A DNA stretch of 44,904 nt from Candidatus Poribacteria bacterium (lineage in GTDB: Bacteria; Poribacteria; WGA-4E; WGA-3G): the NCBI GenBank assembly GCA_022822275.1, contig JAJEBZ010000241.1, positions 1-44,904 of the forward strand, written 5' to 3'. The notes below the pieces were generated by a model, which was not told the DNA's origin, made no database searches, and worked only from the letters and a program-made list of their open reading frames with translations. The position numbers and the translations under genes are program-made. Positions 1-44,904 of the stretch are shown piece by piece. Each line of letters begins with the position of its first letter. Positions within the stretch are counted from its first letter, which is position 1.

Positions 1-43
1 AAAAAAATATTTTCTTCACCCTAAAATAATATATAATATAACT

Positions 44-184
44 ATGAAAACGCAACGAAAAATCATACAAAACTCAAGAAAAAATAAAAAACTCAGAAAA
101 AAATATGTGTTTTCGAAAAAAACACCTTTCAGCCCCGACTACGACTGGACTAAAAGCCAATTTTCAAATCGTGCCATGGTATGA
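44..184 (+). CDS. Possible small basic ORF (46 aa), doubtful
   Basis: An ATG-initiated frame of 46 codons encodes a product whose first half is very rich in Lys and Arg, followed by a more protein-like tail (FSPDYDWTKSQFSNRAMV). No Shine-Dalgarno sequence precedes the ATG and I recognise no family. It ends just before a perfect 24-bp palindrome. It may be a chance frame in A-rich DNA; only conservation would decide. Confidence 0.15.
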   Translation: MKTQRKIIQNSRKNKKLRKKYVFSKKTPFSPDYDWTKSQFSNRAMV

Positions 185-185
185 A

Positions 186-209
186 ATTTCTTACCACGTG
201 GTAAGAAAT
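186..209. promoter_or_regulatory. Perfect 24-bp palindrome (operator or hairpin)
   Basis: The half-site ATTTCTTACCAC is followed directly by its exact reverse complement, centred on CACGTG, with no spacer. It lies about 113 bp upstream of the -35 box of the TPR lipoprotein promoter. A symmetric site without a loop suits a dimeric DNA-binding protein better than a terminator, and no T tract follows it. The regulator is unknown. Confidence 0.5.
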
Positions 210-288
210 GGACAATCAGAACAACCCAAAATTGAATGTATAATTCTATTTAAGCAGCGCAAAAATATGAGCAAAAATATGTAGTGTA

Positions 289-305
289 CAAAAACTTTAC
301 ACCCC
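289..305 (+). repeat. Solo end of the AAAACTTTACAC repeat family
   Basis: CAAAAACTTTACACCCC matches the terminal inverted repeat of the MITE-like elements at 9293-9391 and 34273-34389. No inverted partner is visible nearby, so this is probably a remnant or solo end. It sits about 17 bp upstream of the promoter of the TPR lipoprotein gene. Confidence 0.5.
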
Positions 306-321
306 TCTTACTGAAAATTAC

Positions 322-349
322 TTGACAAATTTTGTGTTTCTGATATACT
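322..349 (+). promoter_or_regulatory. Sigma-70 promoter of the TPR lipoprotein gene
   Basis: TTGACA (322-327), a 16-bp spacer and TATACT (344-349) form a near-consensus promoter. Transcription would start near 356, leaving a leader of about 70 nt that contains GAGGAGG at 411-417. Confidence 0.7.
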
Positions 350-426
350 TTACACATGACAAAATACAAATCATCTTTTCAACTTACTGACAGAAAATGA
401 TTACATTCCTGAGGAGGATAAGAACA

Positions 427-1830
427 ATGATCCGTTTAACAGCTGGTTTGGTTCTAAGAATGGACCGAAGTTATCTCATTATACTCATACTTGGTTTTCT
501 AATGTTAACAACTGTTGGATGTATCGGTGGTGTTAATATTGTTCCATTGAGTGCCAAAATACAAAATGCGGATGATACTTTTGACAAAGCAGAAGCTGTA
601 TCTACGCGTTCAGATGACCCAGAAGAAAAAGCCAAAGCTAAGTCTAAGCAGCAGCAATTGTATGATAAAGCCATAATACAGTATCTGGAAATTATCAACC
701 GCGATGTGGATGGCAAATATGCACAACGTTCTCACTATCAGATAGCAACGATATATAAGAGATTTTATGAGTGGGACAAGGCTAATGAGCATTATCAAGC
801 AATTATTGAACTTGACCCAACTGGGTACTATGCAAATGAAGCCAAGAGTGGTATTGCAAAAATTCATAGTAACCGTGAACTCATTCAGCAACAACGTGCT
901 AAATATCAGAACTATAAAGCACTGTATGATTCCGATGGGACAGATGAAAGTTACAATACTGCTGCAGAAGCTTTGTATGCGGTAGCAAAAGCTTTTGAGA
1001 CATTGGAGAATTATACAGAGGCAATCGCTACATTTGAGAAAATGGCGAAAGAATTTTCCAATCATCCGAAAGCAGTTGAAGCACAATTTCAGGTTGGTAA
1101 CATTTATTTCTACAAACTTTATGACTACACCAATTCAGGTGGGTGGGGAGCTTTTGTTAAGGTCGCCCAAGATTTTCCAGATACTTTTCAAGCAGAAAAG
1201 GTCAAGTCTTTGTTAAATAAGACACAAGATCTATTGATAGAAATCAAACAACTTCAAGATGAGATTCAGCGTAACAAAAGCAAAAAAGCGGTTGAATTTG
1301 AAAAACTTGACAGATATGTTTTGCCATCAGATAGATGGATTCAAGGCAAAACTGAGTTAATTGTACAGAATTTCCAGCAAATTGCGCGGAACTGGGAAGC
1401 ACTAAGAAACTTTCCTAACGCTATTGAAACCTATAAAGTGTTAGCTCGTGATATTTCACATAAGAAGTTTGCAGTTGCCGATGCGCTTTACCAAATTGGT
1501 TCGCTTTACCAACAAAGCGGTCAATATGAACGGGCAATTAAAGCATATCAAGACCTTTTTGACAATGCCGCTGAGTCCGCGCGACGGAACGAAGCTGTAT
1601 ATCAACAAGCGATTTGCTATAGAGCCATACGTGAATTTGGTGAAGCTTATGAGGGATTCAAAGACTATATTAGTTTAACAAAAGGTGACAGATCCTATCT
1701 ACGAGAAGCTGAGCAGATTGTACGTCAGTATGAGCTTGATCTTGATAAGGATGGCTATATGTTTTATGTGGAACTTGAAAACGGCACATCTGACCAAGAT
1801 CCTAATTCATATCCGGGTGCATCAAATTAA
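427..1830 (+). CDS. TPR-repeat lipoprotein (BamD/YbgF-like organisation)
   Basis: Predicted 467-aa lipoprotein. The ATG at 427 is preferred over the in-frame ATG at 397 because GAGGAGG (411-417) lies 9 nt before it. The N-terminus has a hydrophobic segment ending in the lipobox-like LTTVGC, with the acylated Cys near residue 32. The rest is helical TPR-type repeats, for example around DKAIIQYLEI, DKANEHYQAIIELDP, TEAIATFEKMAKEF, PNAIETYKVLA and ERAIKAYQDLF. The repeats resemble outer-membrane assembly or cell-envelope scaffold lipoproteins such as BamD and CpoB/YbgF, but I see no family-specific signature, so the partner is unknown. It has its own sigma-70 promoter. The next gene, on the opposite strand, ends 98 bp downstream. 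Confidence 0.8.
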   Translation: MIRLTAGLVLRMDRSYLIILILGFLMLTTVGCIGGVNIVPLSAKIQNADDTFDKAEAVSTRSDDPEEKAKAKSKQQQLYDKAIIQYLEIINRDVDGKYAQRSHYQIATIYKRFYEWDKANEHYQAIIELDPTGYYANEAKSGIAKIHSNRELIQQQRAKYQNYKALYDSDGTDESYNTAAEALYAVAKAFETLENYTEAIATFEKMAKEFSNHPKAVEAQFQVGNIYFYKLYDYTNSGGWGAFVKVAQDFPDTFQAEKVKSLLNKTQDLLIEIKQLQDEIQRNKSKKAVEFEKLDRYVLPSDRWIQGKTELIVQNFQQIARNWEALRNFPNAIETYKVLARDISHKKFAVADALYQIGSLYQQSGQYERAIKAYQDLFDNAAESARRNEAVYQQAICYRAIREFGEAYEGFKDYISLTKGDRSYLREAEQIVRQYELDLDKDGYMFYVELENGTSDQDPNSYPGASN

Positions 1831-1927
1831 GACCATTTCTGATTTTGTCCAACTCAATAAACTTTTGTCAGTAAGTTGGAAAGAAGACATTGATTTACAT
1901 AACATATTCATTTTTTGTATGGATATG

Positions 1928-2749
1928 TTAAAGAAAGAGTTGGACACGTGAATGTTCAGATTTTGGTAGTCTTTTATAGACCTCTTGTTGGATATACTCA
2001 GGGGTGTATCGGCGGGAAAAGTGATTTAAAACAATATGTTCACTTTCAAAATGTTTGAATAGACCGGGTAACATGTCAAGGTGTAAGTGTTGTGTCTTTT
2101 TAGCACGATCAAGGTGTTCAGGAGCAATAAAGGTACACTCACAGATCAGGAGTTTGCACTGCTTGAGCAAGGGATGTGAGTCAATTGAAATGCCATGAGT
2201 ATCTCCAAAATATGCAACTAAGGGTAATTGCACTTCATTAGTTATCTCAACGCCTGAACGTTTCAGTTGTATAATTTCAGTTTCAGATAAATTGTGGTAT
2301 TCGGCTTTCAATTTTTTGCGTTTTTCGCAAATAAGATAGGAAACTGCTGGAACGGTGTGGTTTCCTGGTAGCACATGCGCAACCAAATTCTTTCTGAAGG
2401 GAATTGAATCACCCGTTTCTACTGGTGTTAGTTGATACCGCCAGTTTTTTCCGCCATCTAATGAAGATATTTTGTTAAGAATGTTCCGTAATTGTTTGTA
2501 TCCTGGTAACGGAACATAGATATTTCCTGCTGGTATTCCGGCAAGCCAACGTTGGCTGATATAGATGGGTATCCCAAAATAGTGGTCAAGGTGAAAGTGC
2601 GAAATAAAGACATGATTAGTGCCGATAAAACGCATTGGACACCTGCCTAAATCAAAAATTAGGTCTAATTCCTTTATTCGAATATAAGTTGCAACAGCAG
2701 AACTGGACTTTCCCTCAATTACCCAATTCCCACATCGTAGTACTGGCAT
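1928..2749 (-). CDS. Ribonuclease Z-like metallo-beta-lactamase hydrolase
   Basis: 273-aa metallo-beta-lactamase-fold protein, close to RNase Z, the endonuclease that trims the 3' trailer of pre-tRNA. The zinc motif HxHxDH is present as HFHLDH at residues 51-56. Later metal ligands are visible in FGDTHG, and the C-terminal histidine in VLNHFSRRY fits the RNase Z pattern. The N-terminus (ATYIRIKELDLIFDLG) also matches that family. The length is slightly below the roughly 300 aa of typical bacterial ElaC-type enzymes, and the flexible exosite arm is not obvious, so another MBL hydrolase of the same clan is possible. The start is 51 bp from the divergent mtnP start, so the two share a short promoter region. 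Confidence 0.75.
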   Translation of the reverse strand: MPVLRCGNWVIEGKSSSAVATYIRIKELDLIFDLGRCPMRFIGTNHVFISHFHLDHYFGIPIYISQRWLAGIPAGNIYVPLPGYKQLRNILNKISSLDGGKNWRYQLTPVETGDSIPFRKNLVAHVLPGNHTVPAVSYLICEKRKKLKAEYHNLSETEIIQLKRSGVEITNEVQLPLVAYFGDTHGISIDSHPLLKQCKLLICECTFIAPEHLDRAKKTQHLHLDMLPGLFKHFESEHIVLNHFSRRYTPEYIQQEVYKRLPKSEHSRVQLFL

Positions 2750-2800
2750 AGTTATTTATAATTGCAATTCTAATTGCTTTCCTTTGGAGTCTTGATATAT

Positions 2801-3664
2801 ATGCATGTCAAAATTGGCATATTAGGTGGTAGCGGATTTTATCAAATTGATGGCTTAACTGAGATAGAAACAATTGAAATTGAAACCCCTTTTGGTAAAC
2901 CGAGTGATAAGTTTGTCAAAGGAAAACTTGATGGAAACTTGGTAGTTTTTCTACCACGACATGCGGTAGGACATCCTTTGTTACCAGCTGATATTAATGT
3001 CCGTGCCAATATATATGCCATGAAATCTCTTGGTGTAGAATGGCTTATATCTGTAAGTGCAGTTGGCAGTTTAAAACAGGACATTGAACCTCGGCATTTC
3101 GTTGTCCCAGATCAACTTTACGATCACACAAAGAGCAGAAAGTCTACATTCTTTGGTGATGGAATTGCTGTACATATTAGTCTGGCACACCCGTTTTGTC
3201 CACACCTCAGTTCGCTTTTACATGATGCTGCTACCGATGTTGGAGCAACTGTACATAATGGCGGGACTTACATCTGCATGGAAGGTCCGGCATTTTCTAC
3301 ACAAGCAGAATCCAATGTATATAGACAACTCGGTTTTGACATCATTGGTATGACTGCAGCCCCTGAAGCAAAACTCGCGCGCGAAGCAGAAATGTGTTAT
3401 GCAGTGCTTGCATGTTCAACAGACTACGATTGCTGGCATCCTGACCACGACAATGTTACTACGGAGATGATACTAAACAATCTTCGATCTAACGTTGAGG
3501 TTTCTAAACAGATAGTGAAAAGGTTGGTCTCTAAAATACCTGAAGGTAAACGCGATTGTGCTTGTGCAAGTGCTCTTCAATATGCTATCGCGACGCAACC
3601 GGATAAAATACCGATTGCTAAACGTCACCAATTAAAGTTTCTGTTGGATAAGTACCTCCCGTAA
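2801..3664 (+). CDS. mtnP: S-methyl-5'-thioadenosine phosphorylase
   Basis: 287-aa purine nucleoside phosphorylase-family enzyme that cleaves methylthioadenosine with phosphate to adenine and methylthioribose-1-phosphate, in polyamine by-product and methionine salvage. The phosphate-binding GGSGFY lies at residues 9-14. LPRHAVGH, EGPAFSTQAES and MTAAPEAKLAREAE are characteristic MTAP blocks, and STDYDCW is in the base-pocket region. I start at ATG 2801, which has GGAG at 2786-2789; an upstream in-frame TTG (2774) would add nine residues with no ribosome-binding site. The last 33 bp overlap the 3' end of the convergent aminotransferase gene. No other methionine-salvage gene is in the window. 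Confidence 0.93.
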   Translation: MHVKIGILGGSGFYQIDGLTEIETIEIETPFGKPSDKFVKGKLDGNLVVFLPRHAVGHPLLPADINVRANIYAMKSLGVEWLISVSAVGSLKQDIEPRHFVVPDQLYDHTKSRKSTFFGDGIAVHISLAHPFCPHLSSLLHDAATDVGATVHNGGTYICMEGPAFSTQAESNVYRQLGFDIIGMTAAPEAKLAREAEMCYAVLACSTDYDCWHPDHDNVTTEMILNNLRSNVEVSKQIVKRLVSKIPEGKRDCACASALQYAIATQPDKIPIAKRHQLKFLLDKYLP

Positions 3665-4984
3665 GGTATTGAATATTCTGTCTGCCTCAGTTTCTGTAAG
3701 GATCAAAGGTGGTGCGATAAAAATAATGTTTTCAGGCTCAAATAACGCGTGCCCAATTTTACCAACAATTACACCCTTTTCTCTTAATTCTGCAAGAATT
3801 CTATTAGTTTTTACAGTTTCAAGCTGCGCCCCATCTGATTGGATAAGTTCCACAGCAAGCATTAACCCTTTTCCACGTACGTCACCTACGATGGGTAAGT
3901 CAAGCAATGTTTTGAGTTTATCAAGTAGATATTTTCCGACCTTTTCAGCATTTTCACAAAGACGTTCTTTTTGCAGTATATTTAGATTTGCTATACCTGC
4001 GGTGCATGCAACTGGGTGACCACCATAAGTGCAAACTTGTGAAAACTCTCGATTTTCTCCTGGATTGCCCAGGAAGGTGTTAAATACTGAGGTTGATGCC
4101 ACACATGCGCCAAGTGGTATATATCCGCTTGTTAATCCCTTAGCAAGTGTGATAATATCTGGTTGCACACCCCAATGTTCACATGCAAACATCTTCCCAG
4201 TCCGCCCAAAACCAGTTATAACCTCATCAAGAATTAGCAACAACCCATAGTCATCACATATTTTTCGCAATTTCGGAAAGTATTCGTCTGATGGAACAAT
4301 CACACCGCCTCCACCGATAATAGGTTCTGCTATCACAGCAATCACTGTCTCAGGCCCTTCTGATTGTATGATTCGCTCTATATCATTGACACATGCATTA
4401 TTACAGGCAGCAACATCTAAACCGAGTGGACACCGATAGCAGTATGGCGGTTGGGCGTGGTAAAACCCGGGGACTAAAGGTTCAAATGCGGTCCGTCTCC
4501 GTGCTTGTCCTGTGGCGGACATTGCACCATAGGTAAATCCGTGATACCCACGATAACGACTAATGATTTTGTAGCGGTTTTCTCTTGGATATGTTAGTTT
4601 TCCGTACTGTCTGGCGATTTTTATTGCAGTCTCATTCGCTTCAGACCCACTGTTACAGAAATAGACATGGTTCAGATCACCGGGTAGACATGCTGCTAAC
4701 TTCTCTGCTAATTCGGTTGCTGGAACATTGATTTGCGAATGTGGATAGTAGCATAATTCCTGTATTTGTGCATATACTGCATCGGCAATTTCCTGTCTTC
4801 CATAACCGACGTTGACATTCCAGAGTGCAGAGTATGCATCTAAGTATTTGCGTCCATCTGCATCAATAAGAGTGGTGCCATTTGCGGTTTTAATCACCAA
4901 TAGGTCTGTTTCATCAAGTTGTTGGTGTTGAAACAGAGGATGCCATACATGGGATTTATCAATTTCTCTATAGTTTACTTCCAT
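3632..4984 (-). CDS. Class III PLP-dependent aminotransferase
   Basis: 450-aa cytosolic class III aminotransferase (omega-amino acid/diamine/acetylornithine type). Fold-type I features are in order: the N-terminal HVWHPLFQHQQ, the cofactor-binding CNSGSEANETAIKIAR, DEVITGFGRTGKMFA with the Asp that contacts the pyridine nitrogen, and AKGLTSGYIPLGA with the Schiff-base Lys. The substrate cannot be fixed from sequence. I start at ATG 4984 because GGAG lies 9 nt upstream; a TTG at 5002 would place that same GGAG inside the coding region. The gene begins 22 bp after the end of argS and is probably cotranscribed with it. A Cys-rich insertion (YCYRCPLGLDVAACNNAC) could bind a metal or be structural. 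Confidence 0.88.
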   Translation of the reverse strand: MEVNYREIDKSHVWHPLFQHQQLDETDLLVIKTANGTTLIDADGRKYLDAYSALWNVNVGYGRQEIADAVYAQIQELCYYPHSQINVPATELAEKLAACLPGDLNHVYFCNSGSEANETAIKIARQYGKLTYPRENRYKIISRYRGYHGFTYGAMSATGQARRRTAFEPLVPGFYHAQPPYCYRCPLGLDVAACNNACVNDIERIIQSEGPETVIAVIAEPIIGGGGVIVPSDEYFPKLRKICDDYGLLLILDEVITGFGRTGKMFACEHWGVQPDIITLAKGLTSGYIPLGACVASTSVFNTFLGNPGENREFSQVCTYGGHPVACTAGIANLNILQKERLCENAEKVGKYLLDKLKTLLDLPIVGDVRGKGLMLAVELIQSDGAQLETVKTNRILAELREKGVIVGKIGHALFEPENIIFIAPPLILTETEADRIFNTLREVLIQQKL

Positions 4985-5006
4985 TACGGAATACTCCAAC
5001 AAGGTG

Positions 5007-6716
5007 TTACATAGATTCAGGGGCGGATATACCTAACAGTTTTAGGCCGTTAACTAATACAGTTTGTACACTTTGCACAAGTATGAGTCTTGCATAAGTC
5101 CGTTGTATATTCTCTGTGTCTAAGACCCTATGCTGGTTATAGTATGGATGAAACAGACCCGCTAACTCGTGTAGATAATGTGGAATCCGATGTGCTTCAC
5201 GTTCTGTAGCACTGGAAAGGACAATTGATGGGAAATCTGCTAATTTCCGTATAAGTTCATGTTCAGATGGTTCTGTTAGTTCTTCCAAAGAGATGTCATT
5301 GAGAGGCTTTAAGTGGATTTGTTGTTCAGTTGCCTGATGAAAAATGCTGCAGCACCGTGCATGTGCATATTGAATATAAAAAACAGGATTTTCGTTTGCT
5401 TGTGTTATTGCCAATTCAATAATGAAATCAAGGTGTGTATTGTTAGCACGCATCAGGAAAAAGTAGCGAGCGACATCAACAGCAAACTGCTCACCGACAG
5501 TTTCTGCGAGTTCGTCTATGAGTGCATCAAGTGTGTAGAACTGTCCTTGTCGTTTAGACATATCCAACCGAGTACCATCAGAATCCACCAGATTAACCTG
5601 TTGAATAATGTCAATATCCAACCAGTCATCTGCTAAACCGAGTGCTTTTACAAAGTTTTTTAGCCGTGTGATATGCCCTTGATGATCTGGTCCAAATAGG
5701 TTAATTACTTTATCAAATCCTCTATCATATTTGTCATAATGATATGCAGCATCTGGAACGAAATAGGTATATTCGCCATTTGTGCGAATGACAACACAAT
5801 CCTTGTCGTCACCAAAATCTGTCATCCGAAACCATGTCGCACCTTCAGCCTCATAAAGATATTTTTTTTCACGGAACATATCTATTATTTGGTCAGGTTT
5901 TCCACTGTCTCGGATAGTTTTCTCACTTGTCCATACATCAAAGTGAACACCAAATCTTTCAAGAGAAGTTTTTTGCAGTTTAAGCAGATGGGCAATGCCT
6001 TTATCCCGAAATTCTGAAATCCGTTTATCTTGGCTGAGTTTTAGATATGTATCTCCTTCCTCTGCTACGATGGTTTCAGCAAATTCTCGTAAGTAATCTC
6101 CTTGATAGCCGCCTTCTGGTATTTCTAAATCCGCTTCACCAAATAGTTGTCGATAGCGGACATCAATGGATTCACCAAGCCGTTCTACTTGTCCGCCAGC
6201 ATCGTTGATGTAATACTCTCGGATTGCTTCATATCCTACAGCATTTAACAGGTTGACAAGTGTGTCACCGACTGCTGCAGCGCGTCCACTTACTATGTTT
6301 AACGGACCTGTAGGATTTGCACTTACAAATTCTATCAGAACTCGTTTCCCTGTCCCAATTTCGCTTCTTCCGTAAGCATTCCCTGAATCTATAATAGTCC
6401 GAAGGGTGTGGTATAACCATGTATGAGATAGGTAGACATTAATAAAACCCGGTCCCGCAATTTCAAGGTTTCGGATACTCGGGTGTTCATCTTGGTTGAC
6501 ATATTTTACGATGATTTCTGCGATCTGAGTTGGTGCCAATTTGGCACTTTTTGCTAATCCCAAAGCGATTGGAGTTGCTATATCCCCGTGTTCAGGTGTC
6601 TTTGTCGGAGAGAACGGTATAATGGGAACTTCGTTTATTGGAAGTTCCCCTGCTTCAATTGCTGTGCGGATCGCGCCCTTTAATATGCCGTTTACTTCGT
6701 TCTTGATTTCGTCCAT
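5007..6716 (-). CDS. argS: Arginine-tRNA ligase
   Basis: 569-aa class I aminoacyl-tRNA synthetase charging tRNA-Arg. Visible parts: an N-terminal tRNA D-loop-binding domain (residues 1-110), the Rossmann catalytic domain with EFVSANPTGPL (129-139), the block EYYINDAGGQVERLG, the signature region MSKRQGQFYTLDALIDE, and a C-terminal DALR anticodon-binding domain (AHARCCSIF onward). The HIGH motif is degenerate: NIVS at residues 140-143. The second signature reads DMSK rather than KMSK. Some other bacterial ArgRS also carry altered HIGH motifs, so this is probably still the working enzyme, and no second argS is visible in the window. AAGG lies 6 nt before the ATG. The leader contains a foldback repeat (6740-6782). 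Confidence 0.93.
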   Translation of the reverse strand: MDEIKNEVNGILKGAIRTAIEAGELPINEVPIIPFSPTKTPEHGDIATPIALGLAKSAKLAPTQIAEIIVKYVNQDEHPSIRNLEIAGPGFINVYLSHTWLYHTLRTIIDSGNAYGRSEIGTGKRVLIEFVSANPTGPLNIVSGRAAAVGDTLVNLLNAVGYEAIREYYINDAGGQVERLGESIDVRYRQLFGEADLEIPEGGYQGDYLREFAETIVAEEGDTYLKLSQDKRISEFRDKGIAHLLKLQKTSLERFGVHFDVWTSEKTIRDSGKPDQIIDMFREKKYLYEAEGATWFRMTDFGDDKDCVVIRTNGEYTYFVPDAAYHYDKYDRGFDKVINLFGPDHQGHITRLKNFVKALGLADDWLDIDIIQQVNLVDSDGTRLDMSKRQGQFYTLDALIDELAETVGEQFAVDVARYFFLMRANNTHLDFIIELAITQANENPVFYIQYAHARCCSIFHQATEQQIHLKPLNDISLEELTEPSEHELIRKLADFPSIVLSSATEREAHRIPHYLHELAGLFHPYYNQHRVLDTENIQRTYARLILVQSVQTVLVNGLKLLGISAPESM

Positions 6717-6739
6717 ATCAACCTTACCACATTCTGAGT

Positions 6740-6782
6740 TGTAGGAGCGATCTTTGGTCGCGACCGCACGGTCGTTCCTACA
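6740..6782. repeat. Foldback repeat in the argS leader
   Basis: The arms TGTAGGAGCGA and TCGTTCCTACA pair with one mismatch and enclose a GC-rich loop containing GGTCGCGACC, itself a palindrome. The GC content is far above the surrounding DNA, as expected for a dispersed REP/MITE-like unit. It lies 24 bp upstream of the argS start codon, inside the transcript predicted from the promoter at 6827-6855, so it could affect argS mRNA folding. Confidence 0.55.
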
Positions 6783-6826
6783 GAAGAGGTGTATAATTAT
6801 TTCAATAATTCACTATAAGTCACCGA

Positions 6827-6855
6827 ATTATATCACAACTAACTTCCAAAGTCAA
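6827..6855 (-). promoter_or_regulatory. Sigma-70 promoter of argS
   Basis: On the minus strand TTGACT (6855-6850), a 17-bp spacer and TATAAT (6832-6827) form a near-perfect promoter. The predicted start near 6820 gives a leader of about 100 nt before argS. Confidence 0.72.
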
Positions 6856-6879
6856 TTTCTTTCGGAAGGAAGTGAGACA

Positions 6880-9069
6880 TCATATCAACTTATTTTCAAC
6901 TTCAGGATCCATTTTCTTTGCTTTTGTGAAGTCGATTTTTGCCTCTTCATGTTCTTCAATAGCTTGTTTAACAAGACCACGATTGTAATATGCCAAAGCA
7001 TGTTTACGTTTTAACCGAATTGTTTCATTGAAATCTACAATTGCTTCTTCATATTGACGAAGTGCTGCCATAGCAAGACCTTTGTAGTAATAGGCATCAG
7101 AATTCGGTTTGCCTTTTTTCAGTTGAATATATTCATTCATATCAACGATTACTGCTTGAAAACGATTATTTGCCTGTCCAATATTTCCATATTCAGACTC
7201 ATTTTTTCCCAATAGATAGTTAGCTTTTCCTCTATTCATATAGCCTAAAGAATATTTTCTGTTTAGCTTGATTGCTTCAGTATAATCATCAATTGCATAT
7301 TTTAAGAATTCCCGTTCCTTTTTTCTATTCCCGTTGTTGGCTATAATTCTACTTAATTGGTACTTTGCATATCCACGATTGTTGAAGGTAGTTGCATTTG
7401 CATAGTTAGAGTTAAGTCTCATGGTTTCTGTATAATCATCAATTGTTTCTTGATAAAGCGTTGATGCACCTACAGTATCTCCATGATCAGCTTTGGTTTT
7501 ACCAAGGTTGCGTTTTACAAGTCCGCGCTGAAATAAAGCACGATAATTTTCTGGATCCAGCAGTATTGCCAGATTTAAGTCTCTGAGTGCTTCACGGAAA
7601 TCGTTTAGTTGGCGTTTCGTAAGACCACGATTGTAGTAATAAGAGGATTCATCTGGACTGATTTTGATTGCATCATTATAATCATCGATTGCCTGTCTAT
7701 AATATTTACGAGATTCAATACTGTTTCCCTTGTTTGCATAGGACCTTCCTAAGTTATATTTTACGGCACCACGATTAAAGTAGACAACATGTTCTCTTGG
7801 GTTAGACTCTAAAATTGTGTCGTAATCTTCAATTGCACCTATATAATCTCCATGGCGGTTTTTGGCAATTGCTCTACTCCCGTGAACTAAGTGATTTTTG
7901 CTAAACTCAGGATAGGAATTTATAATGACATCAAAATCTTCTATTGCTCCAGCGTAATCCTTTAGTTCCCACTTAGCGGTTGCGCGTAATAGATATATTT
8001 CTGCTAATTCTGGTTTGAGTTTTTGTGCTGTATCGTAGTCTTCAATTGCCTCTTTGTATTGTCCAAGCTCGGATTTTGCACTTGCCCTACTTAGGTAAAT
8101 TTGAACAATATTGGGATTGAGTTTTTGTGCTATATCACAATCCTGAATTGCTTTCTTATGTTTTTCTATTAGTGAGTTTGCTATAGATCGGTTGATATAA
8201 GCTTCAGTAAAGTCAGGTTTGCGTTTAATTGCAGCATTACAATCAGCAATTGCGAGTTTAGCTTCGCCATGAATAAGTCGGATTCCTGCTCTATTATTGT
8301 ATATCTCAATCAAATCTGGATTGCGTTCAAGTGCAGTATCAAAACACTTGATTGCCTTCATGTAGTCACCTTCCATCATTTTCATCTGACCGCGTACACC
8401 TTCAGCAAAACCGCAAATTTCTGGTCGTTTTTGCCATTCAGTGATAGGTTCAACATCAGCGACACGATTGAGAAAATCCTGTAAGACACTTGTCGGAATA
8501 GCATAACTAATAGCTGCTATTACTCCGTCACTAAATTCTGATATACCGATAGTAGCACTAACAGCGACTCCAATTACATGACCTTGCTCGTTTACAATTG
8601 GTCCACCGCTTTGTCCGGGTTTAAATGCAGGTTTAATTTGGAAACGTTTGTCACTTTCCCTTGTACCCTGAATAGTTGCTTGTGTAATTTTACCTGTTTT
8701 CCCTTTAGGGTATCCAACTGCCGAGACACGATCTTCAACTTTAACTTTATCACTACCATCAAGTTGGAGAGGTACCCCTTCTCCCGACACTGCCAATATT
8801 ACAAGGTCATTTGCTACATCATACGCCACGACACCTTCCACGGGGAATTTCTTTTTTGCGCGAACAAGCTCAGCTGACAGAGACGGTGCCCCTGCGATAC
8901 AGTGAAGATTTGTTACTACCAGATTTGGACTGACAAAAAATCCACTTCCTCGTGCGGATATATGTTCATCTGCCTTCTTATCCGTTTCTTCCCATACTAA
9001 ACGGACAACAGACTCTTTAAGAACTTTTTCACCGATTTGCTGTAGTTTCTTATTCCTTGTTTTATTCAT
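6880..9069 (-). CDS. Trypsin-like serine protease with a long TPR array
   Basis: 729-aa two-part protein. Residues 1-200 form an S1C/HtrA-type trypsin fold with a complete triad: His56 (TNLHC), Asp88 (DVANDL) and Ser154 (GQSGGP). From about residue 220 to the end come roughly a dozen TPR motifs, such as MKAIKCFDTALERNPD, KEAIEDYDTAQKLKPE, REALRDLNLAILLDPE and EEAIVDFNETIRLKRK. No signal peptide or transmembrane segment is visible, so a cytoplasmic location is likely. Unlike DegP, it has no PDZ domain; the TPRs may replace it in substrate or partner selection. AAGGGA precedes the ATG by about 8 nt. A TTGACA box lies at 9123-9118 but its -10 is poor. It ends 163 bp upstream of argS, which has its own promoter. 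Confidence 0.88.
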   Translation of the reverse strand: MNKTRNKKLQQIGEKVLKESVVRLVWEETDKKADEHISARGSGFFVSPNLVVTNLHCIAGAPSLSAELVRAKKKFPVEGVVAYDVANDLVILAVSGEGVPLQLDGSDKVKVEDRVSAVGYPKGKTGKITQATIQGTRESDKRFQIKPAFKPGQSGGPIVNEQGHVIGVAVSATIGISEFSDGVIAAISYAIPTSVLQDFLNRVADVEPITEWQKRPEICGFAEGVRGQMKMMEGDYMKAIKCFDTALERNPDLIEIYNNRAGIRLIHGEAKLAIADCNAAIKRKPDFTEAYINRSIANSLIEKHKKAIQDCDIAQKLNPNIVQIYLSRASAKSELGQYKEAIEDYDTAQKLKPELAEIYLLRATAKWELKDYAGAIEDFDVIINSYPEFSKNHLVHGSRAIAKNRHGDYIGAIEDYDTILESNPREHVVYFNRGAVKYNLGRSYANKGNSIESRKYYRQAIDDYNDAIKISPDESSYYYNRGLTKRQLNDFREALRDLNLAILLDPENYRALFQRGLVKRNLGKTKADHGDTVGASTLYQETIDDYTETMRLNSNYANATTFNNRGYAKYQLSRIIANNGNRKKEREFLKYAIDDYTEAIKLNRKYSLGYMNRGKANYLLGKNESEYGNIGQANNRFQAVIVDMNEYIQLKKGKPNSDAYYYKGLAMAALRQYEEAIVDFNETIRLKRKHALAYYNRGLVKQAIEEHEEAKIDFTKAKKMDPEVENKLI

Positions 9070-9292
9070 AGCATTATTCCCTTCTGCAGTCTCTAATAAT
9101 TGAATCTAAATATCATTTGTCAACACGAATATCTATTGGAAGGAATCAATTTTCAGATAATGGATTATTTGAATTGGAAGGAGATTAATCAAATTCTTAT
9201 GTTATGATTCGGATTCAAATCAGTACGATGTTATATTTACAACCTATAGGATAGCATAAAATATAATGAAATGCAAGGTAAAATGTAAAGAT

Positions 9293-9391
9293 GAGTGTGT
9301 AAAGTTTTGATGGGACGCTTGGAGAACCAAACTCACAAATCCGCGTAATCCGTGATTCAGACAAGGTACATATCAAAAACTTTACACACTC
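9293..9391. mobile_element. MITE-like element (99 bp), AAAACTTTACAC family
   Basis: Terminal inverted repeats GAGTGTGTAAAGTTTTGAT (9293-9311) and ATCAAAAACTTTACACACTC (9372-9391) differ by a single inserted base. The interior has no coding capacity of its own. The same ends bound the element at 34273-34389 and occur singly at 289-305 and 20651-20665. The right end overlaps the 3' end of the small membrane-protein gene on the minus strand. Confidence 0.7.
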
Positions 9392-9704
9392 TTTTGGAAA
9401 CTATAGAATTGTCTTTTTGTCTTTCAAATTGCATGAGGTCTGTTACACCTGATATGTCATTTACTGTATTTTCTGTCTCAGACCGATTTTTTTCAAGTGA
9501 TTTTTGTTCAAAAGTGTTTATCGTTTCGTTTGTAGACATTTCTGAGGTATTTTCTAAGTGTTCTGATTCAACGTTTGTATCAGTATATTGGTCTTCAATG
9601 GAAGCCATAACGTTGTGAAACCACAAATAACATCCCAATGTGAAAATGATGAGGAAACAGGTACCGCCTATTATCCAGTTTTCTACGGAAACTTCTTTTA
9701 TCAT
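9357..9704 (-). CDS. Small single-pass membrane protein, unknown function
   Basis: 115-aa protein of no family I recognise. After a short N-terminus (MIKEVSVENW) there is one hydrophobic segment (IIGGTCFLIIFTLGCYLWF), then an acidic, Ser/Thr/Glu-rich tail that is probably disordered. ATG 9704 is chosen because AAGGGAG lies just upstream; a further in-frame ATG at 9740 has no site. The last dozen residues and the stop codon lie inside the MITE-like repeat (9372-9391 and inward), so the present C-terminus is repeat-derived. The gene stands alone, divergent from the M48 protease 460 bp away. Confidence 0.55.
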   Translation of the reverse strand: MIKEVSVENWIIGGTCFLIIFTLGCYLWFHNVMASIEDQYTDTNVESEHLENTSEMSTNETINTFEQKSLEKNRSETENTVNDISGVTDLMQFERQKDNSIVSKRVCKVFDMYLV

Positions 9705-9869
9705 TTTTTCTCCCTTATTGTTCCATTGTCCATGTAGCATCTACGTGGTATTTCATATAATCTCGGTTTTTCTCGGTTACAGAATTAGACAATCTATCAA
9801 TCTTATTGTTCTATATTATTCAAACAACCGTCACGTGAAAAAATGAAAAGTCGGTTGATTCAATAGAAC

Positions 9870-9905
9870 AAATTATGTCTCTCTGTTATTAAAGAGACAT
9901 AATTT
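9870..9905. repeat. Perfect 13-bp inverted repeat
   Basis: AAATTATGTCTCT (9870-9882) and its exact complement AGAGACATAATTT (9893-9905) flank a 10-nt loop. No T tract follows on either strand. It lies in the 462-bp divergent gap between the small membrane protein and the M48 protease, which otherwise holds only a dispersed repeat at 9989-10016 and no gene I can support. Confidence 0.5.
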
Positions 9906-9988
9906 GGGAAAAAGGTTGCACTTTTTTCATAAAATAGTGCTTTTATTTGAAAAAGTAGGACCATTTCTAATTGATAATGCCTCTTTTT

Positions 9989-10016
9989 TGTAGCACAAAC
10001 TTTCGGTTTGGGTTTC
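9989..10016 (+). repeat. TGTAGCACAAAC dispersed repeat, copy 1
   Basis: This 28-bp unit begins TGTAGCACAAACTTT and matches 22066-22093 at 26 of 28 positions. A third, fully palindromic relative is at 24132-24193. The sequence lies between genes and does not code. Confidence 0.6.
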
Positions 10017-10166
10017 AGTTCTCCGTTTCATTTCTAACAGCCGGTAATGAGAGAAAAATTTATAGAAGTGGTATTACTTACTGATGGCTGTCCAGATTTT
10101 CCTATTTACACACCCCATGCTTACTGAAAACTTGAAATTTTAGCCAAAATACTGTAAACTAAATAT

Positions 10167-11537
10167 ATGGGACAATTGAGTATCATCCTAATTGCAGGTT
10201 TCTTATGTCTTTTTGCTTATGAAATACCTGAAACTGAAGACATTGAAGAAATAAATACTATAAAGACACTTCTCTGGACTTTTCTGCTGACACTGGGTCC
10301 AGTGTTGATAGCATATATTGTTACCAGTGTTGTTCCAAGAGTACTAAAAGCAAGGAAAATAATAACAGACAACATTTTTTCCGATCTGGGAATATACCGT
10401 TTTGTTGTTGAGTTGTTGTGTTTAGGTGCATTCTTCATTAATCTTTTCATATTTGACCTACCACTGTATGTGCATCTACACTTATTATTCTTTCCATTTT
10501 TTGAGCTTCGTCAAAGCTTAGCAACACTTCCACTTATAATCAGCTTAATCGGTGTTCGTTTGGTATTTCATCAATTGAATCGTAACAGCGGCATTCGCTA
10601 TAGCGAGTTAATTTCATTTCATTTGAAATTCCTGCTCATTCCCCTTATACCACTGCTTATCTATCTAACGACACTGGATTTATTGGTAAGACTTCCTGAT
10701 AATGTGTTGAAGTTTCTTGGGGAACATTCCTATCTATTGATTGGATTACTGGTTCCGGTTTTAGCGGGAGCTTATATTTTTGCACCATTGCTAATGCAGT
10801 TTATGTGGAAGACAACACCGCTTACGGATGTTGTTTTGCGGGAAAAGTTGGAAAAATTGACTGAAAAGAGTAAAACGAAATACAAAGATATTGCTGTTTG
10901 GCAAACAGGTTCTTTATTGATTGCAAATGCTGCTGTGGCGGGGACACTTCACTGGAATAGACGTATTTTTCTGACAGACGCTCTACTACAATATTTTTCG
11001 GACGACCAAATAGAGACAATTGTTGCACATGAACTTGGACACATCCGCTATAAACATATTCCTACTTATGTGCTATTTTCACTATTGTACTTACTCAGCT
11101 ATCCTCTTTTTTATAGTTATATAGAGCAACCGTTTTTTGGACTATTGCCAAAGAGTCTGATTGAGAATTATCCGGTAGTAACTTCAATCGGTTCACTGAT
11201 ATTTTTTATTCTGTATTTTATCTTCGGATTTCGGTACATTTCACGACGATTTGAACACCAAGCTGATCTATATGCAGTGTCTTTGACGAACAAACCTGAA
11301 GTGTTTATTTCAGCATTAGAACGCTTAGCTATATTCAATAGTATTCCTATTACAGTACGTCGGATTATTGAAATCTTCAATACACATCCTTCTATCCATA
11401 GACGCGTTGATATTGTAAATTGTTTCATAAAGGATGATGATTTAGTTAGGCGATACCAAGACTACCTGCTTGAAGCGAAAATTTTAGTATTGTTGTTACC
11501 TATATTCTTAGTAATAGTCCTTATTCTATTCCTATAA
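10167..11537 (+). CDS. M48-family membrane zinc metalloprotease (HtpX/Ste24-like)
   Basis: 456-aa polytopic membrane protein. Several hydrophobic segments fill residues 1-215, and two more lie near 300-350. The zinc motif HExxH is present as HELGH at residues 288-292, with the third ligand in RRFEHQADLYAVS further on, which is the usual M48 arrangement with the active site facing the cytoplasm. The C-terminus ends in another membrane segment. It is longer than HtpX (about 290 aa) and closer in size to Ste24/CAAX proteases, but farnesylation is not expected in bacteria, so membrane-protein quality control is the likelier role. No ribosome-binding site is obvious before ATG 10167. It converges on zapA, 13 bp away. 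Confidence 0.85.
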   Translation: MGQLSIILIAGFLCLFAYEIPETEDIEEINTIKTLLWTFLLTLGPVLIAYIVTSVVPRVLKARKIITDNIFSDLGIYRFVVELLCLGAFFINLFIFDLPLYVHLHLLFFPFFELRQSLATLPLIISLIGVRLVFHQLNRNSGIRYSELISFHLKFLLIPLIPLLIYLTTLDLLVRLPDNVLKFLGEHSYLLIGLLVPVLAGAYIFAPLLMQFMWKTTPLTDVVLREKLEKLTEKSKTKYKDIAVWQTGSLLIANAAVAGTLHWNRRIFLTDALLQYFSDDQIETIVAHELGHIRYKHIPTYVLFSLLYLLSYPLFYSYIEQPFFGLLPKSLIENYPVVTSIGSLIFFILYFIFGFRYISRRFEHQADLYAVSLTNKPEVFISALERLAIFNSIPITVRRIIEIFNTHPSIHRRVDIVNCFIKDDDLVRRYQDYLLEAKILVLLLPIFLVIVLILFL

Positions 11538-11550
11538 ATACAAATTGCAT

Positions 11551-11862
11551 CTATTTGGGTTCAAGGACAAATTTCAATTTGTCTATTGCACGATTGATTG
11601 GCAATTCGTAATACTTTTGTAGTTCCCGCAACTCATTAGCTATGTCAAAAGCTGCGAGAATTGGAATTCTTGATTCATCATAGCCCTTTTGTCTAAAACT
11701 TTCTATCCGGTTTTTTACATACGCAACCAAGACATCAATATCCTCTGCGCTCAATTCCTCAGTGGGTCTAATAGAATAAGGGATACCTAAAACTACAAAT
11801 CGGATAGCACTCTTATCTGAATCTGATTGATTATCTTCCTCTGTCCGCTGTTCTTCTTGCAT
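11551..11862 (-). CDS. zapA: Cell division protein ZapA
   Basis: 103-aa ZapA-family protein, an FtsZ-associated factor that promotes Z-ring bundling. The conserved N-terminal beta region is IRFVVLGIPYSIRPTEELS, followed by the helix VLVAYVKNRIESF and a C-terminal coiled-coil helix (LAAFDIANELRELQKYY). An acidic N-terminal extension of about 18 residues precedes the domain. AAAGGA lies 6 nt before the ATG. It is the last gene of the minus-strand block, 102 bp after aroE. Confidence 0.8.
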   Translation of the reverse strand: MQEEQRTEEDNQSDSDKSAIRFVVLGIPYSIRPTEELSAEDIDVLVAYVKNRIESFRQKGYDESRIPILAAFDIANELRELQKYYELPINRAIDKLKFVLEPK

Positions 11863-11964
11863 GTTTGTTCCTTTCAGTCATATTTCAATATAACGCCACT
11901 GCGTCTTGAATGCAACTATATTATAAATAGTTTAAAGAAAAAGTCTTATATTTTTTATATTTTT

Positions 11965-12846
11965 TCACATAAGTGCTTGTTGCATCGTTGCTAAGCAAGG
12001 TGTTACTCCTGTCCAACGTTCAAAGGCAATTGCGCCTTGATGTACCAACATACCGAGTCCACCTATTATGTGACATTGCTTTTCAGCAGCTACAGTTAAT
12101 AACGTTGTCATTGGCGGAGTATATACAATATCACAAACAATTATTTCTGGATGTAACCAATCTGAATTAATTAACAAGGGCAAAGAAGGGTCCATACTTG
12201 ATGAAGAAGTGCTTACAAGTAAAGCACAGTTCTTGACAGCATCAGGCAATCGCGTATCATTCAGTCCCATACCTGTGAGCACGGTTTTTTGTCCGACTTT
12301 ATCTTTAGGTGCATATATTTTTTCAGATAGTTCTTCTGCTAAAGTAACGGCTTTTGATGTTGTTCGGTTTGCAATTATAACTGAGCGTATACCAGCCAAT
12401 ACCAATGCGACTACAATTGCTCGTGCTGACCCACCAGCACCAAGTACAACAACATCTTTACTGACAGGTACAGCTGCTCCTGTTTCTTCTAATGCGCGTA
12501 TAAATCCTGGCGCGTCTGTATTTTCTCCATGAATATTTCCATCAGAAAAAGTTAGTGTGTTGACAGCCCCTATGAGTTCTGCCTCCCGCGAGATAGATGA
12601 AAGATACGGTATCACTGCTTGTTTGTGAGGAAGTGTGACATTGATACCAACTACGTTGAGTGCCTTAAATCCATTTATTGCCTCAGCTACTGCATTAGGG
12701 GGTACATTGAACGGGACATATATATAATCCAGTCCTGCTTTTGCAAGCGCAGCATTGTGCATCTGAGGTGAACGACTATGCTCAACTGGTGCACCTATGA
12801 CACCAACAATGCGAGTACGTCCAGTGATAGTATGTGACTTGTCCAT
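11965..12846 (-). CDS. aroE: Shikimate dehydrogenase
   Basis: 293-aa NADP-dependent enzyme reducing 3-dehydroshikimate to shikimate in chorismate synthesis. The shikimate-binding motif SRSPQMHN, the catalytic Lys in NVTLPHKQAV, NTDAPGF and the dinucleotide loop GAGGSARAI are all in place, and GGLGMLVHQGAIAFERWTG is the conserved C-terminal block. Its position after the indolepyruvate oxidoreductase links two aromatic amino-acid functions, though this may be coincidence. No clear ribosome-binding site precedes the ATG. Confidence 0.95.
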   Translation of the reverse strand: MDKSHTITGRTRIVGVIGAPVEHSRSPQMHNAALAKAGLDYIYVPFNVPPNAVAEAINGFKALNVVGINVTLPHKQAVIPYLSSISREAELIGAVNTLTFSDGNIHGENTDAPGFIRALEETGAAVPVSKDVVVLGAGGSARAIVVALVLAGIRSVIIANRTTSKAVTLAEELSEKIYAPKDKVGQKTVLTGMGLNDTRLPDAVKNCALLVSTSSSSMDPSLPLLINSDWLHPEIIVCDIVYTPPMTTLLTVAAEKQCHIIGGLGMLVHQGAIAFERWTGVTPCLATMQQALM

Positions 12847-12929
12847 ATAACAGATTGCAATCTTCTTTTTTTATGGATAAATTAATTTATGATTTCCACA
12901 TTGCCAGAAGTATTATTGAATTGCCCTAT

Positions 12930-15900
12930 TTATCTCAACAATTTTTCAACTGTATTTTTTGCTTCTTCCATCTTCGGGTAGCGAATTTCTCGATATCCAC
13001 GAACAGTTTCAACGCATTCTAATGCCTGCACATGCTTTGAATAACTTTCCTCGTCAGTTGGAGAAAATGTATCAATTACTTCTCGGATATACCATTCACG
13101 GAATTCTCTCTCTTTTGCATGCCACTGAGATAACCATCTTCGGAGAAACTTCATTTTTTTCATGAGGTGAAGCATCCAATTACGAGCATTCATATCAAAT
13201 TCAATATCTAAACCCATTATAGTGAAATGCGGACGATTTAGATGTAGATATTTGATTTTATCACCGTTTTTCTCATCAATATTGTAACGAATTTTATCAC
13301 GTGCAAGTTTTTCTTTGCTTGTCAATAGATGCGATACATATACCTCGTCCTTAATCAACATTACTTTATGTAAGTATTTTATTGCTGCTATAGTGGCTCG
13401 GAAATCACCGAAATCTTTTTCATGTATCTGCTCTATTTTTTCAACATATCTTTGTGCATATTTTATATCTTCAAACTGGATCAAGTCATAGATGTAGGTT
13501 GTTAGTAGTCTGTTTGTGTTTTCGTCAAGACCAAGTTTATTTACTGTATCTTCAACGATATTTTGATATGTAATTGCAATACTTTTTCCACGAGATTTTT
13601 CTGACAGGATCGTTCTTTTTTCTTCTAAAGTTTCCTCATAAGTCTTCTTAGGTCTGTCGGTTACATATTGTAATGTTGCTTTTTCAGTATTTTCGTTTAT
13701 TGCGAGGTGTCTACCAATCTCAAAAGCATTGAAATTCTGCTGTAGATCTGAACGTTTGACCATCTGTTTCATTGCGAGCTGCAATGGTTTCAATTCAAGG
13801 GGTATCAGACCTCGCTGAAATGCCACACCTAATATCATAATATTTGCATATAGTTTAGTTCCGAACAGATGTTCTGAGATATCAAATAGATTTATACCCA
13901 CATATTCATTTGTATTCTGTTGGATGGTGCTTTCTAACGCGTTGGTTTCAAAACTATCTTGCCCGATGAGCGTAGACATAGTCTCATTTTTAGCGGTATT
14001 TACAACTGCATCTGTTCGTTTCTTTGATGCAACACGGAAAACAGAATCAGCTGAGATTCCTCTAACAGTCTCTAATATGTCAAGTCCTAACACCAAATCT
14101 GCTTTCCCATAAGGAATAATTGGAGATATTTTTACACCTTTATGCGTGTATGTAACGTGTGTATAGACCCCGCCGTTGCGAATTGCCAATCCTTTCCTAT
14201 CACAGAAGTGTATCTCGTAACCTTGTATGAAACCTGCAACCACAAGGATTTTTGATATTGTGCCGATTCCCATCCCTCCGACACCAGCAGCATAAACACT
14301 CCAAACTGTACCAATGTTTCTTGGGGGCGGTGGGGGCAATGGCTGAACGCCATCTAAACCAATCTGTGCTAACAATTCTGTTAATCCTGTTTCTTCCCAA
14401 CCATCCATTGATGGTTTATTTTCTGTATCGGTTTTTTTTCTAAGTTGAATCGGTTGTGAACGCGGGGGACGTTTACGTGTTACGACAACTTCTTCAAAGG
14501 AGGGGCATGCGTATTTTATCCGTGCACAAGCACCATCTGTAACGCAATTTGATTTGTCAATAGCAATTTTGTCGCCATAATCTGTATCTATGATTTTTAA
14601 AGCGGGACATCCAGTAGATTTGGTGCATTCTAAACAAAATTCACAAACTTCATGTGTTATATTTATATGTTTTTCGACCTTTATGTAGCCATCTTTCTCT
14701 TTTATTGCTTGCTGTTCTCGTCTCAGCCGTCTATGGAAAGTAATTGCACATTCTTTATCCGCAATAATGATTTTTACACCAGATTTCAAAATGGTGGTTT
14801 CAAGAAGTTTTTTATATTTTAGGCGGTCTTCTGGATTTGTCCGGACAATATATATGTCAGATTTACCAGCTAAACCTTGTGTAACTTTTTCAATGTCCTG
14901 TGCAAAGGTAGGATTTCCGAGTATGTCCAATCCCCCTGATGGGGTCGGTTGGTGCCCTGTCATTGCGGTCGTTTGGTTATCTAAAATGATGTAGGTTATA
15001 TCTTGGTTGTTTTTTATTGAATCAGATATTGCGGACATACCGCCATGAAAGAATGTTGAATCCCCCATAAACACAATCTGTTTATTGACGATGAAGGGGT
15101 CAATTCCAGCACCAGCACCACCCCCTAAAGTCATCGCGGATAGATTATGCATCAACCGTGGAAAAGGTTCATACTTTAACATTGAATAGCAACCGATATC
15201 TCCATGAAAAACGAGATCAACTGGAGATGACTTGTGATGTTTATTCATATAATCTGTATCCATGAAGTGTTCCGTTATTTCAAGGAGAACACTTGAAGAA
15301 TCTCTATGGGGACAACCGGGACAAAAAGTTGGTGTGCGAGCTGGAATATCAGCCTTTATCTCGACTACTTCTTGTTGTAACAGTGCTTCTTGTGCCAATC
15401 GTTCTGAATCAATAGGAACATTTGATGCATATTGACCCTTCTTAGGATTATCTGTAAAGATAGGTAGGAGTTTTTGAATTAGAATAGATGTATCTAATCC
15501 TGCTTCGGTAGGAATTCCGCTTAAGCCGTCGGGAAAATGTTTGCCCCATACTTTGATATATTTTTTTAGATTCCCTTCTTGATACATTTGTGTCAAAAAT
15601 GCTTTGATTTCATTTTCGAGTATAGGTCGTTTCTCTTCAACAACGAATATTTCATCTAATTCTTGAGCAAACTCAAATATAATTTCTGTATCAAGTGGAT
15701 GAGTCATCCCCAGTTTTAAAATAGGAATAGCACCGCTGATGTCCAGTTCAGTTAATGCATGTTCTAAATAGCAATAACTGAATCCTGATGTAACAAATCC
15801 TATTTTTCGTTGTCCATTGTTTGACGTTGAATTTCTTTGTTTCCCTGTAGGATAAAGTATTTCATTGATACCTAATCGTTTTGCAGTTTCGAGTGCTTTT

Positions 15901-16595
15901 GGAAGCCTATTACGGAGTGTTTCAACCTCAATTCGAGCAGTATCAGGTGGTAAAACCACACGATCGTCAGTTGATATTAAACCTGTGTCTATTTCAGTCT
16001 GAGAAATATGACTAATGGAATGGTATCGGTTTGGATTTAGTTCAACATTCCCCCCGCCATCTGCTTGGTTCTGTGTGATTAAAAAGCATGTATACAGATT
16101 TGCTTCCGCAGAAACTTCAAATGCTACATCTATCCAGTTTTTTAACTCTTGCCATGTTGCTGGTTCTACGAGTGGCATATAGAGGTGTCGCGCCAAAATC
16201 CGGGAATCCGCAGGCACTTGTGTACTATAAGACCATGTATCGTCACCGACAACGACGACTGCGCCGCCAGTCGTACCCGCCATATTGCCAATTGCCAGTG
16301 CATCAGAACCGACATGCATGCCCACACTCTTCATAAATGCGATTGCACGTATATCCGCCATTTGTGAGCCGTTCAAACGTGCAATACTCAAAGCTTCATT
16401 ATTTGCTATCTGCGCTACGATACCGTTCGATTTGAGGAGGTCAGCATTGCGTTGTAAGACATCAAACACCTCAGCAAGAGGTGAGCCGGGATAACCTGTC
16501 AACAGACTAACACCGCTTTCTAATGCCCCTTTAACAAGTAACTCACAACCGGTATAAACATTTGTACCGTTTGATTGTGTAAACCTTTCATCCAT
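12930..16595 (-). CDS. Indolepyruvate:ferredoxin oxidoreductase, single-chain
   Basis: 1221-aa fused 2-oxoacid:ferredoxin oxidoreductase that decarboxylates aryl pyruvates such as indolepyruvate to acyl-CoA, passing electrons to ferredoxin. Order: an alpha-type pyrimidine domain (GCELLVKGALESGVSLLTGYPGSP); a linker to a thiamine-diphosphate domain starting TPTFCPGCPHRDSS and including FMGDSTFFHGG and LDNQTTAMTGHQPTP; a cysteine-rich ferredoxin-like stretch (VCEFCLECTKSTGCPAL ... NCVTDGACARIKYACP); a gamma-type domain (GVGGMGIGTISKIL); and a helical C-terminus ending with YREIRYPKMEEAKNTVEKLL. Archaeal enzymes split this over iorA and iorB, while many bacteria have the long fused form, so the length is normal. 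It starts 26 bp after recN ends and is probably cotranscribed with it. Confidence 0.9.
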   Translation of the reverse strand: MDERFTQSNGTNVYTGCELLVKGALESGVSLLTGYPGSPLAEVFDVLQRNADLLKSNGIVAQIANNEALSIARLNGSQMADIRAIAFMKSVGMHVGSDALAIGNMAGTTGGAVVVVGDDTWSYSTQVPADSRILARHLYMPLVEPATWQELKNWIDVAFEVSAEANLYTCFLITQNQADGGGNVELNPNRYHSISHISQTEIDTGLISTDDRVVLPPDTARIEVETLRNRLPKALETAKRLGINEILYPTGKQRNSTSNNGQRKIGFVTSGFSYCYLEHALTELDISGAIPILKLGMTHPLDTEIIFEFAQELDEIFVVEEKRPILENEIKAFLTQMYQEGNLKKYIKVWGKHFPDGLSGIPTEAGLDTSILIQKLLPIFTDNPKKGQYASNVPIDSERLAQEALLQQEVVEIKADIPARTPTFCPGCPHRDSSSVLLEITEHFMDTDYMNKHHKSSPVDLVFHGDIGCYSMLKYEPFPRLMHNLSAMTLGGGAGAGIDPFIVNKQIVFMGDSTFFHGGMSAISDSIKNNQDITYIILDNQTTAMTGHQPTPSGGLDILGNPTFAQDIEKVTQGLAGKSDIYIVRTNPEDRLKYKKLLETTILKSGVKIIIADKECAITFHRRLRREQQAIKEKDGYIKVEKHINITHEVCEFCLECTKSTGCPALKIIDTDYGDKIAIDKSNCVTDGACARIKYACPSFEEVVVTRKRPPRSQPIQLRKKTDTENKPSMDGWEETGLTELLAQIGLDGVQPLPPPPPRNIGTVWSVYAAGVGGMGIGTISKILVVAGFIQGYEIHFCDRKGLAIRNGGVYTHVTYTHKGVKISPIIPYGKADLVLGLDILETVRGISADSVFRVASKKRTDAVVNTAKNETMSTLIGQDSFETNALESTIQQNTNEYVGINLFDISEHLFGTKLYANIMILGVAFQRGLIPLELKPLQLAMKQMVKRSDLQQNFNAFEIGRHLAINENTEKATLQYVTDRPKKTYEETLEEKRTILSEKSRGKSIAITYQNIVEDTVNKLGLDENTNRLLTTYIYDLIQFEDIKYAQRYVEKIEQIHEKDFGDFRATIAAIKYLHKVMLIKDEVYVSHLLTSKEKLARDKIRYNIDEKNGDKIKYLHLNRPHFTIMGLDIEFDMNARNWMLHLMKKMKFLRRWLSQWHAKEREFREWYIREVIDTFSPTDEESYSKHVQALECVETVRGYREIRYPKMEEAKNTVEKLLR

Positions 16596-16621
16596 AATAT
16601 AGATGATCCTTTGAATGTTTA

Positions 16622-18328
16622 TTAACCATTCAATAATTCACGGGCATGAGCGAGACCGACTTCAGTCTCTTTTCCGCCGTGCATACGAGCAATTTCCGTC
16701 ACGCGTTCTACATCATTTAACGATTTAGCAGTTATCAAAGTTTTTTCTGCCATGACCTTTTTTTCAACCATAAAATGTCTATCTGCAAAACGGGCAATCT
16801 GTGGTAAGTGTGTGATACAAATTACCTGTGCAGTTTGAGAGAGTTCTTTCAGTTTCTTCCCTACAACATCAGCGATTTTACCACCTATACCGCTATCAAT
16901 CTCATCAAAAAGTACTGTTGGAATGTTGTCTACTTGAACCAAAACTGTTTTAAGTGCCAGCATGACACGGGAGATCTCACCGCCAGATGCAATTCTTGCC
17001 AATGGACGCAACTCTGATCCTACATTCGGGGCAATCAAGAATTCAACTTTATCCATTCCATTTTCACGCAGAACGTACCGTTTTCCATCAATGAGTAGCA
17101 ATCCATTTGTATCTTCAATCGGTTTAACAGACGTATAAAATTCTGCTTTCTCCATCCCCAATTCTTGAAGTTCTTTTTCAACTAACTTTGACAATCTTTC
17201 TGCTACGACTTTACGTTTGTTAGACAGTGCAATGCATAACTCGCGTGCTACCTGTTTCATTTCCCGAATTTGGGTTTGAAGCAATTCTATTTTTTCTGAA
17301 CCGAGCTCAATATTCTCTAATTTATCTTCTGCCTCCGCTTGATATTCTAACATATCTGAAATAGTGTTTCCATATCGCCGCTTGAATTTAGAAATAAGGT
17401 CAAGCCGATCAGATACTTCTGCAAGACGCGCTGGATTAAATTCCACTGATTCCGCGTATTGAATTATCAGTGATGATATATCTTCAAGTTCATATAACGA
17501 TGAATCTAATCTTTCACTCAATTCAGATAAACCGCTATCAATTTCAGATAGTTTTGCGACTGTTTTTGCTGCATCTCTAAGGTTTTGTAATACTGAAACA
17601 CTACTGGGTGAACCGATGCTTCCTACATCTGCTTGTGAATCACCATCCAGTTGTTCATACACAAGATTAGCAGACTCATACAATTCTTCTGCGTTGTTAA
17701 GGATACCGATTTCCGCTGTCAATTCTTCCTCTTCTCCCGCTCTGAGATTAGCTGAGACAAGTTCCTTAACCTCAAATTCAAGCAATTCCTTTTCACGTTC
17801 AGAAGTCCTTAATGTATGTAAAAGTGTATCAATTTCCCTTTGTAAATCGAGTAAATTATGATAATTATCACTTACCTGTTTACGTTCTTCATCAGTCTCA
17901 CCAAAATCATCTAATAGTTCCAAATGTGTATCTATATTAAATAATGATTGATGTTCGTGTTGTCCATGGATATCAACTAAGAGTGAACCAATTTCTTCAA
18001 GTGTCTTTAAGTTTGCTAATTCTCCGTTGATGCGGCAACGACTTCTACCGTTTGAGTTGATGTGTCTTGATAGTAATAGACTATCATCGGTGTCAGTATC
18101 AATTGGAATCGGTATAGATGGAAAAACACCTATTTCAACCGAGGCTGCGTCAGTACCTTCTCGTACAATATCTGCAGAGGTTCGTTCACCTAAAACCAAA
18201 GCGATTGATTTGAGGATAACGGATTTTCCGGCTCCTGTCTCACCAGTAAAAATGTTTAATCCAGGTGATAGTTCCAATTCCAATTCGTCAATCAGGGCAA
18301 TGTTGCGGATAGAGAGTGTTTCTATCAC
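16622..18328 (-). CDS. recN: DNA repair protein RecN
   Basis: 568-aa SMC-like ATPase for double-strand-break repair. Walker A is GETGAGKS at residues 29-36; long coiled-coil arms fill the middle, and the C-terminal head has the ABC signature region LARIASGGEISRVMLALK and Walker B VLFDEIDSGIGG. The start codon is GTG at 18328, with AAAGGAAAG just upstream; the next residues IETLSIRNIALIDELELEL are the usual RecN beginning. It follows nadK by 29 bp, a common arrangement in bacteria. Confidence 0.95.
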   Translation of the reverse strand: MIETLSIRNIALIDELELELSPGLNIFTGETGAGKSVILKSIALVLGERTSADIVREGTDAASVEIGVFPSIPIPIDTDTDDSLLLSRHINSNGRSRCRINGELANLKTLEEIGSLLVDIHGQHEHQSLFNIDTHLELLDDFGETDEERKQVSDNYHNLLDLQREIDTLLHTLRTSEREKELLEFEVKELVSANLRAGEEEELTAEIGILNNAEELYESANLVYEQLDGDSQADVGSIGSPSSVSVLQNLRDAAKTVAKLSEIDSGLSELSERLDSSLYELEDISSLIIQYAESVEFNPARLAEVSDRLDLISKFKRRYGNTISDMLEYQAEAEDKLENIELGSEKIELLQTQIREMKQVARELCIALSNKRKVVAERLSKLVEKELQELGMEKAEFYTSVKPIEDTNGLLLIDGKRYVLRENGMDKVEFLIAPNVGSELRPLARIASGGEISRVMLALKTVLVQVDNIPTVLFDEIDSGIGGKIADVVGKKLKELSQTAQVICITHLPQIARFADRHFMVEKKVMAEKTLITAKSLNDVERVTEIARMHGGKETEVGLAHARELLNG

Positions 18329-18357
18329 GGGTCTTTCCTTTGGTCACCTAACAATTT

Positions 18358-19221
18358 TTATTTTATTCTTTCACCTAACATTAGTTTTTCACGTAATGCT
18401 TTGTAGTAGCTATGACTTCTTGAACGGATCAGTTGAATTGTGCGTTTTGCTTTCCGTACTCTTATTTCAGCTTCCCTTGTCAATGTATGGGTTTCACGCA
18501 CGCCGTCAATAGACAGGTCAAGACTTTCATAAGTAGAGTGCATCTCAACCTTTATCTCCGCATCCCCATGAGCAATAAAAGGCCGTACAGTAAGGCTATG
18601 GGGTGCGATAGGTGTAAGCAAGATTGCTTCTAACTGCGGTGCTACAATCGTTCCTCCGCAAGATAGCGAATAAGCTGTTGACCCACTTGGCGTTGCAATA
18701 ATCAAGCCATCAGCATTATAGGGTATAAACAGTTCGCCATCAACATAAGCGTTCAACTCAATCAGTCGTGTATAGTGCCGTATAACGACATCGTTCAGTG
18801 CATAAGCATGAAATGGAGAAGCACTCTGACTGTCCACGAATACATCCAGCATCATTCTATGCTCAATACGATATTCACCTTTCAATGTAGCGATCAAAGT
18901 CGGTTTTAATTCATCCAAAGATGCGTCGGTTAGAAATCCCAAATGCCCTAAATTAATAGCAAGGATAGGGACTTTTTCGATATTTGGTGTATGTGCTGCA
19001 CTTAAAAGCGTTCCATCGCCGCCAAGAACAAGCACAAAATCAACCATCTCAACCATTTGTGAGATGCCTACGCCGGTTAGTGGAAAACCAAGGTCTGTTG
19101 CCTGTTCATCAGGAACTATTGGAACAACATTTTGTTTCTTTAGCAACTGTGAAACATCAGCAACTACTTGTGGTGCCTGTTCTTTCGTGGTATTAACAAA
19201 GAAACCGACCTTTTTCGTCAT
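18358..19221 (-). CDS. nadK: NAD kinase
   Basis: 287-aa ATP/polyphosphate-dependent NAD kinase making NADP. The diagnostic GGDG is at residues 67-70 (LGGDGTLLSAAH), with the NE/D-type motif in YALNDVVI and the Gly-rich IIATPSGSTAYSLSCGGTIVAP further on. ATG 19221 is chosen because AAGGAGA lies 6 nt upstream and because ATGA there overlaps the stop codon of the preceding gene, indicating translational coupling. An in-frame extension up to 19284 would run inside that gene. Confidence 0.95.
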   Translation of the reverse strand: MTKKVGFFVNTTKEQAPQVVADVSQLLKKQNVVPIVPDEQATDLGFPLTGVGISQMVEMVDFVLVLGGDGTLLSAAHTPNIEKVPILAINLGHLGFLTDASLDELKPTLIATLKGEYRIEHRMMLDVFVDSQSASPFHAYALNDVVIRHYTRLIELNAYVDGELFIPYNADGLIIATPSGSTAYSLSCGGTIVAPQLEAILLTPIAPHSLTVRPFIAHGDAEIKVEMHSTYESLDLSIDGVRETHTLTREAEIRVRKAKRTIQLIRSRSHSYYKALREKLMLGERIK

Positions 19222-20216
19222 CCAGTCTCCTTCTCTAATCTCAAAAACCCTAAAATTACTACACAACCCACAAGAAACACGCACAATGTAATCAGAAAAT
19301 TCATATCTAATTGCGGAAGTAAGTGAGCAGTATCATACCGTTTTTCGCCAACCGCTACAGATGCGCGAAACGGCCACAAACCGTATAAAGAACCCATCAT
19401 TAACCCTATTAAAAAAGCGATTGTTAGATTGCGGTAACGTTTCAGTAGAAAGTTCAACAACCTTGTGAAAGCCAACAAACCAAATAAACAGCCAGCTGTA
19501 AAAACTGCAAGTATCATTAGGTTGCCTACAAAAACTGTACTTGTTTCTCCTCTGAATATCACTGGAACTTCATTTATAAAATCCTTAATCGCGGTTAACA
19601 GTGGAAAGTAAACACCGAATGCAAGCAATAGAAACGAACCACTGACACCGGGCAAAATCATTGCTGAAATCGCCAGTGCACCGCATACAAAATAGACAGC
19701 AATTGTTACAATAGATATTTCTATTCCATTTTCTGAAACCGTTGTTGAACCTGCAGCAGATTTTTTGAGTTCTTCCGCAATTACTATCAATACAACCGCT
19801 ACAAGCAATGATAACAGTTCACGCCAACTAAAACCCTTTAGCATACGTAAGGGAATTAATATAGATGTTAAAACCAAACCGAAAAAGAAACCGTAAGTCG
19901 CATCATGGTGAGAGTCCAATAGAAATACAATCAGTTTTGATGATACCAGTACTGCGGCGACTGCACCAATACCTAATATCAACAAAAAATAAAAGTCAAT
20001 ACGTTGTAACTCTGCTTGAAATTCCGATAATGTTCTTTTTCTAAAAGTAAAAATGCTAAGAAATCGCTTTACTGTTGATGTTCCGATGTTGTGTAATGCT
20101 GCAATTAATCGTTCATATATACCCAAGACAAGTGCAAGCGTGCCACCACTCATACCCGGTATTATGTTAGCAATTCCTATCAGGAAGCCGTTAGTAAAGT
20201 GGCGGATGGTTTTCAT
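19218..20216 (-). CDS. DUF368-family polytopic membrane protein
   Basis: 332-aa membrane protein of the DUF368 family. The signature near the N-terminus is GFLIGIANIIPGMSGGTLALVLGIYERLI, and a second related repeat is AISAMILPGVSGSFLLLAFGVYFPLLTA. Around eight to nine hydrophobic segments are visible. Members of this family have been linked to undecaprenyl-phosphate recycling at the membrane, which would suit an envelope role, but nothing in this sequence proves it. I start at ATG 20216; an in-frame TTG at 20240 would add MKIALLLF. Neither has a clear ribosome-binding site. It heads the block that runs to zapA. Confidence 0.88.
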   Translation of the reverse strand: MKTIRHFTNGFLIGIANIIPGMSGGTLALVLGIYERLIAALHNIGTSTVKRFLSIFTFRKRTLSEFQAELQRIDFYFLLILGIGAVAAVLVSSKLIVFLLDSHHDATYGFFFGLVLTSILIPLRMLKGFSWRELLSLLVAVVLIVIAEELKKSAAGSTTVSENGIEISIVTIAVYFVCGALAISAMILPGVSGSFLLLAFGVYFPLLTAIKDFINEVPVIFRGETSTVFVGNLMILAVFTAGCLFGLLAFTRLLNFLLKRYRNLTIAFLIGLMMGSLYGLWPFRASVAVGEKRYDTAHLLPQLDMNFLITLCVFLVGCVVILGFLRLEKETG

Positions 20217-20269
20217 AAATAAAAGTAGCGCGATTTTCAACTTTTAGTATTTGATATAATCTGTCAAGA

Positions 20270-20298
20270 ATTATACTATATAACTAAAACTATGTCAA
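20270..20298 (-). promoter_or_regulatory. Consensus sigma-70 promoter of the DUF368-nadK-recN block
   Basis: Minus strand: TTGACA (20298-20293), 17-bp spacer, TATAAT (20275-20270), an exact consensus promoter. It probably drives the closely spaced DUF368, nadK, recN and oxidoreductase genes and perhaps aroE and zapA. Confidence 0.85.
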
Positions 20299-21009
20299 AC
20301 GTAATAAATATAAGGAAGTATGTAAATATTTTGCATTACCCATGTTATTTTTTTGTTGGGAGGGGTTTTCAACCTCGCTTTTCCCTGACTACAGGAGCAT
20401 CATATCATTAGCGTATGTGATATTGAATGTTTCCGGTTGTGTATTCTGTCCTAATCGTGGATATTTTAGTTGTTTTTTTCTTGATTTTTGCATTTTTTTC
20501 ATAAGTATTCTCGATCGTGTCGTGGTATGGGTTTATGAAGGTTTTATGAATTTATGGAATTTCGAAAAAAACAACTAAATGGGTTTTTTGTCGTTTTTTT
20601 GAAGTGTATTTTTGTTTTGATTTGTCTGTCAAAGACGACATGGTTCATGCCAAAAACTTTACACATCGGATATAAGGAATTATTTCAAAAAAGTTGGATA
20701 GACACACATTTCACAGATATAACATGAGAATATAAGCTATAGTTTACATGTGTTGATTGTAAATAAATGGATTACATGATATTGATGCTTAATATCAATA
20801 TATAAAAATAATAATGAGTCTCAATATCATATATATGATTTGGCATTTTGTGTTACAATTATTTTCATTCGTTATTCAATCATAAAAATTTCTATTTTGT
20901 AAGCTTGCAATCAAAAATTTTCTCCACAATTTTATCGACTTTTCACTTTGATTATATGATACAATAAGGAGGTATTGTACTATAACCTAACACAAAAAGG
21001 CAAATATAG
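20299..21009. other. Long AT-rich intergenic region, no gene supported
   Basis: About 710 bp without a convincing reading frame. It holds a solo repeat end (CAAAAACTTTACACA, 20651-20665), a T-rich stretch near 20460-20620, and a small inverted repeat TGATATT/AATATCA near 20777-20797. A 78-codon plus-strand frame at 20342 is rich in Phe and Cys and has no ribosome-binding site, so it looks like noise. A possible -10 (TACAAT, 20960-20965) lies before the nucleoside hydrolase. Confidence 0.5.
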
Positions 21010-21927
21010 ATGAACTTCCCAATCTTGTCTGAATCCAGACGTATAGAGATGTTACAACCACCAGAAGTACCTGTGCGGATGGTCCTTGACACTGATACTT
21101 ACAATGAAATTGATGACCAGTTTGCAGTCGTGCACGCTATACTCTCCCCTGAACAACTAAACCTTGAAGCAATATATGCTGCCCCGTTCCACAACAATCG
21201 GTCTTCAAATCCTGAAGATGGTATGGAAAAGAGTTTTGATGAGATTATTAGGCTATTGAACTATCTTGATGTCAAGTCAGATGGATTTGCTTTTAAAGGT
21301 TCAAGGGCATTTTTATCGGATGGTGATACTCCACAACAAAGTGGAGCAGCAAGTGATATGATTGAACGATCAAAAGCATCTACTGACGAACCACTCTATG
21401 TAGTTGCAGTTGGTGCGATTACGAATGTTGCTTCAGCAATTCTTCTTGAACCTGAAATCATCAAGAATATAGTTGTGGTATGGCTTGGTGGGAACCCTCT
21501 GTATTGGTCTCATACACGAGAATTTAACCTTGCACAAGATATTCATGCAGCAAGAGTGGTTTTTAACTCTGGCGTACCGTTAGTTCATCTGCCCGCACGT
21601 GGTGTGGTTTCTCACCTTCTTACAACTGTTTCAGAAATGGAACGTTATGTTCAAGGACAAGGGAAAATTGGTGATTATCTTGTTAAGATCTTTAAGGACT
21701 ATCACAAGGAGCACTTTGCGTGGTCAAAGGTTATTTGGGATATATCAGCAACAGCTTATCTCGTCAATAGCAGTTGGGTACCGACTGAATTAGTGCATAG
21801 TCCAATATTGACAGATTATCCATCTTGGAGTTTTGACAACAGTAGACATTTTATTCGGACTGCATCAAGTGTTAACCGTGATGCTATTTTTGGAGATTTA
21901 TTTAAGAAGTTACAAAATGCCAAATAG
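21010..21927 (+). CDS. Nucleoside hydrolase (inosine-uridine type)
   Basis: 305-aa member of the inosine/uridine-preferring nucleoside hydrolase family, which splits ribonucleosides into base and ribose. The calcium-binding N-terminal motif DTDTYNEIDDQFAV (residues 27-40) matches the family's DxDxxxDD pattern, and VVAVGAITNVASAI and EFNLAQDIHAARVVF are further family blocks. Asn in TYNEIDD, where many members have Pro or Gly, is a small deviation. The start is preceded by a stop in frame, so ATG 21010 is the only choice; AAAAAGG lies 9 nt upstream. Substrate is unknown. A BMP-type nucleoside-binding protein lies at the far end of the window but is not linked. Confidence 0.88.
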   Translation: MNFPILSESRRIEMLQPPEVPVRMVLDTDTYNEIDDQFAVVHAILSPEQLNLEAIYAAPFHNNRSSNPEDGMEKSFDEIIRLLNYLDVKSDGFAFKGSRAFLSDGDTPQQSGAASDMIERSKASTDEPLYVVAVGAITNVASAILLEPEIIKNIVVVWLGGNPLYWSHTREFNLAQDIHAARVVFNSGVPLVHLPARGVVSHLLTTVSEMERYVQGQGKIGDYLVKIFKDYHKEHFAWSKVIWDISATAYLVNSSWVPTELVHSPILTDYPSWSFDNSRHFIRTASSVNRDAIFGDLFKKLQNAK

Positions 21928-22065
21928 GGGCATTTTATACCCTATTAACGGGATCTGTATTGGGAGGTGCGGTTTCCTAACCAATTCAGAATACCGTACG
22001 CGTATTCTGACATACCCATAAGCGTCAATTTAGTGTGTCCTTTAATAAGATTTGACCTATTCTTA

Positions 22066-22093
22066 TGTAGCACAAACTTTTAGTTTGGGTTTC
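22066..22093 (+). repeat. TGTAGCACAAAC dispersed repeat, copy 2
   Basis: It matches 9989-10016 at 26 of 28 positions, and lies within the composite foldback element. Confidence 0.6.
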
Positions 22094-22102
22094 CGTTCGA
22101 GT

Positions 22103-22227
22103 CCGCAAACTAAATGAAGATTAAGTTATTAATTCGGTAATGTTCGGGCGGGGGAACCCCGCCCCTACGGTCGTTTTTTTCTTTTGGATTACCGAAATAT
22201 TTATTTAAACTTCATAAAGTTTGCGGT
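22103..22227. repeat. Nested inverted repeat with GC-rich hairpin core
   Basis: Arms of about 38 bp, beginning CCGCAAACT and ending TTCGGTAAT, are inverted around a centre at about 22165; the arms diverge at about a quarter of positions. The core is a GC hairpin: GGGCGGGG (22146-22153), a 3-nt loop and CCCCGCCC (22157-22164), followed by CTACGGTCG and a T tract (22174-22180). On the plus strand the core could terminate transcription of the nucleoside hydrolase. Confidence 0.55.
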
Positions 22228-22363
22228 ACAAAGAGAGTTCTGCGATCTTATAAGTCCGATAATCCTGATTCAGACGCGTCTGGTGCGCGGCGAAACCGCA
22301 CCTACCGTCGGAAAAAGATAAATCCCGTTAATTTGGTATTACTTCTTTATACCGTGTAGTATT

Positions 22364-22720
22364 ATGAAAATCATTGAAGAAAGAGAAGCGTGGATTCACA
22401 CCCACTTCATCGTAGATAGTTATTTCATTACGGAACAGGAGCGTAGGCAAATAACTATCACCATTGAGCCGGAGTTAATGCATTTAGGAATATGGTATGG
22501 ATTGGCTTTTATTATAGCACCGTCCAAACATTCCGCAATCATTGTGTTGGAATGTATTCCATTTGATAACGTAAAGTCGGTTGTGAAGGATTTAATCAAT
22601 GAGACAATAAAGGATTTTCCTGTCCGACACCCGGACCAACGGAATGTGGTTACCAACATTTCTGTTACAAACGAGGAATCAGATTCACCAAACGTCAGTG
22701 ACCAAGTCCAGGAGCAGTAA
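22364..22720 (+). CDS. Hypothetical protein, 118 aa
   Basis: I do not recognise this protein. The predicted product has alternating hydrophobic and charged segments (RRQITITIEPELMHLGIW, SAIIVLECIPFDNVKSVV, DLINETIKDF) suggesting a small alpha/beta fold, and a polar, probably disordered C-terminus rich in Asn, Ser and Gln. There is no signal peptide or membrane segment. No clear ribosome-binding site precedes ATG 22364, which lies 25 bp after the composite foldback element. Its last 26 bp overlap the convergent enolase-superfamily gene. A competing minus-strand frame over the same DNA looks less protein-like. Confidence 0.45.
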   Translation: MKIIEEREAWIHTHFIVDSYFITEQERRQITITIEPELMHLGIWYGLAFIIAPSKHSAIIVLECIPFDNVKSVVKDLINETIKDFPVRHPDQRNVVTNISVTNEESDSPNVSDQVQEQ

Positions 22721-24047
22721 GTATTTGTGTTCCTACAGTACCATCTGTAATTTTGAATATTTCCGGATATGCATCTCGCCACCCGTCATTTGCGGATGGG
22801 CAAAATTGACGGGCATTTCCTTCAATAGCAGTAACCCCGTGAATACGCGCAGCAAGTCCCGCAGAATGTAAAAATGATGCGCCTGGGCAGGTCAAATCTT
22901 GTACAGCAAGGAACATACCAAATTCTTGTGCTGCTGCACCCATCAGCAATGCCTGTGATTGCCCCTTACACGCCTTTAAAGCAACACCAGAATATCCCTG
23001 ATCGCGTGCTAATAGCAACGTCTCAAAATCAGTAAGTGATTCATCAATCACAACTGGTTTTATCTCAGCTGCTTTGTGCATCTTGTTTTCTGGGTGGGCT
23101 TCAAGGTTGCGATCTGTTGGTTGCTCAATATAAGCCAGGCGGTTGAATGCTTTAGGTTCTTCTTCTTGAATGCGGTGTAGAAATTCCAATAGATATTCCA
23201 CATTTTGACATGTCTCATTGAAATCTGCGGAGTAATACCATGTGTTGACCCCTCTCCATGCTTGTGTCTCTGCTGTGATCTTGTCTATATCAAGAACGCG
23301 GGACACATCCCATTCAAGATCGTCACCGTTTAGTTTTATCTTCAGATGTGTCAAACCATCAGCGATGATCCACTCAGAAAGGGTTTCGGGTAATCCATCA
23401 TTAAGTCGTTCAGAGATATCCGTGTCTGTGAGAGGATCTAATGCACCAATCAGGTGATAGATTGGCATGTTAGGTTTTGGATGGCGAGATGTATATTGGT
23501 CAAGGTATTTTCCTGTAAACTGATTATCTAAGAAATGTGAGAGATCTCTTTGGACATAATCTTCGTCCAATCCGTTGTAACTGTTTATTCCGTTTGCTTT
23601 TCCAAATGCATCGTGTATTGCTGCGTCGATCGGACTTGTTGTGACGACAGTACACAGTTTAGGGATTGGTGTAGAGAGTTCCATTGTTTGAGATAATTCG
23701 TCTGCGATTTGTAAGAATTGAGGTTCAAGTATCTCAGAGAATTCGAGCGGATGTGCTGTAAGGGTGCATGTCCGTGTCGTTTCAACTGCTATTTCAGCAA
23801 TGTTTATCATAGCAGAAAGGCTTTGTTCAAATGGTACAAAGCGCGGTGGAAATGCCCAAACATTTCCAAGGGGCATTGAACCTTTACCTTCTGCTTCGTG
23901 ACCACTTAATGTTTGCACCTGTATGCGAACATTAAAAAGTACACAGTGATCTGTTGGGACTCCACCAAACTTTAGCGGAGTACGGTATTGATGTTTTTCA
24001 AAATCGTATTGAACATCAAGTATTCGTATATCTGTAGGTTTTGGCAT
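22695..24047 (-). CDS. Enolase-superfamily enzyme (mandelate racemase/muconate lactonizing type)
   Basis: 450-aa enzyme of the mandelate racemase/muconate lactonizing group, which abstracts a proton alpha to a carboxylate with Mg2+. Catalytic elements run in order along the barrel: KIKL after GLTH (KxK motif), the metal ligands in YYSADFNE, AYIEQPTDR and VVIDESLTDF, and the second-half Lys in VALKACKGQSQ. The N-terminal capping domain covers roughly residues 1-150. It is longer than most members (360-400 aa). The substrate cannot be read from the sequence; sugar acids or dipeptides are the usual choices. No ribosome-binding site is evident. The gene lies 340 bp downstream of a Gfo/Idh/MocA oxidoreductase on the same strand, an arrangement consistent with carbohydrate breakdown. 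Confidence 0.85.
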   Translation of the reverse strand: MPKPTDIRILDVQYDFEKHQYRTPLKFGGVPTDHCVLFNVRIQVQTLSGHEAEGKGSMPLGNVWAFPPRFVPFEQSLSAMINIAEIAVETTRTCTLTAHPLEFSEILEPQFLQIADELSQTMELSTPIPKLCTVVTTSPIDAAIHDAFGKANGINSYNGLDEDYVQRDLSHFLDNQFTGKYLDQYTSRHPKPNMPIYHLIGALDPLTDTDISERLNDGLPETLSEWIIADGLTHLKIKLNGDDLEWDVSRVLDIDKITAETQAWRGVNTWYYSADFNETCQNVEYLLEFLHRIQEEEPKAFNRLAYIEQPTDRNLEAHPENKMHKAAEIKPVVIDESLTDFETLLLARDQGYSGVALKACKGQSQALLMGAAAQEFGMFLAVQDLTCPGASFLHSAGLAARIHGVTAIEGNARQFCPSANDGWRDAYPEIFKITDGTVGTQILTAPGLGH

Positions 24048-24131
24048 AATTTGTATATTTATGTAGAGAAATTAACTTTGTATGAATTTCTTATTTTGTT
24101 ATAGTGGAATCTATAATTACTTGCACACATT

Positions 24132-24193
24132 TGTAGCGTCCACTTTCCAGTTTGTGTACACACTACTGCACAAACTGGAAAGTTTGTGCTACA
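24132..24193. repeat. Palindromic repeat of the TGTAGCACAAAC family
   Basis: Perfect 15-bp arms ACTTTCCAGTTTGTG (24142-24156) and CACAAACTGGAAAGT (24169-24183) are extended by the outer pairs TGTAGC (24132-24137) and GCTACA (24188-24193). Read on the minus strand it begins TGTAGCACAAACTTT, the same as copies 1 and 2. It lies in the 340-bp gap between two minus-strand genes; the rest of the gap (24194-24387) is AT-rich and holds nothing I can name. Confidence 0.65.
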
Positions 24194-24387
24194 GCACAGT
24201 CCGATGGTTTAGGTATAACGTACCAAAAGTGTGCGTATATTTTTGGATTTCACTATAAATAGTTTAAGGGTGAAAATATATATCTTAAAATAGATTATCA
24301 CCGAGTATTGCAGCATTGAATTAATAATGTCTGTAATCGGTCTAATCCAATATGACAGATATTCCACCCTTATTGTTTTACTTTTTT

Positions 24388-25560
24388 CTAATCACTTATT
24401 CCTAAATGATCGTTTATCTCTTTCTGGTATCCTTCAAGTTCACAGTTTTCTATTTCTGCGATTGTGACGGGGCGTCCCCAATAGCCGGATTCATAAGCAG
24501 CCATACAGATGGCTTCGGATCGCATTCCTTCGACTGCATCTACTTCCGGTTTTCCCCCAGTTTTTATTGCGTCAGCGAAGTATTTCAACTCAATCGCTAC
24601 AGTATCCCCAATGCCAGCTGGGAAGTAGTATTCCTTCTCTTCATCGGTGAGGCTATCGGTAAATTCTTTCATCAGATCATCATTAGAAATTGCTTCACCA
24701 CCGCGTGGGATTAATCCCCTTCCCCAGTCAAGAGCACCTTCACTTCCGTAGATTGTGTGTTGACCGAACCCGTGTGCTGGAGCGGAACCGACCCAGGTCC
24801 ATTGTGCGGTTACACCTTGTTCGAACTTAATGGTTGCTATCATTGCGTCTTCGACATCAACCGAATAACCGCCTTCACGGGCACCAGCGTTATCGTAGCG
24901 ATAAGGTTCATAAGCCTTATTTATTGCATATACTTCTTCAGCTTCTAAACCGAGTATATATCGCATCAGATCCGTAAAATGAACACCACCGTCTAATGCC
25001 CAACCGCCGCCGGCATCCATTTTAAAGTTTCGCCACCCCCATTTACCTAACGCTTCCCCCACTTCAATCCAAAAGAACATACGGGGTTCGCCAATACGTC
25101 CTTGTGCTATTGCCCAGCTGCGGGTGCGTTGAATTCTCGCTAAACGATAGTTTTCAGCGACAGAAATAATTTTGTTATTGCGATCAGCTGCTTCCATCAT
25201 CAGTTTGCATGCACGCATCGTTACACCAAAAGGTTTTTCGATAATTACATGCTTCCCTGCTTCCAATGCTGGTACAGCAAGAACATGATGAGCTCTATGC
25301 AACGCACATATATCAACGCAATCTAAATCGGGATGTTTATCAAGCATCTCATCAAGGTCTGTATATACTGCTGGTTTTGTACCACCTTGAAACTCGTATG
25401 CTTGATTTGCCCGTTGTTCAGCTCGTCCTTTTTCAATATCGCATGCAGCGATAATCTGATATTCTTTCAACTCTTTTGACCACAACTCACGATAACCATT
25501 CATGTGGGCACCGGACATTCCACCACATCCGACCAAACCCATTTTAATACGTTCCGCCAT
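24388..25560 (-). CDS. Gfo/Idh/MocA-family NAD(P)-dependent oxidoreductase
   Basis: 390-aa oxidoreductase with an N-terminal Rossmann domain (MGLVGCGGMSGAHMNGY, dinucleotide loop GCGGMS) and the family Lys in EKPFGVTMRACKLM. The C-terminal substrate domain includes GGGWALDGGVHFTDLMRYILG, with the His that typically takes part in catalysis. Members oxidise sugars or inositols, and the specificity here is unknown. ATG 25560 is chosen because the strong site AAGGAGG lies 6 nt upstream; an upstream in-frame ATG at 25590 would put that site inside the gene. It has its own consensus-like promoter and faces the OmpA-like gene divergently. Confidence 0.92.
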   Translation of the reverse strand: MAERIKMGLVGCGGMSGAHMNGYRELWSKELKEYQIIAACDIEKGRAEQRANQAYEFQGGTKPAVYTDLDEMLDKHPDLDCVDICALHRAHHVLAVPALEAGKHVIIEKPFGVTMRACKLMMEAADRNNKIISVAENYRLARIQRTRSWAIAQGRIGEPRMFFWIEVGEALGKWGWRNFKMDAGGGWALDGGVHFTDLMRYILGLEAEEVYAINKAYEPYRYDNAGAREGGYSVDVEDAMIATIKFEQGVTAQWTWVGSAPAHGFGQHTIYGSEGALDWGRGLIPRGGEAISNDDLMKEFTDSLTDEEKEYYFPAGIGDTVAIELKYFADAIKTGGKPEVDAVEGMRSEAICMAAYESGYWGRPVTIAEIENCELEGYQKEINDHLGISD

Positions 25561-25622
25561 GAAAGCCTCCTTAAAAGATATTTCCTTCATTACAATAAGG
25601 GATTACACAAGTCATAGTAGGA

Positions 25623-25651
25623 ATTGTATAAAACTTGATTTTTATTGTCAA
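25623..25651 (-). promoter_or_regulatory. Sigma-70 promoter of the Gfo/Idh/MocA gene
   Basis: Minus strand: TTGACA (25651-25646), 17-bp spacer, TACAAT (25628-25623). Start expected near 25616, about 55 nt before the ATG. Confidence 0.75.
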
Positions 25652-25763
25652 TATTTTTCTAAGGAATGGAATTGAAACGGTGTTTGGTTATTAATGTTTG
25701 TTCAAATATATTACACATTGCGTTATGTTTCATGTTATAGTAATATACAATAACAAATTTTTT

Positions 25764-25792
25764 TTGAATTAAAACCTAAATTGTGTTAAACT
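25764..25792 (+). promoter_or_regulatory. Possible promoter of the OmpA-like lipoprotein gene
   Basis: TTGAAT (25764-25769), a 17-bp spacer and TAAACT (25787-25792) give a moderate match. A further TATAAC at 25795-25800 may act instead. The leader would be about 60-70 nt and carries GGAGG at 25850-25854. Confidence 0.35.
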
Positions 25793-25860
25793 ATTATAAC
25801 GCAGATATTGTGAAATAATTTGAATACTCAGTTTACCCATCAATATTTTGGAGGAATTCC

Positions 25861-26736
25861 ATGAATACCAGAGGTACATTTACCATTGCAGCTCTTTTAG
25901 TTGTTTGCATTATCGCTATAGGTTGCGGTAAGTTAGACGAAAAAGAGTTTGAAGTGTGGAAAAATCAACACGTTACAGAGATTAACCAAACCAATACAGA
26001 AATGAATACTAAAATTACCAAACTGGAAGGGAAGGTTGATCAGAACAACAAGGCAACGATGGAGGCAATCTCAAAGGCAAAAGACGAGGCTATTGCTGCT
26101 TCACAGCAAGGAGATGCCGACACTATCGCTGCTGCTGACCAAAAAGCAAAAGAAAATGACGCAAAACTACGGGCAGCCCTATCAAAAGAAATTGATATGC
26201 TTGGGAACAAATCAAACGAATTTGCCAAAGCAGAGGATGCAAAGATACAGAAAGAGGTGATGAATCTTGCGAATGCTCTGAAGGCACAAGATATTGATTT
26301 GAAAAAAGTCATGACACAAATCGCCTCTATATTAGAGGATATCTCAGAACTTAAAGCTGAAGTTGCAAATAAACCTACACTCTTGGTTACCGTTAATTTT
26401 GCAAGTGGTCACACAAGGTTGTCTAAAGAAGGCAAGGAAATGCTGGATGGCATCGTTGGGCAGATAATGGAAAACCCAGAAGCTGAAGTGCTTGTCGTCG
26501 GGCATGCAGATGGAACGCCTGTGCTTAGTGGCGGACACAAGAGCAATTGGGATTTGTCTCAATCAAGAGCCAACGCTGCTGCCAAATACCTGAAAGAAAA
26601 AGGTATTGATGCTGCAAGGATAAAAGCTGTCGGGAAAGCACATACTGACCCGGTAGCACCACAGAATACATCTGCTGGAAGAGCAATGAATCGGCGCGTT
26701 GAGGTTATTCTTAACCCAACAAGTTCAATGATGTAA
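25861..26736 (+). CDS. OmpA-family peptidoglycan-binding lipoprotein
   Basis: 291-aa lipoprotein. A signal peptide ends in the lipobox-like AIGC near residue 22. Residues of about 35-165 are Lys/Glu/Ala-rich and predicted to form a coiled coil (TKITKLEGKVDQNNKA ... LEDISELKAEVAN). The OmpA C-terminal domain follows: VNFASGHTRLSKEGKEML, VVGHADGTPV, NWDLSQSRANAAAKYLKEKG and AGRAMNRRVEVIL, which contain the usual Asp and Arg ligands of diaminopimelate. It would anchor the outer membrane to peptidoglycan, like Pal but with a long rod between lipid anchor and binding domain. GGAGG lies 6 nt before the ATG. A strong hairpin terminator follows the gene. Confidence 0.9.
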   Translation: MNTRGTFTIAALLVVCIIAIGCGKLDEKEFEVWKNQHVTEINQTNTEMNTKITKLEGKVDQNNKATMEAISKAKDEAIAASQQGDADTIAAADQKAKENDAKLRAALSKEIDMLGNKSNEFAKAEDAKIQKEVMNLANALKAQDIDLKKVMTQIASILEDISELKAEVANKPTLLVTVNFASGHTRLSKEGKEMLDGIVGQIMENPEAEVLVVGHADGTPVLSGGHKSNWDLSQSRANAAAKYLKEKGIDAARIKAVGKAHTDPVAPQNTSAGRAMNRRVEVILNPTSSMM

Positions 26737-26780
26737 GTTTTCAACTAACTTCTTTGCTCTTAATTTTCCATCTAATGTCG

Positions 26781-26814
26781 TTAGGATGTCCTTTTTCGGA
26801 CATCCTAAATTTTT
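26781..26814 (+). terminator. Rho-independent terminator after the OmpA-like gene
   Basis: Perfect 11-bp stem TTAGGATGTCC (26781-26791) / GGACATCCTAA (26798-26808), 6-nt loop, then ATTTTT. It lies 44 bp after the stop codon and separates the gene from the next one. Confidence 0.8.
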
Positions 26815-26844
26815 AGGTATTATCTTGCAATAGAGATACAGAAA

Positions 26845-27591
26845 ATGGTCTATAAAATACATAAACACAATAAGTATTTTATTTTTCTATTGATCGTTTC
26901 TTATTTTATTTCTATTTCTATACTGACAATTACCGATATTGCTGATGCACAAGAGTCAGACTCATCAACCATCAGTAACAATTTCTGGGAACATAACATA
27001 CAAACTTCATCTTTTCAATTTGCAGTCTATTCTTACAAACCGCAGTTAGGGGATCTGACTAATTTTCTTCAGAATGTTGGTGTAACAAATGCCCCCGTAG
27101 CAATTATGCCAACACTTTCAACTGTTTTTCAACACAGACCTGAACTTGATTCTCGGTTTGAAATAGGTTATTGGCGTACGGAACTTCAAACCGCAGAACC
27201 TAACCCGCTCACTCTCACTGCAACACTTGTCCCATTTTCATACCAACTTTTATATCGTCCTGTACTGCTAAATCAATATCTACCTGTATATTTAGGTGTC
27301 GGTTTCGGTATTTTGAGAGCGAATTTTCATGGGAATGTTGTTGAAATACTTGGGGAACAAGGTATCGTGCTTTCAAATCGTACTATTAGTTCAACAGGTT
27401 ACGTTATCGTAGGTATTGATTTGTTTCAATGGCAGTCAAAAACAGACACACTCGCAAAATTTGGCAATAACGCTTATGTCTCCTTTGAATTAAAAAGGAT
27501 TTTAAAGACCGTTGAAACTACAGGTACTGTTCCTTTGAGTATTGTTTTGGATGGAACCGCTATCGGAATGGGAGTCAGAACCCAATTTTAA
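26845..27591 (+). CDS. Probable outer-membrane beta-barrel protein, unknown
   Basis: 248-aa secreted protein. A basic start (MVYKIHKHNK) and a long hydrophobic stretch end in ADAQESD, a likely signal peptidase I site after Ala-Asp-Ala. The mature part shows alternating polar and hydrophobic residues (FQFAVYSYKP, RFEIGYWRTEL, LPVYLGVGFGILRANF, NAYVSFELKRIL, AIGMGVRTQF) and ends in Phe, the classical C-terminal residue for BAM recognition. An 8-strand barrel is plausible. I recognise no specific family. No good ribosome-binding site is visible. It ends 13 bp before the O-antigen ligase gene and may be cotranscribed with it. Confidence 0.6.
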   Translation: MVYKIHKHNKYFIFLLIVSYFISISILTITDIADAQESDSSTISNNFWEHNIQTSSFQFAVYSYKPQLGDLTNFLQNVGVTNAPVAIMPTLSTVFQHRPELDSRFEIGYWRTELQTAEPNPLTLTATLVPFSYQLLYRPVLLNQYLPVYLGVGFGILRANFHGNVVEILGEQGIVLSNRTISSTGYVIVGIDLFQWQSKTDTLAKFGNNAYVSFELKRILKTVETTGTVPLSIVLDGTAIGMGVRTQF

Positions 27592-27604
27592 TCTGTATGA
27601 AAGC

Positions 27605-29005
27605 ATGTCCTTTAAACAAGCATACCGTATCTTACCATTTGCAGTTTGCGTCGTGTTGGGGGCAATCGTTGGTTACTATTCTGAAACGCCGCTTACTGTT
27701 CTCTGCCTATTAGCTGCAACGGGTGCCTTTGTATTTATCGGTATGGATATGGCACTCTATGTGTTGTTAATCTGTTTGCCATTTTCCTTCCGTTATATTA
27801 TACCCAATCTCCTTGAAATCCAGACTCCTACCGAACCGTTGTTAGGGATGTTTTGTGCAGTCTATTTGCTAAAGAAGATTTTAGATTTTGCACTTGGTAA
27901 ACAGCAACGCAAACCTACCTTTCCATTTCTTTTGCCTCTTTGTTTATTTATCTTCGTTACGTTCCTATCTGCGATTAATACACCTAATCTTTTTGGAACA
28001 TTAAAAGGTGCAATCCGTTATTCTACATACATTATGTTCAGCTTAGTTGTTTATGATTTAGTCCAACATCGCCAGAGTCTCAAACGTCTATTTATCGCAT
28101 CGTTTCCAAGTGCTGCAATTGCTGTTATTTGGACAGTTATTGTGCTGTTCTACCATATTGACGAATGGCAGTGGACAAGTGCGTATCGGAGTTCACCGTT
28201 CACGAATTATTCTGTTTATGGGTCATTTACTGCGGTTTTTTTCCTAATTTGTCTGAGTCGCCTGCTATTTGACAATCAGAAATATGACCGTGTTATGTGG
28301 GTGGGATGGTTAGTATGCTTCGGCGTAGGACTTATCATGTGTTTTTCTCGTGGGGTATGGTTGTCAGTTATCGTTGCCGTTGGATTCATGTTGTTGCAGT
28401 TGGGCAAAGGTTTTACACATAAAAAGATACTATTCGTAGGTGCTGCAGGTGTTATTTTATTGCTATGTTTGAGTTTGCCGGGTGTGTATAGTGCGGTTTT
28501 GGATAGGGTTTCAACGACGGTGGATTTAGACTACGCTTCCAATAGAGCACGTTTGTTACGTTGGGGACAGTCATTCTCAATGTTCCTTGATAGTCCGATT
28601 TTAGGAAAGGGTTATGGTGCATTTGGCATGCTATATGAGGAGGATGTTGCGCTTGTAGGCAGCTATATTGCTCAGTTTCAATTAGGTGCACACAGTGAAT
28701 ATCTTCAAGTTATGGCAGAACTGGGTAGTATCGGTTTAGCCGTTTGGTTATGGCTTAATCTTGCGTTTCTTATATACGGATTTCGTGCTATCAAACGAAT
28801 TGATGATGGGTTTTACCGTTCAATAATTATTGGTCTCATGGCAGCAGAAATTTCATTGATGGTGCATTTCGTTGTGAATAACTTGCTGAATGGTGATGCT
28901 ATCGGTGTGCCGTTCTGGGGGATTTATGGACTGTTGCCTGCTGTTGTGCAAATTGCTGAGAGAGAAAGTGGAATTACACCACAAGAAAATGAAAATAGGG
29001 TATAA
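27605..29005 (+). CDS. O-antigen ligase/polymerase family membrane protein
   Basis: 466-aa polytopic protein with about 11-12 hydrophobic segments. The Wzy_C-type region (residues of about 200-400) includes MCFSRGVWLSVIVAVGFMLL, GKGYGAFG and AHSEYLQVMAELGSIGLAVW, the last matching the conserved H-x-x-Y-L-x-x-x-x-E-x-G periplasmic block of WaaL/Wzy proteins. It would ligate or polymerise lipid-linked glycans at the outer face of the inner membrane. ATG 27605 is preferred over an upstream in-frame TTG (27542) that would lie inside the previous gene. No other glycan-assembly gene sits next to it; the following gene is a sulfatase-like hydrolase. Confidence 0.85.
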   Translation: MSFKQAYRILPFAVCVVLGAIVGYYSETPLTVLCLLAATGAFVFIGMDMALYVLLICLPFSFRYIIPNLLEIQTPTEPLLGMFCAVYLLKKILDFALGKQQRKPTFPFLLPLCLFIFVTFLSAINTPNLFGTLKGAIRYSTYIMFSLVVYDLVQHRQSLKRLFIASFPSAAIAVIWTVIVLFYHIDEWQWTSAYRSSPFTNYSVYGSFTAVFFLICLSRLLFDNQKYDRVMWVGWLVCFGVGLIMCFSRGVWLSVIVAVGFMLLQLGKGFTHKKILFVGAAGVILLLCLSLPGVYSAVLDRVSTTVDLDYASNRARLLRWGQSFSMFLDSPILGKGYGAFGMLYEEDVALVGSYIAQFQLGAHSEYLQVMAELGSIGLAVWLWLNLAFLIYGFRAIKRIDDGFYRSIIIGLMAAEISLMVHFVVNNLLNGDAIGVPFWGIYGLLPAVVQIAERESGITPQENENRV

Positions 29006-29035
29006 TCTAACTATCAATATCAAAAGAGGAAAACT

Positions 29036-30394
29036 ATGAACATCATTCACATTATTTCAGATACATTTAGACGAGACAACTTAGAAGTCTATGGCGGAAA
29101 AGGATACTGTCCCGCACTCAATGCCTTTGCAGAGAAAAGTGTTGTCTTTAACAAGGCATACATCTGCAGCTTCCCAACTGTCCCGATTCGCGGAGATTTG
29201 GTTACTGGGGAGGTAGGGATTTGTCGGCGTGGGTGGGAACCCTTACCACGAAACGTACCAGTCATCGCAAACGCACTCACAAAGGCTGGTGTTGTCAGTA
29301 TGATGATTGCGGATACCCCACACCATCTCAATAACGGGTTTCTGTATAACCGAGGATTCACAGGTTGGAACTGGATACGCGGACAGGAAACCGATCCGTA
29401 TGAAACGCATCCGTATGACTTTGAGTCAGAGATAACGTTGCGGTATCGTGAGCATACCCGACCACATCCCGATAAGTTGCCCGCAGGACTCTATAACCAC
29501 CTGAAAAATTCCGATTCTCGAAGGAATGAAGGTGATACTTTCGTTGCACAAACAATGCAAACCGCATGCGACTGGCTTGAACGCAATTATCAGCACGAGA
29601 ATTTCTATCTGATGGTAGATACCTTTGATCCACACGAACCTTGGGACGTACCTGATTGGTATGTAAAACGGTTTGATCCGGATGATTACGATGGTCCAGA
29701 ACCCATCTATCCTACTTATGGTCCAAATCAGATGGATGAACGAACTACAGAACGTCTTAACGCACTTTATCGCGCTGAAGCATGCCTTGTTGACAATTGG
29801 ATTGGACATCTATTGAGAAAGATTGACTATATGGGATTGATGGAAAGGACGATGATTATTTTTATGGCGGATCACGGGTTTTTGCTGGGTGAACACAATC
29901 TTATTGCGAAAAACCTTAGCATGTATGAAGAGGTTATCCATATACCTCTCCTTATTTATCATCCAGAAGTCGCACCACGTCAAACTGATGCACTTGTTAG
30001 TATTATTGACATTCCGCCCACCGTGATTGATGCATTTGGTGCTGATCGTGGAAAACAGGTTGAGGGTAATAGCCTGCTACCCATAATCGTCGGAGATACA
30101 GAAAAAGGTAGGGAGTATGCAATCTCTCATGGTGCTTGGGGCGGTGGCTGGAGTCCTGATGGTGGAAGTCCGCACGGTAGTGTCACTGATGGTGAATGGT
30201 CGTTATTGTTAGAAAACAAAGGGGCACCGAAAAGCTTGTTCCATCTGCCAACAGATCCAGAACAGAATCGTAATCGGTTCGAATCGGACACAGACGAAGC
30301 GCGCCGACTCTATCAAGCATTTTTGGAATTCTTGGGACAACACGGAGGCCCAGAGGCAATGGTTGCACAATTCCAAAGTAGATGGCCGCTTTAG
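29036..30394 (+). CDS. Sulfatase-like hydrolase (alkaline phosphatase superfamily), Thr at the nucleophile site
   Basis: 452-aa enzyme of the sulfatase branch. Metal-site features are ISDTFRRDN near the N-terminus (Asp9) and MADHGFLLGEHN further on, as in arylsulfatases. The activation motif is altered: true sulfatases have Cys or Ser in C/S-x-P-x-R for conversion to formylglycine, but here the aligned stretch reads TVPIR (Thr48 to Arg52). A Thr nucleophile occurs in related phosphodiesterases and phosphonate hydrolases of the superfamily, so a phosphoester substrate is possible. No signal peptide is seen, which argues for a cytoplasmic location. AGAGGA precedes the ATG. It begins 30 bp after the O-antigen ligase gene. 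Confidence 0.85.
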   Translation: MNIIHIISDTFRRDNLEVYGGKGYCPALNAFAEKSVVFNKAYICSFPTVPIRGDLVTGEVGICRRGWEPLPRNVPVIANALTKAGVVSMMIADTPHHLNNGFLYNRGFTGWNWIRGQETDPYETHPYDFESEITLRYREHTRPHPDKLPAGLYNHLKNSDSRRNEGDTFVAQTMQTACDWLERNYQHENFYLMVDTFDPHEPWDVPDWYVKRFDPDDYDGPEPIYPTYGPNQMDERTTERLNALYRAEACLVDNWIGHLLRKIDYMGLMERTMIIFMADHGFLLGEHNLIAKNLSMYEEVIHIPLLIYHPEVAPRQTDALVSIIDIPPTVIDAFGADRGKQVEGNSLLPIIVGDTEKGREYAISHGAWGGGWSPDGGSPHGSVTDGEWSLLLENKGAPKSLFHLPTDPEQNRNRFESDTDEARRLYQAFLEFLGQHGGPEAMVAQFQSRWPL

Positions 30395-30437
30395 TTCTAT
30401 GAGTTTGTGATGACTGGAAAAAGAATATGATTAGGAG

Positions 30438-30534
30438 ATAATACCAAATTAACGGGATTTATCTTGTTTTGTTGGCTATAGGTACGGTTAGGAAACCGCA
30501 CCTACCGAGGCGGATCGCGTCAATTTGGTATAAT
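30438..30534. mobile_element. MITE-like element (97 bp), ATACCAAATTAACG family
   Basis: The inverted ends occupy 30438-30458 and 30514-30534 and match at 18 of 21 positions; the core is ATACCAAATTAACG. The interior carries the motif GGTTAGGAAACCGCACCTACC, also seen at both ends of the composite element 21937-22339. It has no coding capacity. Its right end stops 8 bp before the aquaporin ATG. Confidence 0.7.
30526..30534 (+). promoter_or_regulatory. Extended -10 promoter inside the repeat end, before the aquaporin gene
   Basis: TGGTATAAT contains an exact TATAAT (30529-30534) preceded by TGn, the extended -10 motif that can work without a -35 box; none is visible. Transcription would begin around 30541-30542, at or next to the ATG, giving a leaderless or nearly leaderless mRNA. 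No Shine-Dalgarno sequence is present, which is consistent. Confidence 0.5.
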
Positions 30535-30541
30535 ACAATTA

Positions 30542-31201
30542 ATGAATTTACGAAAATTAGTTGCAGAATTTATAGGCACTTTCGCGCTCATTTTTATTGG
30601 TGCAGGTGCGTTAGTACTCAATCAAGGTGCTTTGTTAGAAGTGGCACTTGCACACGGATTGGTGGTTGTAGGTGTCATTTATGCGTTTGGACACATCTCA
30701 GGAGCACACATAAATCCTGCTGTAACCTTGGGTTTTCTCATAGCAAGAGAGATCCGAATTTCTACTGCAGTGGGATATTGGTTCTTTCAGTTTGCTGGTG
30801 CTATATTTGCTGCAAGGATGCTAAAAGGGCTACTGCCAGTGTATGGTGATTTGGGGGTTACAATCTTAGCAGAAAATGTATCCTTAACGCAAGGGTTATC
30901 CGTTGAAATAATATTGACATTCTTCCTCGTAAATACAATTTTTAACACTGCGGTTAGTGGGAAAGCAGGTAACTTTTCTGGTATTGCAATCGGTTTAACG
31001 CTGGTGTTTTGTATACTGATGGGTGGACCGCTGACACGTGCCTCTTTGAATCCAGCACGGACTTTGGGGCCAGCGATATTTGCCGGTGCAGAGCATGCCC
31101 AGTGGGGAAATATTTGGTTATATTTTGTCGGTCCGTGTATCGGGGCAGCCCTTGCAGCACTCCTCTATATTGGCGTATTGAAAGAAAAAGATATTGAATA
31201 G
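30542..31201 (+). CDS. Aquaporin / MIP-family channel
   Basis: 219-aa inner-membrane channel with six hydrophobic segments and two half-helices carrying the NPA motifs: SGAHINPAVTLG (Asn58-Ala60) and RASLNPARTLGPA (Asn170-Ala172, followed by the selectivity-filter Arg173). It would pass water or small neutral solutes. The short loops and total length are closer to bacterial AqpZ-type channels than to GlpF (about 280 aa), but I would not assign a substrate. The start follows the MITE-derived extended -10 directly and lacks a ribosome-binding site. It converges on the small heat-shock cluster. Confidence 0.9.
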   Translation: MNLRKLVAEFIGTFALIFIGAGALVLNQGALLEVALAHGLVVVGVIYAFGHISGAHINPAVTLGFLIAREIRISTAVGYWFFQFAGAIFAARMLKGLLPVYGDLGVTILAENVSLTQGLSVEIILTFFLVNTIFNTAVSGKAGNFSGIAIGLTLVFCILMGGPLTRASLNPARTLGPAIFAGAEHAQWGNIWLYFVGPCIGAALAALLYIGVLKEKDIE

Positions 31202-31214
31202 CAAAAATAGAAAT

Positions 31215-31244
31215 AGGCTGGAGCTGGATGCCGCAGCCTTCTTT
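31215..31244. terminator. Possible terminator between aquaporin and Hsp20 genes
   Basis: AGGCTG (31215-31220) and CAGCCT (31234-31239) can form a 6-bp stem with a 13-nt loop, followed by TCTTTT on the plus strand. The stem is short, so this is a weak call. Confidence 0.4.
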
Positions 31245-31271
31245 TAATCTAATTCAAACAAGTGAATTATT

Positions 31272-31997
31272 TTATTCATCTCCGTTGATAGGAATTTCCT
31301 TTGGTTTTGAATCTTCGGTTCTCGGAATCACAATAGTTAACACACCATCATTGAATTTAGCGTTAATTCCATCAGCATTTGCATGGGGTGGAAGTGGGAA
31401 AAAACGTCTAAATCTTCCGTATTTCAGTTCGGATCGGTGAATCCTGTGCTTTTCGTCAGTCTGTTTCCGTTGTTTCTCACCTTTTACGATCAGAAGTTTG
31501 TCTGTTGCAGACACTTTCACACTGTCTTGTGAAACACCTGGGAGTTCAACTAACACTTCAAATTTATCTTTGTACAAAGCAAATTCAAAGGGAGGATTCC
31601 AACGGGATTTACCTCTTTTTGGGTTTCTCTTACCGTCTGCAAATCCTCTGTCAAAGAAGTGTCTCATGCGATTGTTACGTTGCATGAGTTGTCTCATCGG
31701 ATTCTGTTGACCGAAGTTTGAAGGATGTGAGCGTCTACGTTGATGTCGTTTCCTATTTTCACGCCCTTCTTGTGGACGGTTGCGACGGTTTCCCTTTACC
31801 TGTGGGGGTGATTCCTGTCGTCTCATTTCAGGATTTGGTTGGTTTCTTCTATCTCTGGGTGGACGTTGAGGTCTTTGTCCTCCTTGACCACGACGTTGTT
31901 CTTGACGATGGTGTCTTCTTCCAGAACGTGCGGGACTCGGTCTATCTGGACCTTGAAAAGTTCTTCTGTGGTCTGGTCTTGGTAAATTTCTCATTAA
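31272..31997 (-). CDS. Small heat-shock protein (Hsp20) with long Arg-rich N-terminal extension
   Basis: 241-aa protein. The C-terminal third is a normal alpha-crystallin domain (about residues 137-225: ALYKDKFEVLVELPGV, KLLIVKGEKQRKQ, GRFRRFFPLPPHANADGINAKFNDGVLTIVIPR) with the oligomerisation motif IPI in PKEIPI. The first ~130 residues are low complexity: about 34 Arg plus many Gln, Pro, Asn and Gly, with runs such as RPQRPPRDRRNQ and RKRHQRRRSH. Such a basic disordered region suggests binding to RNA, DNA or another polyanion. ATG 31997 is chosen because AAGGAG lies just upstream. It is the last of three tandem Hsp20 genes, separated from the second by a perfect 13-bp hairpin. Confidence 0.88.
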   Translation of the reverse strand, partial: LMRNLPRPDHRRTFQGPDRPSPARSGRRHHRQEQRRGQGGQRPQRPPRDRRNQPNPEMRRQESPPQVKGNRRNRPQEGRENRKRHQRRRSHPSNFGQQNPMRQLMQRNNRMRHFFDRGFADGKRNPKRGKSRWNPPFEFALYKDKFEVLVELPGVSQDSVKVSATDKLLIVKGEKQRKQTDEKHRIHRSELKYGRFRRFFPLPPHANADGINAKFNDGVLTIVIPRTEDSKPKEIPINGDE

Positions 31998-32101
31998 TAA
32001 CTCCTTTTTTAATCTAATATAAAAGTTTTCTTTACTCACTACATTTGACTGATATACTCCCAAAATGTTCGATTAAATAGTATGATACAGAATAATAACG
32101 T

Positions 32102-32139
32102 CAATAGGGTTGACACTTATGATTGCGTCAACCCTATTG
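32102..32139. repeat. Perfect 13-bp hairpin between Hsp20 genes 2 and 3
   Basis: CAATAGGGTTGAC (32102-32114) and GTCAACCCTATTG (32127-32139) with a 12-nt loop. On the minus strand, along which the genes are read, no U tract follows, so it may be an RNA-processing or stabilising hairpin rather than a simple terminator. Confidence 0.6.
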
Positions 32140-32162
32140 GTTTTGTGATGTAATTTGATTTA

Positions 32163-32609
32163 CTATTCAACACTTTCAACTGATTCAGTCCCGATTGGAA
32201 TTTCTTTCGGTTTCACTTCATCGGGTTTCGGAATAGACAAGGTCAAGACACCATCAGTGTAATCAGCAGTAATGCTGTCAACATCAACTTTGGGGGGAAG
32301 AGAGAACCTTCTTTCAAAGTTACCAAACCGACGTTCAATCCTGCGATAGTTTTTAGATTCATCACCGTTTTCCCATCGTTTCTCGCCTTGAATGGTTAAG
32401 AAGTTGTCTTTGACCGAGATTTTCACATCGTCTTTTGATACACCGGGTAGTTCTGTCCTAACTTCAAAACCATCTTCAGTTTCAGAAATGTCCGTATGTG
32501 GTTGCCAATTGTTAACGTGTCTTACTGGACGTGTATAAAACGGTGAAAACATGGAGTTGTAGAACTTGAAAGGTTTCGGAACGGGGCTGCTTAAAGTCAT
32601 ATATGTCAT
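32163..32609 (-). CDS. Small heat-shock protein Hsp20, second gene of the cluster
   Basis: 148-aa ATP-independent chaperone that holds unfolding proteins. The alpha-crystallin domain starts near WQPHTDISETEDGFEVRTELPGV; the family signature PGVSKDDVKISVKDNFLTIQGEKR, the block RRFGNFERRFSLPPKVD and GVLTLSIPKP follow, and the C-terminal IxI motif is in PKEIPI. The N-terminal arm is short (about 45 residues). ATG 32609 has AAGGAG about 9 nt upstream. It is flanked on both sides by perfect intergenic hairpins. Confidence 0.93.
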   Translation of the reverse strand: MTYMTLSSPVPKPFKFYNSMFSPFYTRPVRHVNNWQPHTDISETEDGFEVRTELPGVSKDDVKISVKDNFLTIQGEKRWENGDESKNYRRIERRFGNFERRFSLPPKVDVDSITADYTDGVLTLSIPKPDEVKPKEIPIGTESVESVE

Positions 32610-32649
32610 TGTTTTTCTCCTTATTCTGCTTGAAATATTGAGTGTGTTG

Positions 32650-32686
32650 GACATGCCTCGGACATATAGAGTATACGAGGCATGTC
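32650..32686. repeat. Perfect 11-bp hairpin between Hsp20 genes 1 and 2
   Basis: GACATGCCTCG (32650-32660) and CGAGGCATGTC (32676-32686) with a 15-nt loop. It lies 13 bp after the stop codon of the first gene and about 40 bp before the second start. No U tract follows on the transcribed strand. Confidence 0.6.
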
Positions 32687-32699
32687 TATTGTTGGTCAG

Positions 32700-33152
32700 T
32701 TATTCGCTGGTATTGATCTGGATTTCAGTAGGCATTGCTTCTTCAGCTTTTGGAATTGAGAGCGTCAAAATACCATCTTTGAATCCAGCCTTGATGTCAG
32801 ATGTATTCACTTGACGTGGCAGTGTAAAACTTCGTTGGAAACTGCCGTACCTTCTTTCTACGCGGTGGTAGTTTTTACCTTCTGTTTTCTCTTCTTGTCT
32901 CTTTTCGCCTTTTATTGTTAGAAGGTTATCGGTTACTGAAACATTGAGATCATCATCAGTTACGCCAGGGAGTTCAGCATGAATTTCAAAACCATTTTCA
33001 GTTTCGGAGATGTCTACCGTAGGCATCCAAGACGAGTTTTCTGTATTTGAATCTCCATCCTGGGAGGATAGTAGATCCCCAAAAAGTCTTCCCATTTCGT
33101 TATGAAGATTGAACAGGTTTCCGATTGGTTTGCGAGTTGTCAAATATGCCAT
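32700..33152 (-). CDS. Small heat-shock protein Hsp20, first gene of the cluster
   Basis: 150-aa chaperone. Visible blocks are WMPTVDISETENGFEIHAELPGV, DNLLTIKGEKRQEEK, RRYGSFQRSFTLPRQVN and GILTLSIPKAEEA, and the C-terminal IxI motif is IQI in PTEIQI. ATG 33152 is chosen because AAAGGAG lies 7 nt upstream; the frame stays open for another 79 codons upstream, but that stretch covers the promoter region and does not look like protein. Two sigma-54-type promoters lie upstream, so this gene and probably the next two are under RpoN control. Confidence 0.93.
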   Translation of the reverse strand: MAYLTTRKPIGNLFNLHNEMGRLFGDLLSSQDGDSNTENSSWMPTVDISETENGFEIHAELPGVTDDDLNVSVTDNLLTIKGEKRQEEKTEGKNYHRVERRYGSFQRSFTLPRQVNTSDIKAGFKDGILTLSIPKAEEAMPTEIQINTSE

Positions 33153-33194
33153 TTTTATTTCTCCTTTTATTTTTAGTTTTCTGTAAAATAAACC

Positions 33195-33210
33195 GCAAAT
33201 TCTATGCCAA
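33195..33210 (-). promoter_or_regulatory. Sigma-54 (RpoN) -24/-12 promoter, proximal, for the Hsp20 cluster
   Basis: Minus strand TTGGCATAGAATTTGC: TGGCA and TTGC with the canonical 5-nt gap after TGGCAT (consensus TGGCAY-N5-TTGC). A start about 12 nt downstream leaves a leader of roughly 30 nt containing AAAGGAG. Such promoters need an enhancer-binding activator, which is not encoded in the window. Confidence 0.7.
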
Positions 33211-33256
33211 ATTTTAAGACACTTGTAATGTCTTCTCAATCTCTGATAATATATAA

Positions 33257-33271
33257 GCAAATTGTATGCCA
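33257..33271 (-). promoter_or_regulatory. Sigma-54 (RpoN) -24/-12 promoter, distal, for the Hsp20 cluster
   Basis: Minus strand TGGCATACAATTTGC followed by TT, the same spacing as the proximal copy and placed about 62 bp further upstream. 13 of the 15 core positions agree between the copies. The remainder of this gap (33275-33540) shows no gene or strong structure. Confidence 0.7.
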
Positions 33272-33540
33272 AAAATAAATTATTACACTCCAAATGGCTT
33301 GATGAAAAGTATAGAATAAACTTCTCACACCAATACCGATGCGGAATAATCATATCTTTGAATGTGAAAACATCAGGTTGTGATTTCAATTCTTGACAGG
33401 GGAAATGCTAATATTTCACTTATGAGATTAAGGAATATAAGAGTGCCACATTGACAGATATTTGCCATTTTGAGTTAGTGAATATGTCAAAAAGACCTAT
33501 AAAGCTGATTGCCTGCGTAATGCAAGGTTTCGGAAAGAAA

Positions 33541-34191
33541 TTATTTGCAAATTCTGTCGGCATGATGGGAACGAATACCAGCTGCGACTGTATGCAGTGC
33601 GATAGGATTTTCGTTTAGGAAGGGGATAATAAGGTCAGCGTATTTCTTACACGGTTCCGTATATATTGGATAATTGGGTAGGACATCACGTCGGTACCAA
33701 TTGATTGCACTTTCAAGGTTTGCACTGCGTGTACCGACATCTCGAAGCATACGTCGTAACACGCGTTCATGTGCGTCCACATCTAAATAAAGTTTAATGT
33801 CCAGCAACTCTCGTAATTCCTGATTCCAAAAGATAAGATGTCCCTCTACAATCACGACATCACTGGGTTGTATGGTCTTACTATCATCACCACGTTTTGC
33901 AGCACGTGTACCTGGTGAAGGGATTTCAATTGTAGTGTTGGCACGAAGTTTTTTTAAATCGGCTATAAGAACATCCCAACATACAGCATCTGGATGATTT
34001 GCTGTTACGACCTTTTCTCGTTCCTCAGGTGTGAATTCTGACCAATCCCTAAAGTAGGCATCTTGATGCAGTATTATTGGTGAAAATTCGCTCAGGAGTT
34101 CTGCTAAAGCATTTGCGAAAGTTGTTTTTCCTGATGCCGAACCTCCCATAATACCCACTGTCACTGGAGCAATTGTTTCTGTTTTATCCAT
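33541..34191 (-). CDS. Uridine kinase-like P-loop kinase
   Basis: 216-aa nucleoside/phosphoribulokinase-family kinase. Walker A is GGSASGKT at residues 16-23, followed by HQDAYFRDWSEFTPEEREK, the block with the substrate-binding Asp-Tyr, VVIVEGHLIFWNQELREL (Walker B region) and the lid region RVLRRMLRDVGTR. The PxNYPIYTEPCKKYADLIIP motif near the end is typical of uridine kinases. ATG 34191 gives the usual family length; the frame extends upstream through the promoter and repeat. No clear ribosome-binding site is present. The gene has a good sigma-70 promoter and is divergent from the AAA+ gene. Confidence 0.85.
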   Translation of the reverse strand: MDKTETIAPVTVGIMGGSASGKTTFANALAELLSEFSPIILHQDAYFRDWSEFTPEEREKVVTANHPDAVCWDVLIADLKKLRANTTIEIPSPGTRAAKRGDDSKTIQPSDVVIVEGHLIFWNQELRELLDIKLYLDVDAHERVLRRMLRDVGTRSANLESAINWYRRDVLPNYPIYTEPCKKYADLIIPFLNENPIALHTVAAGIRSHHADRICK

Positions 34192-34237
34192 ATTTCTATT
34201 GTATATACCAATCAAATAATTTTCATAAAGCGAATAT

Positions 34238-34266
34238 AGAATATCATTTTTCAGTACTATTGTCAA
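34238..34266 (-). promoter_or_regulatory. Sigma-70 promoter of the uridine kinase-like gene
   Basis: Minus strand: TTGACA (34266-34261), 17-bp spacer, TATTCT (34243-34238). It lies 7 bp from the edge of the MITE-like element, so the insertion abuts the -35 box. Confidence 0.7.
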
Positions 34267-34272
34267 ATTTAA

Positions 34273-34389
34273 GGGTGTGTAAAGTTTTTGCACAGAAGTA
34301 CAAAATTTTGTTCTCTTTAGTCCCGTAGGGACTGAAGACACCACCCTACAAAACGAACTGCCTCTTTTGTACAATAACTTTACACACCC
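34273..34389. mobile_element. MITE-like element (117 bp), AAAACTTTACAC family
   Basis: Inverted ends GGGTGTGTAAAGTTTTTG (34273-34290) and CAATAACTTTACACACCC (34372-34389) match at 17 of 18 positions. Inside is a small hairpin AGTCCC-GTA-GGGACT (34319-34333). No transposase is encoded. The element lies in the divergent promoter region between the kinase and AAA+ genes. Confidence 0.75.
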
Positions 34390-34405
34390 CAACGGTATGA
34401 ATCAT

Positions 34406-34435
34406 TTGACTTGTGCAGAGGTTATATGGTATTCT
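34406..34435 (+). promoter_or_regulatory. Probable sigma-70 promoter of the AAA+ gene
   Basis: TTGACT (34406-34411), an 18-bp spacer and TATTCT (34430-34435). Start expected near 34442, leaving about 75 nt of leader. Confidence 0.6.
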
Positions 34436-34516
34436 ATATATATAGAAAGAGCATAATAGTTTGCGTTCATTTTGATGTATTGACGTTAGCATTAACTTGG
34501 AGAAATTCTGGAGAAT

Positions 34517-36370
34517 ATGATGTTTTGGGATAGAATAGAAGCACAATACAGAGTCTCAGCTGCACACCAATTTTTACTGCATTTTAACGTGAATGATTTG
34601 CTACATGATGAAATGTATGGTTACCTGCCGGCGATGGATTTTTTGATGGAACAATTGAACGTACTCGGGTGCCAGATTGTTATCAGATACAATGCAACTG
34701 AGGGATTTATGTGGCCACATGTCAACCATTGGCTGCAAACACAACGCATTTTAGGTCTTGTTCCAGAAGACTATAAGTTACCCGAACCAACTGAAGACCG
34801 TAAAAGAATTAATTCACAAGTAAATACCCACGAGCTTCATAAAGATCCGTTTTTGGGTAGTGCTCCATTGCCAACAAAAGATTTAGCAAACAGAATGAAT
34901 GAGTTGTTCAAGCAAAATAGAGTCAAAGTCGGTCTGATAATCAATCATCTTGAACAGATTTCTCCTAATGACCCCTTCCTTGACACAGGTGCGAAGGACG
35001 ACCTACAGATTTTCTTCCATAGGCTGCAGAATTGGGCTTCGAATCTGGATATTAGAAGAAAAAAGCATATAATTTTACTGGTGACTCAGAACACCCTTGA
35101 TATTCATCCGAATTTCCTATCAAATCAAGAAATACCTATCGTAGAGATTCCATTTCCTGATTACGAAGAACGGCTGAAATTTATTCAGCACATGGGTAAA
35201 ATACCGCAGGAAATCTTACAAGAAGATTCTCCAGATGAGAAGGTGCGGGTGGATTTGAACCTTGGAAATAATCGTGACATGCAAGCCTTAGCACGGGATA
35301 CTGCAGGCTTGAATTTATTTGGCATTCACGATTTAGTACGGCATGCTGCTTCAGTAAAACAGAAACCTGAGGGACGGCTCCTGGCAAATTATCGTCGGGA
35401 AAGTGTCAAGACTTTTAGTCACGGTATTATTGAAGTCAATGAACCCATCAATAATCCAAGACAACATTGGTCACCGCATGTTACAAGAGTGATTGAGGAC
35501 ATTGTAGATGGCTTGAAAGAACAAGATTTAAGGCGTGTACCACGGGGTTTGTTGATGCTTGGTCCGTCTGGTAATGGCAACATCTTTGCCGCTCGTATGT
35601 TAGCTGGACAGACAAACATGGCATTCATTCAGCTTCGTTATGCAAGTCAAGTAAGTGAGGTTACAATAAATATAAATGAGAACGGTAACAACTATGACAG
35701 AAATTTAAATTCAGCAATTAGTTTTATTCGGGGGCTTGCCCCTGTTGTAGTTTTTATGGATGAGATTGAACGCTCAGCCCCACAAACAAGTATGAATTCC
35801 AGTAATTCTGAACGCGGATTTCCAGCAATACTTACGAATGCTATTAGCGATGCTACCCAACATGGTCAAGTAATATGGATTGGCTCCTCAAGCCGTCCGG
35901 ATCTAATTCCACCTATATTCCGCCGTTCCGATATTTTCAACCATAAATTAGTCCTATTACCGCCTGTACGTGAAAGTCGGGCGGGTATTTTGCAGTTTTT
36001 CTGCCGCTTCCACACACGTGAAAATATAAATTTTCAAGAAATTTCAAGGGATGCAAAGTTACGTGGCGTGACTGTTAATGACCTTGCACAAATTGCACAA
36101 CGTAGTCATAATATAGCAAAGCGGAAAAAGCGAGAAACTTTCAATGAGGAAGATTTGCGCGAAGCAGTTGTAGACTATATGCCGGACTATTCTCGTGAGA
36201 TGCAGATGTTTATGGCATTACTTGCAATGCAGGAGGCAAATTCTCGCGCAATGATACCGGACAGAATCCCACCCCCATATCAAGAATTTGTTACTGAAAA
36301 TAGGATTGACAAGACAAAGATTAATGCACGCATAATAGAACTTAGCCGGGAACTGGGAATGAGTGCATAG
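34517..36370 (+). CDS. AAA+ protein with degenerate Walker A (Ycf46-like layout)
   Basis: 617-aa protein with two AAA-like halves. Residues of about 1-285 resemble a degenerate AAA module, ending IVEIPFPDYEERLKFI and GIHDLVRHAASVK, as in Ycf46-type proteins. Residues of about 315-560 are a Cdc48/FtsH-like AAA domain. Its P-loop reads GPSGNGNI (349-356) instead of GPPGTGKT, so the catalytic Lys is Asn355 and the following Thr is Ile. Walker B is intact (VVVFMDEIERSAP, Asp415-Glu416), as are the second region of homology (WIGSSSRPDLIPPIFRR) and helical lid. ATP hydrolysis is therefore doubtful; a pseudo-ATPase scaffold is likely. Two adjacent ATGs (34517, 34520) follow GGAG at 34510-34513; the second has better spacing. 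It lies near, but divergent from, the Hsp20-side genes. Confidence 0.8.
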   Translation: MMFWDRIEAQYRVSAAHQFLLHFNVNDLLHDEMYGYLPAMDFLMEQLNVLGCQIVIRYNATEGFMWPHVNHWLQTQRILGLVPEDYKLPEPTEDRKRINSQVNTHELHKDPFLGSAPLPTKDLANRMNELFKQNRVKVGLIINHLEQISPNDPFLDTGAKDDLQIFFHRLQNWASNLDIRRKKHIILLVTQNTLDIHPNFLSNQEIPIVEIPFPDYEERLKFIQHMGKIPQEILQEDSPDEKVRVDLNLGNNRDMQALARDTAGLNLFGIHDLVRHAASVKQKPEGRLLANYRRESVKTFSHGIIEVNEPINNPRQHWSPHVTRVIEDIVDGLKEQDLRRVPRGLLMLGPSGNGNIFAARMLAGQTNMAFIQLRYASQVSEVTININENGNNYDRNLNSAISFIRGLAPVVVFMDEIERSAPQTSMNSSNSERGFPAILTNAISDATQHGQVIWIGSSSRPDLIPPIFRRSDIFNHKLVLLPPVRESRAGILQFFCRFHTRENINFQEISRDAKLRGVTVNDLAQIAQRSHNIAKRKKRETFNEEDLREAVVDYMPDYSREMQMFMALLAMQEANSRAMIPDRIPPPYQEFVTENRIDKTKINARIIELSRELGMSA

Positions 36371-36414
36371 AATTCGGGTTGTTTCCGATAGTCCTTATAA
36401 CAGAAATACTCCCG

Positions 36415-36443
36415 TTGTAACAACAGGAGTATTGTAATCCGCT
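36415..36443. terminator. Hairpin between convergent AAA+ and RRM genes
   Basis: AATACTCCCGTTG (36415-36427), loop TAA, CAACAGGAGTATT (36431-36443); 12 of 13 pairs plus one G-U wobble. It lies midway between two converging stop codons and probably terminates both transcripts, although the following T runs are short. Confidence 0.6.
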
Positions 36444-36485
36444 TTAGTATTTCTGAAATTGCGAGAATTATCTCACAGAATGCTA

Positions 36486-36773
36486 TTACTCTTCTTCGTA
36501 GCGGCTTTGATATCTGGGTTCAGGTCGTCTTTCACGGGGACGTGCGGGATTGACTTTCAATGGGCGTCCCATTAACTCTTGACCGTCAAGAGCTTCAATT
36601 GCACGTTCGCCATCTTCTTGGTTTTCCATCTCCACAAACCCATATCCTTTGGAACGGCCGTCATAACGGTCGCGGATAATTGTTACTGTGGTGAGCGGTC
36701 CATGCGGCTCAAAAATTTCTTCCAAGTCAGTCTCTGTTGCTGCATAGGGCACATTGCCAACGTAGATGTTCAT
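36486..36773 (-). CDS. RRM-domain RNA-binding protein
   Basis: 95-aa single-RRM protein of the kind common in cyanobacteria and other bacteria. RNP2 is IYVGNV near the start and RNP1 is KGYGFVEM, with the beta-alpha-beta pattern between (DLEEIFEPHGPLTTVTIIRD). A short basic, Arg-rich tail (RPRERRPEPRYQSRY) follows the domain. ATG 36773 is chosen because AAGGAG lies about 8 nt upstream; the open frame before it is not protein-like. Such proteins are often cold- or stress-induced, which cannot be seen here. The 293 bp upstream of it hold no gene I can support. Confidence 0.92.
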   Translation of the reverse strand: MNIYVGNVPYAATETDLEEIFEPHGPLTTVTIIRDRYDGRSKGYGFVEMENQEDGERAIEALDGQELMGRPLKVNPARPRERRPEPRYQSRYEEE

Positions 36774-37066
36774 CTCGTTTCTCCTTTTGATATTGAAATA
36801 AACGGGAATGTGAGAAAACTGAGTACTGTCAGCATGTTCTATAGGCAGACATTTGGCAGTGCAAAGATTGGTAAAAATGAACTCGGGATTCTCATCAATC
36901 TTTGTCGGAAGCCGCAATACAATCTTCAAGAATGCTTCTGGTTCCAAACTGTAAAACTGTCAAAATACTACGTATATCGTTCTTCGCAGACACCGTCACA
37001 TTTCCCAAACATTAACATGATACTACAAATATTTAAAATTGTCAAATTTGAATTTACTATACATTA

Positions 37067-39895
37067 TTATTTCGCTTCCATCCAATTATCACCGATTCCT
37101 GTTTCTGTACGAAGTGGAACACGTAGCGACATTGCATTTTCCATCTCTTTAGACACGATTTCCGCGTGTGTTTCTGCTAATTCGTTTGGTGTTTCAAAGA
37201 TCAGTTCATCATGTATTTGCAGTAACATCTTGATCGGTAGGGCATCTCGGTCAATACGGTGTTGAACTTTCACCATCGCTGCTTTTATCAGATCCGCTGC
37301 AGTACCTTGAATGACTGTGTTAATTGCCAGACGTTCTCCCAAACTTCTCCGACTATGAGACGATTCAAAAATCTCAGGGATAGCCCGACGCCGCCCAGTT
37401 AGTGTAGAGACATAACCTTGATCTAACGCTTGTTGTACACACCGATGCAGGAAAGTATTAATACCTGGAAAACGTTCTTTGTAGTCAGTTATCAGTTCTC
37501 TTGCTTCATCTACTTTCATGCCTTGAATGCGTCTTGCCAATCCTGATGGCGAGACACCATAGATAATACCGAAATTGATAGTTTTTGCTTTATCTCGGAG
37601 TTCGCGTGATACTTCATCGGGGGCAACACCATAGACTTCAGCAGCAACAGACGTGTGGATATCCAGGTCTTGAGTGAATATATCAATCAGTTTTTCATCT
37701 TCGCTAAAATGAGCGAGTATGCGGAGTTCAACTTGCGAATAATCAGCACAGATCAGTTTATGTCCATCCGGTGATCTAAATGCCCGTCTTAATTGTCGTC
37801 CGATTTCTGTCCGAACAGGGATATTTTGTAGATTTGGACTATCAGATTTTAGTCGTCCTGTTGCTGTTGTCAATTGATATAGGTGTGTGTGGATACGGTG
37901 TGTGTCAGCATTTACAGAATGTCTTAGTTGTCCCAAATATGTGCTTTGGAGTTTTCGGTATTGACGGTACTCAACAATTTTGCCTGGCACAGTTGTTTTA
38001 GGATCATTAATATCCTCTGATAATGCCAGTGTTTCTAACACATTAACATCAGTAGATCGTTTACCACTCTTGGTACGTCTGACAGGTTTAAAACCGATTT
38101 CGTCAAACAGAATATCTGCTAATTGCGTGGGTGAATCAATGTTAAATGGGTACCCCACAATATCATGAATTTCTTTCTCGCGTTCATTCACCAGATTTTC
38201 AATCACCTTACTCTGTCTTTGCAATTCCTCAGTATCACATACGACGCCATTGAATTCCATTAGAGCAAGCACTGGACCAAGCGGTGACTCAATCTCCCTA
38301 ACCAATTCTGCTGTATCTGTTTCCTTGAGTTTTGGTATGAAATGGTGATAGAGTTGAAGTGCAATATCCGTATCTTCAGATGCGTATTGTGTGACCTCTT
38401 CAAAAGGTATTTTATCAATGGATGTAGAGTTTTCTCCTTCACCGAGTAGTTTTGAAATCGGAATCATCTTATGATTTAGATGTAAAAGAGCAAGGTTATC
38501 CAAATTATGTGAGGGTTGTCTTGGGTCTACAAGTTGACTTGCCAACATTGTATCAAAAACAACACCTTGTAGTTGGATACCGTGTCTAATGAAGATACTG
38601 GCATCAAACTTTAGGTTGTGTCCACATTTAGGCAAATCAGGGTTTTCCAATATCGGTTTGAGATGTGAAACGACCATTTCCTCGTCCAAATGCTTTTCAG
38701 GGTTAGGAGAGCGAACGGGGACATAGACACCTTGATGCTGTTCCCAAGAAAAACTAATTCCACACAAAGCAGAATTGCGATATAACCCATCAGTTTCGGT
38801 ATCAACCGCAATTATTGGTTGTTTAGAAAGTGTTTCAACAAGTGATTTCAATTGTTCTTCTGTTGTAATTGCGGAGTAGTCTGCTGTTTCAGCTGTCGTG
38901 AAATTGCCTTCCTCCAGAATAGCATCTTTCTGCTGTTCCATTGCTTCTAAACGTTCTTTTCTTGTCGTTTTAACTTCGGCTTTCACCTGATCCGTTGCAT
39001 CGCTACCAGATGCAAGTTCAGCAATAGATTTTTGAAACCTATTTAGTTCAAGTTGCTCAAACAGCGGTGTGATTTTGCTAAGGTCGGGTGGTTTGAACCG
39101 TGCCTGTTCCAATGAGAAATCCAGATCAGCATCATACCTTAGTGTTACAAGTTTTTGAGAAAGGGATATATACTCTTGTGCCTTCTCCAAATTCTCTCTG
39201 CGTTTTCCCTTTATCTGGTCTATATTTGCATAGATGTTTTCAATTGAACCAAACTCTTGGATTAACTTCGCTGCGGTTTTCAATCCAATACCTTCCACTC
39301 CAGGCACATTATCAGAAGTATCACCCATTAAAGCGAGAACATCGATAACCTGATCAGGCTTAATTCCTTTATCTTCCCACAAAGACGCAACATCAATCGT
39401 TTTTTCATTGCGGATATCAAACATCGTCACGCGATCACACAGAAGTTGCTCAAGGTCTTTGTCCTTTGATATGATACAAACATGTACATCATGTGTATCG
39501 GGGGAATTCAATATGTATTGTGTGACAGAAGCAATTATATCGTCTGCTTCCAATTCAGGTTTACCAATTACTGGTATTTGAAAGGTTTCAAGGATCTGTT
39601 GTATTCTGGGTATTTGCGTGACAAGGTCATCTGGTGGTGTTCTGCGATGTCCCTTATATTCTTCGTACATTTCGTTGCGGAAAGTATCACCGGGCATATC
39701 AATCGCAGCAATAACATATTCTGCTTTGTAATCAGTTAATAGTTTCATCAATGTGCCAGTGAAACCGAAAATTGCGTTGGTAGGTTCGCCAGTCACAGCA
39801 CTGACCAATCTGGTTTGTATGGAATAAAATGCGCGAAAAATCTCTGCTAATGTATCAATAATGTATAACTTTTTCTGTCCTTCGTTTGGTGTCAT
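37067..39895 (-). CDS. polA: DNA polymerase I
   Basis: 942-aa family A polymerase for Okazaki fragment processing and repair. It has a 5'-3' exonuclease domain (about residues 1-290: ELEADDIIASV, SKDKDLEQLL, ALMGDTSDNVPGVEGIGLKTA), a 3'-5' proofreading domain with intact acidic residues (AVDTETDGL, GHNLKFDASIF, YASEDTDIALQL), and the polymerase domain (motif A CADYSQVELRILAH, motif B RDKAKTINFGIIYG, motif C QIHDELIFE). Proofreading should be active, unlike in Thermus. ATG 39895 is preferred because AAGGA lies 7 nt upstream; an ATG at 39910 has no site. It follows the flavoprotein gene by 49 bp and is probably the last gene of the ubiD operon. Confidence 0.95.
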   Translation of the reverse strand: MTPNEGQKKLYIIDTLAEIFRAFYSIQTRLVSAVTGEPTNAIFGFTGTLMKLLTDYKAEYVIAAIDMPGDTFRNEMYEEYKGHRRTPPDDLVTQIPRIQQILETFQIPVIGKPELEADDIIASVTQYILNSPDTHDVHVCIISKDKDLEQLLCDRVTMFDIRNEKTIDVASLWEDKGIKPDQVIDVLALMGDTSDNVPGVEGIGLKTAAKLIQEFGSIENIYANIDQIKGKRRENLEKAQEYISLSQKLVTLRYDADLDFSLEQARFKPPDLSKITPLFEQLELNRFQKSIAELASGSDATDQVKAEVKTTRKERLEAMEQQKDAILEEGNFTTAETADYSAITTEEQLKSLVETLSKQPIIAVDTETDGLYRNSALCGISFSWEQHQGVYVPVRSPNPEKHLDEEMVVSHLKPILENPDLPKCGHNLKFDASIFIRHGIQLQGVVFDTMLASQLVDPRQPSHNLDNLALLHLNHKMIPISKLLGEGENSTSIDKIPFEEVTQYASEDTDIALQLYHHFIPKLKETDTAELVREIESPLGPVLALMEFNGVVCDTEELQRQSKVIENLVNEREKEIHDIVGYPFNIDSPTQLADILFDEIGFKPVRRTKSGKRSTDVNVLETLALSEDINDPKTTVPGKIVEYRQYRKLQSTYLGQLRHSVNADTHRIHTHLYQLTTATGRLKSDSPNLQNIPVRTEIGRQLRRAFRSPDGHKLICADYSQVELRILAHFSEDEKLIDIFTQDLDIHTSVAAEVYGVAPDEVSRELRDKAKTINFGIIYGVSPSGLARRIQGMKVDEARELITDYKERFPGINTFLHRCVQQALDQGYVSTLTGRRRAIPEIFESSHSRRSLGERLAINTVIQGTAADLIKAAMVKVQHRIDRDALPIKMLLQIHDELIFETPNELAETHAEIVSKEMENAMSLRVPLRTETGIGDNWMEAK

Positions 39896-39944
39896 ATAGT
39901 AATCCTTCATTATAGTTGTATGGAAAATTAAATATTAGCGTTTT

Positions 39945-41018
39945 TCAAAGTGTCGGATAGTGCCATTTTCGCAATGAATCCGATGCAGATAATCCCGCTT
40001 CTTGACCGAGTGCAAATGCAGTTGCAATCAAGTTTCGTTCCCCCGATATGATGTCCCCAGCAGCATAAAGCCCCGGTATAGGGTCACCGTTGCTGTCCAA
40101 CATCTGCATGTCCTCATTTGCGATGATTAGTCCTTCCTCATCTTTTTGGTAATCCCAACCATCTAAAAACTTCGTATTTGGGATTAGCCCCTCATCAACA
40201 AGGAAACCGTGGAAATACAACTCTGTACCATCCACCATCTCAAAACCGAGGAGATCTGTCTTTTCACCGATATGTCGCTTAATTTTTGTCTCAATGATAT
40301 TGATTTTTCGTTCTTTTATCTGATTGAGAACGGGAGGGGAAATACCGTGGGGTCTTCCATTTGTCAGGATAGTAATTTTATCGGTAAAATCTTGCGCGCC
40401 TATAGCTGCTTCATAGATGTAACCACCGACACCGAGTAATGCAAGATGCTCATTTACATGCAAATGTCCGTCACAACGGATACAGACGTGCCATCCTTTG
40501 CGATTTCCAGCATAACGGAACACGGTTGCATACTGTTTATATAACCGTTCAGCATTGGGTTCAAATTCAATATCCGGCCACTTATCGTCAAAACCTGAAG
40601 CGACAACGACGGTTCGTGATTTGTAATGTGCTATTTGCAGTGGCGTATCTTTCTTTAGGACTGCTGTAGAGGCTTCTAATTCAAAAACATCGTTATCTCT
40701 TGTCAGTCGAGTTACGAGCCCATCTTTGACATCAATACCAGTTTTTCGGTGTTCGTCCCCCAGCCTGAAATCTACAACAGGTCGACTCTCCATCCATTTC
40801 ATCAGTTCTTTAGCAAAATGGGGACCGGTGATACCAGGAAAAACAGGAGCATCCTCAATTTCAACCGACTTTGACCAATATGCTCTACCCCGACTGAAAC
40901 TCACCTTACCAGAATGAAGCACCAACACATGTCGCATTTGATGACTTGCTGAGACAGCCGCCTGTGTCCCTGCGGGGCCTGCACCAATTACTGCAACATC
41001 GTAAATTGTTTCTTTCAT
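39945..41018 (-). CDS. Thioredoxin reductase-like FAD/NAD(P) oxidoreductase
   Basis: 357-aa flavoprotein of the thioredoxin reductase fold. The FAD-binding GAGPAG is at residues 12-17, the NAD(P) domain includes LALLGVGGYIYEAAIGA, and PIPGLYAAGDI is the C-terminal FAD motif. A CxxC redox pair is present as CIRCDG (Cys179, Cys182), aligned with the CATCDG of classical TrxR. The second dinucleotide loop reads GVGGYI, so the coenzyme is uncertain. It is longer than TrxR (about 320 aa) owing to insertions before the CxxC. The true electron acceptor is unknown. GGAGGG precedes the ATG. It lies between ubiD and polA on the same strand. Confidence 0.82.
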   Translation of the reverse strand: MKETIYDVAVIGAGPAGTQAAVSASHQMRHVLVLHSGKVSFSRGRAYWSKSVEIEDAPVFPGITGPHFAKELMKWMESRPVVDFRLGDEHRKTGIDVKDGLVTRLTRDNDVFELEASTAVLKKDTPLQIAHYKSRTVVVASGFDDKWPDIEFEPNAERLYKQYATVFRYAGNRKGWHVCIRCDGHLHVNEHLALLGVGGYIYEAAIGAQDFTDKITILTNGRPHGISPPVLNQIKERKINIIETKIKRHIGEKTDLLGFEMVDGTELYFHGFLVDEGLIPNTKFLDGWDYQKDEEGLIIANEDMQMLDSNGDPIPGLYAAGDIISGERNLIATAFALGQEAGLSASDSLRKWHYPTL

Positions 41019-41090
41019 TTGTTCCCTCCACGTTTTCTATCTATATAAACGAAAAGATATGAGGTACAACTACAGAAACAGTGGTAATGT

Positions 41091-42536
41091 TTACAATCCG
41101 TATTTTTTCCATTTTTCGTTGACAAGTTCAATAATCTCGTCAGACATAATAATTTCGGGGGGCCAATCTCGGTGGTAGCCTTCTTCTTCCCATTTCGTTG
41201 TTGCATCAATGCCCATTTTTGATCCTGCTCCGAGTAATGGTGCAGCATGGTCAAGCACATCAACTGGGCCCTCAACGATGGTTACATCGCGTTTTGGATC
41301 AACATTGCTGCCTACATAAAAAAGGACTTCCTCAACGTTTTGTACGTCTACATCTTTATCAACAACGATGATAATTTTGCTGAACATCAGTTGACCCAAT
41401 CCCCAAAAACTGTGCATAATCTTTTTCGCATGATATGGATACCGTTTATCAATTGAAATTAGGGCAAAGTTGTGAAACACACCGAATAGTGGTAGATTCA
41501 TATCAACAAGTTCAGGAAGTTGTGTTTTAATCAGCGGCATGAAGATGCGTTCGGTTGCTTTCCCCATAAAACAATCTTCCATGGGAGGTTTTCCGACAAT
41601 GATCGTTTGGTAGATAGGATTCTTACGATGTGTAATAGCAGAGATTCTGAAGACTGGATACTCATCTGGCATGGAATAGAAACCGGTGTGGTCACCAAAA
41701 GGTCCCTCAATACAGGTTTCGTCAGGCTCAATGAAACCCTCAATAATGATGTCCGCATCTGCAGGTACTTTCATGTCGATGGTTTTAGCATCAACCATTT
41801 CAACATTTGATTTTCTGAGGAAACCAGCGAACAGCAATTCATCGATCCCTGATGGCAGTGGTGCTGTGCCGATGTAAGACATGACAGGATCCCCACCGAT
41901 GGCGATAGCAACAGGCATCTGTTTATCGGCTTGTTTATATTCACGATGATGTGCTGCCCCGTCGTGGTGTATCTGCCAGTGCATAGCTAAAGCATACTGA
42001 TTGAGTTTTTGCAATCTGTAGGTGCCTACGTTCCGTTGACCGGTTTTCAAACTGTGAGTGAATACTTGGGGCAATGTAATATACTTGTCTGCATCCATTG
42101 GCCAACATTTAATAAGGGGCAATTTGTCCAAGGATGCTTCTTCACCCGTTAAGACCACTTCTTGAGATGCCCCCTTTTTGACATTTTTGGGAGGGAAGTT
42201 TGTGAGTTGTGACAGGATACGGAGTATTTTGACCTTATCCATAAGGGATTCGGGTGGACCGATTTTGATCATACCTTCTATCTCGTAAGCTATCCTTGAC
42301 AGGTCGTCAACACCGAGTGCCATCGCCATTCGTGAGTATGAACCATAGGTGTTGATTAGCAAAGGCATATCACTGCCTTCAACGTTTTCAAATAACAACG
42401 CGGGACCGCCAGATTTGCTGATGCGATCCGTTATTTCGCTGATTTCGAGGTCCGGTGATACCTCGGTCTTAATCCGCTTAAGTTCACCTGCTTTTTCAAG
42501 TGCTTTTACAAAATCTCTTAGACTGGAGTATGCCAT
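41091..42536 (-). CDS. UbiD-family decarboxylase
   Basis: 481-aa prenylated-FMN-dependent decarboxylase of the UbiD family (quinone biosynthesis or aromatic-acid decarboxylation). Characteristic blocks are SLRDFVKALEKAGELKRI at the N-terminus, RNVGTYRLQ, HHREYKQADKQMPVAIAIGGDP, EGPFGDHTGFYS with the conserved Glu and Asp, and GKPPMEDCFMGKATERIF. A UbiX partner to make the cofactor is not in the window. Substrate could be a quinone precursor. A good promoter lies upstream, and this is the first gene of the set ubiD, TrxR-like gene, polA. Confidence 0.92.
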   Translation of the reverse strand: MAYSSLRDFVKALEKAGELKRIKTEVSPDLEISEITDRISKSGGPALLFENVEGSDMPLLINTYGSYSRMAMALGVDDLSRIAYEIEGMIKIGPPESLMDKVKILRILSQLTNFPPKNVKKGASQEVVLTGEEASLDKLPLIKCWPMDADKYITLPQVFTHSLKTGQRNVGTYRLQKLNQYALAMHWQIHHDGAAHHREYKQADKQMPVAIAIGGDPVMSYIGTAPLPSGIDELLFAGFLRKSNVEMVDAKTIDMKVPADADIIIEGFIEPDETCIEGPFGDHTGFYSMPDEYPVFRISAITHRKNPIYQTIIVGKPPMEDCFMGKATERIFMPLIKTQLPELVDMNLPLFGVFHNFALISIDKRYPYHAKKIMHSFWGLGQLMFSKIIIVVDKDVDVQNVEEVLFYVGSNVDPKRDVTIVEGPVDVLDHAAPLLGAGSKMGIDATTKWEEEGYHRDWPPEIIMSDEIIELVNEKWKKYGL

Positions 42537-42590
42537 TTTCTAAATTCCATTATAAATAAGTTAGTTGATATGGTACTGGATTTAGTTAAC

Positions 42591-42619
42591 AGCATACTCT
42601 TAAACAGGAAAAAAGTCAA
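42591..42619 (-). promoter_or_regulatory. Sigma-70 promoter of the ubiD operon
   Basis: Minus strand: TTGACT (42619-42614), 17-bp spacer, TATGCT (42596-42591). Start expected near 42584, about 48 nt before the ubiD ATG. Confidence 0.68.
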
Positions 42620-42761
42620 CGTATTATAAAAGTTCACCTTGATGGAGGATTGTGGAAATATTTTACATTTAAGAGAGGAAGATATGGAATGTGTGAATTT
42701 TCTTATAATCACCAAAATTTTTAATGCTCACGTTGGCGTATAACGCATTTTTTTATTCGTT

Positions 42762-42793
42762 TTGATATGATTATACACAAAGAATCATATCAA
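42762..42793. repeat. Perfect 11-bp inverted repeat downstream of the recombinase gene
   Basis: TTGATATGATT (42762-42772) and AATCATATCAA (42783-42793) with a 10-nt spacer, 37 bp beyond the recombinase stop codon. No T tract follows on the recombinase strand. A second 11-bp-armed repeat of different sequence lies on the other side of the gene. Confidence 0.55.
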
Positions 42794-42829
42794 GCGAATT
42801 TGTCTTATGCATAGTTTTACATGAAAATA

Positions 42830-43441
42830 TTAATCTTGCGAAAACCCACCAAAAGCAGTCTCAAACCGTTGTCGCAGAATGTCGGGGCTTGTGTGCATAT
42901 AGATAAGCGTTGCATCTAAACTGGTGTGTCCTAATGCGATCCTCACAGATTCCAGATCGTGTGTGGCTCTATAGAGTTCAGTGCCGAAGGTATGTCGCAG
43001 GTCGTGTGGTGTAAACCTGAGTCCGATGTTTACGGAGGCTGCTTCCATGATACGTTGAAAGTCTCGGGGTGCGAGTCTATTTTTTGTGCGAAGAGTACAA
43101 AATAAGGGACTTTCTAATTCACTTTTCTCATTGCGTTCAATCTTCCATTGTAAGAAGTCGTGAAGTGCGTCTCGTACATCGTTGACGAGTGGTATTCTTC
43201 TGGCGACCTTATTTTTTGCGATTTCTGCTCGGACTTCTAATGTGGTTACGATGTTCCCGAATTTCATGACATCTCCGATATTCATACCGCATGCTTCAGC
43301 ATTGCGAAGCCCGGTTCGGAGGCAGAAGAGTACGAGTGTTCTATCGCGTTCTCTATTTTTGAGTGCGTCTAAAATGATTCTCTGTTGAATTTCGTCGAGG
43401 ACTCTGGGTTGTTGTGTTTTTCTTCTTCTTGAATTTGGCAT
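42830..43441 (-). CDS. Short tyrosine recombinase (integrase family), catalytic domain only
   Basis: 203-aa site-specific recombinase. All catalytic positions are visible: Arg46 in TGLRNAEA, a Lys in the beta-hairpin region (KNKVARR, 76-78), HDLR (His146, Arg149), GHTS (His172) and the nucleophile Tyr181 in LIYMHTS. The usual N-terminal SAM-like core-binding domain (about 80-100 residues) is missing: only about 13 basic residues (MPNSRRRKTQQPR) precede the catalytic domain. GGAG before the ATG suggests this short start is real rather than a truncation. It is flanked by two 11-bp-armed inverted repeats. No other phage or integron gene is seen nearby. Confidence 0.85.
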   Translation of the reverse strand: MPNSRRRKTQQPRVLDEIQQRIILDALKNRERDRTLVLFCLRTGLRNAEACGMNIGDVMKFGNIVTTLEVRAEIAKNKVARRIPLVNDVRDALHDFLQWKIERNEKSELESPLFCTLRTKNRLAPRDFQRIMEAASVNIGLRFTPHDLRHTFGTELYRATHDLESVRIALGHTSLDATLIYMHTSPDILRQRFETAFGGFSQD

Positions 43442-43470
43442 TTAGGTTCTCCACTTAAAATGACCTGATA

Positions 43471-43500
43471 ATTCTATCATATTTCTGTTTTTTACATCAA
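43471..43500 (-). promoter_or_regulatory. Probable promoter of the recombinase gene
   Basis: Minus strand: TTGATG (43500-43495), 18-bp spacer, TAGAAT (43476-43471). The inverted repeat at 43504-43539 abuts the -35 box, so it may be an operator. Confidence 0.5.
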
Positions 43501-43503
43501 CAT

Positions 43504-43539
43504 TTTAATGACGTTTTGCACGTACAATACGTCATTAAA
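43504..43539. promoter_or_regulatory. 11-bp inverted repeat upstream of the recombinase gene
   Basis: TTTAATGACGT (43504-43514) and ACGTCATTAAA (43529-43539) are exact complements around a 14-nt spacer that itself contains CGTACAATACG. It may be an operator for the recombinase or its recombination site. Confidence 0.5.
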
Positions 43540-43868
43540 TGCTCGTACAGTTACACTTCCTATCATGTTATTTCCACTTTCCTTCTCCTCCAACCTTTAA
43601 ACCCAACCCAAAATTTTCTACAACCCTGACTCGACGAAAAATGTTGCATTTGTATTCGAGATGGTGTATCCTAATTAATAATCTTTATTCAATTCTTTAA
43701 TATTCTATTTGACCAACCCTAATTAAAAATGTGACCGTTTTGCAACTGGTATTTTCATGATAAATAAATTTCAGCATGAGATTCTTTATCTGCTTTCAAT
43801 TTATAAGTTTTTGATATTTTCACACAAAAGATTCGTTCTTCCTGGACAATTAACGACAAGGACGATAT

Positions 43869-44014
43869 TTGAGATCGTATCTCAATACGAAGTTCGTTAT
43901 TGATATACGTTCTCAATATGACGATTTCGCACCTTTTGAGATTGTATCTCAAAAAAGAATCTGTATTTGAGAACGCATCTCAATAAACAGTTTGTTTTTG
44001 AGAATTATTCTCAA
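43869..44014. promoter_or_regulatory. Array of five 17-bp palindromic operators (TTGAGA-N5-TCTCAA)
   Basis: Sites begin at 43869, 43900, 43936, 43967 and 43998: TTGAGATCGTATCTCAA, TTGATATACGTTCTCAA, TTGAGATTGTATCTCAA, TTGAGAACGCATCTCAA, TTGAGAATTATTCTCAA. Start-to-start distances are 31, 36, 31 and 31 bp; 31 bp is close to three helical turns, so neighbouring sites face the same side. The spacers differ and are only 14-19 bp. The last site is a perfect 7-1-7 inverted repeat, a geometry shared with Fur-family boxes. The array ends 71 bp before the BMP-family gene. Between the recombinase promoter and the array (43540-43868) I see no gene. Confidence 0.75.
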
Positions 44015-44085
44015 ATATAGCTTTATCACTGTTTTGGCAAAATTCATAACAAAAAATCCAAAAACAAAAGCCGGAGTACTTCCTG

Positions 44086-44904
44086 ATGAAAAAATATTTG
44101 CTGTTTCTAACAATACTCACAATGAGCCTGGCATTTATTGATAACGTTACCGCAACAGTTAAAGTCGGCCTCATTCACAACGTGCGCGGCCGCGGCGATC
44201 TCTCTTTTTCTGACGCTGCATACAATGGAGCAAAAAAAGCAAAAGAGAAATGGAATATAAAACTAACAGAAATAAATCCCGCACAAAATGCGGAATACGA
44301 ACTGGCAATGCGAAGACTGGCAAAACTCAAATATGACCTTATCATCGGCGTAGGTTTCGTATTCAAAGAACCGATGAACCGAGTCGCTGCCGATTACCCA
44401 AATGTGAACTTTGCACTAATTGATGATGAAGCCGATCCGCCTAATGTTGCATCGCTTATTTATAAAGCACACGAGGGCACTTTCCTCGCCGGTGTCATCG
44501 CAGCACTAAAAACAGAATCAAAAAAAGTTGGATTCGTCGGTGGCATGAAAGTTCCGCTCGTGGAGGCTTTTGAAATCGGTTTTGCAGCGGGTATAAAACA
44601 TGCTAACCCAGATGTTGAACTTCTCGTCAACTATGTCGGGGTTACCCCACAAGCATTTGATAATTCCGCAAAGGGAAAAGAACTTGCACTCGCTCTATAT
44701 AATAAGGGCGTAGATGTGATCATTGCAGCTGCTGGTGCAAGTGGGTTAGGTGTACTTGAAGCAGCAAAACAAACAAAAAAATATATCATCTGGGTGGACT
44801 CAAACGGAAATCATCTAATACCCGGACAAGTTCTTACCAGAATTAATAAAGGTGTAGAATTGTCTGTATATCAAATGATTGAAAAAGTTGTTGATGGCAC
44901 TTTC
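44086..44904 (+). CDS. BMP/PnrA-family substrate-binding protein, cut by the window end
   Basis: The first 273 residues of a periplasmic binding protein of the BMP family (PnrA, TmpC, BmpA), which bind nucleosides for ABC import. A signal peptide (MKKYLLFLTILTMSLAF..) ends near DNVTA-TVKVGLI; no Cys follows, so it is not a lipoprotein as many relatives are. Family blocks: SDAAYNGAKKAKEKW, YDLIIGVGFVF, FALIDDEADPPNVASLIYKAHEGTFLAGVIAAL, KVGFVGGMKVPLVEAFEIGFAAG, GVDVIIAAAGASGLGVLEAAKQ and IWVDSNGNHLIPGQVLTR. About 60-80 C-terminal residues are missing. CGGAG lies 9 nt before the ATG. The five-palindrome array upstream implies strong regulation. ABC permease and ATPase genes would be expected beyond the window. 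Confidence 0.85.
   Translation, partial: MKKYLLFLTILTMSLAFIDNVTATVKVGLIHNVRGRGDLSFSDAAYNGAKKAKEKWNIKLTEINPAQNAEYELAMRRLAKLKYDLIIGVGFVFKEPMNRVAADYPNVNFALIDDEADPPNVASLIYKAHEGTFLAGVIAALKTESKKVGFVGGMKVPLVEAFEIGFAAGIKHANPDVELLVNYVGVTPQAFDNSAKGKELALALYNKGVDVIIAAAGASGLGVLEAAKQTKKYIIWVDSNGNHLIPGQVLTRINKGVELSVYQMIEKVVDGTF

What the first reader, a model, noticed from the sequence alone, without database searches (positions are those of the whole stretch)
43869..44086. Five phased palindromic operators before a BMP-type transporter gene
Seen: five 17-bp sites of the form TTGAGA-N5-TCTCAA (site 2 is TTGATA) at 31, 36, 31 and 31 bp. Three of the four steps equal about three helical turns; the 36-bp step shifts two sites to another face, dividing the array into pairs 1-2 and triplet 3-4-5. 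The geometry points to cooperative binding or filament/looping repression of the downstream gene. The regulator is unknown; the 7-1-7 form of site 5 recalls Fur-family boxes.
Basis: partly seen in the sequence, partly recalled or inferred. Interest (0 to 1): 0.75.

Follow-up and report, generated by a model that had tools for sequence, protein, structure and literature searches.

The report
Operator array upstream of bmp gene
In a Poribacteria genome, five copies of one 17-bp palindrome stand mostly three DNA turns apart before a nutrient-binding-protein gene; relatives keep the same sites in the same place, so it is probably a real docking array for a regulator not yet identified.

Summary
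Five TTGAGA-N5-TCTCAA sites (site 2: TTGATA) start at 43869, 43900, 43936, 43967 and 43998, with steps of 31, 36, 31 and 31. They include the only exact copies in the 4.5-Mb genome (a Candidatus Poribacteria MAG). The array is conserved upstream of orthologous bmp genes: two sites in G007, three in G015 and three in G006 (an insertion sequence splits the last). In these relatives every step is 31 bp. The gene-proximal site always starts 86-88 bp before the start codon, while the array's distance to an upstream promoter-like block varies. Arms stay 94% identical between sites; loops and spacers do not. Arm changes are never compensated, so the sites look like protein-binding DNA, not RNA hairpins. 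Phylum-wide, intergenic tandem pairs occur only at this gene, which suggests a one-target, probably dedicated regulator. The Fur idea is mostly rejected: only site 5 shows the full Fur core. Lrp/AsnC proteins are not detected in the genus, and no sigma-54 promoter is present. NrdR has matching geometry but a different motif. The best reading is a cooperative operator array for an unidentified dimeric regulator of the bmp operon. Next door, a 36-bp palindrome strictly co-occurs with a tyrosine recombinase gene.

The parts
43869..43885 (.). site 1, TTGAGATCGTATCTCAA
   Evidence: exact match
43900..43916 (.). site 2, TTGATATACGTTCTCAA (one mismatch)
   Evidence: the same T variant occurs in site 1 of G015 and G006
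43936..43952 (.). site 3, TTGAGATTGTATCTCAA (36 bp from site 2)
43967..43983 (.). site 4, TTGAGAACGCATCTCAA
43998..44014 (.). site 5, gene-proximal, TTGAGAATTATTCTCAA, starts at -88 from the start codon
   Evidence: position conserved at -85 to -88 in relatives
43644..43672 (+). conserved promoter-like block TTGCAT-N17-TATCCT (putative P1 of bmp), upstream of the array
   Evidence: conserved upstream of bmp in most genomes of the genus, with or without the array; inferred to be a promoter, weak match to consensus, not picked up
44086..44904 (+). bmp gene (PnrA-like substrate-binding protein), runs off the contig
   Evidence: PF02608, E 2e-59; PDB relatives Lbp and Bmp lipoproteins
42830..43441 (-). 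divergent single-domain tyrosine recombinase gene; only DNA-binding protein recognised next to the array
   Evidence: PF00589, XerA/XerC-like
43504..43539 (.). 36-bp near-palindrome just upstream of the recombinase promoter; neighbour of the array, not shown to be part of it

Best explanation
The five palindromes form a DNA operator array in the upstream region (probably the transcribed leader) of the bmp / 2-hydroxyacid dehydrogenase / HyuA-type gene cluster. A dimeric helix-turn-helix-type regulator, not yet identified, would bind each 17-bp site through the two TTGAGA half-sites. Neighbouring dimers three helical turns apart lie on one face of the DNA and bind cooperatively. Anchored at the site about 87 bp before the start codon, the complex would control bmp, most likely by blocking or wrapping the DNA downstream of promoter P1. 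Shown: the sites, their spacing, their fixed position, conservation of the arms and restriction to this one gene. Inferred: the protein, the cooperativity and the sign of regulation.
For: Array found at orthologous bmp genes: G007 two sites (-118, -87), G015 three (-148, -117, -86), G006 three (-149, -118, -87, third split by an insertion with 8-bp duplication AAAAATAA); G003 keeps one site with one mismatch at -85 and G017 a decayed one at -85. The arrays lie in two separate branches of the bmp tree. Arms are 94% identical within genomes, while the N5 loops (26%) and 14-bp spacers (42%) are near random, although the G000 and G007 intergenic regions are still 91% identical. So the array is older than that split and only the arms are kept. 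No compensatory arm changes among 14 sites, six of which vary at position 5/13. Positions 7 and 11 are A or T in all 12 distinct array sites. Tandem pairs occur in intergenic DNA only at bmp among 85 genomes of the phylum; the one other near-match lies inside a coding gene.
Against: No regulator could be named. Most genomes of the genus have the same bmp operon without the array, so it is dispensable. The promoter is inferred from conservation only. The single target leaves no regulon to confirm the motif. The 36-bp step in this genome departs from the phasing.
Confidence: 0.66

Rival explanations
1. The array is an RNA element: each palindrome forms a hairpin in the leader transcript made from P1 and acts on transcription or translation.
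For: The array lies downstream of a conserved promoter-like block. Perfect sites fold to about -4 to -5 kcal/mol and the whole leader folds better than shuffles, z = -2.5.
Against: Imperfect but conserved sites do not fold at all (0 kcal/mol). No compensatory change in 14 sites. Arm sequence, not pairing, is conserved. No Rfam family reaches its gathering score. A constant 31-bp step has no obvious role in RNA.
Confidence: 0.08
2. The sites are bound by the product of the divergent tyrosine recombinase gene, as accessory or regulatory sites.
For: Complete arrays are seen only in loci that have this recombinase next to bmp. It is the only DNA-binding protein recognised at the locus, and the motif has no other target.
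Against: G004, G005 and G008 have the recombinase next to bmp but no array. The recombinase has its own, unrelated 36-bp palindrome in all 11 genomes. No repeated palindromes lie next to its distant homologues.
Confidence: 0.1
3. The sites are Fur-family boxes and the array answers to iron, zinc or peroxide.
For: Site 5 (TTGAGAATTATTCTCAA) fits the Fur 7-1-7 core with two mismatches. A Fur-family gene exists in the genome.
Against: The other sites lack the full AATnATT core (19 of 48 inner positions match). The motif is absent near the fur gene and elsewhere in the genome, whereas Fur normally controls many genes. Fur arrays usually overlap, rather than stand 31 bp apart (own knowledge).
Confidence: 0.05
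4. The array is a neutral, slipping repeat that happens to be palindromic.
For: Copy number varies (2 to 5). G007 looks like a deletion product between sites. G008 and G012 carry 17-bp tandem repeats in the same intergenic region.
Against: Spacers and loops have decayed while arms have not. The gene-proximal site keeps its position within 3 bp in diverged lineages. There are no copies elsewhere.
Confidence: 0.08

Closest known systems
NrdR repressor and its paired NrdR boxes
   Same: Palindromic 16-bp sites in tandem with 14-17 bp spacers on one helix face, bound by a tetramer (PMC12051234); here 17-bp sites with 14-bp spacers.
   Different: The NrdR consensus (ACACWATATATWGTGT, from own knowledge) does not match these sites. 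NrdR uses pairs at ribonucleotide reductase genes, not arrays of up to five at a bmp gene.
Lrp/AsnC-family clusters of sites
   Same: Clusters of 13-17 bp imperfect palindromes with A/T-rich centres, two or three helical turns apart, bound cooperatively with DNA wrapping (PMC2995911).
   Different: No AsnC_trans_reg (PF01037) protein is detectable in any of 18 genomes of the genus, while 11 of 14 control genomes score.
NtrC-type enhancer sites (TGCACC-N5-GGTGCA, from own knowledge)
   Same: Same 6-N5-6 form and paired sites about three turns apart, from own knowledge. Sigma-54 occurs in 15 of 18 genomes of the genus.
   Different: No GG-N10-GC sigma-54 promoter core anywhere in the ten intergenic regions scanned. 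Sigma-54 was not found in this genome's own assembly.
Fur boxes (7-1-7)
   Same: Odd-centred palindrome with TGA...TCA arms; site 5 is close.
   Different: Central bases are not conserved; one target only; 31-bp steps.

Membership tests
Fur-family operator | 7-1-7 core AATnATT conserved in the sites | tested here: not met
   only site 5 has the full core; 19 of 48 inner positions match over 12 sites
Fur-family operator | Fur-family protein present in the genome | tested here: met
   G000:C56, E 3.6e-26
Fur-family operator | binding by the protein | not testable with these tools
   needs a gel shift
Lrp/AsnC operator cluster | Lrp/AsnC protein present | tested here: not met
   0 of 18 genomes with PF01037
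NrdR box pair | NrdR-box consensus in the sites | tested here: not met
   no array site within 3 mismatches
NrdR box pair | two palindromes with 14-17 bp between them | tested here: met
   14-bp spacers except one of 19 (PMC12051234)
NtrC-type enhancer | sigma-54 promoter downstream | tested here: not met
   no GG-N10-GC in ten intergenic regions
NtrC-type enhancer | sigma-54 factor encoded | tested here: inconclusive
   15 of 18 genomes of the genus, but not found in this assembly
structured RNA leader | compensatory changes in stems | tested here: not met
   0 pairs with changes on both sides, 14 sites
phased operator array (functional class) | same spacing and arms kept at orthologous genes | tested here: met
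   31-bp steps in G007, G015 and G006

The most novel reading that the evidence does not exclude
The array is the target of a regulator family with no described operator, or of the neighbouring single-domain tyrosine recombinase moonlighting as a regulator, which assembles a filament of up to five dimers in three-turn steps on a single gene.
Probability: 0.15. Interest if true: 0.6.

Novelty: new variant of a known kind. Interest (0 to 1): 0.38.

Why it matters
Nothing on transcription-factor binding sites in Poribacteria turned up in the one literature search made. This locus gives a clear, conserved motif with natural variants of 1, 2, 3 and 5 sites at one gene, a ready-made series for testing how operator number and helical phase set cooperative control. 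It also shows how an operator array shrinks and decays between related species while its arms stay under selection.

Tried and rejected
Lrp/AsnC regulator: rejected, family not detected in the genus. NrdR: geometry fits, motif does not. Sigma-54 enhancer: no promoter core. Fur: core absent in most sites. RNA hairpins: no covariation; Rfam hits far below gathering scores. Regulon search: outside bmp, counts of TTGANAWNNNWTNTCAA are close to the reversed-pattern control in five genomes, and most other exact sites lie inside predicted reading frames. Tandem near-match in G006 (C167) lies in a coding gene. Viral contigs: no tandem pair. A second promoter between the array and the gene: a TATAAT occurs in G006 and similar hexamers in G015 and G013, but it is not conserved in G000 and G007 (reading), so not claimed.

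Full report
The window is one whole contig (C281) of a 4.5-Mb genome of 320 contigs; its closest database relatives are Candidatus Poribacteria MAGs. Five 17-bp palindromes lie at 43869, 43900, 43936, 43967 and 43998. Dinucleotide shuffles of the window give 0.21 such matches on average. Shuffles of the intergenic region never give more than two palindromes with the same arm. The exact motif occurs nowhere else in the genome.

**The gene.** Downstream is a Bmp/PnrA-like substrate-binding protein (PF02608; PDB relatives). In relatives it is followed by a 2-hydroxyacid dehydrogenase and a HyuA-type, caprolactamase-alpha-like gene. No permease or ATPase gene was seen next to it. Upstream, divergently, lies a single-domain tyrosine recombinase, then ubiD, a thioredoxin-reductase-like gene and polA. 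This order is conserved, but the recombinase is missing from the bmp locus of some genomes.

**Conservation.** Orthologous bmp genes exist in all 18 genomes of the genus. Tandem sites occur upstream of four: G000 (5), G007 (2), G015 (3) and G006 (3). In G006 an insertion sequence with an 8-bp target duplication (AAAAATAA) splits the third site across two contigs; comparing the flanks shows the site at its expected 31-bp step. G003 keeps one good site and G017 a decayed one, both at -85. G013's contig breaks inside the region. The gene-proximal site starts at -88, -87, -86 and -87 in G000, G007, G015 and G006. The promoter-like TTGCAT lies at -442, -341 and -346 in G000, G007 and G015, and closer to the gene in G006. 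So the array is registered to the gene, not to that promoter.

**Selection acts on the arms.** Among all sites the arms are 94% identical within genomes. The five loop bases are 26% and the 14-bp spacers 42% identical. The G000 and G007 intergenic regions are 91% identical overall, so the divergence between spacers inside G000 is much older than the split of these two. G007's first site has the upstream flank of G000 site 1 and the spacer that follows G000 site 3; this is best read as loss of units by recombination between sites. The two array lineages are separate in the bmp tree; an ancestral array with several losses, or two gains, both fit.

**DNA rather than RNA.** Six of 14 sites are altered at the fifth arm position and none is compensated. 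Imperfect sites do not fold as RNA. Loop positions 1 and 5 are A or T in all 12 distinct array sites (probability about 1e-4 from base composition alone). This is the pattern of a dimeric protein reading two half-sites.

**One target.** Tandem pairs were searched in 85 genomes of the phylum; in intergenic DNA they occur only at bmp of these four. Single degenerate sites elsewhere are close to the reversed-pattern control. This argues against a global regulator such as Fur and for a dedicated one.

**Candidates tested.** Lrp/AsnC is the classic family with sites three turns apart (PMC2995911) but has no detectable member in the genus. NrdR has almost the same geometry (14-17 bp spacers, PMC12051234) but another motif. 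NtrC-type enhancers share the 6-N5-6 form from memory, and sigma-54 is present in most genomes of the genus, but no sigma-54 promoter core was found. A Fur-family protein exists but the sites lack its core. The regulator therefore remains unnamed.

**Mechanism.** Most likely, dimers bind cooperatively along one DNA face, anchored at about -87, and hinder transcription from P1 through the leader, or wrap the upstream DNA. Repression is preferred to activation because the array lies downstream of the only conserved promoter-like block, but this is an inference.

Noticed in passing
window 43504-43539: A 36-bp near-palindrome TTTAATGACGTTTTGCACGTACAATACGTCATTAAA sits just upstream of the -35 box of the divergent tyrosine recombinase gene. 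It is single-copy, almost invariant, and present in exactly the 11 of 60 genomes that carry a close orthologue of this recombinase. It could be a recombination site or an autoregulatory operator.
   Followed up: partly
window 42830-43441: The recombinase is only 203 aa (catalytic domain, no core-binding domain recognised). It is closest in profile to XerA/XerC and more weakly to the FimB/FimE-type DNA invertase models.
   Followed up: partly
L071 1-50 and L041 end (G006): An insertion sequence with ends CCCGTATCTACTCATTGCG has inserted into the last palindrome of the G006 array with an 8-bp duplication AAAAATAA, and breaks the assembly there.
   Followed up: partly
L122 and L131 (G012), L045 (G008): The same intergenic region carries 17-bp tandem repeats (TTTTTGAGAACCATCTA in G012, TTCTGAAACATCCTTTT in G008) upstream of the promoter-like block; the G012 unit resembles a half of the array site.
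   Followed up: no
G000 whole genome: Sigma-54 (PF04552) is found in 15 of 18 genomes of the genus but not in this assembly; possibly an assembly gap.
   Followed up: no
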